From the NCBI GenBank assembly GCA_002781745.1, contig PFFW01000133.1, positions 1-64,000 of the forward strand: DNA of 64,000 nt. The letters run 5' to 3'. Positions 1-64,000 of the stretch are shown piece after piece. The notes beneath the pieces are model-generated. The model worked only from the letters and a program-made list of their open reading frames with translations, was not told the origin of the DNA and did not search any database. This DNA is from Rhodospirillales bacterium CG15_BIG_FIL_POST_REV_8_21_14_020_66_15. GTDB taxonomy: Bacteria; Pseudomonadota; Alphaproteobacteria; Rhodospirillales; Casp-alpha2. Every line of letters starts with the position of its first letter. Position 1 is the stretch's first letter. Position numbers and translations under genes: made by a program.

Positions 1-52
1 CCCGCGCCATCAGGAATGCGCTGCGCGGCGAATAGGCCGTGTCGGAATCGGC

Positions 53-787
53 TCAGGCCGCCGGCTGTACGGTACCCGTGAACTTGTACCCCGCCCCCCG
101 CACCGTCTTGATCAGGTCGGGGTTGTTGGGATCGGCCTCGATCTTCTTGCGCAGCCGGGCGATCTGGTTGTCGATGCTGCGATCCGACGGCGCCCAGTCA
201 TGCCCTTTCAAGAGATCCATCAACTGATCCCTGGACAGCACCCGGTTCGGCCGTGTGACGAAAACCTCAAGCAGGCGCATCTCGCCTGACGTCAGATCGC
301 AGAGTTCGCCGCTATCCCGCCGCAGTTCCATCCGGTCGAAATCGACGATCCAGCGGTCGAAGGCGAATCGCGCCTGGCCGCCGCTTTCCGCGGGTTTGGT
401 CTCGGTCCTCAACGCGGCCGTGCGCCGGATCACGGACTTGACGCGGGCCAGGACCTCGCGCACGTGGAACGGCTTGGCGATGTAATCGTCCGCCCCAAGC
501 TCCAGCCCGACGACGCGGTCGATGGTGTCCCCTTTGCCCGTCACCATGACGATGGGAACGTCCGACCGCGCCCGGATCTCGCGGGCAACGTCAAGGCCGT
601 CCTCGCCGTTCAGGTTCAAGTCGAGGGTGACCAGGGCGACGTCGTCCAGGGATTTGCCGAGTACCTCTTCCCCGGTCGCCGCTTCGCTTACGCGGAAGCC
701 CTCGGGTTCGAAACACCGCCGCAGCAGCTTCCGCACCTGAGGGTCGTCATCGACGATCAGAATATGGCCATTCAAAGAAGTCGGCAT
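53..787 (-). CDS. OmpR-family two-component response regulator
   Basis: Cytoplasmic DNA-binding response regulator. The receiver domain (residues about 7-120) shows the acidic pocket DDD at 13-15, phospho-acceptor Asp56 in LVTLDLN, Thr83 and Lys105 in YIAKPF. The C-terminal winged helix (about 143-238) has the usual ending GAGYKF. At 244 aa it is full length for the OmpR/PhoB class. No kinase gene is adjacent; the nearest is at 2324-3817, which already has a partner regulator. It is divergent from the Crp/Fnr gene, and three 10-bp-spaced GTTACA repeats lie in the shared gap, so autoregulation or control of the neighbour is plausible. The function class is certain; the regulon is unknown. Confidence 0.93.
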   Translation of the reverse strand: MPTSLNGHILIVDDDPQVRKLLRRCFEPEGFRVSEAATGEEVLGKSLDDVALVTLDLNLNGEDGLDVAREIRARSDVPIVMVTGKGDTIDRVVGLELGADDYIAKPFHVREVLARVKSVIRRTAALRTETKPAESGGQARFAFDRWIVDFDRMELRRDSGELCDLTSGEMRLLEVFVTRPNRVLSRDQLMDLLKGHDWAPSDRSIDNQIARLRKKIEADPNNPDLIKTVRGAGYKFTGTVQPAA

Positions 788-916
788 TAAGCGTCCACAA
801 ACCGCGATTTACCCCAAGAATCCTCGACATAGTAGCCAACATTCGCGCCGACGAAAACCATCGCCGGTCATGCGCCGCGAAACTCCCGGTCCGGCAGGCG
901 CCAATGCTTCCGTCGC

Positions 917-943
917 CGTTACAAATCGTTACATACCGTTACA
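917..943. promoter_or_regulatory. Triple CGTTACA direct repeat, 10-bp period
   Basis: CGTTACA occurs three times, starting at 917, 927 and 937, separated by AAT, TAC and so on. Tandem hexamers at one-helical-turn spacing are typical of OmpR-family regulator sites. The array lies between the divergent regulator genes starting at 787 and 1031, about 90 bp upstream of the latter. The repeat is seen directly; its role is inferred. Confidence 0.6.
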
Positions 944-1030
944 CCGGACACCTATTGGCGATACAGACCGCTGCTCTACTTGTTCCCATCGAAGGCGTCG
1001 CTTTCGAACGAGGGCAGAAAGGGTAACGTC

Positions 1031-1726
1031 ATGTACATCCATCAGGTCGCCTACAGCAAGCCGTCGGCCAGTCAGACCGCCGTTACCGGTTGGGCGGAAC
1101 TACCCGGCTGCCAGCAGTCCACGCAGGGATATGCCGCCGGCACCTATCTGTTTTACGAGGGCGACGACGCGGCGTTCGTCCACGAAGTCGTGACGGGCAT
1201 CGTGTGCAATTTTCGCACCATGAGTGACGGACGGCGTCAGGTCGTTTCCTTCAGCTATCCGGGCGACCTGATCGGGCTTGTACAGGGCGAACGCCACCGC
1301 TTCAGCAGCCAGACTGTCTCGCCGGCCCGCATCCGCCGGATTCCGAAAGGGGCCTTGCTGAAGAGTGCTGCGGCACGGCCGGAGATCGCCGAACGGCTTC
1401 TGGATTTCGCCACGTCCGAACTTGCCATCCTTCAGGAGCGTTTCGTGACCCTGAACCGCAAGTCAGCGCAGGAACGCATCGCCACGTTCTTCCTTGAACT
1501 GGTCGAACGGTTGGGTGACGGGAACAAGGGCGGCAGCGTCACCCTGACCCTGCCCATGCGCCGCCGCGACATGGCGGACTATCTGGGCTTGAGCGTCGAG
1601 ACCGTCAGCCGGATTCTGACCGTCATGAAAAATTCCGGGGTAATTGACCTGCCTCATTCGTCGGTGGTGGTGATACGGGATATCTTCGAACTCGAAGACC
1701 TCGCCGAGTGCGAGGATGAATTCTAG
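1031..1726 (+). CDS. Crp/Fnr-family transcriptional regulator (FixK-like)
   Basis: A 231-aa regulator with a cyclic-nucleotide-binding-like N-terminal beta-roll (about residues 15-130), a long dimerisation helix and a C-terminal HTH_CRP domain. The recognition helix LSVETVSRIL contains the E--SR pattern of FNR/FixK proteins that read TTGAT half-sites. Only two cysteines occur in the N-terminal half (GCQQS and VCNF), so the four-cysteine [4Fe-4S] sensor of true Fnr is absent; a FixK/DNR-like mode is more likely. I chose the ATG at 1031 because AGAAAGGG lies 7 nt upstream; an in-frame ATG at 980 has no clear ribosome site. A TTGAT-N4-ATCAA box at 59231-59244 is a candidate target. Confidence 0.9.
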   Translation: MYIHQVAYSKPSASQTAVTGWAELPGCQQSTQGYAAGTYLFYEGDDAAFVHEVVTGIVCNFRTMSDGRRQVVSFSYPGDLIGLVQGERHRFSSQTVSPARIRRIPKGALLKSAAARPEIAERLLDFATSELAILQERFVTLNRKSAQERIATFFLELVERLGDGNKGGSVTLTLPMRRRDMADYLGLSVETVSRILTVMKNSGVIDLPHSSVVVIRDIFELEDLAECEDEF

Positions 1727-1754
1727 AACCCACAGACAATCGTGATGGCCTGCC

Positions 1755-2309
1755 ATGGGCATCTCTGGCACATCGACCTTTCCCGCCCACCACAGGGGCG
1801 AAGGTGACGGAAATCCCACCTTTCTCGAAGGCGGCAAGGTCGAGGACGGCGGCGGGGAACCGGCGGAAAAAAGCCGCGTGGCCGTCGGCGTGTTCACCAC
1901 GCTCGAAAGCGTGGGTCACGCCCTCGACGAATTCCAGTCACAGCCTCCGACCGGCACGAAGCTCTGCCTTCTGGCGGACAGATCGGCCTTTGATGGCGAA
2001 TTGGCCGCACGGATCGCCGCACGCGGTGCCGACAACGTCTGTGTGGTGCTTGCCGAGGGCGACGACGGCGAAAACCAGCCCGCGTCGGCCGGCGGCACGG
2101 GAAATGCGGCGGCCTGTCGCCACGTGACCCGGCTTGAGGAATGGCTCGACGCGCGCATTGCTCGCACCTTGCGCCGGCACCTAAAGGATGGGGCCTGCCT
2201 CCTGTTCGCAAAGGTCGACGAGCCGGCGTTCGAGAAGTTCGCCTGCAGCGTCCTGATCCGGAATTCAGTCGGACAGGTGCAGGTGCACGACGTTTTCATG
2301 CGGACTTGA
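1755..2309 (+). CDS. Hypothetical protein
   Basis: A 184-aa soluble protein I do not recognise with confidence. From about residue 42 (VAVGVFTTLESVGHALDEF) it has alternating hydrophobic and charged segments, and the last part (about 150-184, ending VQVHDVFMRT) looks like a compact alpha/beta fold; there is no signal peptide or membrane segment. The opening reminds me of small stress-protein domains of the YflT/DUF1269 type, but this is weak. The first 40 residues are low complexity, and the ATG at 1755 has no good ribosome site, so the true start may be an internal GTG near 1878. It follows the Crp/Fnr gene by 28 bp and converges with the kinase gene. Confidence 0.6.
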   Translation: MGISGTSTFPAHHRGEGDGNPTFLEGGKVEDGGGEPAEKSRVAVGVFTTLESVGHALDEFQSQPPTGTKLCLLADRSAFDGELAARIAARGADNVCVVLAEGDDGENQPASAGGTGNAAACRHVTRLEEWLDARIARTLRRHLKDGACLLFAKVDEPAFEKFACSVLIRNSVGQVQVHDVFMRT

Positions 2310-2323
2310 ACCGCCAGGCGGCA

Positions 2324-3817
2324 TCAGCGCCGCGGCAGGCGAATTTCGATGCGGAACCCGCGCGCGGGAAGGTTCGTACCGATCACCGTGCCGCCCATGG
2401 CTTCGACGTTGCGGCGGACGATCCACAAGCCGATTCCGTAGTTGCCGTTAAGGCCATCGGCCAGCCGTGTCGAGAAATGGTGGCCGAAGATATTATCCCT
2501 GTCCCCTTCCTTGACGCCCGGCCCTTCGTCGTCGATGCGGATGACCGCCATCCCGCCGTCGGGCGCCGCCGCGACGCGGATCGCCGAATGGGATGGCGAG
2601 AAGTCCAGGGCATTCTCCAGCACGTTCTCCATCACCGACTCGATCAGGTTGTCGTTGCCCAGCACACGCAAGCCCGGCGCGACGTCCAGGTGGACCGCGA
2701 TGTCGCGGTCCTCGGCCCGCGTCCGGTATTCCTCGACCAATACCGGCAGCAGGCGCGGAAGCTCGATCACCGTCATGCGCTGATCCATCAGTTCGGCCGT
2801 CGCTTCCTCGATCCGGCGGGCCGCGGAAATCTGGGCGTCAAGCCGCTCGACCGACCGTTCGATGAGGTCGAGGCTTTTCCGCCCGGGCGCGTTGTCCACG
2901 GGCACGGCGCGGCGGATCGGCTCCAGAGACTGGGAAATCACCGCAAGCGGCGCCTTCAAAGCGTGCGCGTTCTCTTCGGCGGCCTGCCGGATCAGCTGCT
3001 CCGAGCGGCGCAGTGCGACCACGAGTTCGTCGAAGTCGGACGCCACGCCGTCAAGTTCGGGGATTCGGTTCTGGTCGCGAAACGATGTGCCCGTCTTGCT
3101 GCCGGTTCGCAGGGCATGGGCGACACGGCTGAACCGGCGCAGGTTGCGCCAGGCGTCCGTGAAGATGGACAGGACCAATACCGCCATGAAGCCGTAAATG
3201 GCCAGGGCGACCTTGAGTTCCGGTGTCTGCCAATATTGGCGATCCGGCGAAAAGTAAAGAATGTGGCGGCGCGCGAGGGACGTGAGGATGACCCAGCAAC
3301 CGTTGGACGTGTACCTTGACCCAAGGTAGGTCATCACCTCTTCCTCGCCGGACGCGTTGGTGAAGTCCGTGGCCAGGGAGCGGCGGAAATCGCACGATTC
3401 GCTGATCTTGGACAGCAGGCCCGTATCCACAAGGTTTCGTTGCTCGGCGTCCAGCATGGCGCCGGAAACCTTGGGATGGGAGGCGACGAAGAAGAACCGG
3501 TTCGGTTTGGTCGAACCGGCCGGCCGGAATAGGACCTTGATGGTGGTCCCGCCGGCCGCCAGCTTGGGCAGCAGACCCTCAAGTTCTGCCGCCGCCTTCG
3601 GCGAGAACTCCTCGAGATAGGGCAGAAGGCCTTCCGAAATCAGTCGTCCTTCTTCCTGCATGATGCGGAAGAGCAGCGCGTTCCGCTCTCTGTCCGCTTC
3701 GTCGAGCAGGTCATAGATCAGGACCGGAACCGCGGCGAAAACGATGAGCGTGACGACCAACTTGGTGACGAAGGAACGCCACAAGCGGCCAATGCGCCTT
3801 GAGCCGGCGCGCTCCAT
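2324..3817 (-). CDS. Membrane sensor histidine kinase
   Basis: A 497-aa two-component sensor. Transmembrane helix 1 spans about 17-38 and helix 2 about 203-223, enclosing a periplasmic domain of about 160 residues. A HAMP-like linker follows, then a dimerisation helix with the phospho-acceptor His285 in ENAHALKAPL. The ATPase domain shows the N box (VLENALDFSP), G1 (DDEGPGV) and G2 (GIGLWIV). The order resembles ChvG/ProXB-type kinases. Its ATG directly follows the stop codon of the response regulator at 3818-4567 (TAG-ATG), so the two are a cognate pair in one operon with the upstream lipoprotein. The ligand is unknown; the operon context suggests envelope or exopolysaccharide sensing. Confidence 0.92.
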   Translation of the reverse strand: MERAGSRRIGRLWRSFVTKLVVTLIVFAAVPVLIYDLLDEADRERNALLFRIMQEEGRLISEGLLPYLEEFSPKAAAELEGLLPKLAAGGTTIKVLFRPAGSTKPNRFFFVASHPKVSGAMLDAEQRNLVDTGLLSKISESCDFRRSLATDFTNASGEEEVMTYLGSRYTSNGCWVILTSLARRHILYFSPDRQYWQTPELKVALAIYGFMAVLVLSIFTDAWRNLRRFSRVAHALRTGSKTGTSFRDQNRIPELDGVASDFDELVVALRRSEQLIRQAAEENAHALKAPLAVISQSLEPIRRAVPVDNAPGRKSLDLIERSVERLDAQISAARRIEEATAELMDQRMTVIELPRLLPVLVEEYRTRAEDRDIAVHLDVAPGLRVLGNDNLIESVMENVLENALDFSPSHSAIRVAAAPDGGMAVIRIDDEGPGVKEGDRDNIFGHHFSTRLADGLNGNYGIGLWIVRRNVEAMGGTVIGTNLPARGFRIEIRLPRR

Positions 3818-4567
3818 CTATTGATATACCCTCCATTTGTACCCGAAGCCCGGGTAGTTCTCGATCCAGTCGAAGCTGGGATCGATCTCCCGGAACTTGT
3901 GGCGGATGCGTTTGATCGACGAGCGTACGTTCGCGCGATAGCCTTCCGACCCTTGGCCGGCCTGGAACCCCCTGCCCCTGACCACGTCATAGATATCGCG
4001 GTAGGCGACGTCCTTGTTGGCGCGGCTGGCAAGGGCGTGCACCATGCTGAACTCGGAATAGGTCAGGTCGACCGGCTTGCGCTGCCAATAGGCGCGGCGC
4101 GACTGCAGGTCGAGGCGTAACGGCCCGACCGTCAGGTCCCCGCCGCCGAGCGCGTCCCCGGCGTCGTCGCTCGTCCCGCGTTGGCCGCCCAGGATCAGTT
4201 CGATCCGGCGCAGGACGATGGTGAAGCTTCTTGATTTCTCGATAAAGTCGACCGCCCCGCCCAACAAGGCCGCCTCTTCGTATATCTGTTCGCTGAGGAC
4301 CGTCAGAAAGATCACCGGAAGGTCGTGCCCCCCCTCGCGCACGTGGCGCAACACGTCGATGCCGTTCATTTCGGGCATCTTCCAGTCCAAAAGCAGCAGG
4401 TCGATCTGCGCGTCATCCGTCAGATTCGCCAGCAGGGCCGGCCCGTCACCGAACGCCTCGACCTCGTATCCCTTGTGAATCAGGTTCTGCGCGATGGAGT
4501 CGCGGAAGAATTCGTCGTCGTCGACGATCCAAATTCGCCCTTGGGATTCGTTGTGGTCGTTCTTCAT
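3818..4567 (-). CDS. Response regulator with winged-helix output
   Basis: A 249-aa regulator. The receiver has the acidic pocket DDD at 16-18, phospho-acceptor Asp61 in LLLDWKMP, Thr89 and Lys111. The output domain is an OmpR-like winged helix, but its last third (RANVRSSIKRIRHKF ... ENYPGFGYKW) is unlike the usual PhoB/OmpR tail and closely matches the regulator at 17007-17882, so the two are paralogues of a divergent subfamily. The ATG at 4567 is preferred: GGGGGTG lies just upstream and the stop of the lipoprotein gene (TGA at 4569) is one base away. An upstream ATG at 4612 lies inside that gene. Operon order is lipoprotein, regulator, kinase. Confidence 0.92.
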   Translation of the reverse strand: MKNDHNESQGRIWIVDDDEFFRDSIAQNLIHKGYEVEAFGDGPALLANLTDDAQIDLLLLDWKMPEMNGIDVLRHVREGGHDLPVIFLTVLSEQIYEEAALLGGAVDFIEKSRSFTIVLRRIELILGGQRGTSDDAGDALGGGDLTVGPLRLDLQSRRAYWQRKPVDLTYSEFSMVHALASRANKDVAYRDIYDVVRGRGFQAGQGSEGYRANVRSSIKRIRHKFREIDPSFDWIENYPGFGYKWRVYQ

Positions 4568-4568
4568 G

Positions 4569-5030
4569 TCACCCCCGTTTCTTGCGAATTGCATCGACAC
4601 AGGATTTCGCATCCGTCTTTTCTGGCGTCACCTTGTGGGTCAGCACACGAAAGGTGTTGGTGCTCACATCTTTGTAGAAGAACAGGGAAAGGTGGCAATC
4701 TTTGGACGCATAGTTCCAAATGATCGCCGGCGGATTTTCCGACACCGCTTGTGGATTTCCAAGGAGGTCCGCCGCCTCCCCTTCGGTGAAGCCCGTCAGG
4801 AGGCCCGACGCGGCCAGACCGTTTCTTCGTGGAACCTCGGCTTTGGCAACTTCCGATTCGCCGCGCCGTGCACGTTCGGGCGCGGGTTCCTGCGTCGTCG
4901 CGCTAGGCGCCTGCCCCGGCGGCTCCAATCCGATACGCGCCATGAAATCTTCAACCTGGGCGCAAGCCACCATGCCGGGCGCCAACAAAAGGCACACGAC
5001 GACCCGCACAGAGGTTCGACAGTTGAACAT
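4569..5030 (-). CDS. Predicted lipoprotein, first gene of a two-component operon
   Basis: A 153-aa exported protein. The start at 5030 gives an N-terminus with a short charged region, the hydrophobic stretch VRVVVCLLLAPG and a lipobox-like MVAC, then a Pro/Ala/Glu-rich linker (about 35-75) and a compact C-terminal domain (GFTEGEAADLLGNPQAV ... NYASKDCHLSLFFY). The EGEAADLLGNP stretch and the strands after it resemble the BamE/SmpA-like fold found in many small outer-membrane lipoproteins; that is an inference. The gene overlaps nothing but sits one base before the response regulator, so it is probably co-transcribed with the regulator and kinase and may be an accessory sensor or regulon member. 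Confidence 0.75.
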   Translation of the reverse strand: MFNCRTSVRVVVCLLLAPGMVACAQVEDFMARIGLEPPGQAPSATTQEPAPERARRGESEVAKAEVPRRNGLAASGLLTGFTEGEAADLLGNPQAVSENPPAIIWNYASKDCHLSLFFYKDVSTNTFRVLTHKVTPEKTDAKSCVDAIRKKRG

Positions 5031-5231
5031 CACCGTCCCGATCCTCCCGACGAGCAGGAGCGGGAGCCGAGTGTATCCTATTTCCTCCCGGGAACACACC
5101 CCCTGTCAATCCCCACTCATCCGCCACCCGCCAGAATTGCGCATAAACCCGGGAATTCCGGGGCACTTCGTCGGCGCGAAGTCGGCGCGATTTACCAATT
5201 CCTCGCGACCGGACGCGAGCATGCGCCCCTG

Positions 5232-5468
5232 TCAATTGCGCCCCTGGTATTGATCGATCAGGAACCCGGCGCCGGCACCGACCGCGCCGCCGACCGCCGC
5301 GCCGCAAGCCACGCAGCCGCCCGTCACGAACGTACCGAGTGCCCCCGCGCCGGCACCGATCGCACCGCCGCTCAGGGTCATTTGTTCGCTCTTGGACAGG
5401 CCGGAACAGCCGCTCAATGCCAATGCCGCCACCAGGGCGAGGACGGGGATGGTTCTAGTCATGGTCAT
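5232..5468 (-). CDS. Glycine-zipper lipoprotein
   Basis: A 78-aa lipoprotein. It has the signal sequence TIPVLALVAALALSGC with a canonical LSGC lipobox (Cys at about residue 21), then a glycine/alanine-rich segment (GGAIGAGAGALGTF ... GGAVGAGAGFL) typical of glycine-zipper membrane motifs, ending in DQYQGRN. Two further cysteines (GGCVACG) are a small peculiarity. The start at 5468 has AGGA about 6 nt upstream; an ATG two codons later is possible. About 80-100 bp upstream is a three-repeat GTGA array with an 11-bp period, the clearest copy of the motif shared by several genes in this window. Such proteins are usually envelope-stress or osmotically induced. Confidence 0.8.
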   Translation of the reverse strand: MTMTRTIPVLALVAALALSGCSGLSKSEQMTLSGGAIGAGAGALGTFVTGGCVACGAAVGGAVGAGAGFLIDQYQGRN

Positions 5469-5545
5469 TTATGTCCTTCGCTTTCTGCCGGTTGGGAGGG
5501 GGAAAAGGCGCGTCCCCGATGCATCCGATAGTTGGAGGGGACGCC

Positions 5546-5574
5546 GTGAGAATACTGTGACATTCCTGTGATTT
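5546..5574 (+). promoter_or_regulatory. 11-bp direct-repeat operator (three GTGA half-sites)
   Basis: GTGA starts at 5546, 5557 and 5568, exactly 11 bp apart. The last two form CTGTGAC-ATTC-CTGTGAT, a 7+4 bp layout like a PhoB box but with different bases. It lies 78-106 bp upstream of the leftward lipoprotein start at 5468. Related copies are at 10332, 12303, 38831 and 41867. Confidence 0.65.
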
Positions 5575-5604
5575 CGCCGTGGCCGAACCCCTCCCCTTCC
5601 AGGA

Positions 5605-5639
5605 AGCACCGTCCGGCACGATAGTCTCCGGACGGTGCT
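5605..5639 (-). terminator. Terminator-like hairpin after the PRC-barrel-like gene
   Basis: A perfect 12-bp inverted repeat, AGCACCGTCCGG (5605-5616) and CCGGACGGTGCT (5628-5639), with an 11-nt loop, lies 50 bp beyond the stop of the leftward gene at 5690. There is no strong T tract on either side, so termination efficiency is uncertain. Confidence 0.45.
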
Positions 5640-5689
5640 CCTGGTTGGGCAGGCCGACTCCAAGGAGGAGTCTTATCCGCGGTTAGGGT

Positions 5690-6193
5690 CTACCGCGGAA
5701 GCTCGGGGGGGAACTTCTCCAATTCCTCTTCGCTCATGGCGACCACGAGTTCGCCCTTCTCGCCGACGAAAACCTCGTTCACCGGCACGCGCACGTCCTT
5801 GCCGCCGAAGCCAAGGAACGAACCGACGGTCATCACCAGGACTTCCGGCGGCTTACCGGGCTTGGCCACGACGTCCTTGACTGTCGCGACCTTGTCGCCC
5901 TGTTTGTCAAACACGTCCTTGCCGCGAAGTTCCTTCGCAGAAACGTAGTCATCCGGCTTGGCGTCGCCACCGGTTTGTGGCGCAGGCGTCGCCGAGCCAT
6001 GAGGCATCGACTTGCCGCCGCCGGGAATCGCGGTATCGCCGCCGGGCGTTCCTCCGGTGCCGCCTTCTTCGGCCATTGGCGGACTGGCGCCCTTGCCGCG
6101 CATGGGATCGGTCTGCTGCTGGGCAACGGCGGGGTACACCATCGTCGCCAACACCATCGCCACGCCTGCCAATACAGGTATCAGCTTATTCAT
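5690..6193 (-). CDS. Secreted PRC-barrel-like protein
   Basis: A 167-aa exported protein. It has a signal peptide (LIPVLAGVAMVLATMVYPAVAQ, cut after AVAQ), then a low-complexity Gly/Pro/Thr region (about 30-75) and a C-terminal domain (about 80-160: AKELRGKDVFDKQGDKVATV ... VLVMTVGSFLGFGGKDVRV) with the pattern of PRC-barrel/photoreaction-centre-H-like domains: G..V....G..VG.V.D.V, then a vxvGgFLGiG strand. Such proteins are common in alphaproteobacterial periplasms and are often stress induced; the role is unknown. It is a single gene with its own probable hairpin terminator. Its upstream gap (6194-6312) holds several GTGA elements, including ATTCCGTGATTTC, which echoes the operator at 5562-5575. 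Confidence 0.8.
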   Translation of the reverse strand: MNKLIPVLAGVAMVLATMVYPAVAQQQTDPMRGKGASPPMAEEGGTGGTPGGDTAIPGGGKSMPHGSATPAPQTGGDAKPDDYVSAKELRGKDVFDKQGDKVATVKDVVAKPGKPPEVLVMTVGSFLGFGGKDVRVPVNEVFVGEKGELVVAMSEEELEKFPPELPR

Positions 6194-6312
6194 TGCACTC
6201 TCCTTTCAGTCAGGTTGTGGCTTGATCCTCAGGATTGACGATGACGCCGCTAAGTGACAGTGACCAAAGTGAAAGATCGGCAGGAACATTCCGTGATTTC
6301 CGCCGCCCGCGG

Positions 6313-7707
6313 TCACCCGCCGTACAGGCGTGAACCGTCGACGCCGATGCGGCCGAGGATTTCCGCCAACTCATCCTTCAGGCGGGTCAGAGATTGCTCG
6401 TTCCGGGCTTCGCAGCGCGCGACGAGCGCCGGTTCGGTATTCGACGCGCGCAACAGCCACCAACCGCCGTCGGACTTGACGCGGACGCCGTCGATGTCGA
6501 TCACGTTGCCGTTCCTCGCGGCGACGATACCGGAGACCTCCTTGACGACCTCGAATTTCATCGCATCGTCGCAGGTCAAACGGATTTCAGGCGTGTTGGA
6601 CGTCTGCGGCAATTGATCGAAAAATTCAGACATCTCTATACCTTCCGCCTGCAGAGCCTCCAGGATACGAAGCGCCGCATACAACGCGTCGTCGAACCCG
6701 AACCACCTGTCCGCGAAGAAGATATGGCCGCTCATCTCGCCGGCAAGGATGGCCCCGGTTTCGCGCAGCCTCTGCTTCACCAGGGCGTGTCCGGTCTTGC
6801 ACATTTCCGCCGAACCGCCGGCCGCAGCGATCACGTCGAACAGCACGTCGCTCGACTTGACGTCCGCGATCACCTTGGCGCCGGGCATGCGGCGCAGGAT
6901 GGGCCGCGCCAGCAGGGCGAGATACTGGTCGGGCCAGACGATCCGGCCACGGCTGTCGACAATGCCCAACCGGTCGCCGTCGCCGTCAAACGCGAAGCCG
7001 ACGTCGCATTTCCGGGTGACGACGAGTTCCCGCAGCGCAAGAAGATTGTCGGGGTCGCTGGGATCGGGGTGATGAGCCGGAAAGGTTCCGTCCACGGTCG
7101 CGTTGATCGCCACGTGCTGTCCCGGCAGTCTGCCGAGAATGTCCTCGATGACCGCGCCGACGGCGCCATTTCCCGGATCCCAGGCGCAGCTGCGGGAGCC
7201 GAGTTCCTCTATCCGATCAAGCATGGCCTCGACGTAGGTTTCCCGCACGGGGCAGTAGATGATTGTTCCGGCGCCGTTTTCCTCCAGATCGCCGGATTCA
7301 AGCAGCCTGGACAGGCGTCGGATCGTCGACGCCTGGAAGACCTGCGTTCCCAGAACCAATTTGAACCCGTTGTAGCCGGGCGGATTATGGGATCCGGTCA
7401 CCATGACACCGCCCGAGACGTCCAGGCTGTGCGTCGCGAAATAGAGCATGGGCGTGGGACCGACCCCGATCGCGCAGGCGATTCCGCCCGAATCCTCGAT
7501 CCCGCAACACACCGCGTCCGCCAGGCTGGGCGAACTTTCCCGCCCGTCCCTGCCGACCGCGATGGATTTGCCGCCATCGCGGACGACCATGGTCGCCAGA
7601 CCGCGGCCCAGGGCGTAGGCATCCTCTTCGGTCAGCGTCTCGTTGACGACGCCGCGAATGTCGTTAGCGCGACAGATCGAAGGATGGAACCTGTGCGTAT
7701 ACGTCAT
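6313..7707 (-). CDS. manB: Phosphomannomutase/phosphoglucomutase
   Basis: A 464-aa alpha-D-phosphohexomutase of the AlgC/ManB type that interconverts mannose-6-P with mannose-1-P (and probably glucose-6-P with glucose-1-P). It supplies GDP-mannose for the exopolysaccharide locus at 17-39 kb. The phosphoserine loop TGSHNPP (Ser106), the metal loop DGDGDR (about residue 245), the sugar-binding GEMSGH and the phosphate-binding SNTEP near the C-terminus are all present, and the length is typical (about 460). It sits between the PRC-barrel-like gene and ppsA, about 50 bp from the end of the latter, so it may be read from the ppsA transcript. Confidence 0.93.
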   Translation of the reverse strand: MTYTHRFHPSICRANDIRGVVNETLTEEDAYALGRGLATMVVRDGGKSIAVGRDGRESSPSLADAVCCGIEDSGGIACAIGVGPTPMLYFATHSLDVSGGVMVTGSHNPPGYNGFKLVLGTQVFQASTIRRLSRLLESGDLEENGAGTIIYCPVRETYVEAMLDRIEELGSRSCAWDPGNGAVGAVIEDILGRLPGQHVAINATVDGTFPAHHPDPSDPDNLLALRELVVTRKCDVGFAFDGDGDRLGIVDSRGRIVWPDQYLALLARPILRRMPGAKVIADVKSSDVLFDVIAAAGGSAEMCKTGHALVKQRLRETGAILAGEMSGHIFFADRWFGFDDALYAALRILEALQAEGIEMSEFFDQLPQTSNTPEIRLTCDDAMKFEVVKEVSGIVAARNGNVIDIDGVRVKSDGGWWLLRASNTEPALVARCEARNEQSLTRLKDELAEILGRIGVDGSRLYGG

Positions 7708-7757
7708 CTGTCTGTCCTGTCCTCATCGGGATTGGAACCGATGGCTTAGGCAGTGGT

Positions 7758-10169
7758 TCAGATCGCCTTCCGGAACTCCCCAAACCGGGGCCGGATGCGT
7801 TCCGCCTCGAGCACCCGTCGCTTCACCTCGGGAAAGGCATGCGGCGCTGCCGAGATGGAATCGATCTCCGCGTCGATCAGGAAACTGGCGAATACCCCGT
7901 CGTCGCCGGCGCCTTCGCCGCAGATACCGACCTTCCGGCCGGCGAGATGCGCGCGTTCGATGACGTGCCTGATTGCCCATTGCACGGCCGGGTCCATCTC
8001 GTTGAAGGTGTTCTGAAGCCGTTCGGAATCCCGGTCTACTCCGAGGACAAGCTGGGTCAGGTCGTTGCTGCCGATGGAGAACCCGTCGAAAAGCGCCGCG
8101 AATTCGTCGATTCGGAAGACGTTCGACGGAACTTCGCACATCATCAGAATGTCGAGTTTCTCGGCGCCGCGCTTCAGACCCTGAAGCGCCATCCGATCCA
8201 GAGTCATTTCCGCCTCGCGCACCGTGCGGCAGAATGGCAGCATGACCTTGATGTTGTCGAACCCGTATTCGGATCGCGCCTTGCGCAACGCCGCGCATTC
8301 TAGGCGGAAGCCCTCGGCGTAGGCCGGGTCGATATACCGGCTTGCCCCGCGCCAGCCGATCATGGGGTTCTCTTCGGCCGGCTCGAACATCCGCCCGCCG
8401 AGCAACCCCGCGTACTCGTTGGTCTTGAAATCGCTGGTCCGCACGATCGCCGGATGGGGCCAGGCGACCGCCGCGATCGCCGCAAGACCTTCGGCAAGCC
8501 GGTCAATGAAGAATTCGGCCTTGTCGGCGTAGCCACTTGTCAGTTCGGCGATCTGCCGCGCCGCGTCCGCGTCTTCGAGCTGGTCGAAATGCGCCAATGC
8601 CAGCGGGTGGACCCTGATGTGGTTGGAAATGATGAACTCCATGCGGGCCAGGCCGACGCCGTCGGCCGGCAGCCGCCACCACTCGAACGCGGTTTCCGGG
8701 TTGGCCAGGTTCAGCATGACCTTGGTCCTGGTTTCCTCGATCGCGGAAACGTCGATCTCCCGCGACAGGATGTCCGCGGCGCCTTCGTAAACGAACCCGT
8801 TTCGGTCCGCCCCGGAAACGACGGTGACGATCGTGCCGTCGGCAACACACGACGTGCCGTCGCCGGTTCCGGTGACCGCCGGCAGCCCAAGTTCCCGGCT
8901 TACGATGGCGGCATGGGAGGTCCGCCCGCCATGGTCCGTGATGATCGCGCCGGCCTTGCGCATGATCGGCAACCAGTTGGGGTCGGTGTTCGCGGTGACG
9001 AGAATGTCGCCATCCCGGAAATCCCCGTCGTCTCCCGGGGAATACAGCCTGCGCGCCCGGCCTGTCGCGAAGCCGCTGCCGACGCCGACGCCCTTGGCCA
9101 GCAACGGCCCGTGTTCGCCGACTTGGAAGGTTCGAAGCCGACCGGAACCGGCGGACCTGCGATGGGCCGTTTCGGGACGCGCTTGGACGACGTACAACTC
9201 CTCCGTCTTGCCGTCCAACGCCCATTCGACGTCAACGGCCGTACCGAACAGATCCTCGATGCGGGCCACCCAATCGGCTAGCAGTTCCGCCTGATCGTCG
9301 GTCAGGCAATATCCCGCCTGTTCGGCCTCCGACGTCGGCACGCATACATGCTTGCGTCCGCGTTTTCCCGGATCATATGTCGTCTTCACGTGCTTCGCAC
9401 CGCGGTGACGCCGCAGAATCCGGCACGTCGCCGGGAACCGGTTCTTGTGCACCAGGAACTCGTCGGGCTCGACCATGCCCTGCACCACCGACTCGCCCGT
9501 CCCCCAAGCGCCCGACACAAGCACCGCATGGGGAAAGCCGCTTTCCGTGTCGATTGAAAACGCCACTCCGGCCGCGCCCATGTCGGCGCGGACCATTTCC
9601 TGGACGATCACGGCAACGCGGATGTCCCATTCGCCGTAACCGTTCTCCAGGCGATAGGCGATCGCCCGTTCGTTCAGGGCGGAGGCGTAGCATTTCCGGC
9701 AGGCGTCGAGCACGGCGTCAAGCCCCGTGACGAACAGAAAGGAATCGTATTGGCCGGCGAAACTGGCGTCCGGCAGATCTTCGGCCGTGGCGCTTGACCG
9801 GACGGCGACCAACGGCGCCGGTGTGCCGCAAGCGTCGGCCAAGTCCTCGTAGGCCCGGGCGATCTCCGTCTTCAAGTCGTCGGGAAACTCGGCGGAAAGG
9901 ATCTCGTCGCGCCGGCGCTCGCTCAGTCCCTCCGCCGTAACGTCGGCGTCCCAGGCGCCCGTTCCTGCGCCGGATGCCAAGCCGCCGGCCGTCATGAAAC
10001 GCTCGTAGCCGTCAGTATTGATCACGAACCCGTCAGGCACCTTGATGTTCTTGTCTTTCAGGGCGCGGATCAGGTCGCCAAGCGATGCCGCCTTGCCGCC
10101 GAACTGCTTGCGCGTGTCGGACGGAAGCGATGAAAGTTTGTGTGTGAACTGTAAGCCGACGTGTTTCAT
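7758..10169 (-). CDS. ppsA: Phosphoenolpyruvate synthase
   Basis: An 803-aa enzyme converting pyruvate and ATP to PEP, AMP and phosphate; the first committed step of gluconeogenesis from pyruvate. The N-terminal ATP-grasp domain opens with GGKAASLGDL and includes SSATAEDLPDASFAGQ. The swivelling phosphohistidine domain has GGRTSHAAIVSRELG with the catalytic His. The C-terminal PEP/pyruvate barrel shows MCEVPSN, GSNDLTQL and GICGEGAGD. The start at 10169 (MKHVGLQF) is preferred because AGAGGA lies upstream; the reading frame stays open for 60 further codons but without similarity. PEP is also the pyruvyl donor for the pyruvyl transferase at 33.9 kb. An 11-bp GTGA repeat lies about 165 bp upstream. 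Confidence 0.95.
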   Translation of the reverse strand: MKHVGLQFTHKLSSLPSDTRKQFGGKAASLGDLIRALKDKNIKVPDGFVINTDGYERFMTAGGLASGAGTGAWDADVTAEGLSERRRDEILSAEFPDDLKTEIARAYEDLADACGTPAPLVAVRSSATAEDLPDASFAGQYDSFLFVTGLDAVLDACRKCYASALNERAIAYRLENGYGEWDIRVAVIVQEMVRADMGAAGVAFSIDTESGFPHAVLVSGAWGTGESVVQGMVEPDEFLVHKNRFPATCRILRRHRGAKHVKTTYDPGKRGRKHVCVPTSEAEQAGYCLTDDQAELLADWVARIEDLFGTAVDVEWALDGKTEELYVVQARPETAHRRSAGSGRLRTFQVGEHGPLLAKGVGVGSGFATGRARRLYSPGDDGDFRDGDILVTANTDPNWLPIMRKAGAIITDHGGRTSHAAIVSRELGLPAVTGTGDGTSCVADGTIVTVVSGADRNGFVYEGAADILSREIDVSAIEETRTKVMLNLANPETAFEWWRLPADGVGLARMEFIISNHIRVHPLALAHFDQLEDADAARQIAELTSGYADKAEFFIDRLAEGLAAIAAVAWPHPAIVRTSDFKTNEYAGLLGGRMFEPAEENPMIGWRGASRYIDPAYAEGFRLECAALRKARSEYGFDNIKVMLPFCRTVREAEMTLDRMALQGLKRGAEKLDILMMCEVPSNVFRIDEFAALFDGFSIGSNDLTQLVLGVDRDSERLQNTFNEMDPAVQWAIRHVIERAHLAGRKVGICGEGAGDDGVFASFLIDAEIDSISAAPHAFPEVKRRVLEAERIRPRFGEFRKAI

Positions 10170-10331
10170 GAATAGAATCCTCTCGTTGCCCATTGCTGTG
10201 CAGATGCATGGCATGACGTGCAACGCGTCAACCGTCGCGACGACGCGCCGAAATGCCGGGCGGCCTCTCCGATGGAGTGCGCCAGCTTCGACGCGCGTTT
10301 CGACTATACGGATGCAGTGCGGACGACGCGT

Positions 10332-10348
10332 GTGAGCAAGATGTGACA
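10332..10348 (+). promoter_or_regulatory. 11-bp GTGA repeat upstream of ppsA
   Basis: TGTGAGCAAGATGTGAC: GTGA starts at 10332 and 10343, 11 bp apart, followed by an inverted TCAC at 10359. It matches the directional motif found upstream of four other leftward genes and lies about 165 bp upstream of the ppsA start. Confidence 0.5.
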
Positions 10349-10462
10349 TGGTCGCCGGTCACAACGGCGAACCGCGTGCTGGGGACCGTGGCGGATCACA
10401 CCAATGCCCCGGGACGCCGGCGGATGGCCTCGCCAAGCCGGTCCGTTATCACCCACCGACCG

Positions 10463-10492
10463 CGACGCTGCCGGTGCGTCGAAATTTTTTTT
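10463..10492 (+). terminator. Rightward intrinsic-terminator-like hairpin
   Basis: CGACGC (10463-10468) and GCGTCG (10476-10481) form a 6-bp stem with a 7-nt loop, followed by AAA and eight T residues (10485-10492). The shape is that of a rho-independent terminator on the + strand, but no + strand gene ends here; it could end an upstream antisense transcript or be coincidental. Confidence 0.35.
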
Positions 10493-10660
10493 GGGAATAA
10501 ACTGCACGCAGGACGGTCTTGCGAGTGTGACCAGGTACAGATAGGCCATTTTCCCCTGCTCTTCCCCGGCAAACACCCTTCAAGATGAGCCTCCCTGTAT
10601 CCACGTAACCCTGGCCATCAGCCGGCCCCCCTCTCCCCCAGGGGGGCCGGCTTCTTTTAC
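10493..10660 (+). ncRNA. Candidate small RNA ending at a strong terminator
   Basis: Between two rightward terminator-like hairpins there is no open frame with a ribosome site, yet the segment ends in a perfect 12-bp GC-rich stem followed by TCTTTTA. The stretch is rich in C-runs (CCTCCCTG at about 10591, loop TCTCCCCCA), a feature of several alphaproteobacterial small RNAs that pair with ribosome-binding sites. The 5' end is not defined. This is a suggestion from structure only; a plain terminator shared by the flanking genes is the alternative. Confidence 0.3.
10620..10658 (+). terminator. Strong GC-rich intrinsic terminator
   Basis: AGCCGGCCCCCC (10620-10631) pairs perfectly with GGGGGGCCGGCT (10641-10652) around a 9-nt loop, followed by TCTTTTA on the + strand. 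On the minus strand the stem is followed by mixed bases, so rightward termination fits best, although it may also help end the leftward anti-sigma transcript. Confidence 0.6.
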
Positions 10661-10689
10661 CGGTCCGGTATTTGATGTCAGCCGGCCGT

Positions 10690-11547
10690 TCAATCTGCGG
10701 AAAGCACCAGCGCATCGCTGATCGTCTTGCCGATCGCCAGCATGGTTTCCCGGCCGACTTCGCTGACCATGGTGAAGGACCGATTCTCGTCGTTCCAAAC
10801 CAGGATGGAAACGGCACCCTCCTGAGTGAGCGTGACCTGCTTCTCCCGGGGTTGTGCGTTCTTGGCGAGGTACAGCGTAACGCGCCCGCCCCGCTCGGAC
10901 TCATAGACCAACTGCGCCGTTTCCTGAGGACCGCCGCCGCGGATGATCCGCGTGCTCAGCAGCGTGAATCCGATGTTCCGCAGGTCCGGCGCGCCGGCCC
11001 ATTTCGGTTGACCGGCGTTGCCCCTCCGCATTGGTTCGCTTGACGTTGCCGCGGTTCTTACGCCGGTCTCGGCGATCGGCTTCAAGCCTGAGTTGATTCG
11101 CGCCGCATCCGCCCGGTCGTTCACTCGGGTACCGGTTAGTGCCGCAACGATCTCCGTCTCCAAGGCGGGCATCGGTACGGACCACCCGATGACCAGGCCT
11201 CCCGTCACCAGCACCAAGGTGTAACAACACTGCATGAGAACCCGGACGCGCCGCCGGCCCCGCGTGCGCCGGCCCATCTTACGCCGGATGTCGTCTTCGA
11301 GATCCTGCAGGCGCCTGGGAAGAGGTTCGCCCAGTCGGCCGTCGAACAATCGGTGGAATCCGCGGCTTTGCTCCAGGATGTCGGCGACCCGGCTCGCCTC
11401 CTCGGGATGCGCGGCAAGGTATTCATCCACCTCCAGCCGCTGGCGCGGAGGAAGCATGTCGTCGACGTAGGCGTGGATCAGTTCGTCATCGACGGAAACG
11501 CCGCGGGGCCTTCGCCCGGACGGCTGCCGGTTGTCCTCATTCCACAT
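10690..11547 (-). CDS. Anti-sigma factor, membrane anchored
   Basis: A 285-aa protein next to the ECF sigma gene. The N-terminal cytoplasmic part (about 18-100) has the anti-sigma pattern DDELIHAYVDDMLPP-RQRLEVDEYLAAHP. One transmembrane helix follows a basic stretch (about 105-127: VLMQCCYTLVLVTGGLVIGW), and the C-terminal half is periplasmic, with beta-strand-like segments (RGGRVTLYLAK, AVSILVWNDENRSF). It should hold the sigma factor inactive until an envelope signal. Translational coupling is clear: its ATG overlaps the end of the sigma gene by 11 nt. The zinc-binding His-x3-Cys-x2-Cys of ZAS-type anti-sigmas is not seen. Confidence 0.85.
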   Translation of the reverse strand: MWNEDNRQPSGRRPRGVSVDDELIHAYVDDMLPPRQRLEVDEYLAAHPEEASRVADILEQSRGFHRLFDGRLGEPLPRRLQDLEDDIRRKMGRRTRGRRRVRVLMQCCYTLVLVTGGLVIGWSVPMPALETEIVAALTGTRVNDRADAARINSGLKPIAETGVRTAATSSEPMRRGNAGQPKWAGAPDLRNIGFTLLSTRIIRGGGPQETAQLVYESERGGRVTLYLAKNAQPREKQVTLTQEGAVSILVWNDENRSFTMVSEVGRETMLAIGKTISDALVLSAD

Positions 11548-12121
11548 TCGTCATAGAACTTTCCGCTCTCGCCGGGGCCGGCTTTCCGGCGCCGGCCGTT
11601 GTGCGTTCGCGCCCGGGCAGGCTGTTCCAGGTGTAGGTCCGCCCGTACATCAGCCGCCTCAACTGCTCGCGGCCCCGGCTCAGCCGGGACATCACCGTGC
11701 CGATCGGCACGCCCAGCGTGTGGGCGGCCGCGCGATATGACATGCCCTCCAGGCCGATCAGGAGAAGGACCTGCTTCTGTTCCTCCGGGATCCTGTCCAA
11801 TGCGTTGGAAAGGTCCCGGCAGCCCAGGCGCGGCATCTGGTTGGGCGGCGATGCGACGCTATCCGCAACGTCTTCGATGTCGACCGGCTGCCCCCTGCGC
11901 CGCAGGCGGGCCAATTCATCCATATAGACGTTGTTGAGGATAGTGAACAGATAAGACCGCATATTCCGAATTTCATGGTTCGAATGAATGTAGGTAAGCG
12001 CCCTTTTCAAACACTCCTGAACCAAGTCATCTGCGTCTTCCGCATTTCGTGTCAACGCCAGGGCATAACGCCGCAAGCTCTTGATGTTTGCATGAAGGGC
12101 TTCCGATACCGGATCTTCCAT
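11537..12121 (-). CDS. ECF (sigma-70 family) RNA polymerase sigma factor
   Basis: A 194-aa ECF sigma factor. Region 2 (about 10-75) carries the core-binding and -10 melting segment (NAEDADDLVQECLKRAL ... RSYLFTILNNVYMDELAR), and region 4 (about 105-160) has the -35 recognition helix-turn-helix (MSYRAAAHTLGVPIGTVMSRLSRG). A Pro/Ala-rich tail of about 30 residues overlaps the anti-sigma start. The pair probably responds to envelope stress. An operator-like GTGA repeat lies about 180 bp upstream. The target promoters cannot be told from sequence; I found no convincing GGAAC-type autoregulatory -35 at a normal distance. Confidence 0.92.
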   Translation of the reverse strand: MEDPVSEALHANIKSLRRYALALTRNAEDADDLVQECLKRALTYIHSNHEIRNMRSYLFTILNNVYMDELARLRRRGQPVDIEDVADSVASPPNQMPRLGCRDLSNALDRIPEEQKQVLLLIGLEGMSYRAAAHTLGVPIGTVMSRLSRGREQLRRLMYGRTYTWNSLPGRERTTAGAGKPAPARAESSMTNVE

Positions 12122-12428
12122 TTATCTGGTTCCTTCGGAAATGAGTTGAGTTGCGATTGATGGTCGGCCCCCTGAACTCAATCAGCACATCCGGAGGCTG
12201 GGCCCGCGTCGGTTGAGCAGCCCCCTGATCGACCCGACCACGACTACGAAAAGCCTAGGTCGCGTGCCGTTCAGGAGTCGCGTGTCAAGGGCGTGCCCGG
12301 TCATGAGAACTCTGTGACCGCTGTGACAATTCGGTAATCGGGAGATCCTTCCCGCAGGTCTTGCACAGCCTCTAGACATTTGAATTAAAGTGTATTTTCC
12401 CGTTCCGACGGCGGCCGCGACCGGTCTT
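12122..12428. other. 307-bp region between the sigma operon and the DUF481 gene
   Basis: Gene-free. It contains the upstream region of the ECF sigma gene with the GTGA repeat at 12303-12328, and on the minus strand a TTGACA-like element near 12290 without a matching -10. No terminator is evident for the DUF481 gene, which ends at 12429. Confidence 0.6.
12303..12328 (+). promoter_or_regulatory. GTGA-type direct repeat upstream of the sigma gene
   Basis: ATGAGAACTCTGTGACCG: the half-sites start at 12303 (ATGA) and 12314 (GTGA), 11 bp apart, and a further CTGTGAC overlaps at 12321. The sequence is close to GTGAGGATTCTGTGACCG at 41867, supporting a shared binding protein. Confidence 0.5.
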
Positions 12429-13610
12429 TCAGAAACTGTGGACAAGTGAAACCCTGGCCGTGGACTCCGTCGACTGCCCGCCGGTCGGCGGATCGGTGCG
12501 GAAGCGGAACTCGTAGGTCAGGCGCGCCGCCAGGTTGCCGATAATCTGCATGTCGAGCGCCGAGATGTTGGTCGTTTCCGAGGAATCGCGGACCGCCCCG
12601 AAGGCGTCGGTTTCGATCTCGATGGAATTCTTGGTCAACAGCAATGCGGTTTCATTGCTGAACTTCGCGGTGTCCGAGATGTTCCATTCCAACAGGGAGG
12701 CCAGGCGAAGCAAGAGCTCGTTGTTCAGTTCGCCCGTCGCAGTCACCCGTTTCTGCCGAACGGACGGGCCGCCTTCGAGGCTCCATCGGAAATCTTCGGA
12801 GTCGAACAGCCAGTACCCGATCCCGACGCCCTCCGTGATCTGGTAGTCGAACCCGCTGAACCGCTTGTCCTCGTAGGACGCAAGCCCGAAACCGTAGATG
12901 GACTCGTTGATTTCGCGCCGGGTCCGGCCTTTTATCAGGATGTCCTGATTGACGGTCTCGTTGTTCGTCCGGCCGTAGTCGAACGAAACGGAACCGGTGT
13001 TCGTCCACTTGCCGTTCTCATGCGTCAATTTGAACTGGGCGTAGGCGCTCAGGCTTTTCTGCGTATCGTTCTTGTAGGTGCCCCCGAGCGTCGTTTCGCC
13101 CGACCAATGGCCGTACGGTGGCGGCTTGGCGGCCTCGCCCGGCGCTTCGGGTTCCAGGGGAAGCTGTTCGACGTCGACGATCTTTTCCTTGGGTTCCTCA
13201 GGGGGCTTCACGGGTTCGATCCCGGCCTCGACGGAAACCGACCTGATCCGTTCGGCCAGGGCGGGGAAGGTTTTCAATGCATCGGCGATGATCCCCGACG
13301 CATAGGTCGGGATCAGTTCGATCGCCGTGCGCACGATCTCGGCCGACCGGTCCGACGCAGATGCGATCGCCGCGATCACGATCGCCCGCATCGAAATCAC
13401 GTCGCCGCGGTCCCGGGCTCTGGTCAGGGCTGATTGCTCGCCATCGGTCAGGCCTTCTGCCCGCGGATCGCTTGCGGCCTGCACATCGGCGGCGCACGAA
13501 CAGACGACCAGGATCACCACCACCAGCTTGGCCAGTTCCGTTTTAGGGAAAGCCCGGCTTACGGCGTGCTTCGGTATCACATACGGAATCATCCCCATCC
13601 GTCGGCACAA
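12429..13610 (-). CDS. DUF481-family outer-membrane beta-barrel protein
   Basis: A 393-aa exported protein. A hydrophobic signal (LAKLVVVILVVCSCAADVQA) precedes an alpha-helical N-terminal region (about 48-140) and a proline-rich linker (PPEEPKEKIVDVEQLPLEPEAP). The C-terminal barrel (about 165-393) has repeated amphipathic strands such as GHWSGETTLGGTYKND, and ends VSLVHSF with the terminal Phe typical of outer-membrane barrels. The barrel matches the putative salt-induced outer-membrane family (DUF481). The N-terminal helical module is an uncommon addition. The start is uncertain (Met1, Met6 or Met8). It is divergent from the beta-barrel gene at 13824, with an inverted repeat between them. 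Confidence 0.8.
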   Translation of the reverse strand: MCRRMGMIPYVIPKHAVSRAFPKTELAKLVVVILVVCSCAADVQAASDPRAEGLTDGEQSALTRARDRGDVISMRAIVIAAIASASDRSAEIVRTAIELIPTYASGIIADALKTFPALAERIRSVSVEAGIEPVKPPEEPKEKIVDVEQLPLEPEAPGEAAKPPPYGHWSGETTLGGTYKNDTQKSLSAYAQFKLTHENGKWTNTGSVSFDYGRTNNETVNQDILIKGRTRREINESIYGFGLASYEDKRFSGFDYQITEGVGIGYWLFDSEDFRWSLEGGPSVRQKRVTATGELNNELLLRLASLLEWNISDTAKFSNETALLLTKNSIEIETDAFGAVRDSSETTNISALDMQIIGNLAARLTYEFRFRTDPPTGGQSTESTARVSLVHSF

Positions 13611-13675
13611 GGCGGAAATCGCGCCACGATGGGAAGACTCCGGATAGAACCGGTTATTCCGTTAAGGATTTGTCC

Positions 13676-13735
13676 GTAGTGAAAATTAAGCGCATTGCCC
13701 GGTGGTAGATATTTTGTTATCGTTCGTTTCACTAC
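13676..13735. promoter_or_regulatory. Widely spaced 9-bp inverted repeat in a divergent promoter
   Basis: GTAGTGAAA (13676-13684) and TTTCACTAC (13727-13735) are perfect inverted copies, 51 bp (about five helical turns) apart from start to start. They lie in the AT-rich gap between two divergent outer-membrane barrel genes. The sequence is seen directly; operator function is inferred. Confidence 0.45.
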
Positions 13736-13823
13736 AACAGATTGTTTTCCTATGATTTTCTAGCGCGACGATAGAACTCGAGTTGCGCACAGTTGCTGAT
13801 TAGTCAGTCCGAGGGGGAGAGAA

Positions 13824-15101
13824 TTGCGAGCGGTCGCACCACTCTTCATTCTGGCCATGGCCCTGCAGGTTGGGCTCGCGGTTGCGCAAACTCCGCCGGA
13901 AGCGCCGGGTGGCGGTCAGGCCAGCCCTGAACCGGGCCGGGGCGACACGGTCACCACGCGTCCGCGCCCGGAATTCGACCCCATCGGGGTGCGCCTTGGC
14001 GGCTTTTTCCTCTATCCGTCGGTCGGCGTCGTCGAACGCTATCACAGCAACATTTTCTTCACGGACTCGGGGGCCGAGGACGATTTCATCACCGTCCTGT
14101 CGCCGTCGCTCGTCCTGAAATCGAACTGGAACAACCACGCCCTCAACCTGTTCGCCGATTCGGATATCGGGTTCTATGCCTCCAATTCGGACGAGAACTA
14201 CCAGGATGCCAAGATCGGTTTTGACGGCCGGCTGGATATTCTCCGCGATGCCAAGCTGACCGGAGGCTTCACGTTCGAGCGCGCCCACGAAGACCGCTCG
14301 TCGCCGGATCAGACGAGCGCCGCCGAGCCGGTTACTTTCTTGCGCTATCATCCCAAGGCTGCGTTCATCAAGCGCTTCAACCGCCTTTCGACGCAGTTCG
14401 GCGCCGACCTGATCGTCTACGACTATGACGATGCGTCCACGTCCGGCGGCGCCACCCTGAACATGGACGACCGCAATCGCCACGAACTTCAGGGAACCGC
14501 CCGGGTCGGATATGAGATCGCGCCGCGATACGAGGCCTTCGTCCGCGGTTCGGTCAATGACCGACGGTACACCGACGATATTGACGACTCCGGGTTCGAA
14601 CGCGATTCCCACGGCTGGGAGGTTGCAGGTGGATTGGCATTCGATCTCAGCGGCGTGACCTCGGGGAACCTGTTCGCCGGATATCTGACGCAGGAGTTCG
14701 ACGATCCCGCGTTCAGTTCGATCAACGGCGTCAGCTTCGGCGGCGACCTCACGTGGAACCCCACGCGGCTTACCACGGTCACGTTCCAGGCGTCCCGAAC
14801 GGTCGAGGAAACGACACTATCCGGCGCGGCGGGGGCCCTGGTGTCGGATATCCGCGCCTCGGTCGATCACGAATTGCGCCGAAACATCATCCTTTCGGCC
14901 GACCTGCGCTACCGCAACTACGATTACGAAAACATCTCCCGCGACGACGATGTCATCGGGGCCGGGTTCGGCGGAACCTACCTCGTGAACCGGCATGCAA
15001 GGCTCCGGCTGCGGTACGGGTTTGCCAAGCGTGAGTCGAACACGTCGGGCGCCGACTACGATGCGCACACCGTTCTAATCGGTCTCGTTACCCAATACTG
15101 A
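13824..15101 (+). CDS. Outer-membrane beta-barrel protein (BBP2_2 type)
   Basis: A 425-aa protein with a cleavable signal (RAVAPLFILAMALQVGLAVAQ) and a barrel of repeated amphipathic strands. The segment VGVVERYHSNIFFTD ... ITVLSPSLVLKSNWN is characteristic of the putative beta-barrel porin 2 family, which is frequent in exopolysaccharide loci of alphaproteobacteria. Many strands end in aromatic residues and the last residues are LIGLVTQY. The start is a TTG at 13824 with GAGGGGGAGA immediately upstream. It ends 27 bp inside the convergent gene at 15075. A role in polysaccharide secretion across the outer membrane is likely from context but not proven. Confidence 0.82.
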   Translation: MRAVAPLFILAMALQVGLAVAQTPPEAPGGGQASPEPGRGDTVTTRPRPEFDPIGVRLGGFFLYPSVGVVERYHSNIFFTDSGAEDDFITVLSPSLVLKSNWNNHALNLFADSDIGFYASNSDENYQDAKIGFDGRLDILRDAKLTGGFTFERAHEDRSSPDQTSAAEPVTFLRYHPKAAFIKRFNRLSTQFGADLIVYDYDDASTSGGATLNMDDRNRHELQGTARVGYEIAPRYEAFVRGSVNDRRYTDDIDDSGFERDSHGWEVAGGLAFDLSGVTSGNLFAGYLTQEFDDPAFSSINGVSFGGDLTWNPTRLTTVTFQASRTVEETTLSGAAGALVSDIRASVDHELRRNIILSADLRYRNYDYENISRDDDVIGAGFGGTYLVNRHARLRLRYGFAKRESNTSGADYDAHTVLIGLVTQY

Positions 15102-16727
15102 CCGTACTGAATCGGCCGCCCCCACGTCCATCGGTTGGTCGGTCAGACGGTTGATGTCGCTGCCGAACCTGATGCGGTTCGCGCCCGGCTTCATCAGACC
15201 CAGGCCCACCAGGACGGGCACGGAAAGCTGACCGTCGGGCTCCAACCCGGTTGAGCGCTGATATGCGCGAATGGCCTCTTGGGTCTCCCGCCCCGCCTTG
15301 CCGTCGATCTTGCCGGGATCAAAACCCTTCGCCTTCAGACGACGCTGCAGATCCCTCACCAGTTCACCCGATGCGATGATCTGACGTTTCTTGCCGGGAA
15401 CCCCGCGCTCCGTTGGGGCATCGCCGCCGTCCGCTTCCTTGGCCTTCAGCGCCGCAAGCGCCGACTGCACGGTCGTCACCAAGTCGATCGCCGGCGTGGC
15501 GACGTCCGTTGCGGGCAGATCCCGCGTGGCGGTTTCCGACTCCTGCGTGGCGGTCTCCGTCTCCGGCGGAGCGGGCGACGGGGCCGCATCCGGAGGTTCC
15601 GCGCGTGCGGTCTGCAGGGCTTCATCGGACCCGGGGCGCGCTTCATCGACCACATTCTCGGCTTGACTGTCGGTGGCCGGGGCGTCGCTGGCGGCAGATC
15701 TTCCGCGAGACGGATCGCCCGGGCCCTTGATGCCGAGAACCGGCCCCGGCATCCCCGTGTCGGACCCGACCGCGACGTCCTTCTCGACGTCCCTCGTCCC
15801 GGTCTGCCTCCGGGTATCTTTCGCCGAGGGGCCTGGCTCGGCCGGGGCGCCGCCTTGGGGACGCTCGCGCTCGGAGGGGGCGGCCGCTTCGCCTTCCGCA
15901 ATCTGTACCCGGACCGGAGGTGCGGAAGACGGAACCGGGGCCGGCGATGCGGTCTGCGGCGTGGCCGGCGGAACCGGCGGCGGCGCGACCTTCAACGTGT
16001 GCCGTTCCGCCCCGGCTTCCGGCACCGCGGAATCGCGCCGGCCGTCCAACAGGGCGAGGATGTCGGCATTTTCAAGCGGATGGCTTGCCATCAGGCCGAT
16101 GACCAGGCCGAAAGCCAATGACAGGGCCACGCCCAGCCAGATGTGGCGATGCGGCGAAGGCTCGGCCTGAATGTGAATGGGAATGTCGACACCCGCCGCC
16201 CTTCGTTCGCTCGACGGGCGATCCGAATCCTCTGCCCGAATCCCCTTGGCGCCGCGGGCATGTCCGGCAGGGGTCGCCTGCCCATGGCGGCGGCCGTTCC
16301 CGGAATCCGCTTCCGACGCGGAGGAGGACAAGTCCGGCTGGTCGCCGTCGACGGGCGCCCGGGCGGCGGCACGGTTGTTCCGCCGAGCCATGAACGGGGT
16401 CCGCGCGCCGTCGCGGTCAGCGTCGTCTTCCGCGCCCGGCACGCGATAGAACGCCGCACCGCAATGACGGCAGACCACCGCTTCTTCATGGACACTGGCA
16501 CCGCAATGGGAACACCGCTGCGTGCCGGCAGGCAACCCGAAGCGAATGGGCGACCAATGCCGGTCGCGCTGCTGCGGCTTCAGAAGCAGAACATGAGGAA
16601 CGGCCAGAGGTCCAAGGACGGCGCCGTAAACACCCCACGGGAAGCCGGCGCGGCCTTTCGTCCGCGCGACCACGCCAACCAGGATGCCGGCGCCCGCAGC
16701 GATCGAAATCCATAAAGTAAACAGCAT
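15075..16727 (-). CDS. Zinc-ribbon membrane protein with peptidoglycan-binding domain
   Basis: A 550-aa protein with an unusual domain order. It has an N-terminal membrane segment (about 2-22, then 30-50), a zinc ribbon CSHCG...CRHCG (about 70-90), a charged low-complexity stretch, a second membrane helix (IWLGVALSLAFGLVIGLMA, about 190-210), a long Pro/Ala/Glu/Thr-rich periplasmic linker of more than 200 residues and a C-terminal PG_binding_1 domain (about 455-515: LVRDLQRRLKAKGFDPGKID ... IRAYQR). The start at 16727 has GGAGGA upstream; the open frame continues to 16850 without support. The topology would place the ribbon inside and the wall-binding domain outside, tying a cytoplasmic event to the cell wall. 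It converges with, and overlaps by 27 bp, the beta-barrel gene. Confidence 0.75.
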   Translation of the reverse strand: MLFTLWISIAAGAGILVGVVARTKGRAGFPWGVYGAVLGPLAVPHVLLLKPQQRDRHWSPIRFGLPAGTQRCSHCGASVHEEAVVCRHCGAAFYRVPGAEDDADRDGARTPFMARRNNRAAARAPVDGDQPDLSSSASEADSGNGRRHGQATPAGHARGAKGIRAEDSDRPSSERRAAGVDIPIHIQAEPSPHRHIWLGVALSLAFGLVIGLMASHPLENADILALLDGRRDSAVPEAGAERHTLKVAPPPVPPATPQTASPAPVPSSAPPVRVQIAEGEAAAPSERERPQGGAPAEPGPSAKDTRRQTGTRDVEKDVAVGSDTGMPGPVLGIKGPGDPSRGRSAASDAPATDSQAENVVDEARPGSDEALQTARAEPPDAAPSPAPPETETATQESETATRDLPATDVATPAIDLVTTVQSALAALKAKEADGGDAPTERGVPGKKRQIIASGELVRDLQRRLKAKGFDPGKIDGKAGRETQEAIRAYQRSTGLEPDGQLSVPVLVGLGLMKPGANRIRFGSDINRLTDQPMDVGAADSVRSVLGNETD

Positions 16728-17006
16728 GCGGGAGTCCTCCCTTTGCCTGTCAACGAATGAACGATGCGAAGGGTGCACGGCCCTGCTCCGGAATACCGGA
16801 CATATAAGAGAGACCGCCTGGAACCGCCGATATTCCAACGAAGGCGGCACCGGTTCCTGGACGGCGCGGAATATCCTTATCCCCGAGCAGTCTATGAATC
16901 ACAGCCCGGGCGGGTCCCGGGTCACGGGGACGGGTCGACGCCCGCCCCTTCGGGACCGGCGCCTGTCAAGACACGGACCCACATTGAACAGCTCGAGGTA
17001 AGAAAC

Positions 17007-17882
17007 ATGCAGGATACCCATTACGGTGAGAACGCGGGTTACGGCGCGAGCGGCGATCGGGTCGAGTCCGACGCCGGTCCGGTTCCCGGACCACGCGTCG
17101 CCTTCATCGACGGTGACGACGTGTTCCGGACCGCCCTGGCGGCCTGCCTGCGGGCAGAGGGCTTCGACGTCCTCGAATACCACGATGTCGGCGCGGCGCT
17201 TGAGGAGGTCCCCCATGCAGGGGCGCTCGACGCCGTCCTGGCGGACACGGGCAAGGACAACCGCAACGGCGAGAAACTGCTGTCCGAACTTCGCAACCTG
17301 GGCTGTGAGATTCCCGTGGCGGTCATGGCGCGGACCAGCGACAACGGCACGGAAGAGGCGGCGTTTCTCCACGGCGCTTCCGACTTCCTGCTGAAAAACC
17401 GCGGCCCGACCATCGTCGCGAAACGCCTCCACCTCATGATCAACGGTGTGAAGTGCGGCAAGGAAGCCGTTTCATACGAAGACGACGAGATCCTGGAAGT
17501 GGGCCGCCTGACGCTGCGGCTCGAAAGTCACCGCGCACTATGGCGGCGCGTGCAGGTCCCGTTGACAGTCACGGAGTTCAAGATCGTCCGACTGCTCGCA
17601 TGCGGGCTCGGTCGGACCTATTCCTACCGCGAAATCTACGACGTCGTGCATGGTACCGGCTTCATCGCGGGCGACGGGCTCGACGGTTTCCGCATCAATG
17701 TGCGGTCCCTGATCAAGAAGATCCGCCAGCGATTCCGCGCCATCGATTCCGGATTTGACGAGATCGAGAACGTGCCAGGAATGGGGTACCGCTGGCGGCC
17801 GTCGGAACTCGCGAACGCCGTCGCCCTCATGCCCAACTGGCAATCGTCAATGAAACACAACGCTGACCGGCTGGTCGCATAG
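17007..17882 (+). CDS. Response regulator heading the exopolysaccharide locus
   Basis: A 291-aa paralogue of the regulator at 3818-4567. The receiver keeps an acidic patch (DGDD), a candidate phospho-acceptor Asp in LADTGKDN, Thr in MARTS and Lys in LLKNRG, but the surroundings are divergent from canonical receivers, so phosphorylation is not assured. The output domain repeats the paralogue's unusual tail (RINVRSLIKKIRQRF ... ENVPGMGYRWR). The ATG at 17007 has GAGGTAAG upstream. It lies 40 bp before manC and probably controls the exopolysaccharide operon. There is no adjacent kinase, so the sensor at 2324-3817 may serve both paralogues. Confidence 0.87.
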   Translation: MQDTHYGENAGYGASGDRVESDAGPVPGPRVAFIDGDDVFRTALAACLRAEGFDVLEYHDVGAALEEVPHAGALDAVLADTGKDNRNGEKLLSELRNLGCEIPVAVMARTSDNGTEEAAFLHGASDFLLKNRGPTIVAKRLHLMINGVKCGKEAVSYEDDEILEVGRLTLRLESHRALWRRVQVPLTVTEFKIVRLLACGLGRTYSYREIYDVVHGTGFIAGDGLDGFRINVRSLIKKIRQRFRAIDSGFDEIENVPGMGYRWRPSELANAVALMPNWQSSMKHNADRLVA

Positions 17883-17922
17883 GGGCCGCCCGGTTCGCAG
17901 GGAGAGCAAAGTGGAGGAGACG

Positions 17923-19383
17923 ATGAACCTGCCTGTCGCCAGCCAGCTTCGGTGCGCCGATCCCGGCGCGAACGTCTATCCCGTGATCCTGTGCGGAGGT
18001 TCGGGACGGCGGCTGTGGCCGATGTCGCGCCAGGCCTATCCGAAGCAGTTTCTCCGGCTTTACTCCGGCCAGAGCCTGCTGCAGGAAACCGTCCTGCGGG
18101 CACGCAAGCTGATGGGTAGCGCGCGCCCTTTCATGCTGTGCAGCGAGGCCCACAAGTTCCTTGTGGCGGACCACCTCAAGGAGATCGACGTCGAGCCCTT
18201 GACGATCGTCTGCGAGCCTGCGTCCCGCAATACCGCGCCCGCCCTTGCCGTGGCCGCGTTGATCCTGCGCGAGATCGACCCCGAGGCAATCATCCTAGCG
18301 ATGCCTTCCGACCATCGGATCGCCGACGAGGACGACTTCGTCCGCACGATCGCCAACGCGACCTCGGTCGCGGAGGACGGGTGGCTCACGACGCTCGGCA
18401 TTACACCGACGGCAAGCGAGACGGGATACGGGTACATCCGCGTCGGCGGTCCGGTGGACGGTAATTACAGCATCCGCAGGGTCGCACGGTTCGAGGAGAA
18501 GCCGAATAAGGCGCGCGCGGAAAAGCTCCTGGAGGGCGGCGAGCATCTTTGGAACAGCGGCATCTTCCTGTTCCCCGTCGGGAAGCTGCTGGACGAAATG
18601 CGGCGAACCGCGCCGGAGGTCGTCGACGCCTGTCTCGACGCACTGGCGAAGGCGACCTGCACGCAGGATTACGTCATGCTTGACCGCGCCTATGCGAGAT
18701 CTCCCGACATCTCGGTCGACCACGCTGTCCTGGAACATACCGAGGGCGCCGCGGTCGTCAAAGCCGACATGGGCTGGAGCGACATCGGATCGTGGCACGC
18801 GCTCCGCGAAACGCAGGGCGCCGACGCCGACGGCAACGTGGTCGACGGCAACGTAATCGTCGACGACGTCTCCAACTCGTACATAAAGGCCAATGGCCGC
18901 CTGGTCGCGGCGATCGGGCTGCGCGACGTCGTCGTCGTGGACACGGACGACGCGGTGCTCGTCAGCAGCGCCGACCACATCGGCCGCCTGGGCGCGATGG
19001 TCAGCCGCATCAACGCCGCCGGGTTCCCGGAAGCCTCGCAGCACAGCCTGGTTCACCGGCCGTGGGGCAGCTATCAGACGATCGACGACGGCACGCGATA
19101 TCAGGTCAAGCATATCTTCGTGAAGCCGGGCGGCCGGCTGAGTCTGCAGATGCACCATCACCGCGCCGAACATTGGGTCGTCGTCGGCGGCACGGCGCGG
19201 GTCACCTGCGGCGACGAGACCCGCCTGCTGAGAGAGAACGAATCCCTTCACATACCCATGGGAACGACCCATCGCCTGGACAACCCCGGCAAAATTCCTC
19301 TGCACCTGATCGAGGTTCAAGTGGGCCCCTACCTGGGCGAGGACGACATCGTCCGTTTCGAAGATACCTACGGGAGGATTTGA
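17923..19383 (+). CDS. manC: Mannose-1-P guanylyltransferase/mannose-6-P isomerase
   Basis: A 486-aa bifunctional enzyme (CpsB/AlgA type) making GDP-mannose from mannose-1-P and GTP and isomerising fructose-6-P to mannose-6-P. The N-terminal nucleotidyltransferase domain has the pyrophosphorylase signature GGSGRRLWP and the FxEKP motif. The C-terminal cupin (about 375-480) carries the isomerase metal site region QMHHHRAEHW. I prefer the ATG at 17923 behind GGAGG; a GTG at 17911 is possible. It is followed 3 bp later by galE. With the mutase at 6313 and gmd/fcl at the far end, this completes the GDP-fucose pathway. Confidence 0.94.
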   Translation: MNLPVASQLRCADPGANVYPVILCGGSGRRLWPMSRQAYPKQFLRLYSGQSLLQETVLRARKLMGSARPFMLCSEAHKFLVADHLKEIDVEPLTIVCEPASRNTAPALAVAALILREIDPEAIILAMPSDHRIADEDDFVRTIANATSVAEDGWLTTLGITPTASETGYGYIRVGGPVDGNYSIRRVARFEEKPNKARAEKLLEGGEHLWNSGIFLFPVGKLLDEMRRTAPEVVDACLDALAKATCTQDYVMLDRAYARSPDISVDHAVLEHTEGAAVVKADMGWSDIGSWHALRETQGADADGNVVDGNVIVDDVSNSYIKANGRLVAAIGLRDVVVVDTDDAVLVSSADHIGRLGAMVSRINAAGFPEASQHSLVHRPWGSYQTIDDGTRYQVKHIFVKPGGRLSLQMHHHRAEHWVVVGGTARVTCGDETRLLRENESLHIPMGTTHRLDNPGKIPLHLIEVQVGPYLGEDDIVRFEDTYGRI

Positions 19384-19386
19384 GGA

Positions 19387-20427
19387 ATGCAGAAGACCGT
19401 GGTCGTCACGGGCGGCGCCGGATTCATCGGAAGTCACGTATGCAAGGAGTTGAGCCGCGCCGGGTACCTGCCGGTGGTTTTCGACAACCTGTCGAACGGC
19501 CACCGCGAGTCCGTCCGCTGGGGGCCGTTGACCGTCGGCGACGTCGCCGATGCCGAAGCCCTGCTGACCGCGTTCAAGGTCCACTCTCCCCACGCCGTGA
19601 TCCACCTTGCGGGATACATCGCCGCCGGCGAGTCGGTCGAGGACCCCGCCAAATACTACGGCAACAACCTCCGCACCACCCTGATGCTCCTGGAGGTGAT
19701 GCGCGAAACAAAGGTCTCGAAGATCGTGTTCTCATCCAGCGCCGCGGTCTACGGAACGCCGGACGGCATCCCGATCAAGGAGACGGCCCCGATGCTGCCG
19801 ACCAATCCCTACGGGCACACGAAACTGATGAGCGAACAGATGCTGAGAGACCATTCGAACTGCGGCATATCCTCGATTTCGCTTCGCTATTTCAATGCCG
19901 CCGGCGCGGACCCGGACGGCGAACTGGGGGAACGGCACGAGCCGGAGACCCACCTGATCCCGCTCGTCCTCGAAACCGCCGCAGGCCTGAGATCGCATGT
20001 CGACGTGTTCGGCGACCACTACCCGACCCCCGACGGCACTTGCATTCGCGACTATATCCATGTCAGCGACCTGGCGCGGGCCCATGTCCTGGCCCTCAAG
20101 CGCCTTGAGAACGCCGACGGCGCGATGGCCTTCAATCTGGGCAACGGCAATGGGTTCAGCGTCCTTGACGTCATCTCCGCGGCCGAGCAGGTAACCGGCC
20201 GGAACGTGCCGGTGGTCATCCGGGATCCCCGGCCGGGGGATCCGGTGACGTTGGTCGCCGATGCGACGCGGGCCCGTGCCGAACTCGATTGGCGACAGGA
20301 GTTCGGCGATCTTGAGATACAGATCCGACACGCCTGGAATTGGCATCTCCGAACCGCGGGCATCCGAACTCTTCGTCCTGCCCGTAACCGGCGGGCGGAG
20401 GTCGAGCCCAGGATTGCCACCAACTGA
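19387..20427 (+). CDS. galE: UDP-glucose 4-epimerase
   Basis: A 346-aa short-chain dehydrogenase-type epimerase converting UDP-glucose to UDP-galactose. The NAD-binding motif GGAGFIG is at 9-15, the catalytic Ser lies in SSSAAVYG, and the Tyr/Lys pair in NPYGHTK. Length and the C-terminal RRPGDP-like element (RDPRPGDP) match GalE. GAGGA precedes the ATG. It is the second gene of the exopolysaccharide operon and supplies galactose to the repeat unit. The last 30 residues are Arg-rich and beyond the usual end of the family. Confidence 0.92.
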   Translation: MQKTVVVTGGAGFIGSHVCKELSRAGYLPVVFDNLSNGHRESVRWGPLTVGDVADAEALLTAFKVHSPHAVIHLAGYIAAGESVEDPAKYYGNNLRTTLMLLEVMRETKVSKIVFSSSAAVYGTPDGIPIKETAPMLPTNPYGHTKLMSEQMLRDHSNCGISSISLRYFNAAGADPDGELGERHEPETHLIPLVLETAAGLRSHVDVFGDHYPTPDGTCIRDYIHVSDLARAHVLALKRLENADGAMAFNLGNGNGFSVLDVISAAEQVTGRNVPVVIRDPRPGDPVTLVADATRARAELDWRQEFGDLEIQIRHAWNWHLRTAGIRTLRPARNRRAEVEPRIATN

Positions 20428-20563
20428 TCACACGTCCGACGTGAACGGCTTGGTATCCTGTTGCCCAGGCTCAAGGAAGGGTATGCCAGCGGCCCTGGTG
20501 GGCCGGGCCGAGACAAGCAGACGGGTTGCCACATCTACAGAGAGCTAAGCGGACCGCCAAGGA

Positions 20564-21166
20564 ATGGAGTTCCACGGATCAACTTCCTGCGTTGACGGCA
20601 AGGCCCGCCGGCACCGGTTCGTCCGGGCGGCAGGGGTCTTGGCCGCCGCGCTTCTTCTGGTAGCATGCGACACACGTCCGACGCCGGCAACGTTCGCGTC
20701 CGACCGGGTGTCCACCGGTTACCGTCTGGGTCCCGGTGACACGCTGCAGATCGACGTATTCGGCGACGATTCCGTTTCCGGAAAGTACACGATCGACGGC
20801 GAGGGAACGGTGACGATGCCGCTGATCGGGCGGGTCGAGGCCGGCGGCGAGACGCCCCAGGAGTTGACGGCGCGGATCGGCAAGAAGCTGACCGACTTCA
20901 TGCACGACCCGAAGGTCAACGTTCAACTGCTGAGCCACCGGCCGGTCTACATCGTCGGTGAGGTCCGTCAACCGGGCAGTTATCCGTTCGTCGACGGCAT
21001 GACGGTGCTCAAGGCCGTCGCCATCGCCGGCGGGTTCACCTACCGGGCCAAGACCGGGCTCTTCGTCATCGACCGTGCCGTCAACCAGGGCGAACCTTTA
21101 GCGGCGACCCCGGAAACGCCGCTGTTGCCTGGAGACGTCGTGACGGTACAGGAAAGGTATTTTTGA
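20564..21166 (+). CDS. wza: Polysaccharide export lipoprotein (Wza/GumB type)
   Basis: A 200-aa outer-membrane polysaccharide export protein. The signal peptide ends in a lipobox (LLLVAC, Cys at about 35). The Poly_export domain starts at TGYRLGPGDTLQIDVFG, and an SLBB domain follows (PVYIVGEVRQPGSYPF). It is short compared with E. coli Wza (about 380 aa) and corresponds to the GumB-like class lacking the extra SLBB repeats and the outer-membrane helix. Its stop overlaps the start of wzc by 4 nt, so the export pair is translationally coupled. Confidence 0.93.
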   Translation: MEFHGSTSCVDGKARRHRFVRAAGVLAAALLLVACDTRPTPATFASDRVSTGYRLGPGDTLQIDVFGDDSVSGKYTIDGEGTVTMPLIGRVEAGGETPQELTARIGKKLTDFMHDPKVNVQLLSHRPVYIVGEVRQPGSYPFVDGMTVLKAVAIAGGFTYRAKTGLFVIDRAVNQGEPLAATPETPLLPGDVVTVQERYF

Positions 21167-23484
21167 TGACGAATGGTCCCAACCACGGCCTGCTTCCGCA
21201 CCACCAGGCGGCGCCGGCGCCGATGTGGTACCAGCCCATGCCGGCAGCGCCCTATGCAATGCCGCCGGAGGCCGACGGATGGGATCTTTTGCGGCGTATC
21301 TGGCGGCGGAAGGGGCTGGTCCTCGCGATCACCGTTCTCGTCGTCGCGCTGGCCGCCGCAGTCGTTGTGGCGATGCCGTCCCGCTACACGGCGGACACGC
21401 GCGTCTTGGTCGGCGTCCAGGACCCGAACGTGCTGAACGTGCAGTCGGTGCTCAAGGCGATTTCCCCCGACGACAGCACGATCCGCAGCGAGGCCTACAT
21501 CGTCGCATCGCGTAGCATGGCCCGTGAGGTCGCCTACAGACTGGCACTGGACACGTCGCCGCAGTTCAATCCCGACCTGGCGCCCGAGCCGACGTGGCTC
21601 GACCTGCTGCATCCGGGATACCTGCTGGCGACGGTGAAGGGCGGTGTCGACTACGTGGCGTCGGCGATCGGGTTGACGGACGAGGGTGATGCTCCCTCGG
21701 CCAGGGGCGCGACCGAGACCGAGGACGAACATCAGCGTTACATCCGGCAGACGATCGAATCCCGGTTGCTGGACGGCCTGACGGTCGAGCCGCTCAACCG
21801 GTCGCACGTTCTCAACATCTCAGCCGAATTCGAGGATCCCGCGCTGTCGGCCAGGATCGCCAATTCCTTCGCCCGCGTATACGTGGAACGCCAGCTCGTA
21901 GAGAAGCGCAAGGCCAACCTCAAGGCAAATCAGTGGCTCAAGGCGCAGGTAGCGGACCTGCAGGCCAAGGTGTCGGAATCGGAACGCGCCGTGGAGACCT
22001 ACCGACAAAAGCACGACCTGCTGTCGACCCGGTCCGAAACGCTGATCGGCCAGCAGCTGGCGGCGCTGAATCAGGCGCTCATCGCGGCGGAAAAATCACG
22101 AACCGAAGCGCAGGCCAATCTGGAACAGGCGAAGGGACTGGCCGACGGCAGTCTCGACGTCGAGAACCTGCCGGGGGTGCTGCAGTCGCCGCTCATCCTA
22201 ATGCTGCGCGGAAAACAGGCCGACCTGGCGCGCGAAGCCGCCGACCTGGCGGCCAAGTACACGGCAAAGCACCCGAAGCGACGCCATATCCAGGCCCAGC
22301 TTCGGGATCTCGACTCCAAGATCGGCGCCGAGATTACCCGGATCCGGGGCGGTCTGCGCCACCAGTTGCAGATCGCGACCGAGCAAAGGGATCGCGTGGC
22401 GTCGCAGCTCGAAAGCCTCAAAGCAAGGATGGGGACCGCCAACGAAGAACAGGTCAAGCTGCGTCAGCTCGAACGCCAGGCCGACGCGGACCGCAACATG
22501 CTTGAACAGCTGCTGCAGCGGACCGCCGAAACGTCCCATCAGGACGACCTGCTGAAACCCGACGCGGAAATCATTTCCCACGCCGCCGTGCCCGTGTCGC
22601 CGAGTTTTCCGCCCGACAAGCTGATCATCGTAGTGGCGGTGCTCGGCGGGCTGGGCCTTGGCGTGCTGATCGCGCTTCTCGTGGAGAAGCTAGACCAGAC
22701 CTTTCGCACGTCGGAGGAAATCGAGGAATATACGGGTCTGACGACGCTTGCCGTCCTGCCGCAGGTCAAGCGGGGCCGCTCGAGACCACTGACCCATGTG
22801 ATCGACAATCCCAATTCGGTCTACGCCAACGCGGTCCGCATGCTGACGGCGCGGCTGTCCTTCGATCGTGGAAGCAAGCAGTTGCCGAGCATAGTGATGT
22901 TCACCTCCACGGTCCCGGGGGAAGGAAAGTCCCACACCAGTTGTTCACTCGCCCAGTCGGCGGCCCTGGACGGCAAGAAGGCCGTACTCGTCGACCTGGA
23001 TTGGCGGCAGCCGACGCAGCATCTGAACTTCGATCAGATGAATGACGTGGGCATGCTCGACATCCTGCGCGACGAGGCGTCCCTGGAACAGGCCCTGTAC
23101 CACGATCCGGAATCCGGCGCCGATGTCCTGTTCGCCGGTCGGAACAGGGGAAGGGAGACGCTGTCGGTTTCGCTCGAACGTCTGCGGCTTGTCCTGCAGC
23201 GTCTGGCGACGCAATACGACCTCGTCGTCCTGGACACGCCGCCGCTGGTGGTCACTCCCGAAATGCAGTTCCTTGCACAGATCGCCGATACCGTGGTCTT
23301 CAACGTCCGCTGGGGCAGCACCACCCGCCAAGCCGTGACATCCGAACTGAAGAAGCTGCTCCAGGCCGGAGCCGACATGGCGGGTGTCGTCCTCAGCCAG
23401 GTCGATCTTTCGCAGTACAACAAGTACAGCTACGACGACGGCGGCTACCTGCGGCATCGGCATCTTGTTCGCGAGGCGTATTGA
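21163..23484 (+). CDS. wzc: Polysaccharide co-polymerase and tyrosine autokinase (Wzc type)
   Basis: A 773-aa inner-membrane protein controlling chain length and export. It has an N-terminal Wzz domain with one membrane helix (about 45-68), a long periplasmic coiled coil (about 240-470) and a second helix (about 483-505). The cytoplasmic BY-kinase has Walker A STVPGEGKS (about 580-590), Walker A' VLVDLDWRQ and Walker B LVVLDTPP. The C-terminus has a short tyrosine cluster (QYNKYSYDDGGY...EAY), the expected autophosphorylation region. It overlaps wza by 4 nt and the next gene by 4 nt. Confidence 0.93.
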   Translation: MMTNGPNHGLLPHHQAAPAPMWYQPMPAAPYAMPPEADGWDLLRRIWRRKGLVLAITVLVVALAAAVVVAMPSRYTADTRVLVGVQDPNVLNVQSVLKAISPDDSTIRSEAYIVASRSMAREVAYRLALDTSPQFNPDLAPEPTWLDLLHPGYLLATVKGGVDYVASAIGLTDEGDAPSARGATETEDEHQRYIRQTIESRLLDGLTVEPLNRSHVLNISAEFEDPALSARIANSFARVYVERQLVEKRKANLKANQWLKAQVADLQAKVSESERAVETYRQKHDLLSTRSETLIGQQLAALNQALIAAEKSRTEAQANLEQAKGLADGSLDVENLPGVLQSPLILMLRGKQADLAREAADLAAKYTAKHPKRRHIQAQLRDLDSKIGAEITRIRGGLRHQLQIATEQRDRVASQLESLKARMGTANEEQVKLRQLERQADADRNMLEQLLQRTAETSHQDDLLKPDAEIISHAAVPVSPSFPPDKLIIVVAVLGGLGLGVLIALLVEKLDQTFRTSEEIEEYTGLTTLAVLPQVKRGRSRPLTHVIDNPNSVYANAVRMLTARLSFDRGSKQLPSIVMFTSTVPGEGKSHTSCSLAQSAALDGKKAVLVDLDWRQPTQHLNFDQMNDVGMLDILRDEASLEQALYHDPESGADVLFAGRNRGRETLSVSLERLRLVLQRLATQYDLVVLDTPPLVVTPEMQFLAQIADTVVFNVRWGSTTRQAVTSELKKLLQAGADMAGVVLSQVDLSQYNKYSYDDGGYLRHRHLVREAY

Positions 23485-25967
23485 TCCCTGTGTCGTCATA
23501 CCATCGCCCGCCGCTTCTGTTCATCACGCAGCAGTTTTCTCCCGAACCTATCGGGTCCGGCCCGTTCATGGCCGACATGGCCGCCTTCGCCGCCGCGGAC
23601 GGCGCTGCCGTCCGTGTATTCACCGCACGGCCGCACTATCCGGTCGGCAATGCGTTCCCCGGTTACGACGAAGGCGGCCATGACCACGAGCAGATCGACG
23701 GAGTAACCATCACCAGGGTATCCCCCTGGTTGCCCGGCAAGCGCGGCGCACTCGGCCGGATCATCTCGGAGTCGGCCTTTCTGGCCAAGGGCCTGGCGGC
23801 GCTCCTGAGCGGCCGGCTCAAGCGCGGCAAGATCGTAATCACCCTTTGTCCGTCCATCCTAACCGTGCTGCTTGGGCTTTTCGCCACCCGCCGGGGTGGC
23901 CGGCACGTCGCCGTCATCCACGATATCCAATCCGGGCTCGCCTCGGGTTTGGGCATGGTCAACATCGGAATCGTCGTCCGCATGATGCGGTGGCTGGAGA
24001 AAATCGTCCTGAACCGCACGGACCTGATCCTAGTCCTGTCCGAGGCGATGCGTAAGCAACTGACGTCGCAGGGCGTCCGCACGCGGGCTGAAATCCTGCC
24101 GATCTGGGTCGATACCGAGTTCATAAAGCCCCTGCCGAAACCCAAGAGCATGGATGCGCCCGTCGTTCTCTACAGCGGAAACCTGGGGAAAAAGCAGTCT
24201 CTTGACCAGGTGATCGAGATGGCCCGCCACCTGCGGCGCCGCAACCTGCCGGCACGCGTGGTGATCCGGGGGGCGGGAAGCCAGGGGACCGAGTTGTCCG
24301 CGCGGGCCGAATACGAAGGGCTGGACAATGTCGAATTTCGTCCGCTGGTCAACTCCGAGGACTTGCCCGCGGCATTGGGCGAGGGCGATGTCCTTCTGGT
24401 GCCTCAGAACGACCAGATCGCCGATTTCGCCGTGCCGTCGAAGATATTCGCCATCATGGCTGCCGGTCGTCCCTTCATCGCCGCGGCACCGTCCGGCAGT
24501 CTGCTTTGGAAACTGGGCGACAAGTCACGCTCTCACCTGTGTGTTCCGGCGGGCGACGCCGAAGCCTTGGCCGATGCGGTCGAGACGCTGATCAACGACC
24601 CGGACTTGCGGCGCACCTTGGGCGGGAACGGCCGCGCCTACGCTGTCACGCACCACGAGCGTAAGGTCGTCCTGTCTCGGTTCATGGATCTGGTCAATGA
24701 AGACCGGAAGCGATCGGGAGCCGAGGTCTCGGGCGGACATTATCTGGTGTTCGAGCCCGACGCCCGAGGCCACGCGGCGGAATGGGTCAAACATCTGATC
24801 GCCCACGTCCGCAAGAACCCCGTGCCGGCCCGCATCACCTTCACCCTGCCGCGGGCATTGGAAAAGGAGATCGGCGGCGACCTGCCCCGCTCCGTACGCC
24901 TTGATTTCCTGGACGATTCGGAAACCGCGCGGTGTACGCATCCGCAGCTGATCGTCAGCGCCTTCGCCCGATGGTGGGCCATGCGCCGCGCCCTTGAAAG
25001 GTCCCATGCCACGCATGGATTGTTCCTGGGCATCGATCACGCGTCGTTTCCGCTCGCCCTCGGCTTGCCTGCGGGCGGGCGGACCGTGTCGGGAATCATG
25101 TTTCGCCCGACCACGCATTACCGGACGGCCGGTTGGTGCAGGCCGACGATGAAGGAAAGGTTGCGAGATCTGCGCAAGGACATCATCCTTCGTCTGCTGA
25201 CGCGCCGCCGCGCGGTTTCCCGGATATTCTCCCTGGATCCATATTTTCCCGACTATGCCGCGCGCAGCTACAAGCACGGCCACAAGGTCGTGCCGTTGGC
25301 CGATCCGGCCTATCCGCTCGCGCCGCCCGGACCGGAGGAACGCGCCATCGCCGAGCGCCTGCCAGACGAGCGGACCGTGTTTCTGATGTTCGGCGAGATC
25401 ACCGCTCGAAAGGGAATTCTCCAACTCACCGAGGCGCTGACGCTATTGCCGCGCGATACCGCGCGGCGAACCTGCGTGGTCGTCGCGGGGCGGATCGATC
25501 CGGAAATTCGCGTCCGCGTGACCAAGGCCTTCGGCACCATCCTGCGCCGTCAGCCGGACCTGAAGGTGTTCGTGGTCGACAGGCGCCTAGCCGCCGGTGA
25601 GATCACCGCGCTGGTCGAACGCTGTGACGTCGTCCTGGCGCCTTACCAGCGCTTCGTCGGGTCGAGCGGGGTTCTCTTGTGGGCAGCGCAATTGCGTCGC
25701 CCGGTGATCAGCCAGGAATACGGCTTGGTCGGCAAGCTTACCCGCAATTTCGGCCTGGGTCTTGCGGTCGACACCAGCGATGCCGGCGCACTTGCACATG
25801 CGATTGAGGCGGCGGGTTCCCGTGGCTCGAACCTACCGTTCAATCCTGTCGGCGTAGCGCGTTTTCTTTGGTCCCATTCGCCAGAGGCCTTCAGCGCCGC
25901 GCTACTGTCGGATGACGGAATGTCACCCCGCGAAGACTCTAATTTGGTCACGATGATCGCGGTTTGA
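23481..25967 (+). CDS. Fused double GT-B glycosyltransferase
   Basis: An 828-aa protein made of two glycosyltransferase modules. Residues about 10-405 resemble WcaI-type GT4 enzymes (ITQQFSPEPIGSGPFM, donor-site PSKIFAIMAAGRPFI). A short linker leads at about residue 418 to a second GT-B-like module (HYLVFEPDARGHAAEW ... LMFGEITARKGI ... FVGSSGVLLWAAQ). One chain could add two successive sugars. The start is a TTG at 23481 overlapping the wzc stop; a GTG at 23490 is the alternative. No frameshift or stop separates the halves, so the fusion appears genuine. The second half is the less certain assignment. Confidence 0.82.
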   Translation: MIPVSSYHRPPLLFITQQFSPEPIGSGPFMADMAAFAAADGAAVRVFTARPHYPVGNAFPGYDEGGHDHEQIDGVTITRVSPWLPGKRGALGRIISESAFLAKGLAALLSGRLKRGKIVITLCPSILTVLLGLFATRRGGRHVAVIHDIQSGLASGLGMVNIGIVVRMMRWLEKIVLNRTDLILVLSEAMRKQLTSQGVRTRAEILPIWVDTEFIKPLPKPKSMDAPVVLYSGNLGKKQSLDQVIEMARHLRRRNLPARVVIRGAGSQGTELSARAEYEGLDNVEFRPLVNSEDLPAALGEGDVLLVPQNDQIADFAVPSKIFAIMAAGRPFIAAAPSGSLLWKLGDKSRSHLCVPAGDAEALADAVETLINDPDLRRTLGGNGRAYAVTHHERKVVLSRFMDLVNEDRKRSGAEVSGGHYLVFEPDARGHAAEWVKHLIAHVRKNPVPARITFTLPRALEKEIGGDLPRSVRLDFLDDSETARCTHPQLIVSAFARWWAMRRALERSHATHGLFLGIDHASFPLALGLPAGGRTVSGIMFRPTTHYRTAGWCRPTMKERLRDLRKDIILRLLTRRRAVSRIFSLDPYFPDYAARSYKHGHKVVPLADPAYPLAPPGPEERAIAERLPDERTVFLMFGEITARKGILQLTEALTLLPRDTARRTCVVVAGRIDPEIRVRVTKAFGTILRRQPDLKVFVVDRRLAAGEITALVERCDVVLAPYQRFVGSSGVLLWAAQLRRPVISQEYGLVGKLTRNFGLGLAVDTSDAGALAHAIEAAGSRGSNLPFNPVGVARFLWSHSPEAFSAALLSDDGMSPREDSNLVTMIAV

Positions 25968-26037
25968 TCACACGCCGGTAAAAGCAGCCCCATGCCAATT
26001 TAGATGCCGAAGGGTCCAACAAGTTTGGGAGACTTCG

Positions 26038-27522
26038 ATGCTGACTGAACGGCTTCCGGCACCAACGGTCCAGCGAAGCGAGACCTCTGCGCATCCCCGG
26101 TCAACAGGCGAGCAGTGGCCGATTTCGGCCAAGGTCATCTGCGGCCTGTTACTACCCGTCGACATTGCGGTCATCGCGGTCACGGCGACGGCCGCCTACC
26201 AGATCCGGTTTTTCGACACACCGACCGGCATGGCCTTGGAGTATGCGTTGCTGGTCGCGTTCGGAGTGCTTCTGGCCGTCAACGTGTTCAAGCTTGGTGG
26301 CATGTACGACCGCGACATCCTGCGCAAGCCCGTCGCCACGTTGCGGCGCCTCGCGGTTTCGTGGCTGGCGGTGGCGGCGACGCTGATGGCTCTCGGCTTT
26401 CTGACCAAGACGTCGGAGGACTATTCGCGTCTTTGGTCCGTAATGTGGCTGGGGTCCTGCCTTGCCGCATTGGTCGCCGTGCGGCTCGTCCTGTTCTCGC
26501 GGGCCGCCCGATGGAATTCGTGCGGGCGTCTGAAGAACAAGATCGCCATCGTTGGGAACGGCAGCTTCGCACAGCGCGCCGCGGTCCACTTCGCATCCAA
26601 TCCGGACAAAGACGTGCATTTCGTCGGCATCTTCACCGACGAAATGGACCGGGACGGCGTCCGGAGCCGGTACGATGATTGCGACGGCAACCTCGACCGC
26701 CTGGTCTCGCGCATCCGCGACGAACAGGTCGATACGGTCGTCGTCGCCCTGCCCCACGTCGGCCAGGATCGGTTGAATCGCGTTTTCGAGGTCCTTAGCG
26801 AGGTTCCTGTCGACGTTCGCATCTGCCCGGGCCCCGAGGCGTTCCGCCTTCTCGATCACGGCGTTTCCTATTACGCGGGTCTGCCGACCATCGACGTCAT
26901 GGACCGCCCCCTCGCGGACTGGCGGCAGATCGCGAAGGATGTCGAGGATCGTGTCCTGGGCGCCGCCATTCTGATCCTGATCACCCCGGTGATGGCGTTG
27001 ATCGCGATCGCCATCAAGCTGGATTCGCCCGGTCCCGTCCTGTTCCGGCAGAAGCGGTTCGGTTTCAACAACGAAGTGATTGAGGTCTTCAAGTTCCGGA
27101 CGATGTACGTGGAGTGCACGGACAAGATGGGCAACCAGCTGACCGAACGCAACGACCCCCGCGTCACGCGGCTTGGCCGGATCCTGCGGACGACGAGCCT
27201 GGACGAGCTGCCGCAGTTCCTAAACGTCCTGCGGGGGGAAATGTCGATCGTCGGCCCCCGCCCCCATGCGATCGCGTCGAAGGCCGGCGGTTACCTGTAC
27301 CGGGATGCGGTCACTCACTATGACGCGCGCCATCGCGTAAAACCCGGCATCACCGGCTGGGCGCAGATCAACGGTTGGCGCGGTCCAACCGAGACGGTGC
27401 GGCAAATCCGCAAACGCGTCGAGCACGACCTTTACTACATCGAGAACTGGTCGCTGTGGTTCGACCTGAAGATCATCGCGTTCACCATCGTCAAGGGATT
27501 CCACTCGAAATATGCCTTTTGA
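26038..27522 (+). CDS. wcaJ: Undecaprenyl-phosphate sugar-1-P transferase (WcaJ type)
   Basis: A 494-aa polyprenyl-phosphate hexose-1-phosphate transferase that starts the repeat unit by loading glucose-1-P or galactose-1-P on undecaprenyl phosphate. It has four N-terminal membrane helices (about 33-145), a Rossmann-like middle domain (KIAIVGNGSFAQRAAVHF), a fifth helix (about 305-325) and the catalytic C-terminal domain with QKRFGFNN, FKFRTM, RTTSLDELPQ and RPHA. Full length for the family. Its end overlaps the next glycosyltransferase by 11 nt. Confidence 0.93.
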   Translation: MLTERLPAPTVQRSETSAHPRSTGEQWPISAKVICGLLLPVDIAVIAVTATAAYQIRFFDTPTGMALEYALLVAFGVLLAVNVFKLGGMYDRDILRKPVATLRRLAVSWLAVAATLMALGFLTKTSEDYSRLWSVMWLGSCLAALVAVRLVLFSRAARWNSCGRLKNKIAIVGNGSFAQRAAVHFASNPDKDVHFVGIFTDEMDRDGVRSRYDDCDGNLDRLVSRIRDEQVDTVVVALPHVGQDRLNRVFEVLSEVPVDVRICPGPEAFRLLDHGVSYYAGLPTIDVMDRPLADWRQIAKDVEDRVLGAAILILITPVMALIAIAIKLDSPGPVLFRQKRFGFNNEVIEVFKFRTMYVECTDKMGNQLTERNDPRVTRLGRILRTTSLDELPQFLNVLRGEMSIVGPRPHAIASKAGGYLYRDAVTHYDARHRVKPGITGWAQINGWRGPTETVRQIRKRVEHDLYYIENWSLWFDLKIIAFTIVKGFHSKYAF

Positions 27523-28750
27523 AACAGTCGCCGCCGCAATGCGCGATGCCGTCCCTCCTCATTACCTCTGGCTGACCTGGATCGACCCGTCGCCGGAACA
27601 TGACGGCCAGCGGCTTTATTCGGGCAAGCTGATCGAGGCCGTCGCCGAGGCCGGCGCCAAGATCGAAGTCCTCTGCTTCGCGAGTGAGGAGTCGGCGCAC
27701 CGCGCCCAGGATCGCGACGGCAACGTCACCTGGTGGACGGTCTCCCGGGGCCGCCGACCTGCCTGGGCGAGCGTCTTTTCGTCCCTGCCGAACGTCGCCT
27801 ATCGCTCGGCCACCGCCGAGATGGCGGCGTCGCTGCACCATGGTTTGGCGAACGGACATTGGGACAAGATCGTGTTCGACGGGCTGGCCACGGGCTGGGC
27901 GCTGCCGATTCTCGAACCCGTTCGCACCGCCGGCGCCGGCTATCCCGAAATCATCTATGTCGCCCACAATCACGAGGAATCCACGCGTGCGCTTGTCGCC
28001 AGGAACTATGAGGGCGGCAATCCGTTCATGCGCCTTGCGCTGGCACAGGACGCCCAGAAGGCGCGACGCCTCGAGCGGCGCCTGGTCGACGCCGCAGACG
28101 TCGTCACGGCCATATCCGAGGAGGACGCCGAGAAGTTCCGGAGCAACGCGCCGGACAAGCGCATCATCGTCCTGCCGCCGGGATACGCCGGCGCGCGGGT
28201 CCGCCATCGCGAGATTACCGACGACACGCCGCGGCTCGCGGTTCTTGTCGGTAGCTTCGATTGGGTCGCCAAGCAGATGAACCTCGAAGAATTTCTCGCC
28301 CATGCCGACGCCGCGCTGGCCGCGGAGGGTATCCGCCTGCGCATCATAGGCGGCGGCCCGCCGGGTTATGTCGAGAACCTTGCACGGCATGCGATGGCGA
28401 CCGAGTTTCTGGGACGCGTGACCCGCGTGGAGCCGCATCTCCACGACGCGCGGATCGCCGTGGTTCCCGAACGGACGGGGGGCGGCTTCAAGCTGAAAAT
28501 TCTGGACTACGTGTTCAACAGGATCCCGATCCTGGCGATGGAGGGGTCGATAGCCGGCGCGCCGCTGAGACCGCCGGCGGATGTCCTGACCTACCGCAGC
28601 TTCGATGATCTCGTCAGCGGGATCATCCACGCCGTCGATGACCTGCCTCTGTTGAACAGCCTTCAGAACCGCGCGTTCGACGCCTGTGTCGACGGGTTCG
28701 ACTGGCGGCAGCGAGGTGAACGTTTTCTGGCGTATGCGGAAGCAAAGTGA
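27512..28750 (+). CDS. GT4-like glycosyltransferase
   Basis: A 412-aa GT-B glycosyltransferase of the exopolysaccharide locus. The acceptor domain opens LWLTWIDPSPEHDGQRLYS, and the donor domain contains PERTGGGFKLKILDY and a downstream NRIPILA, matching the nucleotide-sugar loop of GT4 relatives. No signal peptide. A second start at Met10 (27539) would avoid the 11-nt overlap with the preceding gene. The sugar and linkage cannot be told from sequence. Confidence 0.83.
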   Translation: MPFETVAAAMRDAVPPHYLWLTWIDPSPEHDGQRLYSGKLIEAVAEAGAKIEVLCFASEESAHRAQDRDGNVTWWTVSRGRRPAWASVFSSLPNVAYRSATAEMAASLHHGLANGHWDKIVFDGLATGWALPILEPVRTAGAGYPEIIYVAHNHEESTRALVARNYEGGNPFMRLALAQDAQKARRLERRLVDAADVVTAISEEDAEKFRSNAPDKRIIVLPPGYAGARVRHREITDDTPRLAVLVGSFDWVAKQMNLEEFLAHADAALAAEGIRLRIIGGGPPGYVENLARHAMATEFLGRVTRVEPHLHDARIAVVPERTGGGFKLKILDYVFNRIPILAMEGSIAGAPLRPPADVLTYRSFDDLVSGIIHAVDDLPLLNSLQNRAFDACVDGFDWRQRGERFLAYAEAK

Positions 28751-30105
28751 TGAACGGGCCGGCGTGGCGTGTGTCTGACGGGTCCGATCGATTGTTGGCG
28801 GCACTCTACCTGGCCGGCATCTACCTGGGCATCGCCGCCCATCTTCCCGGCGGAACACCGATACCAGCGGTCGTGGCCGGTGCCGCCGGTATGGCGATGC
28901 TGGTCAAGCACAGTCCGGCAATCCGGCCGAATGAGATATCGGCCCTGCTGACGGTCGCCGTCCTTGCCCTAATCTCCATCCTCCTGGCGCCGGAAACAGG
29001 GCTGCTGCGCGAACGGTTTAAGGGCCTTGTCCAATTCGGCTATTCCCTGGCAATCGGGTACGGGTTCTTCCTGGCGGCCCATCGGTTGACAGGCAGGTGG
29101 TTGCGCAGATACGCGTTGGCGTTCGCCATGCTTATCCTTTTTGTCGCCGTTCTTGAAAGCGCGGTGCCCGCGGTCCGCGCCGCCAGCGACGCCTTTCGGG
29201 CATGGGCCTTCGACTTCGGCGTCTATTCGTCCGATATCCGCGACCAGGCCTTGTACGGACGAATTCGGCCGAACGCCTTCACATCGGAACCGTCGTTCGC
29301 ATCATTCGGCTTCACGATGTTCTCCTTCGTCTGGTACGTCCTGTCGCCGGCCGGCTACAGGACTCCCGCCTACCTCTGTCTGCTCGGGCTCGGCTATTTC
29401 GTTCTGAGCGGCCCGACAGTGCTACTGGGCGCGCCCCTAATCGCCGCATATCAGATTTTCCTGGCCGCCCGCACGGGCGCTCCGGGACAACGACGGCTCG
29501 ATCTTCGACGCAGCGCCCTTGGCGTCGGTCTCACCGCCCTGCTCCTTGCGCTTGCCGTGGCGGCAGGGTCAATCGGGTTCTCGGAGCGCGTCGAGGAGAT
29601 CTTCAGCGGCCGCGATCCCAGCTTCTTCTCACGCATCGTCGCGCCCCCCCTGGTCGCCGCCGACATTGTCGCCCGGCATCCGGTTACGGGCGCGGGCCTG
29701 GCGGGATGGGAGTTCATCGACGGCGCCGTCCGCCAGCTCTACGCCACCACTCCCCTGTTGAACCAGGGCTACGTCTTCGACAGCGCCGCCCACGCGATCA
29801 CCAATTTCTTCTGGCTCCACTGGATCTTCCTGGGCCTCTTGTTCGGCGCGCTGGTGATCGTCGCGATGACGGTGTTTCTCCGCAGCCTCGGGGCACCCAG
29901 CCCGATGTTCTGCTGGTCCGTATGGGCGATCTTCGGACAGGCCGCCGGCGGGTACGTCGACCCGCGCACGTGGACCGTTCTCGTGCTCGCCGCGGTCGTC
30001 GCCGTCATCCACGAACGTGAAGCCGCCGGCTCGATCGGCATCCAGCCCACCGGCCCGGCGCGATCATTCACTCCCGTGGCGACCGTTCGATTCCATCCGA
30101 GGTAG
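28750..30105 (+). CDS. wzy: Exopolysaccharide polymerase candidate (Wzy-like)
   Basis: A 451-aa integral membrane protein with 10-12 predicted helices and a large periplasmic loop in the middle (about 150-200) containing GRIRPNAFTSEPSFASFG, a pattern seen in Wzy/O-antigen polymerase proteins. It is the only multi-spanning gene of the rightward half of the locus, and the locus also has a Wzx-type flippase, so a polymerase role fits. The ATG at 28750 overlaps the previous stop (TGATG). Sequence similarity within the family is low, so the assignment rests on topology and position. Confidence 0.8.
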   Translation: MNGPAWRVSDGSDRLLAALYLAGIYLGIAAHLPGGTPIPAVVAGAAGMAMLVKHSPAIRPNEISALLTVAVLALISILLAPETGLLRERFKGLVQFGYSLAIGYGFFLAAHRLTGRWLRRYALAFAMLILFVAVLESAVPAVRAASDAFRAWAFDFGVYSSDIRDQALYGRIRPNAFTSEPSFASFGFTMFSFVWYVLSPAGYRTPAYLCLLGLGYFVLSGPTVLLGAPLIAAYQIFLAARTGAPGQRRLDLRRSALGVGLTALLLALAVAAGSIGFSERVEEIFSGRDPSFFSRIVAPPLVAADIVARHPVTGAGLAGWEFIDGAVRQLYATTPLLNQGYVFDSAAHAITNFFWLHWIFLGLLFGALVIVAMTVFLRSLGAPSPMFCWSVWAIFGQAAGGYVDPRTWTVLVLAAVVAVIHEREAAGSIGIQPTGPARSFTPVATVRFHPR

Positions 30106-30107
30106 CC

Positions 30108-31361
30108 ATGCGTGTCCTTCACCTAAGTACCAGCGACATACGCGGCGGCGCCGCAAAGGGCACCTTCTCGTTGCATCGCGCCCTGCGGGACATGGGGATC
30201 GAATCCCGAATGCTGGTCGGCCGCAAGCACAGCGACGACCCCCACGTGTCCGAGGTCTGCGGTTACGCCTCGGCCTTCCGCGAACGAATCCGAGGCGTCC
30301 TCGACGCCATGCCGCTGCGCCCGTACCGAAAGACGGACGATTCCTACTGGACGGTCGGCTGGTTGCCGCGAAAGATCGTCAACACGGTCGACAGCCACAA
30401 ACCGGACCTGGTGCATCTGCATTGGACCGGCGGCGGGTTCCTTTCGGTCCAGGATCTCAGGGAAATCCAGGTGCCCGTGGTGTGGACGCTCCGCGACATG
30501 TGGGCGATGACCGGAGGTTGCCATTACACGGCCGGGTGTAACCGCTACACCTTTCATTGCGGCAGGTGCCCGCAACTCTGCTCGGGCTCTCCGGAAGACT
30601 TGAGCCGCAGGAACTGGGAACGCAAATACGCAGCGTGGAAGGACATGCACATGTCCCTTATCGCCATCAGCCGATGGCTGGCTGAATGCGCCGAGGCGAG
30701 CGGCCTGTTCCCCAACTCGGAGATCTCCGTCATCCCCAACGGCGTGGATGTCCGCACGTTCCGCCCGCACCCGCGCCTGCGGACCCTGCGCGAGTTGGGA
30801 ATGCCCGCGGACAAGCGGCATATCCTGTTCGGCGCGCTGGGTGCCCTGAGCGACCGGCGGAAGGGATATCTGAAGCTTATCGAGGCGATCAACCGGCTCC
30901 GCGACTTCGGCGATCCCGACGCGGTGACGCTGAACGTGTTCGGCGACGTTACGACCGAGGATCTGCCGTCACTGGGGGTGGAGACCCGGATGTTTGGCGA
31001 GATCGACGACGACGAACTCCTGTCGAAGATCTATTCGGCCTGCGACGTCATGGTCGCGCCGTCCCTGCAGGAGGCCTTCGGCAAGACCCTGGTCGAGGCC
31101 ATGGCCAGCGGCACGCCCGTGGTCGCCTTCAACAACGGCGGTCCCGCCGACATCGTCCGCCACCGGCACACCGGATACCTGGCCACGCCCTTCGATCCGG
31201 TGGACCTGGCGCGCGGGATCGCCTGGTGCATCGAGGATCAGGACCGCATGAGGCGACTTCGCCGGGCGGCCCGCGAACGGGCGGAATCGGAGTACGACAT
31301 GGTTCGCGTCGGCACCCGGTACGTCGACCTCTACCGACACGTCCTGGAGACCCGGCAATGA
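30108..31361 (+). CDS. GT4 glycosyltransferase (WcaC-like)
   Basis: A 417-aa GT-B enzyme. The N-terminal MRVLHLSTSDIRGGAAKGTF and the cysteine-bearing segment HYTAGCNRYTFHCGRCPQL are typical of the WcaC-like branch of GT4. The donor domain has SLQEAFGKTLVEAMASGTP with the E-x7-E pair. Its stop overlaps the next ATG (ATGA), showing tight operon packing. Confidence 0.9.
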   Translation: MRVLHLSTSDIRGGAAKGTFSLHRALRDMGIESRMLVGRKHSDDPHVSEVCGYASAFRERIRGVLDAMPLRPYRKTDDSYWTVGWLPRKIVNTVDSHKPDLVHLHWTGGGFLSVQDLREIQVPVVWTLRDMWAMTGGCHYTAGCNRYTFHCGRCPQLCSGSPEDLSRRNWERKYAAWKDMHMSLIAISRWLAECAEASGLFPNSEISVIPNGVDVRTFRPHPRLRTLRELGMPADKRHILFGALGALSDRRKGYLKLIEAINRLRDFGDPDAVTLNVFGDVTTEDLPSLGVETRMFGEIDDDELLSKIYSACDVMVAPSLQEAFGKTLVEAMASGTPVVAFNNGGPADIVRHRHTGYLATPFDPVDLARGIAWCIEDQDRMRRLRRAARERAESEYDMVRVGTRYVDLYRHVLETRQ

Positions 31362-32617
31362 CTCCCGTCGGCCGCCGCAACGTGCTTGCAGCCGGCACGG
31401 GCCTCGCGGCGCTTCTCGGCGCGGGGCCGGGCACCGCCGCCGCAGCCGGCCGACCGCCCATGGGGCCGACAGTCAGCGCCCGCGACTTCGGGGCCGCCGG
31501 CGACGGGGTGACGGACGATACCGAGGCGCTGCAACGCGCGTTCGACGCCGCGCTGCGCGGCGTCGACGCGGAATTCGTCGTCATTCCTCCGGGCAGCTAC
31601 CTCGTCACCCGGCCGATCCGCGTGACAACCCGCGGCCGCCCCGAAGGCAACGTCACCCGGCGCGCGGGAATCTCCGCCAACGGTGCGCGTATCGTCTCGC
31701 ACATAACCGACGGCCGCCCGGTAATCGAGATCGATTGCCGCGCGACGCTCCGCTTCGTCCTGATCGAGGGCCTGGAGATCAAAGGCCGGGGCATGGAGGG
31801 ACACGGCATCGTGGTCCGTTGCGAACGGCGCGGCACCTACTTCTACAATTTCTGTCTGCGCGACTTGGTCGTCGAGGGATGCGGCGGCGACGGCTGTCGA
31901 ATGATCGGCAACGTCTTCGAGGGCCAGATCTTCAATTCCTATTTCCGTGAGAACAAGCGCAACGGCGCGACCTTCGGACACGGCCCGAACGACACGGTGT
32001 TTTCGGCAGTCCATGTGTTCGGATGCGTGTTCGGGGACAATGGAGAACACGGCGTCGCGTTGATCGACGGGGCCGTCGACGTCAGCTTTCATGGCTGTTA
32101 CTTCCTTCTGAATCAACGCTTCGGGATGACGGCGGAGACGGGCTGCGTGCTGCTGTCCCATTGCGGGTTCGAGAACAATCACATGAAGGCGAAGCGATTC
32201 GAAGACGGCGACGCCGGGCTGCGCCTGATGGTGGGCGGCACCTTGATCGGATGCACATCCTATTCGATCTATAACCAGACACATCTTGTCCGCTCCTATC
32301 TGACCGGGTCCCTGACGATGATCGGCTGCACCGGCGAGGGCGGCGCGCGCGCGCGCCGCGCGGGGCTGGCGGTGGTCGACGGAAAATCCGGTTCCGAAAC
32401 CAACGTGATCGGCTGCCGGGGGCGCGTGGAGATGCCGCGCGACCGGGAGATCCCGGGAATCGGGAGCAGTATCCGCTTTGGCGGCCGCTGGGACAGTTCG
32501 AACCTGCCCTGGATAGGCGATCACTGCCTTTGGGTGGACCGTGATGGACGTCTTCGTTTCAAGCGCGGCCGCCCCGAATACGACCGTGACGGCCGCATCG
32601 TCGTCATGCAGGAATGA
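31358..32617 (+). CDS. Exported right-handed beta-helix protein (pectate-lyase-like)
   Basis: A 419-aa protein with a twin-arginine-type signal (GRRNVLAAGTGLAALLGAG ... AAAAG) followed by the pectate-lyase-superfamily opening VSARDFGAAGDGVTDDTEAL and repeated short strands of a parallel beta-helix (GLEIKGRGMEGHGIVV, FGCVFGDNGEHGVAL, FHGCYFLLNQRFGM). Such proteins in capsule loci trim, modify or bind the polymer; whether this one is a lyase, an epimerase or a binding protein cannot be decided. The frame is open upstream to 30686, but the ATG at 31358 overlaps the previous stop and begins the signal, so it is the start. Confidence 0.85.
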   Translation: MTPVGRRNVLAAGTGLAALLGAGPGTAAAAGRPPMGPTVSARDFGAAGDGVTDDTEALQRAFDAALRGVDAEFVVIPPGSYLVTRPIRVTTRGRPEGNVTRRAGISANGARIVSHITDGRPVIEIDCRATLRFVLIEGLEIKGRGMEGHGIVVRCERRGTYFYNFCLRDLVVEGCGGDGCRMIGNVFEGQIFNSYFRENKRNGATFGHGPNDTVFSAVHVFGCVFGDNGEHGVALIDGAVDVSFHGCYFLLNQRFGMTAETGCVLLSHCGFENNHMKAKRFEDGDAGLRLMVGGTLIGCTSYSIYNQTHLVRSYLTGSLTMIGCTGEGGARARRAGLAVVDGKSGSETNVIGCRGRVEMPRDREIPGIGSSIRFGGRWDSSNLPWIGDHCLWVDRDGRLRFKRGRPEYDRDGRIVVMQE

Positions 32618-33902
32618 CTGGAAGGGCGCTAGGGCGCCGCTCCGGCACCTCCGCAGGCGCATCGCGCATCCCGAGCAGGCGGTACATCCGCGCGACCAGT
32701 CGACGGTTCAGGGTGCGGATGTCGAACTCCTCGACGACCTTGCGCCGAGCGGCCAAGCTGATTCGCGGCCAGGCGTTCCCCATCGACAACAGGAACATGA
32801 CCGCCGCCGCCAAGCCGTCCGGGTCACCCTCTTCCACCAGCAGGCCCGACCTTCCGTTCATCACCAGTTCGGGAATGCCGCTGTGCGCGGTGGAGACGAC
32901 AATCTGCCCGGCGGCCATCGCCTCCATCAAGGTGACGGGGATGCCTTCCTGGTCGCCGTCGGCGGCGGTGATGCTGGGCGCCAGAAGGATGTCGGCCCGC
33001 TCCATCAAGCCGGCGACGGCATTGCGGTCGCGCCAGCCGACGAAAGAAACCGCGCGAGACAGGGACAGCTCATCGCACAGTTGCGTCAGTTGGGGGCGTA
33101 GCGGCCCGTCGCCGACGACGGTGTAGCGCAGGTCGACCCCGCGGCGAACCAGGATGCTTACGGCGCGCAAGGCATCGGCGATGCCCTTCTTCTCGATCAG
33201 GCGGCCGACCGACAGGATGGAAAGTGGCCGGTCCCCGGGCAGGCTCCGGGCGCGGAACGGGATCGCTGCCGTGTCGACACCCATGTGATGGACGGCGATC
33301 TTCTCCGGATCGCACCCAAGCTCGACAAGACGCCGCTCCCAGACCTCGGCCACCGGCAGGAACAGGTCGCCCGACCGGAACAGGTCTTCATAGGCCGCCG
33401 GTGCATCGCGCAGATGACGTGTCATGTCGACCCCGTGCATGACGGTCACGAGGCGCCCGGATATCAGCTTCGCGTCGCGCAGGCGTTGAGCGAGACCGCC
33501 GACCGGCCCGAAATGGGCGAGGATGATGTCGAAATCCGCGTCGCTGCTCAGGCAATCGGCCCAATGGACCAGGCGCAACGATGCCGCCAGCCGTCCGAAG
33601 CGGGCGACATTGACGGACTGGGCCAGCGCGCCCCGCCGGGTCCGCAGCAGACGCGCCAGGATCCGCAAGCCGCTGGCGCATCGTCGTGCGTGACTGTCGG
33701 GCACGGCGGAATACCTGGTGCGGTCGATCAGGGAATAGGCATGGACGTCGGGATGAACGACGGAGTCCCCACGCGGGCCTTCCGCAAAAATCGTGACCTG
33801 GTGGCCCGTGTCCAGCAGGCCTGTGATCTGATTAAGGACGAAGGTTTCGCTCAGGGCAGGGAACTCGTGGGCGAAGACCGCGAATGACAGCGGGCGATTC
33901 AT
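32604..33902 (-). CDS. GT4 glycosyltransferase (WcaL-like)
   Basis: A 432-aa GT-B enzyme. It opens LSFAVFAHEFPALSETFVLN, the hallmark of the WcaL/colanic-acid branch. The donor domain has SVGRLIEKKG and ADGDQEGIPVTLMEAMA. The ATG at 33902 overlaps the stop of the pyruvyl transferase gene by 4 nt. It converges with the beta-helix gene, whose end it overlaps by 14 bp. It is the last gene of the leftward half of the locus (gmd, fcl, wzx, pyruvyl transferase, this gene). Confidence 0.9.
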   Translation of the reverse strand: MNRPLSFAVFAHEFPALSETFVLNQITGLLDTGHQVTIFAEGPRGDSVVHPDVHAYSLIDRTRYSAVPDSHARRCASGLRILARLLRTRRGALAQSVNVARFGRLAASLRLVHWADCLSSDADFDIILAHFGPVGGLAQRLRDAKLISGRLVTVMHGVDMTRHLRDAPAAYEDLFRSGDLFLPVAEVWERRLVELGCDPEKIAVHHMGVDTAAIPFRARSLPGDRPLSILSVGRLIEKKGIADALRAVSILVRRGVDLRYTVVGDGPLRPQLTQLCDELSLSRAVSFVGWRDRNAVAGLMERADILLAPSITAADGDQEGIPVTLMEAMAAGQIVVSTAHSGIPELVMNGRSGLLVEEGDPDGLAAAVMFLLSMGNAWPRISLAARRKVVEEFDIRTLNRRLVARMYRLLGMRDAPAEVPERRPSALPVIPA

Positions 33903-35146
33903 AGGGCGTGCCCCAGGTTGCCGCTGACATGCCGGCCCGCCGCGAAGGCCGACCAGCGCATGACCGTCACGCACTCGCCGATTTCCTCACGCAGCTGATT
34001 CCGGTGCGCAAATATCCCGTCCGTCTTGCGGCACAATTCGGCCCCCGACGCGCCGTCCATGTCCGTAACGAGATCGCCGAAACCGAGCCGCGTGAATAGT
34101 TCGCGGGTCTTGAACTCATAGGCGATCGGTAGAACGGGGACGCCCGCAACCAGCGCCAGAATGGCGGCATGCATACGCGTCGCGACGACCATGTCGCAGT
34201 TCCCGAAAACGGTCGTCAGGTCTTCCGGCCGATGGAAGGCCGGATCGATGGTGGTTCGCCGTCGAACGGCCTCGGGAAGCGTGCCGACAATCGCTTCGGC
34301 GACCCGGGAATCGTCAGTCCAATACGCGTCGACCCCTTGGCAGGTGGAGATGAAGGTCACACGGGCCCGGCGGTTCTCGACCAGATGGCGGACAAGCTCC
34401 GCAATCGCCCGACGGTAGCGCGCCATCTCCGCCTCGCCGTCGCCGCCGCCGTCGAAGTGGGGCCAATGGCGGACCGAAATCGCGACATGGAACGGCCCTG
34501 ACCGACGCGGCGGCACCCGTCCCGACGGCATGAGGGCGAACGCCGCATCGGCACATTCGAAGATCCGTTCCGGCTTGACCCCCGCCGCCATCAAATAGAC
34601 CCGCGACGGCCGGTCGCGGACGATGATCATGCGGGCGCGGCGCAGGACCGCCTTCAACAACCAGCCGCCCTTTCGAGGAAACGGTCCCAGGCTTTGCGTG
34701 AAAAGGATGTACGGAGTTCCGACCACCGCCGCCGCCATCAAGTCGACCAGCTTCGGCGAAGTCCGGTAATGGGGCACGAAATAGGTCCCGCCCGCCGAAA
34801 CCAGAAGGTCGGCGGCGGCAAGCGTGTCGAGGTCGCGGCGGATCGCCCGCGGCAACAGGAGAAGCGCTGCCCGTCGAAGGGGCGTGTGCCAGAACGCCAG
34901 GACGGAGAACAGCAGCCCGACACCAATTTTCGTCAGCCGCGGCCCCAGCCAATCCAACAGGCGGTCGAACAGAACGGGTCCGATGTCGAACTCCGGATAC
35001 CGCTCGCGCACTTCGTCCGGCTGCTGATCCCGCAAGGAAAACGACACGTCGTTGCCGAACGCGCGACGCAGGATCATGGCCGTGCCCAGCATGATCGCCG
35101 CGTCACCTGTGTTCGCGAGGGCGGTGTTGGTCACGACGATCTTCAC
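33899..35146 (-). CDS. Polysaccharide pyruvyl transferase
   Basis: A 415-aa transferase that adds a pyruvate ketal from PEP to a sugar of the repeat unit, giving the polymer negative charge. It begins VKIVVTNTALANTGDAAIML, with the NxGDxA signature of the PS_pyruv_trans family. Near the end are VFGNCDMVVATRMHAAILAL and GVPVLPIAYEFKT, also family hallmarks. The GTG start at 35146 overlaps the flippase stop (GTGA). PEP synthase at 7758 could provide the donor. WcaK is the closest named relative. Confidence 0.92.
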   Translation of the reverse strand: MKIVVTNTALANTGDAAIMLGTAMILRRAFGNDVSFSLRDQQPDEVRERYPEFDIGPVLFDRLLDWLGPRLTKIGVGLLFSVLAFWHTPLRRAALLLLPRAIRRDLDTLAAADLLVSAGGTYFVPHYRTSPKLVDLMAAAVVGTPYILFTQSLGPFPRKGGWLLKAVLRRARMIIVRDRPSRVYLMAAGVKPERIFECADAAFALMPSGRVPPRRSGPFHVAISVRHWPHFDGGGDGEAEMARYRRAIAELVRHLVENRRARVTFISTCQGVDAYWTDDSRVAEAIVGTLPEAVRRRTTIDPAFHRPEDLTTVFGNCDMVVATRMHAAILALVAGVPVLPIAYEFKTRELFTRLGFGDLVTDMDGASGAELCRKTDGIFAHRNQLREEIGECVTVMRWSAFAAGRHVSGNLGHAL

Positions 35147-36687
35147 GCCTCCGCCCTCCCGGAACGGAACAGGCGCGGAATCTGCAACGATTCCACAAGC
35201 GCCCGTCGGCCGCGCGGCAGCATGCCGTAAAGGGCCAGCGCCGCCGTGGCGGCGGCGACGGCGGAAATGACGAGCGTCGTGCCCTGGGAAGCCGCCGCCA
35301 TATCCGGCAGGCGGCCCATGGCCCAAATCGCGGCGGCGGATACCCCGGCGGCGGCCGCCGGCAGCACCATGACGCGACCGAAATCGCGCGCGCTGACCGG
35401 CCCTCGCCGGCCGGCCAGCCAGAACAGGATCGGCACGCGCAATAACCCGCCGCTGAGGGCGAAGGCGGCGGCAACCGCGACGGGACCGAATGGCAGGGCC
35501 GCGGCGAACGCGGACAGCGACAGGACCGCATTGACCACGCTTGCCCGGAGCATTTCCCGGGTGCGGTCCTGACTCATGTACAGCCAACTCAGGGTATAGG
35601 TGACCGGCATGAACACGAGGGACACCCCCATCCACGCCAGGATGGGAACGGCGTCGCCCCATTGCGGGCCCAGGATGAACAGGACCAGGGGCTCGGCGCC
35701 GGCGATGATCAGGCCCGCCAGGGGCGCCATCGCCATGGCAAGGCGTTCGACCAACATCATGTACGCGCGCCGGTAGCGATCCGGTTCGTGGGCCAGGCGG
35801 CTGAGCATCGGCAAAGCGACCGTCGTAAGCGGCATATTGATGTTCTGGACGGGCATCAGAACGAGCTTCTGCGCCTGACCGTAAAGTCCGAGGGGCGCTG
35901 CTCCCCAGAACCAGCCGATGACCATCAGGTAAAGATTGGTGGAGACGTTGCCGATGACCATGGCGCCCGTGGCGTTGCCGCCGAACGCGACGAGGGCGCG
36001 CACGTCCCGCCATGCGGCGGGGCGTTTCGGCTGCCAACCGCAAACGCTCCATGCCGCGGTCATGACGATCCCCGCCCACAGAAGCCGCTGCAGCACCAGC
36101 GCCCATAGCCCCGCACCCATCGCCGCCGCCGCCACGGCCGCCGCCATGGACGCAAGTTCCGCGCCCATCTGGATCGCAGCCAGGGCGGTGAAGCGCATCT
36201 GGCGTCGAAGCAAGGCCAGGTGCTGGGCGGTCAGGCCGGACATCACCAGTGACAGGGCGATGACCGGCGTCAATTGCACGAGTACCGGTTCGTCGTACAT
36301 CCAGCCGAGAACCGGCGCCGACGCCGTTAACAGGACCGCGGCGCCGGTCCCCAGTGCTGTATTGAGCCAGAACAGGGAGCTGACCTGCCCCTCGGTCAAC
36401 TTGGTCCGCTGTACGGTGGCGCCGGACAGCCCGAGATCCTTGAATATCTCGAGCAGCCCCAGCAGCGACATGACGATTGCGAATATCCCGAAATCTCCGG
36501 GCGACAGCAGCCGCGCAAGAATGGCGACGGCTGCAAATTGCGCCGCAACCTTGACGGCCTGCGCGATCAGGGTAACCGTGCCACCGCGCACGGACCGTCC
36601 GGTCAGGTTGGGTTTGAGATGATCCGTTCCCAGGAAGCCGTCGTCGCCGGCCGTTCCTCCGCCGCCGTATTCAGGGTCGCGCCGCAT
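35143..36687 (-). CDS. wzx: Polysaccharide flippase (Wzx, MOP superfamily)
   Basis: A 514-aa membrane protein with 12-14 predicted helices, moving lipid-linked repeat units across the inner membrane. The opening GGTVTLIAQAVKVAAQFAAVAILARLLSPGDFG is typical of the WzxC-like branch of the oligosaccharide flippases (only part is quoted: LARLLSPGDFGIFA). The start is ambiguous between 36687 and 36705; both overlap the end of fcl by 17-35 bp and neither has a strong ribosome site, so coupling to fcl translation is likely. Confidence 0.9.
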   Translation of the reverse strand: MRRDPEYGGGGTAGDDGFLGTDHLKPNLTGRSVRGGTVTLIAQAVKVAAQFAAVAILARLLSPGDFGIFAIVMSLLGLLEIFKDLGLSGATVQRTKLTEGQVSSLFWLNTALGTGAAVLLTASAPVLGWMYDEPVLVQLTPVIALSLVMSGLTAQHLALLRRQMRFTALAAIQMGAELASMAAAVAAAAMGAGLWALVLQRLLWAGIVMTAAWSVCGWQPKRPAAWRDVRALVAFGGNATGAMVIGNVSTNLYLMVIGWFWGAAPLGLYGQAQKLVLMPVQNINMPLTTVALPMLSRLAHEPDRYRRAYMMLVERLAMAMAPLAGLIIAGAEPLVLFILGPQWGDAVPILAWMGVSLVFMPVTYTLSWLYMSQDRTREMLRASVVNAVLSLSAFAAALPFGPVAVAAAFALSGGLLRVPILFWLAGRRGPVSARDFGRVMVLPAAAAGVSAAAIWAMGRLPDMAAASQGTTLVISAVAAATAALALYGMLPRGRRALVESLQIPRLFRSGRAEA

Positions 36688-37639
36688 CCGTCCGCTCGGC
36701 TGCATGTTCGGCAAACCACCGGTACGTCCGGTGGATGCCATCGTCCAGAGATGTCTTGGGCGACCACCCAAGGCGGCGCAGTCGGGACACGTCGAGGAGC
36801 TTGCGCGGCGTGCCGTCCGGTTTCGACGCATCGAAGGTGATTTCGCCCTTGTACCCGACGATCTGGGCGATCTTCAGCGCAAGATCGCGGATGCCGATGT
36901 CGACGCCGGTGCCGATGTTGATATGCGGATCGGCGGAGTAATGCTTCATCAGGAACACCAGGCCGTCCGCACAGTCGTCGACGTACAGGAACTCCCTTTT
37001 GGGGCGCCCGGTTCCCCACAGGTCGACGGTGCCCGTCCCCCGCACCTTGGCGTCATGCATCTTGCGGATCATGGCCGGAAGGACGTGGCTGGTGTGAAGG
37101 TCGAAGTTGTCTCCCGGACCGTACAGGTTCGTGGGCATCGCCGAGACGAAGTCGCAGCCGTGCTGCCGCCGGTAGGCCTGGCACATCTTGATGCCGGCGA
37201 TCTTGGCAACCGCGTACCACTGGTTTGTCGGCTCAAGCTCCCCGGACAGCAGGGCGTCTTCGATGATCGGCTGCGCGGCAAGCCGCGGGTAGATGCACGA
37301 CGATCCCAGGAACAGCAGTTTCCGGACACTTGCGCGGAACGACGCGTGGATCACGTTCGCCTCGATCACCAGATTATCGTAGATGAAATCCGCGGGATAG
37401 GCGTCGTTCGCAAGGATCCCGCCGACCTTGGCGGCGGCCAGGACCACGCCGTCGGGACGCGTCGCCTCAAGCCAATCACCGACGGCCCGCTGGTCGCGCA
37501 GGTCGACGGTATTGCGCGGCGCGGTGACGACGTCACAGTCTTCGCTGCGTAACCGCCGCACCACCGCCGAGCCAACCATCCCGCGATGGCCCGCGACCCA
37601 GATTCGCCGTCCGCGCAGATCGAAATTGCTTCCAGTCAT
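36671..37639 (-). CDS. fcl: GDP-L-fucose synthase
   Basis: A 322-aa short-chain epimerase/reductase converting GDP-4-keto-6-deoxy-mannose to GDP-L-fucose with NADPH. The motif [11 protein letters not shown] near residue 17, the catalytic Ser in LGSSCIYP and the Tyr/Lys pair in [10 protein letters not shown] are present; length is typical. The ATG at 37639 has GAGGG upstream. Its first 107 bp lie inside the open frame of gmd, an unusually long overlap. Confidence 0.94.
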
Positions 37640-38702
37640 TCGCTACCCTCATGTCGTGCGTGATCTCCAGGGCATGCCGGTCGGCTTCGACCATCTCGGC
37701 GACAAGCTCCGGGAAGGTCGTCTTGTGCCGCCACTTCAGCCGCTCGCGCGCCTTTGACGGATCGCCGAGAAGCCGGTTCACTTCCGTCGGGCGGAAGTAG
37801 CGGGGATCGATCTCGACGACGGTCTTGCCCGTGTCGAGGAAGTAGCCTTCTTCCTCCACCCCCTGGCCGCGCCACCCGATCGGCCGGCCGATGTACTTGA
37901 ATGCCTGCTCGACGAATTCGCGGACCGAATGGCATTCGCCCGTGGCCAGGACATAATCGTCAGGCGTCGGCTGCTGCAGGATCATCCACATGCCGGAAAC
38001 GAAATCCCGGGCATGCCCCCAGTCCCGTTCGGAATCCAGGTTTCCCAGCAGCAGACGGTTCTGTTCGTTCGCCTCGATCGCGGCCACGGCGCGGCTGATC
38101 TTGCGGGTCACGAAGGTTTCGCCCCGGATCGGGCTTTCGTGATTGAACAGGATGCCGTTGCAGGCATGCATGCCATAGGCCTCGCGATAGTTCACCGTGG
38201 CCCAGTACGCATAAAGCTTCGCCGTGGCGTAGGGGCTGCGCGGCCTGAGCGGCGTCCGTTCCGATTGCGGGCATTCCTCGGCGTTGCCGAACAGTTCGGA
38301 CGTCGACGCCTGATAGAAGCGGACGCGGCCGCCCAGGTCGAGGATGCGGATGGCTTCGAGAAGCCGAAGCGTGCCGAGGGCGTCGACGTCGGCGGTGTAT
38401 TCCGGCGCGTCGAAGCTCACCTGCACGTGGCTTTGCGCGGCGAGATTGTAGATCTCGTCCGGCTGGATTTGCTGAATCAGGCGGATCAGGTTGGTGGCGT
38501 CCGTCATGTCGCCGTAGTGCATGAAGAATCCGTTTGGGGAGGCATCCTGGGATTCGTACAGGTGGTCCACCCGCGCCGTGTTGAAGGAAGATGACCGGCG
38601 CTTCACGCCGTGCACCTCGTAGCCCTTGCGCAGAAGGAACTCCGACAGATAGGCGCCGTCCTGCCCCGTGACGCCGGTGATCAGTGCTCTTTTTGCCGTC
38701 AT
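37533..38702 (-). CDS. gmd: GDP-mannose 4,6-dehydratase
   Basis: A 389-aa dehydratase, the first step from GDP-mannose to GDP-fucose. The NADP motif [16 protein letters not shown], the Thr/Glu/Tyr/Lys active site ([21 protein letters not shown]) and the [15 protein letters not shown] region are all present. The C-terminal extension of about 30 residues after [10 protein letters not shown] is rich in Gly and Arg and reads across the start of fcl; E. coli Gmd is 373 aa. The start at 38702 is the only Met before TGVTGQDG. An 11-bp GTGA repeat lies about 130 bp upstream. Confidence 0.94.
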
Positions 38703-39022
38703 GGACCCGTGCCTCCGACCAGTGTGGCTTGTGCGTTCGTGACGGCCGACAGACCGGAAAAGCGGACCCGACGCATGCCGTCGATCTACGCCGACAGCCC
38801 GATTGAATACGCCGCTCGTGCCGCGCACTAGTGACCTTCCTGTGACCGCCTTCCCGTTGTCCGGGCAATCGCGAGGGCCCGGAAATGCACCGATTCACGC
38901 CACGACCCACAGGTCTGACACAGGCCATCACAGCTTGATTACTGTCCTTGCCCGCGGAAATTCCATTCAATGGGCGGCGTTGGAACTTCACTTTGCCGAT
39001 CGGTTGGCAGAAAGGAGGAAAT
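38703..39022. other. 320-bp divergent promoter region, gmd versus small peptide gene
   Basis: No gene. It contains the GTGA direct repeat at 38831-38848 and, between 38895 and 38931, a run of TCAC/CCAC/ACAC/TCAC elements spaced 10-12 bp apart in the opposite orientation, nearer the rightward peptide gene. A near-consensus ribosome site ends it (AAAGGAGGAA at 39011). Confidence 0.6.
38831..38848 (+). promoter_or_regulatory. GTGA-type 11-bp direct repeat between gmd and the peptide gene
   Basis: GTGACCTTCCTGTGACCG: half-sites start at 38831 and 38842. The second half (CTGTGACCG) is identical to the copies at 41876 and 12312. It sits about 130 bp upstream of gmd and 175 bp upstream of the small peptide gene. 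Confidence 0.55.
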
Positions 39023-39277
39023 ATGCCTGAACATGGCGACATGGACCCGGCGACCGGTGTTACGGACCGTCGGGAATTCCTAACCAAGTGGGGCAAGTTC
39101 GTCGCCATCACGCCACCTGCCGTCACGTTGATGCTGACGGGAGCCTCACGAGGTGTCGTCGCGGCGTCCTCGGGGTTCCGGCATCGCCATCGGCGCGGAC
39201 GGGGGCACAGTAGTCATCGCGGTAACGGATTTGGCCATCACCATTTCCGTCACGACGGGTCTGACCGAGAATCCTAA
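39023..39277 (+). CDS. 84-aa twin-arginine-like, His/Gly-rich peptide
   Basis: A small protein I cannot assign to a named family. An excellent ribosome site (AAAGGAGG) is 5-6 nt before the ATG, and a textbook terminator follows, so it is very likely expressed as a single-gene transcript. The N-terminus has DRREFLTKWGKF, a twin-arginine-like motif, then a hydrophobic stretch VAITPPAVTLMLTGAS and an AxA-like VVAAS. The last 35 residues are dominated by His, Arg and Gly (FRHRHRRGRGHSSHRG) and end in GSDRES, with a C-terminal Ser. It converges with the nucleotidyltransferase of the PqqD-HprK cassette. A leader-bearing substrate of that cassette is my hypothesis; a secreted metal-binding peptide is the alternative. 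Confidence 0.75.
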   Translation: MPEHGDMDPATGVTDRREFLTKWGKFVAITPPAVTLMLTGASRGVVAASSGFRHRHRRGRGHSSHRGNGFGHHHFRHDGSDRES

Positions 39278-39376
39278 ACCGGTGATCCCAACAAGCGTCA
39301 CCGGGCGGGGCGCCCACCACCACTGCCTTCCCTCCTACAACCGCCCACCCTTCAAAGCCCACTCATCGCAAACGAT

Positions 39377-39410
39377 CCGGCCCGGGATAAACCCCGGGCC
39401 GGCTTTTTGC
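39377..39410 (+). terminator. Intrinsic terminator of the small peptide gene
   Basis: CCGGCCCGGG (39377-39386) pairs with CCCGGGCCGG (39393-39402) around the loop ATAAAC, then CTTTTTGC. A classic rho-independent terminator, 100 bp after the peptide stop codon; it may also insulate against the convergent nucleotidyltransferase transcript. Confidence 0.85.
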
Positions 39411-39452
39411 TTTCGCATGGGGATGTGAAGTTAAGGTCTCCACCGGACGGGA

Positions 39453-40622
39453 CTATTCGAAACGGAAAATCTGCTCCACCACTTGGCTTGCGGATTTCTT
39501 GTGCAGGAACTGTGCCGCGTGACGCAGCCTTTTGACGACCGTCGGTCCGGACCGACCGTAGAGCGCGCACATTCGGTGCCAGGCGAAGCCGCGGCGGAGA
39601 TTGCCCAGCGGAACCATCAATCGGCCGACCTTGGGAACCTGGAGGTGCAGCAGGACCAGCCGGGAATGCTGCATGGCCCCGCGCCGCGGCATGACGTTCA
39701 GCGGCCAAGCCATTCCGAACAGTTCCCCGGCCAGCAGAAGATATGAATGCAGCGGGTCGTCAAGGCGGTTGGCCGCCATCACGTCCGCGATCGCCTGCCA
39801 GTCGATGGCGCGGGCGAAACGCCCGCCGAGGTCGCCGAAGTCATGAAGCTGGTTCAGCCGGACCTGGCCCCGGTAGTACTGGGCGTGATGATGGATCTGG
39901 GCATGCAGCAGGTGATGGAGGATCCTGTCGGTGGGCCGGGGGACGCGGATCTCCCCATTGCCATTGCCGGCCGAGAGCGATACCGCCCGCGCCCGCACCC
40001 TGGCCGCAGGCAGGATATAGGGCGCGTCGATGAGTTCCGCATGCAGATCAACGGCGCCAGCGGCGCCGTCGCGTGCGAATTCGGCGATCGCGTGATGACC
40101 TGGCGCAAAGCGGGTCAGGACCTCGTACCCGAGGGCGCACAGGACCCGCGCCGCCCGGGCGCGTTCCCCGGAAGGCACGAGGACGTCGATGTCCCGCATC
40201 ATGCGGGCGTCGGCGGCCGGGGTGCGTCGCTCGAACAACGCGGAGGCGCCCTTCAGGAACACGACTTCGAGCCCGGCCTTGCCGAAAGCGTCGGCGATTT
40301 CCAGGCATTGGCCGCGAAGGCTCGCGTTGCGTCGCGCGTTGAGCGTATGGAGAGATTCAAGATACGTTCGAACGTCTCCGGGCAAGATGTGCGCCCGCCC
40401 TACGGCCGCGAACTTCCCGAACAGGGTGGGGGCCAGCAGATGCTCGTTGGCCAGCGCGAGGACCCCCATCCAGTCCAGGCCGGCAAGTTCCTGCCTGTCC
40501 GCCAAGCCCGCGTTCTTCAGAAGTCCGGACAGTTCCGCCAGGGCCGCCGCCCGCCTTATGCGTCCAGAAAGCTCAGTAATCTGACTGCCTCCGTCAACGA
40601 CGACACGCGCAGCGAATAACAC
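39453..40622 (-). CDS. Nucleotidyltransferase-family protein (NTP_transf_5-like)
   Basis: About 389 aa. The core motif EVVFLKGASALFE ... MMRDIDVLVP matches the uncharacterised nucleotidyltransferase family whose members accompany HprK-like kinases, including in phosphorylated lasso-peptide clusters. The Asp pair of DIDVLV would bind the metal. The C-terminal half is helical, with HHLLHAQIHHHAQYY. The start is uncertain: no ATG fits, and I chose a GTG at 40622, which overlaps the kinase gene by 67 bp; similarity begins at about residue 20. The frame runs open to 41132 but antisense to nothing meaningful. It is the second gene of a two-gene operon with the PqqD-HprK gene. Confidence 0.75.
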   Translation of the reverse strand: MLFAARVVVDGGSQITELSGRIRRAAALAELSGLLKNAGLADRQELAGLDWMGVLALANEHLLAPTLFGKFAAVGRAHILPGDVRTYLESLHTLNARRNASLRGQCLEIADAFGKAGLEVVFLKGASALFERRTPAADARMMRDIDVLVPSGERARAARVLCALGYEVLTRFAPGHHAIAEFARDGAAGAVDLHAELIDAPYILPAARVRARAVSLSAGNGNGEIRVPRPTDRILHHLLHAQIHHHAQYYRGQVRLNQLHDFGDLGGRFARAIDWQAIADVMAANRLDDPLHSYLLLAGELFGMAWPLNVMPRRGAMQHSRLVLLHLQVPKVGRLMVPLGNLRRGFAWHRMCALYGRSGPTVVKRLRHAAQFLHKKSASQVVEQIFRFE

Positions 40623-41773
40623 GGCCGGGACATGACCCAGCCGATCAAACCCTCGACTTCCGCCTCGTTCAGGCCGTCGCCCAATTGTTCGAAACACGTC
40701 AAAAGCCGGTCGAAAACGCCGATGCCGGAGATCGGCAGCAGCTCGGTCGGCCCATCGGCGTCGAACGTTGGAAAGACGATCCATCCGACGTCGGCGCCGA
40801 CGTCGCCATGCGCAAGATTGACAGTCGGCGGAGTCACATATTTCACCCGGTGATGATCTGGCCGGGCATGGACGGCAAGCCGGCGAACTTCGGGGAATCG
40901 GGTTGCCAGAAGTTCCCAGCTGTTCTCCTTCAGGCAGATGCCGCAGGGCACGGGCCGGACGGCGAAGGACTCGCGGCAGATCGTCACGACGTCGTCTCCC
41001 AGAAGGATGAATCCTTCCGCCGCCAACCCGGCCGCCAGCGTGCTTTTTCCGACGCCGGACAGCCCCGGCAGCAGGATGCATTTGTCCCCACGGATGGCCG
41101 CGGCGGCGTGCAGAGCCGCAAGATCCCGGCAATCCTCCAAGGCGCGGTCAATGACGCAGGCCCGCACCATGGCTACCGCGTGTGCCTCGTCGGTACAGCA
41201 TTCGATGATGTCGTCGTATTCGGACAGCACGGCGGAACCGCAGACGTGGCGGACGTCGAATGATGCGCCGACCGCATCCGGCGGACCGTCGTGGCGAAGG
41301 TGGCCGAGCGTTTCGTCCACGTCGCGGGCCAGACCGCCGCGTTCGAAGCGGATGGAAAACACCGTGTCGAGCATGCGATAGGAACGGGTTTCGGCCGTCG
41401 CCATGGGCTGCAGGACCGCGCGACGGATGGCCGTGTCGTGGATGTCGTTGGCTGGCAGCACATCGGCGGGATCAGGCGCCGGCCCCAAGTCGAACGTTCT
41501 CACGTCTGATCGACGTTCACGGCGCCATTGCCGCAGGGTCTGCGCGACGTAGGTGCGCGCCGTCGTCAGGTCGAGCCCGAATCGCTCCGTCATTCCGTCG
41601 GCGACGCTGGCCGGCGGGAACTTCTGCTCGAGACCGCACCACACGGCCGCCGCCGTCGCGTTGGCCGTGAACAGAGCCTGCCGGTCGCGTTCGAACAGAA
41701 CTGCGCCGTCGTTCACAAGGTGCACCCGGACATCTTCGCCGGGCAACATCAACCTGCCGTTCAATTGCCGCAT
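40556..41773 (-). CDS. PqqD domain fused to an HprK-like serine kinase
   Basis: A 405-aa protein with two recognisable parts. Residues about 12-85 form a PqqD/RRE-like peptide-binding domain (DGAVLFERDRQALFTANATA ... YVAQTLRQW). Residues about 130-405 form an HPr-kinase-like P-loop domain with Walker A GLSGVGKST (237-245), the following LLGDDVV and a C-terminal helical part; the HprK signature loop of true HPr kinases is not obvious. In RiPP pathways PqqD domains hold leader peptides, and HprK homologues phosphorylate a C-terminal Ser (established for paeninodin-type lasso peptides). The fusion implies one chain that binds and phosphorylates a peptide. The ATG at 41773 has GGAG upstream; a GTGA operator array lies at 41867-41956. 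Confidence 0.82.
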   Translation of the reverse strand: MRQLNGRLMLPGEDVRVHLVNDGAVLFERDRQALFTANATAAAVWCGLEQKFPPASVADGMTERFGLDLTTARTYVAQTLRQWRRERRSDVRTFDLGPAPDPADVLPANDIHDTAIRRAVLQPMATAETRSYRMLDTVFSIRFERGGLARDVDETLGHLRHDGPPDAVGASFDVRHVCGSAVLSEYDDIIECCTDEAHAVAMVRACVIDRALEDCRDLAALHAAAAIRGDKCILLPGLSGVGKSTLAAGLAAEGFILLGDDVVTICRESFAVRPVPCGICLKENSWELLATRFPEVRRLAVHARPDHHRVKYVTPPTVNLAHGDVGADVGWIVFPTFDADGPTELLPISGIGVFDRLLTCFEQLGDGLNEAEVEGLIGWVMSRPCYSLRVSSLTEAVRLLSFLDA

Positions 41774-41866
41774 CGCCTTCGCTCCGCCCAGCGGTTTCCG
41801 CGGCAAGCGATGCCGCGCGCCGACCATCGATCCGATCAATCTAACCGCAGAGGCCAAGCCGAAGAT

Positions 41867-41884
41867 GTGAGGATTCTGTGACCG
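41867..41884 (+). promoter_or_regulatory. GTGA-type 11-bp direct repeat upstream of the fusion kinase
   Basis: GTGAGGATTCTGTGACCG: half-sites start at 41867 and 41878, 94-105 bp upstream of the kinase start at 41773. It is almost identical to the copy upstream of the ECF sigma gene. Confidence 0.6.
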
Positions 41885-41918
41885 CGCTGCCCGCATTCGG
41901 TCGGCCGTGCCGCCTTTC

Positions 41919-41957
41919 TGTGACATTCCGTCACCGTTTGGTCACGCCGATCTCACA
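41919..41957. promoter_or_regulatory. Palindrome plus 11-bp-phased TCAC array
   Basis: TGTGAC starts at 41919. GTGAC-ATTCC-GTCAC (41920-41934) is a perfect palindrome. TCAC then recurs at 41931, 41942 and 41953, exactly 11 bp apart and pointing toward the rightward PP-loop gene at 42044. Together with the repeat at 41867 it gives each divergent gene its own correctly oriented array. Confidence 0.6.
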
Positions 41958-42043
41958 GGGTTTCAATTAGCGTGGCGGACAGGGAATTAGCCTTCGATCT
42001 ATCGCCTCTCTCCTTCCATTGCCCAGCAGAGGAAAGGACAGGT

Positions 42044-43255
42044 ATGCGGATATTCGACATCAAAAGCGCCTGGGTAAACGGCACCGCGCAGATTCGCGCG
42101 CAAGTCCTTCCCGATTCCTGCCGCGAGCCCCTCGAACTCTGGTACCATTTCGAAGGTCTCGACGGTCCGCTGGAAACCGACGCCGATCCTTTCGTCGCCG
42201 CGATGCTGCCGTCATGCATGCTGGACAACGAGCCCTGCATCGTCGACGGCCACGTCTCCAAAACGTTCTTCGATAACCTTCCGTGGGCCCAGAACGTGTT
42301 GGACGATTGGTATCCCTTTCTCAAGCCGGTCACCGTGGAAGCGCGCCGCCATCACATTCCCCGCTTCGACGCGGACGCGGCCGGCGTCGGCTGCTGTTTC
42401 TCCGGCGATGTCGACTCCTGGTATTCGTTCCTCGAAAACCGACCGCAGGTAACCCATCTGCTGACGGTGCGCGGGTTCGACATCGGGCTCGACAATGACA
42501 CCTTGTGGCGGTCGACCCGGGCCAGCGTCGGGGCGGTCGCCCGGGCCACGGGCAAGCGGCTGATTACGTGCGAAACCAACCTTCGGCATATCGCCGACCG
42601 TGGCCGAGCGCATTGGAGCCCCGCCTACGACGGGGACTTCTGGGGGATGTGCCTGCACGGGGCTGCCCTGGCGTCATGTGCGCAGCCGCTGCGCAACACC
42701 ATCGGCAGGATCATCGTCCCCTCAACCCATTCGTTCCACCAGCTCAAGCCCTGGGGCTCGTCGCCGCGCCTGGACGGATTCTGGTCCAACGACGGGCTGG
42801 ACGTGATCCACGACGGGTGCGAGGCCGACCGCCTGGAGAAAATCCGCAGGATCGCGGCCAACGATCTGGCGCTCCGGTCCCTCAGGGTATGTCACAACGA
42901 TACGGGCGAGGCCAACTGCGGCAGGTGCGAGAAATGCGTGCGCACGATGCTGGAGCTTTATGTCTGCGGCGCCCTGGGCCGCGCGGCCGCATTCCGCAAC
43001 CACGATCCGTTCCGCAAGCTGCAGCGCCTTGAAGTTCCCGAGCACCTGCTGCCCCACTATCAAGCGCTTCTCAGGGCAGCCTACCGCATCGGCGCGCCGG
43101 ACGTCGTTCGATCCTTGGAAACTGTCATGGGAATGCGGTTCTCCGTGGAGCGGACGCTGGCAATGGCGGTCCGCCGGGCGCGCCGGGCGCAGGCCGCCTA
43201 TCGGCAGTCCTCGCGGGTCGCCGACACCCACGGAAAACGGTCGTTTGTCGCCTGA
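42044..43255 (+). CDS. QueC-like PP-loop ATPase, divergent from the fusion kinase
   Basis: A 403-aa protein. The pyrophosphatase loop is CCFSGDVDSW (residues 117-126), an SGGxDS variant with Asp for the second Gly. Later, C283-x8-C292-x2-C295-x2-C298 (in CHNDTGEANCGRCEKC) is exactly the zinc-cysteine spacing of QueC, followed by RTMLEL. PP-loop enzymes activate a carboxylate or amide as an adenylate and then add nitrogen or sulfur. Relatives with CGRCEKCxRT occur in natural-product and polysaccharide loci but are not characterised to my knowledge. The ATG at 42044 has AGAGGAAAGG upstream; a GTG at 41972 lies close to the operator array and is unlikely. The 3' end overlaps the convergent opgH by 58 bp. 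Confidence 0.78.
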   Translation: MRIFDIKSAWVNGTAQIRAQVLPDSCREPLELWYHFEGLDGPLETDADPFVAAMLPSCMLDNEPCIVDGHVSKTFFDNLPWAQNVLDDWYPFLKPVTVEARRHHIPRFDADAAGVGCCFSGDVDSWYSFLENRPQVTHLLTVRGFDIGLDNDTLWRSTRASVGAVARATGKRLITCETNLRHIADRGRAHWSPAYDGDFWGMCLHGAALASCAQPLRNTIGRIIVPSTHSFHQLKPWGSSPRLDGFWSNDGLDVIHDGCEADRLEKIRRIAANDLALRSLRVCHNDTGEANCGRCEKCVRTMLELYVCGALGRAAAFRNHDPFRKLQRLEVPEHLLPHYQALLRAAYRIGAPDVVRSLETVMGMRFSVERTLAMAVRRARRAQAAYRQSSRVADTHGKRSFVA

Positions 43256-45420
43256 TTGCTGCGGTCCGCCCGCCTGTTTGCGACAGCCAAGGCGTCCCCC
43301 GCACCGCCACGCATCATAACGTCGTGAACGCAGCCGACGATATGACGACCGTTCGTCTCGCATGGGATCAGGAACAATCCCAGGTTCCTTGCCCCCTCGC
43401 CGGCGGCCCGGCCGCAGGTGACGTAGACCAGCGGGATCGCGACGACCAGGCCGAACAGCAGGGGCGACAGCCAGATCATGCTCTCGGGCGTCAACCACAT
43501 GACCAGGGCACCCGCGGCGATGCCGACGGCCGTATGCGGCAGGAACGAGCGGACGATGGCGGAGATCGGCAGGCATCGGTCTTCCCGTTGCTGACCACCC
43601 CATCCGACGCTCCGCCCCAGAAGGTTGTTCACCACGAACCAGCTGTGCGACAGCATGGTGACGGGCGCCAGGACAGTGGAAAAGAGGCTCTCCAGCAACA
43701 CACTCATGCCCACGGCGGCACCGCCGCCGTGGGCCCGGCGGCGCTCCTTGGACCTGACCAGATCCAGGAAAGCGAGAATCTTCGGCCCATATAGCAATCC
43801 GGCTGCACACAGGATCAGGCGGACGAATTGCTCAAGATGGGATATGGGCAACGACAGCACGGGGTAGGTACCTTCGAAGGACACGGGAACCGTCTGCGCC
43901 ATCTGGTGCGCCACGACCAGCGAAAGGCACAGGAAGATCAGCCATAGCGGCGAGGACAGGTAACTCATAACCCCGAGGGCGAGGTGCACGCGCGAGGCCG
44001 CCCTCAGGCCGCGCAAGGGGATGAGCCGCGCATGCTGCAGGTTGCCCTGGCACCATCGCCGATCGCGGATCAGGTGATCCGCGATTGTCGGCGGCGGTTC
44101 CTCGAAGCTTCCGCCCAGTTCCGGCATCAGCCAGATATCCCATCCCGCGCGGCGCAACAGCGCCGCCTCGACGAAGTCGTGACTCATGATCTCGCCGCCA
44201 AGCGGCGGCTTACCCGGCAGCGTGGGCAGCCCGCAATGCTTCATGAACGGCTTCATGCGGATGATTGCGTTGTGCCCCCAATAGTTTCCGTCGGGCCCCT
44301 GAAGAAACGCCAGGCCGGTGGCGTAAAGCGGGCCGTAGACGGCGGAGGCGAACTGCTGAATCCGCGCGAACAGCGATGACCGGCCGACCACGGCGGGCGG
44401 CACCTGGATCAACCCCGCATTGGGATTGGCGTCCATCAGGCCGACCATTTCCAGCATGGTGTCGCCGGCCATCAGGCTGTCGGCGTCAAGCACGATCATG
44501 TAGTCGTAAAGCGCACCCCAGCGCCTACAGAAATCGGCGATGTTTCCACATTTCCGGCCCTTGTTCCGGCAGCGGCGGCGATAGAACAGCCTGGGCGTTC
44601 CCGCCGTCGCCGCCCGAAGGGCGCGCCAGCGGACTTCCTCTTGCCGGATGCGCCGGGGATCGGTGCTGTCGCTGAGCACGTATACGTCGAAAAGGCCGTC
44701 CCCGCCGGCCTGCTCCAGGGAACGGCACATGGTTTCCAGGCCCGCGAACAGGCGGTCGGCTTCTTCGTTGTACACGGGAACCACAAGCGCGGTCCGCCGA
44801 CCTCGGGGCGGCGTTCCCACGGGGCGGCTTTCGGTCGTCGGTCGCCTTAGCGTGTCGAGCGGCGCCTTTCGCCACCTCGCGTAGGCGCCGGCGCAGACCA
44901 GCCAGAACGACACGGCGATCCATCCGAACAGGATCGCGAACAGACCCAGCAGGGAGACTTCCAAGACATTGAGCCCATCCACGCGCAGGACGGTCCAGTA
45001 ACCGAATAGGGCGCCAGCCGTCGTCAGGGCGACAAAGCCGAAATAGGCGCAGCGGCGCGCAAACAGGGTGCGTGCGAACCGCCGCCGCACTGGGTCGGAC
45101 TCCAATCCCGCATCGAGCCCCGCGCGTTCATGCCCCGGCGTACGCCGACGCCACGGCAGAATCCAGCCCGCGAGGGTGAAAAGGCCGTCCACAATGCCGA
45201 CGGTTTGAAAGGGCTGCCGGGGCATTTTCGCGGGCCGGCGAGGCGGCGTGGCACCTGTCTCCTGTCCGTATTCAACGCTAGCGGGTGCACGGACACCGGG
45301 GTCGTCCCGTGCCCCTTCCCAGCCGCTTGGCTCGGTCGGCGGGCCGGCCGGCGGCCGATCGGACCGAGAGAATTCACCGTTTATTTGATCGGTCGTCCAG
45401 TCCATCGGGCCGGGTTCCAT
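43198..45420 (-). CDS. opgH: Glucans biosynthesis glucosyltransferase
   Basis: A 740-aa inner-membrane GT2 enzyme that polymerises the backbone of osmoregulated periplasmic glucans from UDP-glucose. It has six to eight membrane helices, and the cytoplasmic GT domain shows DADSL, the catalytic region HDFVEAALLRRAGW and the processive-synthase motif RRWCQGN. E. coli OpgH is 847 aa; this one lacks part of the N-terminal extension. The start at 45420 is preferred over 45465 (no ribosome site at either is strong). It is divergent from the opgD-like gene, with 171 bp between the starts. Confidence 0.92.
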   Translation of the reverse strand: MEPGPMDWTTDQINGEFSRSDRPPAGPPTEPSGWEGARDDPGVRAPASVEYGQETGATPPRRPAKMPRQPFQTVGIVDGLFTLAGWILPWRRRTPGHERAGLDAGLESDPVRRRFARTLFARRCAYFGFVALTTAGALFGYWTVLRVDGLNVLEVSLLGLFAILFGWIAVSFWLVCAGAYARWRKAPLDTLRRPTTESRPVGTPPRGRRTALVVPVYNEEADRLFAGLETMCRSLEQAGGDGLFDVYVLSDSTDPRRIRQEEVRWRALRAATAGTPRLFYRRRCRNKGRKCGNIADFCRRWGALYDYMIVLDADSLMAGDTMLEMVGLMDANPNAGLIQVPPAVVGRSSLFARIQQFASAVYGPLYATGLAFLQGPDGNYWGHNAIIRMKPFMKHCGLPTLPGKPPLGGEIMSHDFVEAALLRRAGWDIWLMPELGGSFEEPPPTIADHLIRDRRWCQGNLQHARLIPLRGLRAASRVHLALGVMSYLSSPLWLIFLCLSLVVAHQMAQTVPVSFEGTYPVLSLPISHLEQFVRLILCAAGLLYGPKILAFLDLVRSKERRRAHGGGAAVGMSVLLESLFSTVLAPVTMLSHSWFVVNNLLGRSVGWGGQQREDRCLPISAIVRSFLPHTAVGIAAGALVMWLTPESMIWLSPLLFGLVVAIPLVYVTCGRAAGEGARNLGLFLIPCETNGRHIVGCVHDVMMRGGAGDALAVANRRADRSNQATNDRFPWVSATREDCR

Positions 45421-45591
45421 GAGTTGCGATCCGCGCGCGGCACGGGGCGGTCTGAGGCGACACATCTATGGCGATCGCGGATTCGAATCCATAGCTGCCC
45501 CACAAAGGTCACACGACGCGGACGGGGGGGATCGGTGAGGCTTGCCAGTGACTTAATGGTGGTGACGGGTCGACAGCGAAAGGGTCGTGGG

Positions 45592-47220
45592 GTGAATTCA
45601 GAAATATGGGAACTGATCGCATCGGGGACCGGCAAGGCCACCCCGGCCCGCCTCCCCCTGGATCGGCGTCAGTTCTTGCGATCAAGCGTCTTAACGGCGG
45701 TGACCGTCGCGGTGCTCGGACGGTCAACGGCCGTCCTTGCGGCGGGCGGCGGAGTGGCGTTCGGTTTTCCCGCACTTCGCGAGAAGGCGATGACGCTTGC
45801 CAAGCATCCCTATTCACCTCCTCGCCCGCCGATACCCGCCGTCACCGGGATCAGGTTCGACGATCTGCAGAAAATCAATTTCCGTGCCGAGCACGCCTTG
45901 TGGAAGAACACGCCCAAGGCGTTTCCCGTCCGCTTCTTCCACCTGCACAAATACGCGCCGACGCCGGTCCGGATGAACGTGGTGCGGAACGGGGTTGCCT
46001 ATCCGATCGCCTACGACAAGGCGACGTTCAACTACGAGGATCCGGAGTTGGCGACGAAGCTGCCGGCTGACCTGGGTTTCGCGGGTTTCCGGGTCATGAA
46101 CGACGGCAAGGCCAATTCCGACTGGCTCTCCTTTCAAGGAGCGAGCTACTTCCGGGCGTCGGGAGAACAGGACCAATACGGCATCTCCGCACGCGGGATC
46201 GCGCTGAACACGGCGACGGAAACGAAAGAGGAGTTTCCTTCGTTCACGGAGTTCTGGCTCGAGGACGGAACGGCCAACGGTCCCCTCATCAACATCTTCG
46301 CGCTGCTTGAAGGGCCGAGCGTGACCGGCGCCTACAAGTTCGTCGCGTCGCGCGAACATGGCGCCACGATCGACGTGCATGCGGAACTGTTCGTGCGCAA
46401 CGACGTGCCCAGGCTCGGCGTCGCACCGCTTACCAGCATGTACTGGTTCGGCGAGAACCAGCGGCGGCTGGCCGCCGATTGGCGCCCGGAAATCCACGAC
46501 AGCGACGGGCTGGCGATGTGGACTGGCAAGGGCGAACGCATCTTCCGCCCCCTGGTCAACCCGCCGAGCCTTCAGATCAATTCGTTCGTGGACGACAACC
46601 CGAAGGGGTTCGGCCTGGTGCAGCGCGATCGCACGTTCGCCAACTATCAGGACGACAGCGCGTTCTATGAACGGCGGCCGAGCGTCTGGGTCGAGCCCAA
46701 GGGAGGTTGGGGCCCCGGCACCGTGCAACTGGTCGAGATTCCCACCGACGACGAAATCCACGACAACATCGTCGCCTTCTGGCAGCCCCGCGCCCCCCTC
46801 GCCAAGGGGGACACCTTCGCGGTCGATTATCGGCTCCACTGGCGTAATCGGCAGCCCTATCCCCCGGACAATGTGGCCCAGGTAGTCGCGACGCGCACCG
46901 GCCGCGGTGGCATCCCGGGACAGCCGCGCCCCACGGACAACAAAGCGCGCAAGTTCGTGATCGATTTCGAAGGTGGCCCGCTTGCCGACCTCGAGCCGCG
47001 CTACGACCTGACTCCCGTGGTCACGACCTCCCGGGGGAAGGTCCTGAACGGCTACGTCGTCAAGATCGTCGGCACGGAAAGATGGCGCGCGGTGTTCGAC
47101 GTCGAATTCGGCGGCGGCGGGCCGCTGGACCTCCGGTGCTTCGTGCGGTTGGGCGACCGCACCTTGACCGAAACGTGGCTCTATCAGTACTTCCCGCCGT
47201 CGGAAAGCGGCCGCGGGTAG
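45592..47220 (+). CDS. opgD: Periplasmic glucan biosynthesis protein (OpgD/OpgG family)
   Basis: A 542-aa periplasmic protein acting on osmoregulated periplasmic glucans. A twin-arginine signal (LDRRQFLRSSVLTAVTVAVLG ... AVLAAG; RRQFL motif) indicates Tat export, as in OpgD rather than Sec-exported OpgG. The mature part has the family features FDDLQKINFR, FRAEHALW, ARGIALNTA and VSTYWFGE-like SMYWFGEN, ending with VELRC-like DLRCFVRLG. OpgD/OpgG proteins cleave or branch beta-glucans. A GTG at 45592 is chosen; an ATG at 45556 gives 12 more residues. It is divergent from opgH, forming a split opg locus. Confidence 0.9.
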   Translation: MNSEIWELIASGTGKATPARLPLDRRQFLRSSVLTAVTVAVLGRSTAVLAAGGGVAFGFPALREKAMTLAKHPYSPPRPPIPAVTGIRFDDLQKINFRAEHALWKNTPKAFPVRFFHLHKYAPTPVRMNVVRNGVAYPIAYDKATFNYEDPELATKLPADLGFAGFRVMNDGKANSDWLSFQGASYFRASGEQDQYGISARGIALNTATETKEEFPSFTEFWLEDGTANGPLINIFALLEGPSVTGAYKFVASREHGATIDVHAELFVRNDVPRLGVAPLTSMYWFGENQRRLAADWRPEIHDSDGLAMWTGKGERIFRPLVNPPSLQINSFVDDNPKGFGLVQRDRTFANYQDDSAFYERRPSVWVEPKGGWGPGTVQLVEIPTDDEIHDNIVAFWQPRAPLAKGDTFAVDYRLHWRNRQPYPPDNVAQVVATRTGRGGIPGQPRPTDNKARKFVIDFEGGPLADLEPRYDLTPVVTTSRGKVLNGYVVKIVGTERWRAVFDVEFGGGGPLDLRCFVRLGDRTLTETWLYQYFPPSESGRG

Positions 47221-47228
47221 CCGACTGA

Positions 47229-47759
47229 CTATGCGGCAGGCCTTCCCGCCGGCTGATCGAGGAGGGCGAGCAGTCCCTTCAACAGGTCCGTCGGCGTCGG
47301 CGGGCAGCCTGGGATGTGCAGGTCCACGGGCACTACTTGGGACACACCGCCGACCACGGCGTAGCTGCCGGCGAAGCAGCCGCCGTCGAGCGCGCAGTCC
47401 CCCGCGGCAACGACCCATTTGGGATCGGGCGTGGCGTCATAAACCCGCTTCAGGGCCTCCGCCATGTTCGTGGTGACGGGTCCCGTCACCAGCAGCACGT
47501 CGGCATGGCGCGGCGAGGCGACGAACCGCAGGCCGAACCGTTCCAGGTCGTAGTAGGCGTTGCTCAAGGCATTTATCTCCAGCTCGCAGCCGTTGCACGA
47601 CCCGGCGTCGACCTCTCGGATCGACAGGCTGCGGCCCAGGCGCCGTCGGCCGGCGCCCGCCACGGCACGGGCGAGTTCCTCCAACGCGCTGTCCTCGGGC
47701 GTCGGCGCCGCCTCGGTCAGCGGCCGGCGGAAGATGCCTTCCAGAAGGAACTTGTTCAT
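47229..47759 (-). CDS. Ehr/hydrogenase-4-like small subunit (NuoB/HyfI type)
   Basis: A 176-aa NuoB-like iron-sulfur subunit. The four ligands of the N2-type [4Fe-4S] cluster are present: SCNGCE, GDCALDGGCF and PGCPPTP. The nickel-iron small-subunit extra clusters are absent. It is the last gene of a six-subunit operon (HyfB, C, E, F, G, I-like order). In the complex it would sit against the NuoCD-like subunit and pass electrons to or from quinone or another carrier. Confidence 0.9.
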   Translation of the reverse strand: MNKFLLEGIFRRPLTEAAPTPEDSALEELARAVAGAGRRRLGRSLSIREVDAGSCNGCELEINALSNAYYDLERFGLRFVASPRHADVLLVTGPVTTNMAEALKRVYDATPDPKWVVAAGDCALDGGCFAGSYAVVGGVSQVVPVDLHIPGCPPTPTDLLKGLLALLDQPAGRPAA

Positions 47760-47768
47760 CCGCGCCTC

Positions 47769-49280
47769 CTACAGATCATGGCCCGAATAGGAGCAGTTGA
47801 AGGACTTATTGCAGAGCGGAAAGTCGGCGATGATGTTGTCCTCGATCACCGCTTCCAAAAGGGGCCACTGGAACCACGAGGGGTCGCGCAGGTGGCAGCG
47901 GTCGACACGTCCCTCGGCGTCGAGGGCGAGCCAGGCGAACACGTCGCCGCGGAAGCCTTCGACCATGCCCAGGCCTTCGGTGGGCGCGCCAACCGGGGTG
48001 ACCTCGGCCCGCAGCGGCCCCGGCCGCAGGTGGGCGAGGCATTGCTCGAGGAGGGAAAGGCCTTGCTCGACCTCCTGGATGCGGATCCAGACCCGCGCAT
48101 TGACGTCGCCCGAGCGCACCACCGGCACCTCGAACGCCAAGCCGTCATAGGGAGCGTAGGCGATATCGCGCCGCGTGTCGAAGTCGCGCCCCGACGCCCG
48201 TCCGACGAACCCGCCGGCGCCAAACCGGGCCGCCAGTTTAGGCGTCAGGCGGCCGGTGGACACGGTTCGGTCCTTGAGCGATGGCGTGTCGTCGAACAGG
48301 TGGATGATGCCCGGCATCGCGACCCGCAGGCCGCCGATAAGGTTGCGCAGCCTAGTCTCGCCCGCCGCATCCAGGTCGCAGGATACTCCGCCCGGTACGA
48401 TGCGGTCGCGCATCAGGCGGTGGCCGAAGCAGGCATCCGCCGCGCGCAGCACCCGTTCGCGCAGCACGGCCGTGTGGGCATGGATGATGGCGAAAGCCGC
48501 GTCGTTGCAAACCGCGCCGATGTCGCCCAGGTGGTTGGCGAGGCGTTCCAGTTCGGCCATCACGGCCCGCAGCCAAAGCGCGCGCTCGGGAACCTGGACG
48601 CCCAGCGCCGCCTCCGCCGCCTGGGCGAAGGCCCAGGCATAGGCGACCGTGCTGTCGCCGGAGGTGCGTCCGGCCAGTTGTGCGCCGCGCTCCAGTCCGG
48701 CGCCGGCCATCAGCCGGTCGATGCCCTTGTGCAGGTAGCCCAGACGTTCCTCCAGGCGCACAACCGTCTCGCCGTTGGCGGTGAAGCGGAAGTGTCCCGG
48801 TTCAATGATCCCGGCGTGCACGGGGCCGACCGCCACCTGGTGCAGGCCCTCGCCCTCGCAGGGCAGGAAGCCATAGTCCTGGGCAGGCGCCGGATCGCCG
48901 CCGCCGGCCAGGGGACGGCGCTGTCCCCAAAGCCCGTGGTCGAGCCAGGGGCGGGTGTCGTGCAGGCCGTCGGCACACAGGCCGAACAGGTCCTGGATCG
49001 CCCGTTCCAGGCGGATCGCCGGCGGATGGCCGCGGCCGACAGAAGGGAAGCCGCCGTCAATGCAATCGAGGGAGACGACGCCCGCCTTCGCGGCGGCCGC
49101 TTCGTAAAGCGCCATGTGGACGCGGTCCGCCTGGGCCCACAAATTGACCAGGGTCCAGCGGCCATCGGCGAGACCCTCCACGCCTTTGACCCAGGCCGCG
49201 GGGTCAACGACGGCGCGCGGCCAGGGACGGTGGTGCTGGACACGACGGCCGGCGGCGAGAAACGCTTCAAGCTGTGACAT
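47769..49280 (-). CDS. Ehr large subunit, NuoCD/HyfG-like without NiFe cysteines
   Basis: A 503-aa fusion of a NuoC-like N-terminal domain (about 1-150) and a NuoD/hydrogenase-large-subunit-like domain. The first nickel motif (CxxC) is replaced by AGRTSGDST (203-211). At the C-terminus the DPCxxC motif is replaced by PLCNKSFNCSYSGHDL, leaving Cys490 and Cys496 with different spacing. It therefore cannot carry the usual NiFe site and belongs to the energy-converting-hydrogenase-related (Ehr) complexes. The fold and quinone-facing part are kept. It starts 21 bp after the HyfF-like stop. Confidence 0.88.
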   Translation of the reverse strand: MSQLEAFLAAGRRVQHHRPWPRAVVDPAAWVKGVEGLADGRWTLVNLWAQADRVHMALYEAAAAKAGVVSLDCIDGGFPSVGRGHPPAIRLERAIQDLFGLCADGLHDTRPWLDHGLWGQRRPLAGGGDPAPAQDYGFLPCEGEGLHQVAVGPVHAGIIEPGHFRFTANGETVVRLEERLGYLHKGIDRLMAGAGLERGAQLAGRTSGDSTVAYAWAFAQAAEAALGVQVPERALWLRAVMAELERLANHLGDIGAVCNDAAFAIIHAHTAVLRERVLRAADACFGHRLMRDRIVPGGVSCDLDAAGETRLRNLIGGLRVAMPGIIHLFDDTPSLKDRTVSTGRLTPKLAARFGAGGFVGRASGRDFDTRRDIAYAPYDGLAFEVPVVRSGDVNARVWIRIQEVEQGLSLLEQCLAHLRPGPLRAEVTPVGAPTEGLGMVEGFRGDVFAWLALDAEGRVDRCHLRDPSWFQWPLLEAVIEDNIIADFPLCNKSFNCSYSGHDL

Positions 49281-49301
49281 GGCGTTCGCTCCTTCCCCCC
49301 C

Positions 49302-50765
49302 CTATCCCAGCTGGCCGGCGACGTTCTGGAACCAAGCCACCAGCGGGGCCGGCAGGTAGACGCCGGCGCCGAACACCAGGGCGAAGTGCAGGTACATGGG
49401 CAGGTAGGAGGCCTGCACCGGGGCGCGGCTGCCCTGCGGCTCGCCGAAGGCCAGATGGGTGGTCCGCAGCAGCAACGCGCCGAATGCGACGAGCAGTCCG
49501 AACACCAGCAGCAAGGCCAGCAGGGGCTGCCGCGCGAAGGTCGAGGTGACGACCAGGAATTCGCTCATGAAGACGCCCATGGGCGGCAGGCCGGCGATTG
49601 CGACGACGCCGGCGACCAAACCCCATCCGAGAGCCGGATGGGTTTCCGTCAGGCCGCGGATGTCGGCGATCTTCTGCGTGCCCTTGACCTGGGCGATATG
49701 GCCGACGGCATAGAATATCCCCGACTTGGTCAGGCTGTGCATCACCATGTGCAGCAGGCCCGCGAAATTGGCGAGCGGCCCGCCCATGCCGAAGGCGAAC
49801 ACGATGATGCCCATATGCTCGATCGAGGAATAAGCGAACATGCGTTTGATGTCGCGCCGTCGGTACAGCATGAAGGCGGCGAAGATGAGGGACACCAGCC
49901 CCATGGTCGCCATCAAGGGCCCCGGGGCAATGGCGTCCGGGTTGGCGGCGAGCAGTATCTTGAATCTCAGGACCGCGTACAGCGCCACGTTGAGAAGCAG
50001 ACCCGACAGGACGGCGGAGATCGGCGTCGGCCCCTCGGCATGGGCGTCCGGCAGCCAGGCGTGGAGCGGCGCCAGGCCGACCTTGGTGCCGTAGCCGAGC
50101 AGAAGGAACACGAAGGCGACGTTGATGAGCGCGGGATCGAAGGCGCCGGCATGCGCGACGAGCGTCACCCACACCATGGCGTCCCCGCCCTCGCCGACCA
50201 CGGGCCGCGCCGCCATGTAGACGAGAATGGTGCCGAACAGGGCGAAAGCGATGCCGACGCTGCCGAGCAGGAAATATTTCCACGCCGCTTCCAGGGCCTC
50301 GTGCGTACGGTAGATGCCGACCATGACCACGGTCGTCAGGGTGGCGATTTCGATGGCGACCCACATCAGGCCGATGTTGCCGGACACGAACGCCAGATTC
50401 ATGCCGAACATCATGACCTGGTACATGGCGTGGTAGAATCGCAGGTTCGTCGGCGTCAGGCGGCCGACTTCCAGTTCGTGGGCGATGTAGCCGGCGCTGA
50501 ACAGACTGGTCGTCAGGCCGACGAAGGTGTTCAGCACGATGAACACGATGTTGAGGTCGTCGACCAGCAGGAGATGGCCCGTCGCCGGCCGCTCGACGAC
50601 GAACAATGCCACGGCGTTCGCGAAGCACAGAAGGCTGACGACGACGTTCAGGCGCGCGCTGATACGATAGTCGGGCACCAGGGCCAGAACCGCCGCGCCG
50701 ACGATCGGAACGACGAGCACGGCGACCACGGGGCTGACGGCGCTCAGGAAGGACAAGCCGCTCAT
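49302..50765 (-). CDS. Ehr membrane subunit, HyfF/NuoN-like antiporter type
   Basis: A 487-aa membrane protein of the Mrp-antiporter/NuoLMN family with about 13-14 helices. The proton-channel residues are in conserved settings: GTKVGLAPLHAWLPDAHAEGPTP with the buried Lys, and a second Lys in MVMHSLTKSGIFYAVG. The start at 50765 overlaps the HyfE-like stop (ATGA). A longer open frame to 51560 overlaps HyfE and is spurious. It contributes one ion-pumping channel. Confidence 0.92.
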   Translation of the reverse strand: MSGLSFLSAVSPVVAVLVVPIVGAAVLALVPDYRISARLNVVVSLLCFANAVALFVVERPATGHLLLVDDLNIVFIVLNTFVGLTTSLFSAGYIAHELEVGRLTPTNLRFYHAMYQVMMFGMNLAFVSGNIGLMWVAIEIATLTTVVMVGIYRTHEALEAAWKYFLLGSVGIAFALFGTILVYMAARPVVGEGGDAMVWVTLVAHAGAFDPALINVAFVFLLLGYGTKVGLAPLHAWLPDAHAEGPTPISAVLSGLLLNVALYAVLRFKILLAANPDAIAPGPLMATMGLVSLIFAAFMLYRRRDIKRMFAYSSIEHMGIIVFAFGMGGPLANFAGLLHMVMHSLTKSGIFYAVGHIAQVKGTQKIADIRGLTETHPALGWGLVAGVVAIAGLPPMGVFMSEFLVVTSTFARQPLLALLLVFGLLVAFGALLLRTTHLAFGEPQGSRAPVQASYLPMYLHFALVFGAGVYLPAPLVAWFQNVAGQLG

Positions 50766-51424
50766 CGCCGTTCTCCGCGGAACTGGTCGAGCGCCGACAC
50801 GTCCACCGTGTCGAAGCGTTCGCGGATGCGGAATAGGAACACGCCGATGACGATGAAGGCGATGAGGATGGAGAAGGCGACGCTGATCTCCACCACCAGC
50901 GGCATGCCCTTGGCGCCCGCGGCGGCCAGGACCAGGCCGTTTTCCAGCGACATGAAGCCGATGACCTGACTGACCGCGTTGCGCCGCGTCACCATCGTCA
51001 ACAGGCCCAGCAGCACCACGGAAAGCGAGAACGCCAGGTCCTCGCGGGCCAGGGGGTCGGCCTCGGGTGTGACGCGAAGCATCAGGACCATGGACAGCGC
51101 CACCAGCGCCATGCCGGCGAGCATGGTCGGGCCGATGCCCAGGGCGGTTTCCAGGTCGCGGTGGATGCCGAGACGGCGGATGATCTTGTGCAATGCCACG
51201 GGAATGACGATCGTCTTGAAGACCAGGGCGATCGCCGCCGTGACGTACAGGTGCGGCGCGTTCTGGATATAGGCCTGCCAGGCGACCGACAGCGTCAGGA
51301 CCAGGGCATGCAGGGCGAACACGTTGATCAGGGCGTAGAGCCGATCCTGGTACAGCATCATGAAGCTCAGCAGGACCAAGCCGCCGGCCAGCATATGCGC
51401 GATGTCGATGACGAAATTCGGCAT
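50762..51424 (-). CDS. Ehr membrane subunit, HyfE-like
   Basis: A 220-aa membrane protein with six to seven helices. The C-terminal part (FMSLENGLVLAAAGAKGMPLVVEISVAF) is NuoK-like, with the buried acidic residues in SLENG and VVEIS. Length and layout match HyfE of hydrogenase-4. Its ATG directly follows the stop of the HyfC-like gene (TAG-ATG), and its stop overlaps the next start by 4 nt. Confidence 0.92.
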   Translation of the reverse strand: MPNFVIDIAHMLAGGLVLLSFMMLYQDRLYALINVFALHALVLTLSVAWQAYIQNAPHLYVTAAIALVFKTIVIPVALHKIIRRLGIHRDLETALGIGPTMLAGMALVALSMVLMLRVTPEADPLAREDLAFSLSVVLLGLLTMVTRRNAVSQVIGFMSLENGLVLAAAGAKGMPLVVEISVAFSILIAFIVIGVFLFRIRERFDTVDVSALDQFRGERR

Positions 51425-52375
51425 CTAGAGACTCCGCGAGACGAAGAGAAGCAGGGTGGCGAGCAAGCCGAGCATGAGGGCGGCGCCCAGGAAATCGGGG
51501 ACCCGGAACACCCGCATCTTGGCGATCGAGGTCTCGAACAGGGCAAGCAGCGCACCGCACACCGCCAGCTTCGCCACATAGGTCAACGCGCCCATCGCAT
51601 ATGCAGCCGGCCCGGCGCCGGCGGCGGCGACCCCCCAGGGGATGAAGATGCAGGAGATCAGGGAAACGTAGAGCAGCAGCTTGAGCGACGCCGCGATCTC
51701 GATCATGGCCAGGTGACGGCCGGAATACTCCAGCACCATGGCCTCGTGGACCATGGTCAGTTCCAGGTGGGTCGCGGGGTTGTCGACCGGCACGCGGGCA
51801 TTTTCGGCGACGGCGACGATGATCAGCGCGATCAGCGCCAAGCCCAGGGAGACCCGGAGCCCGACCGCCGGCGACGTCACGAAGGTCGTGATTGTCGAAA
51901 GCTGCGTCGAGCCGGCCGTCAGGGCAAGCGTGAAGACGATCAGCAGCATCGCCGGCTCAGCCAGGGAGGAGATCATCATCTCGCGGCTGGAGCCGATACC
52001 GCCGAAGCTGGTGCCCACGTCCATGCCGGCGAGGGCAAGGAAGAACCGCGCGCTGCCCAGCAGTGCGGCGATGGCGATCAGGTCCGCGGTCCAGCTGAAC
52101 AGCAGGCCGGTGGCGAAGGTCGGCACAAGGGCGGCGGCGACCCAGGTGGCGGCGAAGATCAGGTAGGGCGCCGCGCGGAACAGCCAGGATGCGTTCTCGG
52201 CCAGCACGACGTCCTTGCGGACCAGGCGGATAAGGTCGCGATAAGGCTGCAGGACCGGTGGTCCCTGTCGACGCAGCAGGCGCGCCTTGACCTTTCTGAC
52301 GAAACCGGTCAGCAGCGGCGACAGCAGCAGCACCAGCGTCATCTGCGACCCCTGGACCAGGATGTCCGTCGTCAT
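51425..52375 (-). CDS. Ehr membrane subunit, HyfC/NuoH-like
   Basis: A 316-aa membrane protein with eight helices, equivalent to NuoH, which links the iron-sulfur arm to the ion channels. Recognised by GPPVLQPYRDLIRLVRK and by VDNPATHLELTMVHEAMVLEYSG, the latter very typical of HyfC. The start at 52375 overlaps the HyfB-like stop (ATGA); the frame is open further upstream without support. Confidence 0.92.
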   Translation of the reverse strand: MTTDILVQGSQMTLVLLLSPLLTGFVRKVKARLLRRQGPPVLQPYRDLIRLVRKDVVLAENASWLFRAAPYLIFAATWVAAALVPTFATGLLFSWTADLIAIAALLGSARFFLALAGMDVGTSFGGIGSSREMMISSLAEPAMLLIVFTLALTAGSTQLSTITTFVTSPAVGLRVSLGLALIALIIVAVAENARVPVDNPATHLELTMVHEAMVLEYSGRHLAMIEIAASLKLLLYVSLISCIFIPWGVAAAGAGPAAYAMGALTYVAKLAVCGALLALFETSIAKMRVFRVPDFLGAALMLGLLATLLLFVSRSL

Positions 52376-54390
52376 GACCATATCGCGAGCACCAGAAGCA
52401 GGGACACCAGCGCCAGGAAGACCAGCGTCAGGTATCGACGGATGGTAAGGAACTGCAGGACGTTGAGCCGCGTCGCGGCAAGGCCGACACCGGCCGCGAT
52501 GGGCGCATAGATGCCGTCCCACGCCAGGTCGCGCAGGCGCAGCGTGAAACGCGCCGGGCGCATGCTGCCTGGCTCGGGCATGTCCACCGTCTCGCGGGCG
52601 CGGAACACCATCGCCCCGAACACGCGGCGGATGGGCTGTGCGAAGCTGCTGGCCGTGTATTGCGTGACGGCCGGCGTCGCGGGGAATCCGCAGCCCCAGG
52701 CCGGGGCCCGGCGGACACGGCGCGACGCGAGGTGATGCACGGCGAAGGCCGCCAGCGCCGCGGAAACGGCGATGAACGTGAATACCAGAAGGCCATTGTA
52801 GGAGCTATGCGCGGCGGCGATGGGCACGATGGACTGCCAGCCGACTTCGGCCTGCGCGGGCATGCGGGCGGACAGCAACGTCTGCGTCACCGGCGCAAGG
52901 CCATCGATGACCCGCCCCGGCAGGACGCCGGCCAGCAGGCAGAACAGGGCAAGGATCGCCATGGCCGCGCGGGAATAGCGGTCGACCTCGGTGGCGTCGG
53001 CGGCCGCGTCGCCGCGCGGTCGGCCGAGAAAGGTGACCCCGTAGGCCTTGACGAAGCAGGCGGCGGCAAGCGCCGCCGACAGGGCGAGCAGCCCGCCGAC
53101 GGCGGGCACGATGATCTTCAATCCCCATTGCGGCAACTGCGGGCTTTGCAGGATGGCCTGGAAGGCCAGCCATTCCGAGACGAAGCCGTTGAACGGCGGC
53201 AACGCCGAAATTGCGACGCAGCCGACCAGAAAGACGGCGCTGGTGAACGGCATGCGGTGGATTAGCCCGCCGAGCTTTTCCATGTCGCGTTCGCCCGTCG
53301 CCGTCAGAACGGCGCCGGCGCCGAAGAACAGCAGGCTTTTGAAGAAGGAATGGTTGAGGACATGGAACAGCGCCGCCGTCAGGGCAAGCGCCGCCGGCTG
53401 TTCCATGGCGTTGGCATGGAATGCGAGCGCCAAGCCCAGGCCGACAAAGATCACGCCGATGTTCTCGATGCTGCTGTAGGCGAGCAGGCGCTTGAGATCC
53501 TTTTCCATCATCGCGTGGAGGATGCCGACGGTCGCCGTGAGACCGCCCAGCACCAGGACGACCATGCCCATCCACCAGGCGGGCGCGCCCAACAGGTCGA
53601 AGGCAACCCGGATGAAGGCATAGACGGCAACCTTGGTCATGACGCCGCTCATCAGCGCCGAGACATGGCTGGGCGCCGCGGGATGGGCGAGCGGCAGCCA
53701 CACGTGCAGCGGCACGAGGCCCGCCTTGGACCCGGCACCGGCCAGCATCAGCCCCAGCACCAGGGCGGCGAGCAGCGGCGGGTGCCCGGCGGCGCGGATG
53801 GCGTCGAACGCGTAGCCGCCCTCTGCACCGGACATCAGGCCGAACGCAAGAAGAAGCGTAAGGGTGCCGAAGCTTGCCATCACCAGGTAGACGTAGCCCG
53901 CCCGCTGATTGTCCTCGGCGCGGTGGTGGGCCAGAACCAGCGCCCAGGACGCAAGCGACATGAACTCCCAGGACAACAGGAACGTGAAGGCGTCGTCCGC
54001 CAGCACGACCAGGTTCATGCCGGCCAGAAAGGCGGGAAGGAACGGCAGGATGCGGTGCGGCGCCGTCTCGTGGCGGCCGTAGCCGAGACCGTAGAGGCTC
54101 GCCCCGGCAGCGCCCAGGTTGACGACGACGAGAAAGAAGGCAGACAGCGCGTCGAGCCGGAAATGGGCGCCGAGCCAAGGCAGCCCGACCGGCAGGACAA
54201 GGCGGGAAATAGCCGACGCGTCGGCCAGCAGGTGACGGGCCACCGTGCCCAGGATGAGAAGCGAAATGGCCAGGGTGGCGCAGTAGACAACGCGCGTGGC
54301 GGCCGCCGACCGGCCGGCCGCCACGGCGACTGCCGCGGTCGCGAGAAGCCCGGCAACGCAGGACAATAGGATTGCAGGCGTCTCCATCAT
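52372..54390 (-). CDS. Ehr membrane subunit, HyfB/NuoL-like antiporter type
   Basis: A 672-aa NuoL-type membrane protein with about 16 helices and a C-terminal extension. The conserved Glu lies in LLSWEFMSLASW, and the Lys in GAGSKAGLVPLHVWLPLAHPAAP; HALFNHSFFK-like HVLNHSFFKSLLFFGAG is also present. It starts at 54390, overlapping the HTH regulator stop by 4 nt, and is the first structural gene of the complex. No HyfD-like third antiporter subunit and no HyfA/HyfH ferredoxin subunit is found in the operon. Confidence 0.92.
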   Translation of the reverse strand: MMETPAILLSCVAGLLATAAVAVAAGRSAAATRVVYCATLAISLLILGTVARHLLADASAISRLVLPVGLPWLGAHFRLDALSAFFLVVVNLGAAGASLYGLGYGRHETAPHRILPFLPAFLAGMNLVVLADDAFTFLLSWEFMSLASWALVLAHHRAEDNQRAGYVYLVMASFGTLTLLLAFGLMSGAEGGYAFDAIRAAGHPPLLAALVLGLMLAGAGSKAGLVPLHVWLPLAHPAAPSHVSALMSGVMTKVAVYAFIRVAFDLLGAPAWWMGMVVLVLGGLTATVGILHAMMEKDLKRLLAYSSIENIGVIFVGLGLALAFHANAMEQPAALALTAALFHVLNHSFFKSLLFFGAGAVLTATGERDMEKLGGLIHRMPFTSAVFLVGCVAISALPPFNGFVSEWLAFQAILQSPQLPQWGLKIIVPAVGGLLALSAALAAACFVKAYGVTFLGRPRGDAAADATEVDRYSRAAMAILALFCLLAGVLPGRVIDGLAPVTQTLLSARMPAQAEVGWQSIVPIAAAHSSYNGLLVFTFIAVSAALAAFAVHHLASRRVRRAPAWGCGFPATPAVTQYTASSFAQPIRRVFGAMVFRARETVDMPEPGSMRPARFTLRLRDLAWDGIYAPIAAGVGLAATRLNVLQFLTIRRYLTLVFLALVSLLLVLAIWS

Positions 54391-54656
54391 TCCGGTTCCG
54401 GGCTGGCTCCCTTCGACTTCAAGCGGACGCCGCGACCGCCTTCGCTGCTGACCGTGTCCTCGCCGATCAGCTGGATGCCCGCGGAGTCGAGAGCGTTGAT
54501 CAGCTTCATCAGGGAATCGACGTTGCCCCGGATCACGGACTCGCTCGCCTCCATGCGCTGGATGGTTGGCACGGAGAGCCCCGAAAGTTCCGCAAGGGTG
54601 CGCTGATCAAGGCCGAGAATGGCCCTGGCGGCGCGCAGTTGGGCGGCTGTGATCAC
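54387..54656 (-). CDS. Small XRE-family HTH protein leading the Ehr operon
   Basis: An 89-aa Cro/CI-type DNA-binding protein: ITAAQLRAARAILGLDQRTLAELSGLSVPTIQRMEAS is the helix-turn-helix (first 40 residues; quoted in part as LSGLSVPTIQRME). The C-terminus GVRLKSKG matches a common alphaproteobacterial family that reads AGI.FI..GVRLK. The GTG at 54656 is chosen because TGGAG lies upstream and family members begin at this point; an ATG at 54740 would lie in the promoter. Its stop overlaps the HyfB-like start, so it is a cis regulator of the complex. Confidence 0.8.
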   Translation of the reverse strand: MITAAQLRAARAILGLDQRTLAELSGLSVPTIQRMEASESVIRGNVDSLMKLINALDSAGIQLIGEDTVSSEGGRGVRLKSKGASPEPE

Positions 54657-54712
54657 GTCGCTCCACTTCCTCTGGGATACGGCAAATGCACATCGCGATG
54701 TTCCATATCGAA

Positions 54713-54740
54713 TCCATACATTAGCACGTATTTTTGTCAA
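54713..54740 (-). promoter_or_regulatory. Sigma-70-like promoter for the Ehr operon
   Basis: On the minus strand TTGACA (54740-54735) is followed after 16 bp by TATGGA (54718-54713), then the HTH start at 54656. It lies in the most AT-rich stretch of the window, and a short palindrome TCAAT-A-ATTGA (54737-54747) overlaps the -35, a plausible site for the HTH protein. Confidence 0.5.
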
Positions 54741-54945
54741 TAATTGATATATAAAACATCATTTTTGCCGTCTCAAATGGGGACGCGGCGATGTCGATCG
54801 GAGCGCACGATCCGCCGTCCGAAGTTTACCGGGGTCATTGCGGCGGGCGCGGACGGCGGTTAGCCTGTACCTTCGAGAAGCGGGGGGTTCATGCGTCCTG
54901 TCGGAAGGCGGGGCGTAACCGCAATCTTCTGATGGAGACGACGAA

Positions 54946-55431
54946 ATGAACCGAATTACGAAATTCGTCATCGGCGGCCTGGCCCTTTCGGTGGCCGTCG
55001 GCCTCGGCGGCTGCGAAGGATCGCAATACGGCCAGAAACAGACCGTCGGCGGGCTGACCGGCGCGGCCCTGGGCGGCCTGTTGGGCGCCCAGTTCGGCAG
55101 CGGCACGGGCAAGCTGGCGACGACGGCCGTTGGGGTCCTGCTGGGCGGGCTGGCGGGCAGCGAGGTCGGCCGCACGATGGACACGGTGGACCGCATGAAG
55201 GCCGACGAGGCGGCGCGCAGGGCCCGTACGGCGCCACTGGGCGAAACGGTGACCTGGAACAACCCGGACTCTGGCAACCGCGGCACCTACACGCCCCTGC
55301 GGGACGGCACGTCGTCGCAGGGCCGTTACTGCCGCGAGTTCCAGCAGACGATCACCATCGGCGGCAAGACCGAACAGGGCATCGGCATCGCATGCCGCGA
55401 ACCGGACGGCACCTGGCGAATCCTGCAGTAA
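54946..55431 (+). CDS. 17-kDa surface-antigen-like glycine-zipper lipoprotein
   Basis: A 161-aa outer-membrane lipoprotein. The signal FVIGGLALSVAVGLGGC has an LGGC lipobox (Cys at 24). A glycine-zipper 2TM segment follows (VGGLTGAALGGLLGAQFGSG ... GVLLGGLAGSEVG), then a soluble domain with the family pattern TVTWNNPDSGNRGTYTP and GRYCREFQQTITIGGK. It matches the Rickettsia 17-kDa antigen/YcfJ-like family. ATGGAGACGACGAA precedes the ATG. A single gene; its tail is followed by relic sequence. Confidence 0.87.
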   Translation: MNRITKFVIGGLALSVAVGLGGCEGSQYGQKQTVGGLTGAALGGLLGAQFGSGTGKLATTAVGVLLGGLAGSEVGRTMDTVDRMKADEAARRARTAPLGETVTWNNPDSGNRGTYTPLRDGTSSQGRYCREFQQTITIGGKTEQGIGIACREPDGTWRILQ

Positions 55432-55529
55432 CCCGGGCACGGGCGCGAAGGCGGAACGCGGCACCGGAGATGTGAGCCGACCTGATGCCCTGGTCCTTGG
55501 GTGCCGTGGGCCGGGTGCCGCGCCGGGCC

Positions 55530-55664
55530 CGTGCGCCGGCCGCCATCGTAAATCTCCGCAAGGGCAAGAAGCCTGCGACTCTGAGCCCCGTCCTTCGAAT
55601 CTCTCGCCAGACGCCGCAAGCCCGGCCCTTCGAAATCCTCCCGTAACGGGATCGCTCTGCCCAT
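55530..55664 (-). pseudogene. IS630-family transposase fragment (N-terminus only)
   Basis: Translation from 55664 gives MGRAIPLREDFEGPGLRRLA and then SRRLLALAEIYDGG, the very conserved first 45 residues of IS630-type transposases (helix-turn-helix part). After GGRRT the similarity stops, and no catalytic DDE region follows. It is a truncated remnant of a past insertion, next to another decayed gene. Confidence 0.65.
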
Positions 55665-55948
55665 CGATATCCTCCGAATCAACCCGCACCATTGATTCGG
55701 AGTTCCGCGCCTTCGGGAATCCCTTAAATGAGTCTTAACCAGCGCTCGGTGATATTACCATGACGAGCCTGCGATGTACTTCAGCATTGACGGCTAATGA
55801 TCCGTCTCATGAATTACGTGGTGAGGCTTCGGGCCAGTTCAACCGGTCAGCGCAAGGGCCGAAATGTCCGCATCGAGTTGAGCCTGATCAACGCCGTCCT
55901 TCCCGCCGCGTGCGATAGTGCCTATGCACCGCTCCGCAGGAGGCAACC

Positions 55949-56113
55949 ATGACGGCAGGATTGGACGTCTTCGACACCACCATCCCGAAACCCGGTCTTT
56001 GGCTCGAATGTCCAATGCCGTGGTTGAAGATCGAGAACAGGCGCCCGGCTTGTCTCTTGCTTCGCGCCGCGCCGCCGCAAGATCTGGGGCGGCCCTGCGT
56101 CGGCCGGGCGTGA
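55949..56113 (+). pseudogene. Degenerate DUF2267-like gene
   Basis: A 54-codon frame with a good ribosome site (CAGGAGGC). The start TAGLDVFDTTIPKPGLWLE and later ENRRPACLLLRA correspond to the opening of DUF2267 proteins (LDVFD.T..KT..WL ... DRR.AYLALRA), but key positions are altered and the frame ends after about 54 of the usual 130-150 residues. It is probably a decaying copy; a short real peptide cannot be excluded. It lies 31 bp upstream of the hibernation factor, a stress-gene neighbour. Confidence 0.5.
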
Positions 56114-56144
56114 TCATCCTTGTCCAAAACAGGAAAAAAATAAT

Positions 56145-56525
56145 ATGACGATCAATCTGCAGTTCACCTGCCGGGACTTCCCGCCGCCGATTTTGGCCGA
56201 AGACCGGATTCGCGAGCGCGTCGAGAGACTGGAGCGGTTGTATCCCCGCATGATCTCGCTTTACGTCGTCGCCGAACAGGTCCAGCGCAGGCACCACAAG
56301 GGAACGCTCTACGTGTTTCGGCTTGACGCCAGCATGCCGGGCAAGGAGATCGCGGTAAACCGCGGGCATGCCGACAAGCACGCGCATGAAGACTTCTTCG
56401 TCGCCATGCGGGATTCGTTCAACGCGCTTGAGCGCAGCCTGAAGACCTTCACCGAGAAACAGGCCCGTGACGTGAAGACCCGCGCCGCGCGGCCGCAATC
56501 GGCTAAAGGAATTATCCCCTTATAA
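56145..56525 (+). CDS. hpf: Ribosome hibernation-promoting factor (HPF/RaiA type)
   Basis: A 126-aa protein of the sigma-54-modulation/HPF family that binds the small ribosomal subunit and silences it in stress or stationary phase. It opens TINLQFTCRDFPPPILAEDR, has the basic binding surface with RRHHKG, and the conserved DASMPGKEIAVNRGHADKHAHEDFFVAMRDSF region (quoted in part: HADKHAHEDFFVAMRDSF). It is the short form without the C-terminal dimerisation domain. The ribosome site is weak (CAGGAAAAAA). Convergent with ubiV. Confidence 0.82.
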   Translation: MTINLQFTCRDFPPPILAEDRIRERVERLERLYPRMISLYVVAEQVQRRHHKGTLYVFRLDASMPGKEIAVNRGHADKHAHEDFFVAMRDSFNALERSLKTFTEKQARDVKTRAARPQSAKGIIPL

Positions 56526-56563
56526 AGGCGTCCGGTTACCCGAGAACGCCGTGTCTTGGGCAG

Positions 56564-57457
56564 TCAGTGCGTCCAGTCGGCGCCGGCGTCGCCGAACAGG
56601 AAGCCGTTGCAGAAGCGACGCTCCGGCGCCTGGGCCCAAAGCTGCGCGAGACCATCGTCAGGATCGATGGCCTCGTCGGCGACATCGCGGAACAGGCGGG
56701 CCACGGCGACCATGTCGCCGCTGTGGGGCGAAAGGCGCAGGGATGTCACCCCGGCCTGCCTTAACATCGGCAGATCGCAGACGAGGTTCGTGTAGCGTTC
56801 CGACAGCGTCTGCACGCCGTTGACCGTCAGGAACGGCTCTCCCTCAAGCGTGTCCACGGAAAGTCCGTCGGGATCGTCGGCGCACGCAAATTGGCAGGAG
56901 TCCTTTGTCCGGCCCGCAAGACGCGCGTGATAGCAGCGCGCCGAGATTGCGAGCGGGACGCGCCCGAACGCCCAGACCTCGATCGGGACGCCATGCTGTT
57001 CCCCCGCGCGGGCCAGCACCTCAACCGAGGACAGCGGCAATTCCGGGGGCAGACAGACATGTGCGGCCCCTTGGCCGGCAAGGAAGGCGAGCGTGCCCTC
57101 GTTGTAGGTATTGACCAGCGGTCCGACGGAAAACGACGCCTGCGGGCCGATCAGGCCCAGCAGGGTCAGGTCGTTGATCTCCAGGGACAGTCCGGACCGC
57201 GCCAGTTCCCTTTCGGCCCGGCGTTCGTGCCGAAGCGTGATGAGCGCAAGCGAGGCGTATACGACCTCCTTGCCGCCGCGGGCCAGCCGTTCGGCGATGC
57301 TCGGGAGGTGAACCTCATAGAACGGGCGCCGCTTGGAACAGACGGCTTCGCCGATCACGACGCGGTCCACCGGCGCCTCGTCGGCGATGCGGGCGTAGAA
57401 ATCGATCAGTTGTTCGGCGGGCCAGTGATAGAGAACGGGGCCGAGAGTGAGCTGCAT
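56564..57457 (-). CDS. ubiV: Oxygen-independent ubiquinone hydroxylation protein UbiV
   Basis: A 297-aa peptidase-U32-like protein that works with UbiU to hydroxylate the ubiquinone ring without oxygen. The four cysteines for its [4Fe-4S] cluster are in the expected settings: EAVCSKRR, ARCYHAR and DSCQFAC. The start at 57457 has AGGAGG upstream and lies just beyond the end of ubiU. Last gene of a ubiT-ubiU-ubiV operon. Confidence 0.93.
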   Translation of the reverse strand: MQLTLGPVLYHWPAEQLIDFYARIADEAPVDRVVIGEAVCSKRRPFYEVHLPSIAERLARGGKEVVYASLALITLRHERRAERELARSGLSLEINDLTLLGLIGPQASFSVGPLVNTYNEGTLAFLAGQGAAHVCLPPELPLSSVEVLARAGEQHGVPIEVWAFGRVPLAISARCYHARLAGRTKDSCQFACADDPDGLSVDTLEGEPFLTVNGVQTLSERYTNLVCDLPMLRQAGVTSLRLSPHSGDMVAVARLFRDVADEAIDPDDGLAQLWAQAPERRFCNGFLFGDAGADWTH

Positions 57458-57468
57458 GCAGGGGCCTC

Positions 57469-58461
57469 CTATCGCCACGTCTTCACATAGGCGCCTTGCG
57501 TGCTGGTCTGCCCTTCCGTAAGGCGCGAGAGCCCGGCAACCGGGATCGGCCGCCCTTCGGCCAGGGCGTCGACGGCGTCGCGGAAGCAGCGGACCACCGC
57601 CGAGACATAGGCCTTGCTGCGCTGACGACCTTCGATCTTCAGAGCCTTCACGCCGGCCTCGGCAAACCGCGGGATAAGCCGCGCGGCATCAAGGCTCGCC
57701 GGGTCCTCGAACACGTGCATGGTCGCGCCGCCCGCCGCGAAACAGCCCTTGCACAACGTCGGATACGGCGCCGCCTGGCCCTTGCGGGAGACATGGATGG
57801 TGTAGGGGCCAAGGCGAGACCGGAGCACCTCGCCGGTATCCTGGTACACGACATGGCTTGCCGGCGAGCAGACTCCGTTCATATTGGGCGACCGGCCGGT
57901 CGCGTAGGACGAAAGCAAGCACCGCCCTTCGGCCATGACGCAGAGGCCGCCGAACACGAATGCTTCCGTCTCGACGCTGATTTCCCGGTTGATCGCGGCG
58001 ATTTCCTCGACGCTGAACACGCGGGGCAGGACGACGCGTTTCACGCCGAACCTGTCGGCGTAAAAATTGATGGTGTCGGCATTGGCGGCGGCGGCCTGCA
58101 CCGACAGGTGAAGGCGCAGCCCGGGGTGGCGGTCGGCGGCGTGTGCCAGCAGGCCGAGGTCGGCAAGGATCACCGCGTCCGCCCCCATGCCTTCGGCGTC
58201 TGCCAAGGCGCGGTGCCACGCCGCCTCGCCGCCCGCTTTGGGGAACGTATTGACTGCGACGAACACCCGGGCACCCGCGTCGTGGGCATAGGCGATGCCC
58301 GCGGCAAGCTCGTCGCGCGAGAAGTTCAATCCCGGGAAGTTGCGCGCGTTCGTCTCGTCGGAAAAGCCGCAATAGACCGTATGCGCCCCGGCATCGACGG
58401 CGGTTCTGAGCGAGGCGGGCGTGCCCGCGGGACAAACGAGTTCGAGTGTATCGAGGGTCAT
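57469..58461 (-). CDS. ubiU: Oxygen-independent ubiquinone hydroxylation protein UbiU
   Basis: A 330-aa U32-family protein, partner of UbiV. It begins LELVCPAGTPASLRTAVDAGA, has GLCVMAEGRCLLSS, NGVCSP and TLCKGCF cysteines that match the cluster ligands, and ALKIEGRQRSKAYV near the end. Its start overlaps the ubiT stop by 4 nt. The UbiUV pair uses prephenate as oxygen donor in E. coli (established); the same is inferred here. Confidence 0.94.
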   Translation of the reverse strand: MTLDTLELVCPAGTPASLRTAVDAGAHTVYCGFSDETNARNFPGLNFSRDELAAGIAYAHDAGARVFVAVNTFPKAGGEAAWHRALADAEGMGADAVILADLGLLAHAADRHPGLRLHLSVQAAAANADTINFYADRFGVKRVVLPRVFSVEEIAAINREISVETEAFVFGGLCVMAEGRCLLSSYATGRSPNMNGVCSPASHVVYQDTGEVLRSRLGPYTIHVSRKGQAAPYPTLCKGCFAAGGATMHVFEDPASLDAARLIPRFAEAGVKALKIEGRQRSKAYVSAVVRCFRDAVDALAEGRPIPVAGLSRLTEGQTSTQGAYVKTWR

Positions 58462-59009
58462 TGGAATTCCTCTCCACGCAACAGGGCGACCCCGGTCGCC
58501 CGCGCGAGTGCCTTCACCGGAACGCGGAGCGCCGGCGCCGCGATCCGGCCCGGCGAACCCAGGGCCCCCATCAGTTCGGCGAAAAGATCGAGGTCCGCGT
58601 CGTCGAGTGCGTTTCGCAGCGCAAGGACGCTTTCGACATCGCCTTCGACAGCCAGGTCGCGCGAGAAGAACAGGCCGTCACCGTCATACAGGCCGTGCAT
58701 AAGACCCAGAAGGGCGGCAAAGGACCCCGCGATGCGACAGTCCCAGGCGACGGCCGCCAGGGGGTCGACGACGTCGATCATTCGCCCGGGCCTGGCGGGA
58801 TGAAGCATGAAGGCGAATGGAAGATCCGTCGGCACGACAAGAAACCGCTTCTCCGCATGAGGACCCAGCCGGGTGAATATCTCCGGGTGCCGGCTCGCGA
58901 CCTGCTTGCCGAGATGACGAAGAACCAATTGCAGCGGCGCCTTCGGCAGCAGCGCCATCGGCCCGGCCAAGAATTTCGGAACGCATGGAATGGAAGTCGG
59001 GAACGGCAT
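58458..59009 (-). CDS. ubiT: Anaerobic ubiquinone biosynthesis accessory factor UbiT
   Basis: A 183-aa SCP2-domain lipid-binding protein. It has a helical start (LPKAPLQLVLRHLGKQ), an SCP2-like core with FMLHPARPGRMIDVV and GSFAALLGLMHGLYDGDGLFFSRDL, which is the UbiT signature region (quoted in part), and ends before ubiU with a 4-nt overlap. It probably binds isoprenoid quinone intermediates for UbiUV. A perfect FNR/FixK box lies 222-235 bp upstream. Confidence 0.9.
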   Translation of the reverse strand: MPFPTSIPCVPKFLAGPMALLPKAPLQLVLRHLGKQVASRHPEIFTRLGPHAEKRFLVVPTDLPFAFMLHPARPGRMIDVVDPLAAVAWDCRIAGSFAALLGLMHGLYDGDGLFFSRDLAVEGDVESVLALRNALDDADLDLFAELMGALGSPGRIAAPALRVPVKALARATGVALLRGEEFQ

Positions 59010-59373
59010 GCTACGTCGCGGCCCACCGTGGGGAAACCACCGTCACCCGGGTCCGAGACGGTCGGCCCGCTACGCCCCGTATCATCGGCATCGGCGCGCG
59101 GCTATCGTCGTGACGACCGGTGTTCGGCCCCCCGCCCGCGGTATCCGCCATCGTTCTGCCTCCTCAAGCCCTCATCCTGGTGCGGAGTCACCGGATGCGG
59201 CCATCAGATCACCGGAGGGCTCGAGGCTCCTTGATCTCGATCAAGTGGCACCCGCCATCGACCTCCCCCGCCTCGCGGGTTTCCGCGACAACCCGCATCT
59301 TCTCCTCGGCCGACCAATATCGTCGCTTGCCGCCACCCAATACCGTCCCACCGGGTATTCAGGCGGGAGAGGC
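59010..59373. other. 364-bp upstream region of ubiTUV
   Basis: No gene. It contains the FNR/FixK box at 59231-59244 and separates the fadE end from the ubiTUV operon. No terminator with a T tract is seen after fadE. Confidence 0.6.
59231..59244. promoter_or_regulatory. FNR/FixK box TTGATCTCGATCAA
   Basis: A perfect TTGAT-N4-ATCAA palindrome, the consensus for Fnr/FixK/Anr regulators. It is 222-235 bp upstream of ubiT, fitting low-oxygen induction of oxygen-independent ubiquinone synthesis. The Crp/Fnr regulator at 1031 has a matching recognition helix. Confidence 0.8.
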
Positions 59374-61791
59374 TCAGCGGAGCGTTTTGTAGCTTTCGGC
59401 GTCGAACCAGTCGACTTGGATCGCCCGCAGCCGCGCCGCGTCCGCGGCAGCCAGAAGGTCCATTTCCCCGGGGGTAATGACGTTGCCCTCGAGCGCCCGG
59501 CCGGCCAGGGTTTCCGTCGGCGCTTTCGCCAGCACCCCGGACGAAACCGCGGCGCGGACCTTGGCGACGGCGGGGCGGGCGGCCACGGCCGCCTCCAGCG
59601 CCCGCTCGAGCAGGCCGAGCCCCGGCGCGTCGTCCTTGGGCACGAAGATGCCGGCAGTCAGCCGCTCGCGCCGGGCGTCTCCTTCCAGCAGCGCATTCGC
59701 GACCCGGGCCCCCAGCGCATCGGAGGGCGGTTTCCGGGTCATGCCCCAGGGCAGCACGAACGGCCGCAGAACCCAGGCCACGGGCCGGATCGGGAAGTTG
59801 TCGCGCAATCCGGCCAGGGCGGTCTCGATCCGGAACAGCGCCAGGTCCAGCGACCAGCGCAGCAGAACCCTGTCCTCCTCCGGACCGCCGTCGTCATGGA
59901 AGCGCTTGAGCGCGGCCGAGCCCAGATACATCCACGCCAGCGCGTCGGCGAACCGGCCGCTCAACTTCTCGCGCCGCTTCAGCGAACCGCCGAGCGTCGC
60001 CATCGCCACGTCCGACAACAGGGCGAAGGCGGCGCTGTACGCCGTCAGCTTGCGGTAGTAAGGCGCCGCGACCCCGGCCACCGGCGTTTTCGCCAGGCGA
60101 CCGCCGGTCACAGCCAGCAGCAGCGACCTGACCGCGTTGGTCGCGGTGAAGTTCAGATGACCGAACAGGGCCTTGTCGAAGCGGCGCACATCGCCCGCGG
60201 CGACCGCGGCCATCTCGTCCTGGACGAAGGGATGACACCGCACCGCCCCCTGGCCGTATACGATCATGGAACGGGTCAGGATGTTGGCGCCCTCGACGGT
60301 GATGGCGACCGGCACGCCCGCGTAGCCCTTGCCGAGGATGTTCCTGGGCCCCCGGCAGATGGCCGCCCCGGCGCGGATGTCGAGGGCGTCGTTGAGGCAT
60401 TGCCGCATCCCCTCGGTCAGGTAGGCCTTGACGATGGCCGACAGCACCGACGGCTTTTCGCCGGCATCGACGTAGCCGCAGGTCAGCCGCCGGGCCGCGT
60501 CCATGAAGTAGGCGTGGCCGGCGATGCGGGCGAGCGGCTCCTCGATCCCCTCGAACCGGCCGATCGGCAATCCGAACTGCTCGCGCACGGTGCCGTAGGC
60601 GCCGGTCACCCGCGCCGCCAATTGAACCGCGCCGACGGACTGGGAGGGCAGCGAGATCGACCGCCCCGCGGCCAGACTCTCCATCAGCATGCGCCAGCCC
60701 TGGCCGATTCCGTCACGCCCGCCGATGACGAAATCCAGTGGAATGAACACGTCGGCGCCGAAGATCGGGCCGTTGGGGAACGGGATGCCCATGGGATCGT
60801 GCCGATTGCCGATGTCCATGCCCTCAAGGCCGCGGGGCAACAAGGCACAGGTAATGCCGAGGTCTTCCGCGCCGCCGAGCAGGCCATCAGGATCAAACGC
60901 CCTGAACGCCAGCCCGATCACCGTCGCGACCGGTGCCAGGGTGATGTAGCGCTTGGTGAAATTCAGGCGCAGCCCCAGGACCTCCCGGCCATCGTGGGTT
61001 CCGGTGCAGACCACGCCCGAACTCTGCCCGTTGGCGGCGTCGCTGCCGGCGGTGGGTTCGGTCAGCGCGAAGCAGGGAATCTCCTCTCCCCGCGCGAGTC
61101 GGGGCAGATAGTGTCTTTTCTGTTCCTCGGTGCCGTAGTGGAGCAGCAGTTCCCCCGGCCCCAGCGAGTTGGGCACCATGACCACGACGGCGGCGGTAAC
61201 GCTGCGGCTGGTCAGCTTGACCACCACCGAGGAATGCGCCAGGCCCGAGAACCCGAGGCCGCCGTACTGTTCCGGAATAATCATGCCGAAGAAGCCGTTC
61301 TTCTTGAGGAACGCCCACGCGGCTTCGGGCAGATCGCGGTTCTGGGTAATCTCCCAGTCGTCGATCATCCGGCAGAATTCCTCGACCGGGCCGTTCAGGA
61401 ACGCCTGTTCCTTGTCGCTCAGGGCGCGGGGCTGGAAATCCAGCAGCTTGCGCCAGTCCGGATCGCCGGAAAACAACTCGCCGTCCCAGCCGACCGTGCC
61501 GGCCTCGAGCGCGATCCGCTCGGTTTCGCCCATGGCCGGAAGAATGCGCCGAACGCGCGACAGGGCGGGCGTCGAGACCACGAGCCGGCGGATCGCGGGA
61601 ATCCCGGAAAGCGCGGCCAGGACCACGGCCACGCCCAGCGCGACCTGTAATCCGGCGGTGATTTCACCCTGGCGCAGCGCCGCGGCGGCGATAAGAAGGA
61701 ACAGCGCGACCGTCCAGGCGAGAAACCCGCGCCCCAGGTACAGGCCGGCCACGAACCAAACGAGAGCGACGAAGACAAGGGCCGCGGTCAT
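59374..61791 (-). CDS. fadE: Acyl-CoA dehydrogenase (FadE type)
   Basis: An 805-aa FadE-family dehydrogenase, the first step of fatty-acid beta-oxidation. It has two or three membrane segments at the start (about 3-60: VFVALVWFVAGLYLGRGFLA), the acyl-CoA dehydrogenase core (IPEQYGGLGFSGLAHSS; ALTEPTAGSDAANGQ; RSISLPSQSVGA) and the FadE C-terminal domain (DUF1974). E. coli FadE is 814 aa. It begins 10 bp after the end of the hydratase/dehydrogenase gene, so the two form an operon. Confidence 0.93.
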   Translation of the reverse strand: MTAALVFVALVWFVAGLYLGRGFLAWTVALFLLIAAAALRQGEITAGLQVALGVAVVLAALSGIPAIRRLVVSTPALSRVRRILPAMGETERIALEAGTVGWDGELFSGDPDWRKLLDFQPRALSDKEQAFLNGPVEEFCRMIDDWEITQNRDLPEAAWAFLKKNGFFGMIIPEQYGGLGFSGLAHSSVVVKLTSRSVTAAVVVMVPNSLGPGELLLHYGTEEQKRHYLPRLARGEEIPCFALTEPTAGSDAANGQSSGVVCTGTHDGREVLGLRLNFTKRYITLAPVATVIGLAFRAFDPDGLLGGAEDLGITCALLPRGLEGMDIGNRHDPMGIPFPNGPIFGADVFIPLDFVIGGRDGIGQGWRMLMESLAAGRSISLPSQSVGAVQLAARVTGAYGTVREQFGLPIGRFEGIEEPLARIAGHAYFMDAARRLTCGYVDAGEKPSVLSAIVKAYLTEGMRQCLNDALDIRAGAAICRGPRNILGKGYAGVPVAITVEGANILTRSMIVYGQGAVRCHPFVQDEMAAVAAGDVRRFDKALFGHLNFTATNAVRSLLLAVTGGRLAKTPVAGVAAPYYRKLTAYSAAFALLSDVAMATLGGSLKRREKLSGRFADALAWMYLGSAALKRFHDDGGPEEDRVLLRWSLDLALFRIETALAGLRDNFPIRPVAWVLRPFVLPWGMTRKPPSDALGARVANALLEGDARRERLTAGIFVPKDDAPGLGLLERALEAAVAARPAVAKVRAAVSSGVLAKAPTETLAGRALEGNVITPGEMDLLAAADAARLRAIQVDWFDAESYKTLR

Positions 61792-61801
61792 GACTGTCTC
61801 C

Positions 61802-64000
61802 TCAATTTCGCAGGGGTTTGCCGGTCTTCAGCATGTGTTTCACGCGGGCGGCGGTCTGCGGCGTGCGGATCAGCTCCATGAACGCCGCGACCTCCAGAGT
61901 CAGGATTTCGTCTTCCCCGATGGATTCCGTCATGTCGGTGGCGCCGCCGGACAGCACGCCGGCCAAGGCATGGGCGACCGTGACATCGTGCGCCGTCGCC
62001 TTGCCCTGCTTGCGGAATCCGGCGACCGCCAGATCCATGGCGACCCGCGCCGTCGGACCGGGAAGCCGGATTTTCTGCGCCTCGGGAGCCTGGTAGCCGG
62101 CGGCCAGGTCGAGCGCGCGCGCCTTGGCATCGGCCAGCAGCCGGTCACGGTTCATGGTGATGCCGTCATCGGGCCGCAGGAACAGGTGGTCCCGGGCCTC
62201 CGCCGCGGACTTGGCGACGACGGCCATGGCGATGGTTTCGAAGACGCGGGTGACGGCGGGCATGGGACCTTTTTTGCGGTCGGGGTTGGCGGTCCAGCGC
62301 AGCAGCATCTCCTTGCAGCCGCCCCAGCCGGGAACGATGCCGACGCCGGCTTCGACCAGCCCGACATAGGTCTCGGCATGGGCCTGAACCGCATCGCAAT
62401 GCAACAGGATCTCGCAGCCGCCGCCCAAGGCCAGGCCGGATGGCGCGCCGACCACGGGGAACGGCGCGAACTTGAGCCGCCTGTAGGTCTTCTGGCCCAT
62501 GGTGATCAGGGGCCTGACGAGAAACCAGGCATGCAGGAACATGGGGATCAGCAAAAGGCCGATGTTGGCGCCGACGGAAAACTGGCCGGCGTCGTTGTAG
62601 ATCACCAGTGCCTTGAAATCCCGGCGCACGATGTCGACGGCCTTGTCGACCATGGACAGGGTGAACGGGTTGAGCGAATTCATCTTGGAATGGAATTCGA
62701 GACAGGCAACCCCATCTCCGATGTCCCACAGGCTGGCGGACCGGTTGCCGGCCACCGGCCGGGACCGTCGCTTGACGTCCTCCAACAGCAGAACGCTCTC
62801 GGCGCGGGGCACCGGAACATAGCCTTCCGCTTCGGTGAACTGGCACAGGACGCCGCCGTCAACCCGGTAGAAGGTGCCGTCACCGACCCGTTCCAGGAAC
62901 GGCGGCACCTCGCCGCCTTCGGCCCGCAGGCGGGCCGCGAACCAGGCCGGGTCCAGCTTGTCCAGCAGCTCGAACGGGCCGAACTTCCAGTTGTAGCCGA
63001 GCCGCATGGCCGAGTCGACCGAGGCCGGATCGTCGGCGATCTCCGGAATCAGGCGCGCCGCGTAGGCAAGCGTCTTGCCCATCACCGCCCAGGCATAGCG
63101 CCCCGCGGCATCGGGATGGCCCAGGAGCGCCCGGGGACCGCCTTTCTTCGCCGCCTTGACGGCCGCCACCGACGGCCGGCGCGCATCGTGATAGCCGCCT
63201 GTCTTCAGGTCGATGACCTGCTTGGTACGCTTGTCGCCGGACGCGGGGTCGAGCCGGTAGAACCCGCCCTTGCCCTTGCGCCCGGTGTAGCCGTCAGCGA
63301 TCATCCGCTTGATCAGGTCCGGTTCGCGGTAGACGGCGTGGAACGGGTCGCCGTCCTTGAGCGCGCCGGCCATGCTCGTCAAAACATGGGGCATCAGGTC
63401 CAGGCCGACCAGATCCAGCAGCCCGAACACCCCGGTCCTGGGAATGCCGAAAGGACGGCCGATGGCGGCGTCGGCGGTTTCGACGTCGATGCCGCGGTCG
63501 ATCGCCTCGACCACGGCGCATTGCAGCCAGTAGGTGCCGATCCGGTTGGCGATGAAGCCGGGCGTGTCCTTGCAGGCGATGACGGTCTTGCCCAGCGTGC
63601 GGTCGGCGAAATTGCGGACCGCCCGGGTGACGCTGTCCAACGTGTCGGGGCCGGAGACAAGCTCGAACAGGCGCATGTAGCGCGGCGGGTTGAAGAAATG
63701 CGTGATCAGGAAGTGCTGGCGAAAGGCGTCGTCGACGCCTTGCGTCAACACGTCGAGCGGAATTGTCGACGTGTTCGACGAGACCACCGCCCGCGTGTGG
63801 CGCACCGCGGCGATCCGCCCGTACAGATCGCGTTTGACGGCCGGGTTCTCGATCACCGCCTCGATGATCCAGTCGCAGTCGGCCAGGCGGCTCAGGTGGT
63901 CCTCGGTGTTGCCCGGCGTGATCAGCCTGGCGTTGCGCGCATGCATCAGGGGGGCCGGGTCGGCCTTCAGCAATTTGTCGATGGCGCCCTTGGCGACCGC
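61802..64000 (-). CDS. 3-hydroxyacyl-CoA dehydrogenase/enoyl-CoA hydratase (partial)
   Basis: The 3' portion of a bifunctional beta-oxidation enzyme; the frame runs off the right edge, so the N-terminal NAD-binding start is missing. The dehydrogenase domain comes first (SSNTSTIPL, THFFNPPRYM with catalytic His, FIANRIGTYW) and the enoyl-CoA hydratase domain second (SGLALGGGCEILLHC; VEAGVGIVPGWGG). This order matches FadN of Bacillus rather than FadB/FadJ, which carry the hydratase first. At least 732 residues are visible. Confidence 0.92.
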   Translation of the reverse strand, partial: AVAKGAIDKLLKADPAPLMHARNARLITPGNTEDHLSRLADCDWIIEAVIENPAVKRDLYGRIAAVRHTRAVVSSNTSTIPLDVLTQGVDDAFRQHFLITHFFNPPRYMRLFELVSGPDTLDSVTRAVRNFADRTLGKTVIACKDTPGFIANRIGTYWLQCAVVEAIDRGIDVETADAAIGRPFGIPRTGVFGLLDLVGLDLMPHVLTSMAGALKDGDPFHAVYREPDLIKRMIADGYTGRKGKGGFYRLDPASGDKRTKQVIDLKTGGYHDARRPSVAAVKAAKKGGPRALLGHPDAAGRYAWAVMGKTLAYAARLIPEIADDPASVDSAMRLGYNWKFGPFELLDKLDPAWFAARLRAEGGEVPPFLERVGDGTFYRVDGGVLCQFTEAEGYVPVPRAESVLLLEDVKRRSRPVAGNRSASLWDIGDGVACLEFHSKMNSLNPFTLSMVDKAVDIVRRDFKALVIYNDAGQFSVGANIGLLLIPMFLHAWFLVRPLITMGQKTYRRLKFAPFPVVGAPSGLALGGGCEILLHCDAVQAHAETYVGLVEAGVGIVPGWGGCKEMLLRWTANPDRKKGPMPAVTRVFETIAMAVVAKSAAEARDHLFLRPDDGITMNRDRLLADAKARALDLAAGYQAPEAQKIRLPGPTARVAMDLAVAGFRKQGKATAHDVTVAHALAGVLSGGATDMTESIGEDEILTLEVAAFMELIRTPQTAARVKHMLKTGKPLRN

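Follow-up and report, generated by a model that had tools for sequence, protein, structure and literature searches.

A PqqD-HprK kinase cassette and its proposed substrates, small peptides with a twin-arginine-like leader

Does a divergent HprK-like kinase of a Rhodospirillales bacterium act on the small peptide encoded next to it? The question arises in a window of 64,000 nucleotides (the whole stretch of DNA analysed; contig PFFW01000133.1, positions 1 to 64,000), where four genes lie close together: an 84-residue peptide, an NTP_transf_5 protein, a fusion of a PqqD domain with an HprK-like kinase, and a PP-loop-like protein. A sequence-only reading of the locus had proposed that the four form a peptide-tailoring cassette, different from a lasso-peptide pathway, that binds, phosphorylates and further modifies a peptide, perhaps the 84-residue one, whose C-terminal Ser was suggestive as an acceptor. 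The observation itself is correct, as all four genes are where they had been placed. Its interpretation is partly supported: comparison favours a peptide-tailoring cassette with the 84-residue peptide as the substrate, but the PP-loop protein as a member and the C-terminal Ser as the acceptor are not supported.

The peptide gene (39023-39277, forward strand) is preceded by a strong Shine-Dalgarno sequence (AAGGAGG, 39012-39018) and followed by a terminator-like structure at 39377-39402 (forward strand), a 10-bp stem of GC pairs only with T5 behind it. The terminator rests on the quality of this one stem, since the scanner's total of 2 sites is not above its shuffle mean of 3.0. On the reverse strand, the NTP_transf_5 gene (39453-40628) matches PF14907 with 135 bits against a cut-off of 31.2; its frame overlaps the end of the kinase gene, and its start codon is not resolved by the sequence. 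The fusion kinase (40556-41773, reverse strand) has 405 residues from this ATG, although a longer start at 41926 is possible. Its PqqD domain, of the RRE type (41516-41704, reverse strand; residues 49-111 of a 430-residue reading), scores 28.3 bits against PF05402, with a cut-off of 23.4. The kinase domain (40571-41122, reverse strand; residues 243-426 of the same reading) stays below the curated cut-offs, with 24.2 bits of 33.3 for Hpr_kinase_C and 86 bits of 200 for its best family hit, HprK-related kinase A (NCBIfam TIGR04352), and is therefore described as a divergent HprK relative. A profile of the family matches lasso RREs (TbiB1/TfuB1) in its PqqD part and HPr kinases in its kinase part among PDB sequences, and the catalytic His, the P-loop Lys and the Asp-Asp pair are kept in 5 of 5 aligned rows.

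What the sequence-only reading missed is that the peptide has homologues and a twin-arginine-like leader. It belongs to a family absent from Pfam and essentially from NCBIfam, with a conserved leader (RRxFLxxCGKFAxxTPPxxxLML) and variable, His/Gly- or basic-rich mature parts. In the window's peptide the leader region (39065-39172, forward strand) runs from D15-R16-R17 to the conserved Ser (S50; neighbour S49), with TPP at residues 30-32. A Ser just after an AxA-like site is present in 32 of 32 core-family peptides, whereas only 2 of the 32 end in Ser and 16 end in Arg. The leader has the RRxFL motif, hydrophobic stretch and AxA-like site of a twin-arginine signal peptide, but that it functions in Tat export is inferred from the motif: curated Tat models barely see it, with TIGR01409 found in 1 of 14 members at E 0.22 and no Pfam Tat model matching. 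A TatC is encoded in the genome. The members were found with a Shine-Dalgarno-based listing and HMMs, as a regular expression for RR leaders missed the window's own peptide. Some alignment rows (for example those of loci L117 and L120 in the alignment A4) do not begin at the true start codon, which does not affect the leader columns.

Is the peptide consistently found with the same enzymes? Co-conservation had been named beforehand as the test of the cassette, and it comes out in favour of three of the four genes: peptide, kinase and NTP_transf_5. The peptide family is found beside the same kinase type in 29 other cassettes, the 9 plasmid loci included. In 9 of 9 plasmid loci fetched by kinase similarity, including S. 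meliloti pSymB and R. tropici CIAT 899, both partners sit next to the kinase; the queries were the kinases of two peptide-linked cassettes, and 9 of the 26-27 records were taken, one per organism. In a draw across the phylum, 9 of 9 other peptide-bearing genomes carry the kinase, within about 1.2 kb of the peptide in 7, and all 7 linked loci hold NTP_transf_5. Among 138 loci selected by kinase or NTP_transf_5, 8 of 8 leader hits at E<0.2 (in 6 loci) lie within 600 bp of a cassette gene, against an expectation of 19% (p=1.8e-6). At the class level, 7 of 10 peptide genomes have a fusion kinase against 3 of 374 others, with the window's genome dropped; this contrast is partly circular, because the kinase model (A3) was built from peptide-linked loci, and it leaves out 6 of the 17 peptide genomes, those with E above 1e-5, of which 4 had internal stops but one (G547) is cassette-linked (locus L128). 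A scan of genome contigs with a single pattern gave at least 80 loci, which are no census.

The association has its exceptions. Of 49 distinct peptides, 24 lie more than 1.5 kb from a cassette in the loci examined, and three genomes (G429, G437 and G607) have the peptide but no kinase of this branch at 1e-20. Only 6 of the 138 loci selected by kinase or NTP_transf_5 carry the peptide, so it belongs to one branch of these kinases. NTP_transf_5 is missing in 3 of 21 linked loci, and the PqqD domain is not recognised by the HMM used here in 3 of the 7 linked phylum loci and in 6 of the 9 plasmid loci.

The explanation that best fits these observations, with a probability of roughly 0.7, is a RiPP-type peptide-tailoring system of three genes. 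Of the general features of RiPP pathways, the locus shows a gene-encoded precursor with a conserved leader and a variable core, and an RRE-type domain with a modifying enzyme type beside the precursor. The PqqD (RRE) domain would bind the conserved leader; the HprK-like domain would phosphorylate the peptide, most likely at the conserved Ser just after the predicted signal-peptidase site (Ser50, or its neighbour Ser49); and the NTP_transf_5 protein would then add a nucleotide-derived or sugar group, probably on that phosphate. In this view the leader doubles as a twin-arginine export signal, so that the peptide would leave by the general Tat pathway and be cut by signal peptidase, which would explain why no dedicated exporter, whose absence the sequence-only reading had remarked on, and no leader peptidase were seen beside it. 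The identities of the genes, the peptide family, the co-conservation and the conserved sites are shown by the present comparison, whereas leader binding, phosphorylation of the peptide and its site, the second modification, export through Tat and the role of the product are inferred from sequence and by analogy.

The analogy is with known peptide kinases. HprK kinases together with NTP transferases act on peptides in paeninodin, pseudomycoidin and the linear polyphosphorylated peptides (LPPs). The LPPs of Bacillota (PMC13381572) share with the present system an HprK-like kinase, an RRE and an NTP transferase without lasso enzymes, an occurrence in polysaccharide loci, and a Ser near the start of the core (S3) that carries the phosphate. 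Here, however, the RRE is fused to the kinase instead of discrete, the hosts are Pseudomonadota, export is probably by Tat, and the leader is RRxFL...TPP, the LPP motif YxxPxVLxHQxIxFETxxS being absent by eye from the aligned peptides. No SpI-type peptidase or MsbA-like transporter was seen among the 21 of the window's proteins that were scanned with Pfam. The LPP counterpart of the NTP transferase, LppN, showed no activity in its heterologous host (PMC13381572), which counts against the explanation. The phosphorylated lasso peptides paeninodin (PadeK) and pseudomycoidin (PsmK, PsmN) (PMC9266682, and through it Zhu 2016 and Zyubko 2019) have the same kinase and nucleotidyltransferase types acting on one peptide, and a PqqD-like RRE, but the conserved Ser of the present family is at the N-terminal end of the predicted mature peptide and not at the C-terminus. 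Bufferins and other MNIO RiPPs (PMC12452194) similarly have a leader that is also an export signal, and an RRE-type partner; theirs is a Sec signal peptide instead of a twin-arginine-like one, and the window has a kinase in place of the MNIO. No published account of the present cassette was found in searches of an open-licence library.

Two other readings survive as unlikely alternatives, about equally. The kinase and NTP_transf_5 may act on a sugar or lipid intermediate of the neighbouring exopolysaccharide pathway, the peptide being an unrelated small exported protein that travels with them. The window's cassette does lie between polysaccharide genes and osmoregulated-glucan-type genes, and orphan peptides exist; however, the domain fused to the kinase is of the RRE type, and such domains bind peptides, while the pairing with the peptide persists in loci without polysaccharide genes in view (S. 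meliloti pSymB and locus L113). Alternatively, the peptide may be a leader-bound partner that regulates or localises the kinase, or a small exported metal- or matrix-binding protein whose modification is minor, the RRE binding it without making a defined product. The variable mature parts and the scattered orphan copies are consistent with this, but the strict Ser after the cleavage site and the constant NTP_transf_5 partner suggest a defined chemical step.

A four-gene pathway with the PP-loop protein as a further tailoring enzyme is very unlikely. The gene starts 270 bp from the kinase start, divergently, but it is absent from the other 29 cassettes. It occurs in 3 of 100 relatives, the window's genome included, and the other two copies lie in stretches of 18-19 kb without kinase, NTP_transf_5 or peptide. 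Its label rests on an SGDVDS-type motif and a CxxCxxC cluster read by eye; no Pfam or NCBIfam family exceeded its cut-off, no PDB sequence matched, and the AlphaFold2 model (mean pLDDT 57.6) was too poor to search with, so that the likeness to QueC that had been proposed is unproven. A paeninodin-type lasso pathway with distant or lost lasso enzymes is the least likely of all, as no PF13471 (lasso leader peptidase type) match is present in the genome, the [Y/W]xxPx[L/V/I] leader motif is absent by eye from the alignments, and the three-gene set recurs in the same reduced form, although this rejection does not rest on the cyclase family.

In the annotated records seen, such kinases are called ‘serine kinase’, ‘hypothetical protein’ or ‘ATP-binding protein’, and their partner ‘nucleotidyltransferase family protein’. 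They now gain a concrete candidate substrate family, a predicted acceptor residue and tractable hosts, the same set with related peptides occurring in other bacteria, including nodule-forming Sinorhizobium and Rhizobium (S. meliloti, R. tropici). On pSymB of S. meliloti Ak57 the set is UIJ95549-UIJ95551. A twin-arginine-like leader read by an RRE would be an unusual way to build and export a RiPP, and what NTP_transf_5 proteins do to a phospho-Ser, a question left by the work on pseudomycoidin and LPPs, becomes testable with this family. More speculatively, and with low probability, the cassette may be a phosphoglycosylation system for Tat-secreted peptides in Pseudomonadota: NTP_transf_5 would join a sugar to the phosphate placed by the fusion kinase on the Ser just after the cleavage site, giving phosphodiester-linked glycopeptides that leave through Tat and, where the genes sit in polysaccharide loci, become part of the exopolysaccharide matrix. 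One kinase may serve several scattered peptides of a genome in trans.

A link between these kinases and RiPP enzymes is also seen at one further locus (L046), where the same PqqD-HprK pair is fused to an MNIO RiPP enzyme domain, beside two RR-leader peptides.

The window is part of a 94-kb contig of a 3.85-Mb draft genome. To the left lies a polysaccharide locus comprising GDP-mannose enzymes, a Wzz-type protein, a sugar transferase, glycosyltransferases, and flippase-type and pyruvyl transferase genes; to the right are a family-2 glycosyltransferase and an MdoG gene. Between them are found the 84-aa peptide gene (+), then on the other strand the genes for NTP_transf_5 and a PqqD-HprK fusion, and then a PP-loop-like gene (+) at positions 42044-43255. 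The PP-loop-like protein matches no family over its cut-off, and its relatives, at 48-49% identity, are found in two genomes of one other genus, in unrelated surroundings.

The 84-aa peptide belongs to a family. The first sign of this was a 70-aa peptide encoded directly upstream of separate PqqD, HprK and NTP genes in another genome (locus L037 of genome G081), which can be aligned with the window peptide over its N-terminal half. An HMM built from four peptides matched 17 of 385 genomes of the class at E<=1e-3, the window genome included, 11 of them at E<=1e-5. The family has a leader, RRxFLxxCGKFAxxTPPxxxLML, followed by a small-residue site and then Ser, whereas the mature part varies and is often GNNGFGNGxxDGxPG or His/Gly-rich. 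Curated libraries do not hold the family: a Pfam search of 14 members gave one weak hit in 1 of 14, and NCBIfam gave weak hits, TIGR04117 (a radical SAM target family) in 4 of 14 at best E 0.014 and one hit at 1.5e-6 for one member (HxsA4). The window member is divergent, with Trp where 25 of 32 core peptides have Cys.

The peptide goes with the kinase and NTP_transf_5. Across all the loci collected, peptides lie beside cassette genes in 21 loci, the window included, and NTP_transf_5 is within 2.5 kb in 18 of 21. Of the three exceptions, locus L126 has its kinase and locus L209 its peptide cut by a contig end, while locus L128 has no such excuse. The arrangement seen in the window, with the peptide and NTP genes pointing at each other and the kinase behind, recurs in four of the collected loci (L113, L114, L115 and L130).

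Three comparisons did not start from the peptide. In the first, 140 loci were chosen by kinase or NTP_transf_5, of which 138 had a core gene at the cut-off. In these, 8 of 8 leader-HMM hits at E<0.2 fell within 600 bp of a cassette gene, where 19% of 27,300 ORFs lie (binomial p=1.8e-6), although the 8 hits come from 6 loci and so are not all independent, and the other 132 loci have none. The reversed-HMM control gave no hit below E 0.24. In the second, a draw of 398 genomes from the phylum gave 10 with the peptide, the window genome included. The 9 others, to which the kinase search of this draw was confined (the other 388 genomes being left out), all carry an HprK-type kinase of this branch at E<=5.8e-40, and the model covers the PqqD part in 7 of 9; in the class draw, 21 of 385 genomes had the kinase at 1e-20, 11 of them with the PqqD part. 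Kinase and peptide are within about 1.2 kb in 7 of the 9 phylum genomes and 52-62 kb apart in the remaining two, G673 and G1022. All 7 linked loci hold NTP_transf_5, and the PqqD HMM used here sees PqqD in 4 of the 7. G673 and G1022, together with G872 and G888 (loci L249-L256 cover G1022, G872 and G888), are genomes of one genus (g377) that carry 3 to 6 peptide matches each, scattered, and one kinase of this branch, a possible one-enzyme, many-substrates arrangement.

In the third comparison, tblastn with two kinases against plasmids matched 26 and 27 records. Nine were retrieved, one per organism, and 9 of 9 have the kinase, NTP_transf_5 and a leader-family peptide (leader HMM E 6e-6 to 5e-23), with the PqqD HMM matching in 3 of 9. 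They include Sinorhizobium meliloti Ak57 pSymB, in which the kinase is UIJ95549.1 (‘serine kinase’), the NTP_transf_5 protein is UIJ95550.1 (‘nucleotidyltransferase family protein’) and the peptide lies in the frame of UIJ95551.1 (‘hypothetical protein’), and Rhizobium tropici CIAT 899. Weak leader relatives beside such genes appear in a Hydrogenimonas (locus L133, E 0.01) and a deltaproteobacterium (locus L134, E 0.17).

Some facts count against the association. By a 1.5-kb rule, 24 of 49 distinct peptides are orphans in the stretches of sequence examined, and three peptide-bearing genomes (G429, G437 and G607) have no kinase of this branch at 1e-20. These facts fit substrates modified in trans or lost partners, but they also fit a looser link. 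In locus L124 (genome G394, contig C61), three tandem RR-leader peptides with Cys-rich cores are encoded at 7430-8488 with no kinase cassette near; the cassette of this genome, at locus L212, has a gene between NTP_transf_5 and the kinase that is GMC-oxidoreductase-like as judged by eye.

The family profile of the kinase matches the lasso RREs TbiB1 (E 2.2e-5) and TfuB1 with its PqqD part, and HPr kinases (E 0.0015 and weaker) with its kinase part. The His before the P-loop, the P-loop Lys and Asp-Asp are invariant in 5 of 5 aligned rows. The AlphaFold2 model of the window kinase, which has a mean pLDDT of 70.5 and is poor in the PqqD part, resembles PEP carboxykinases first (E 8e-8) and HPr kinases (E 9e-4), with low TM-scores. 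In locus L046 (genome G151, contig C477; 385-6975) a PqqD-HprK pair is fused to an MNIO domain (PF05114), giving a triple fusion of 785 aa, with two tandem RR-leader peptides ending in GCGCGG-type cores, an NTP_transf_5 frame and a radical SAM/SPASM gene, making this an unusual RiPP locus of its own.

In 32 of 32 core peptides (leader E<=1e-13; linked and orphan alike) a Ser follows the AxA-like site, as found by pattern in 30 and by eye in 2. It is the same in 8 of 9 plasmid peptides, and in that of Parasedimentitalea it is one residue earlier. In the window peptide the alignment puts this residue at Ser50 and the pattern at its neighbour, Ser49. In LPPs the phosphates sit on S3 of the core (PMC13381572), and the conserved Ser is therefore proposed as the acceptor. 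PsmN leads to hexose on phospho-Ser in pseudomycoidin, directly or through a host enzyme (PMC9266682), whereas LppN showed no activity in its test host (PMC13381572); NTP_transf_5 may act like PsmN here. While the position of the Ser and the company that the peptide keeps are read directly from the sequences, its phosphorylation and any second modification are inferred. Export by Tat is likewise inferred, from the motif and the presence of TatC, and the curated Tat model sees 1 of 14 members, weakly.

Peptides that go with an RRE, an HprK kinase and an NTP transferase are already known, in LPPs and the paeninodin type. The system considered here differs from these in the twin-arginine-like leader, the RRE-kinase fusion, the three-gene size and the hosts. 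The literature searches showed no report of this system, one set of results having been seen only in part, and one paper's main text does not mention Tat or kinases.

Other RR-leader products lie beside related enzymes. In two genomes (loci L038 and L039, 6040-6563) a different conserved RR-leader peptide of 66 aa, which the leader HMM does not see, is encoded directly upstream of a fusion kinase and NTP_transf_5. In four loci (L043, L045, L049 and L056) larger RR-signal proteins of about 200 aa are found beside HprK and NTP_transf_5 genes, with polysaccharide genes of the PEP-CTERM type, recognised by eye only, nearby.
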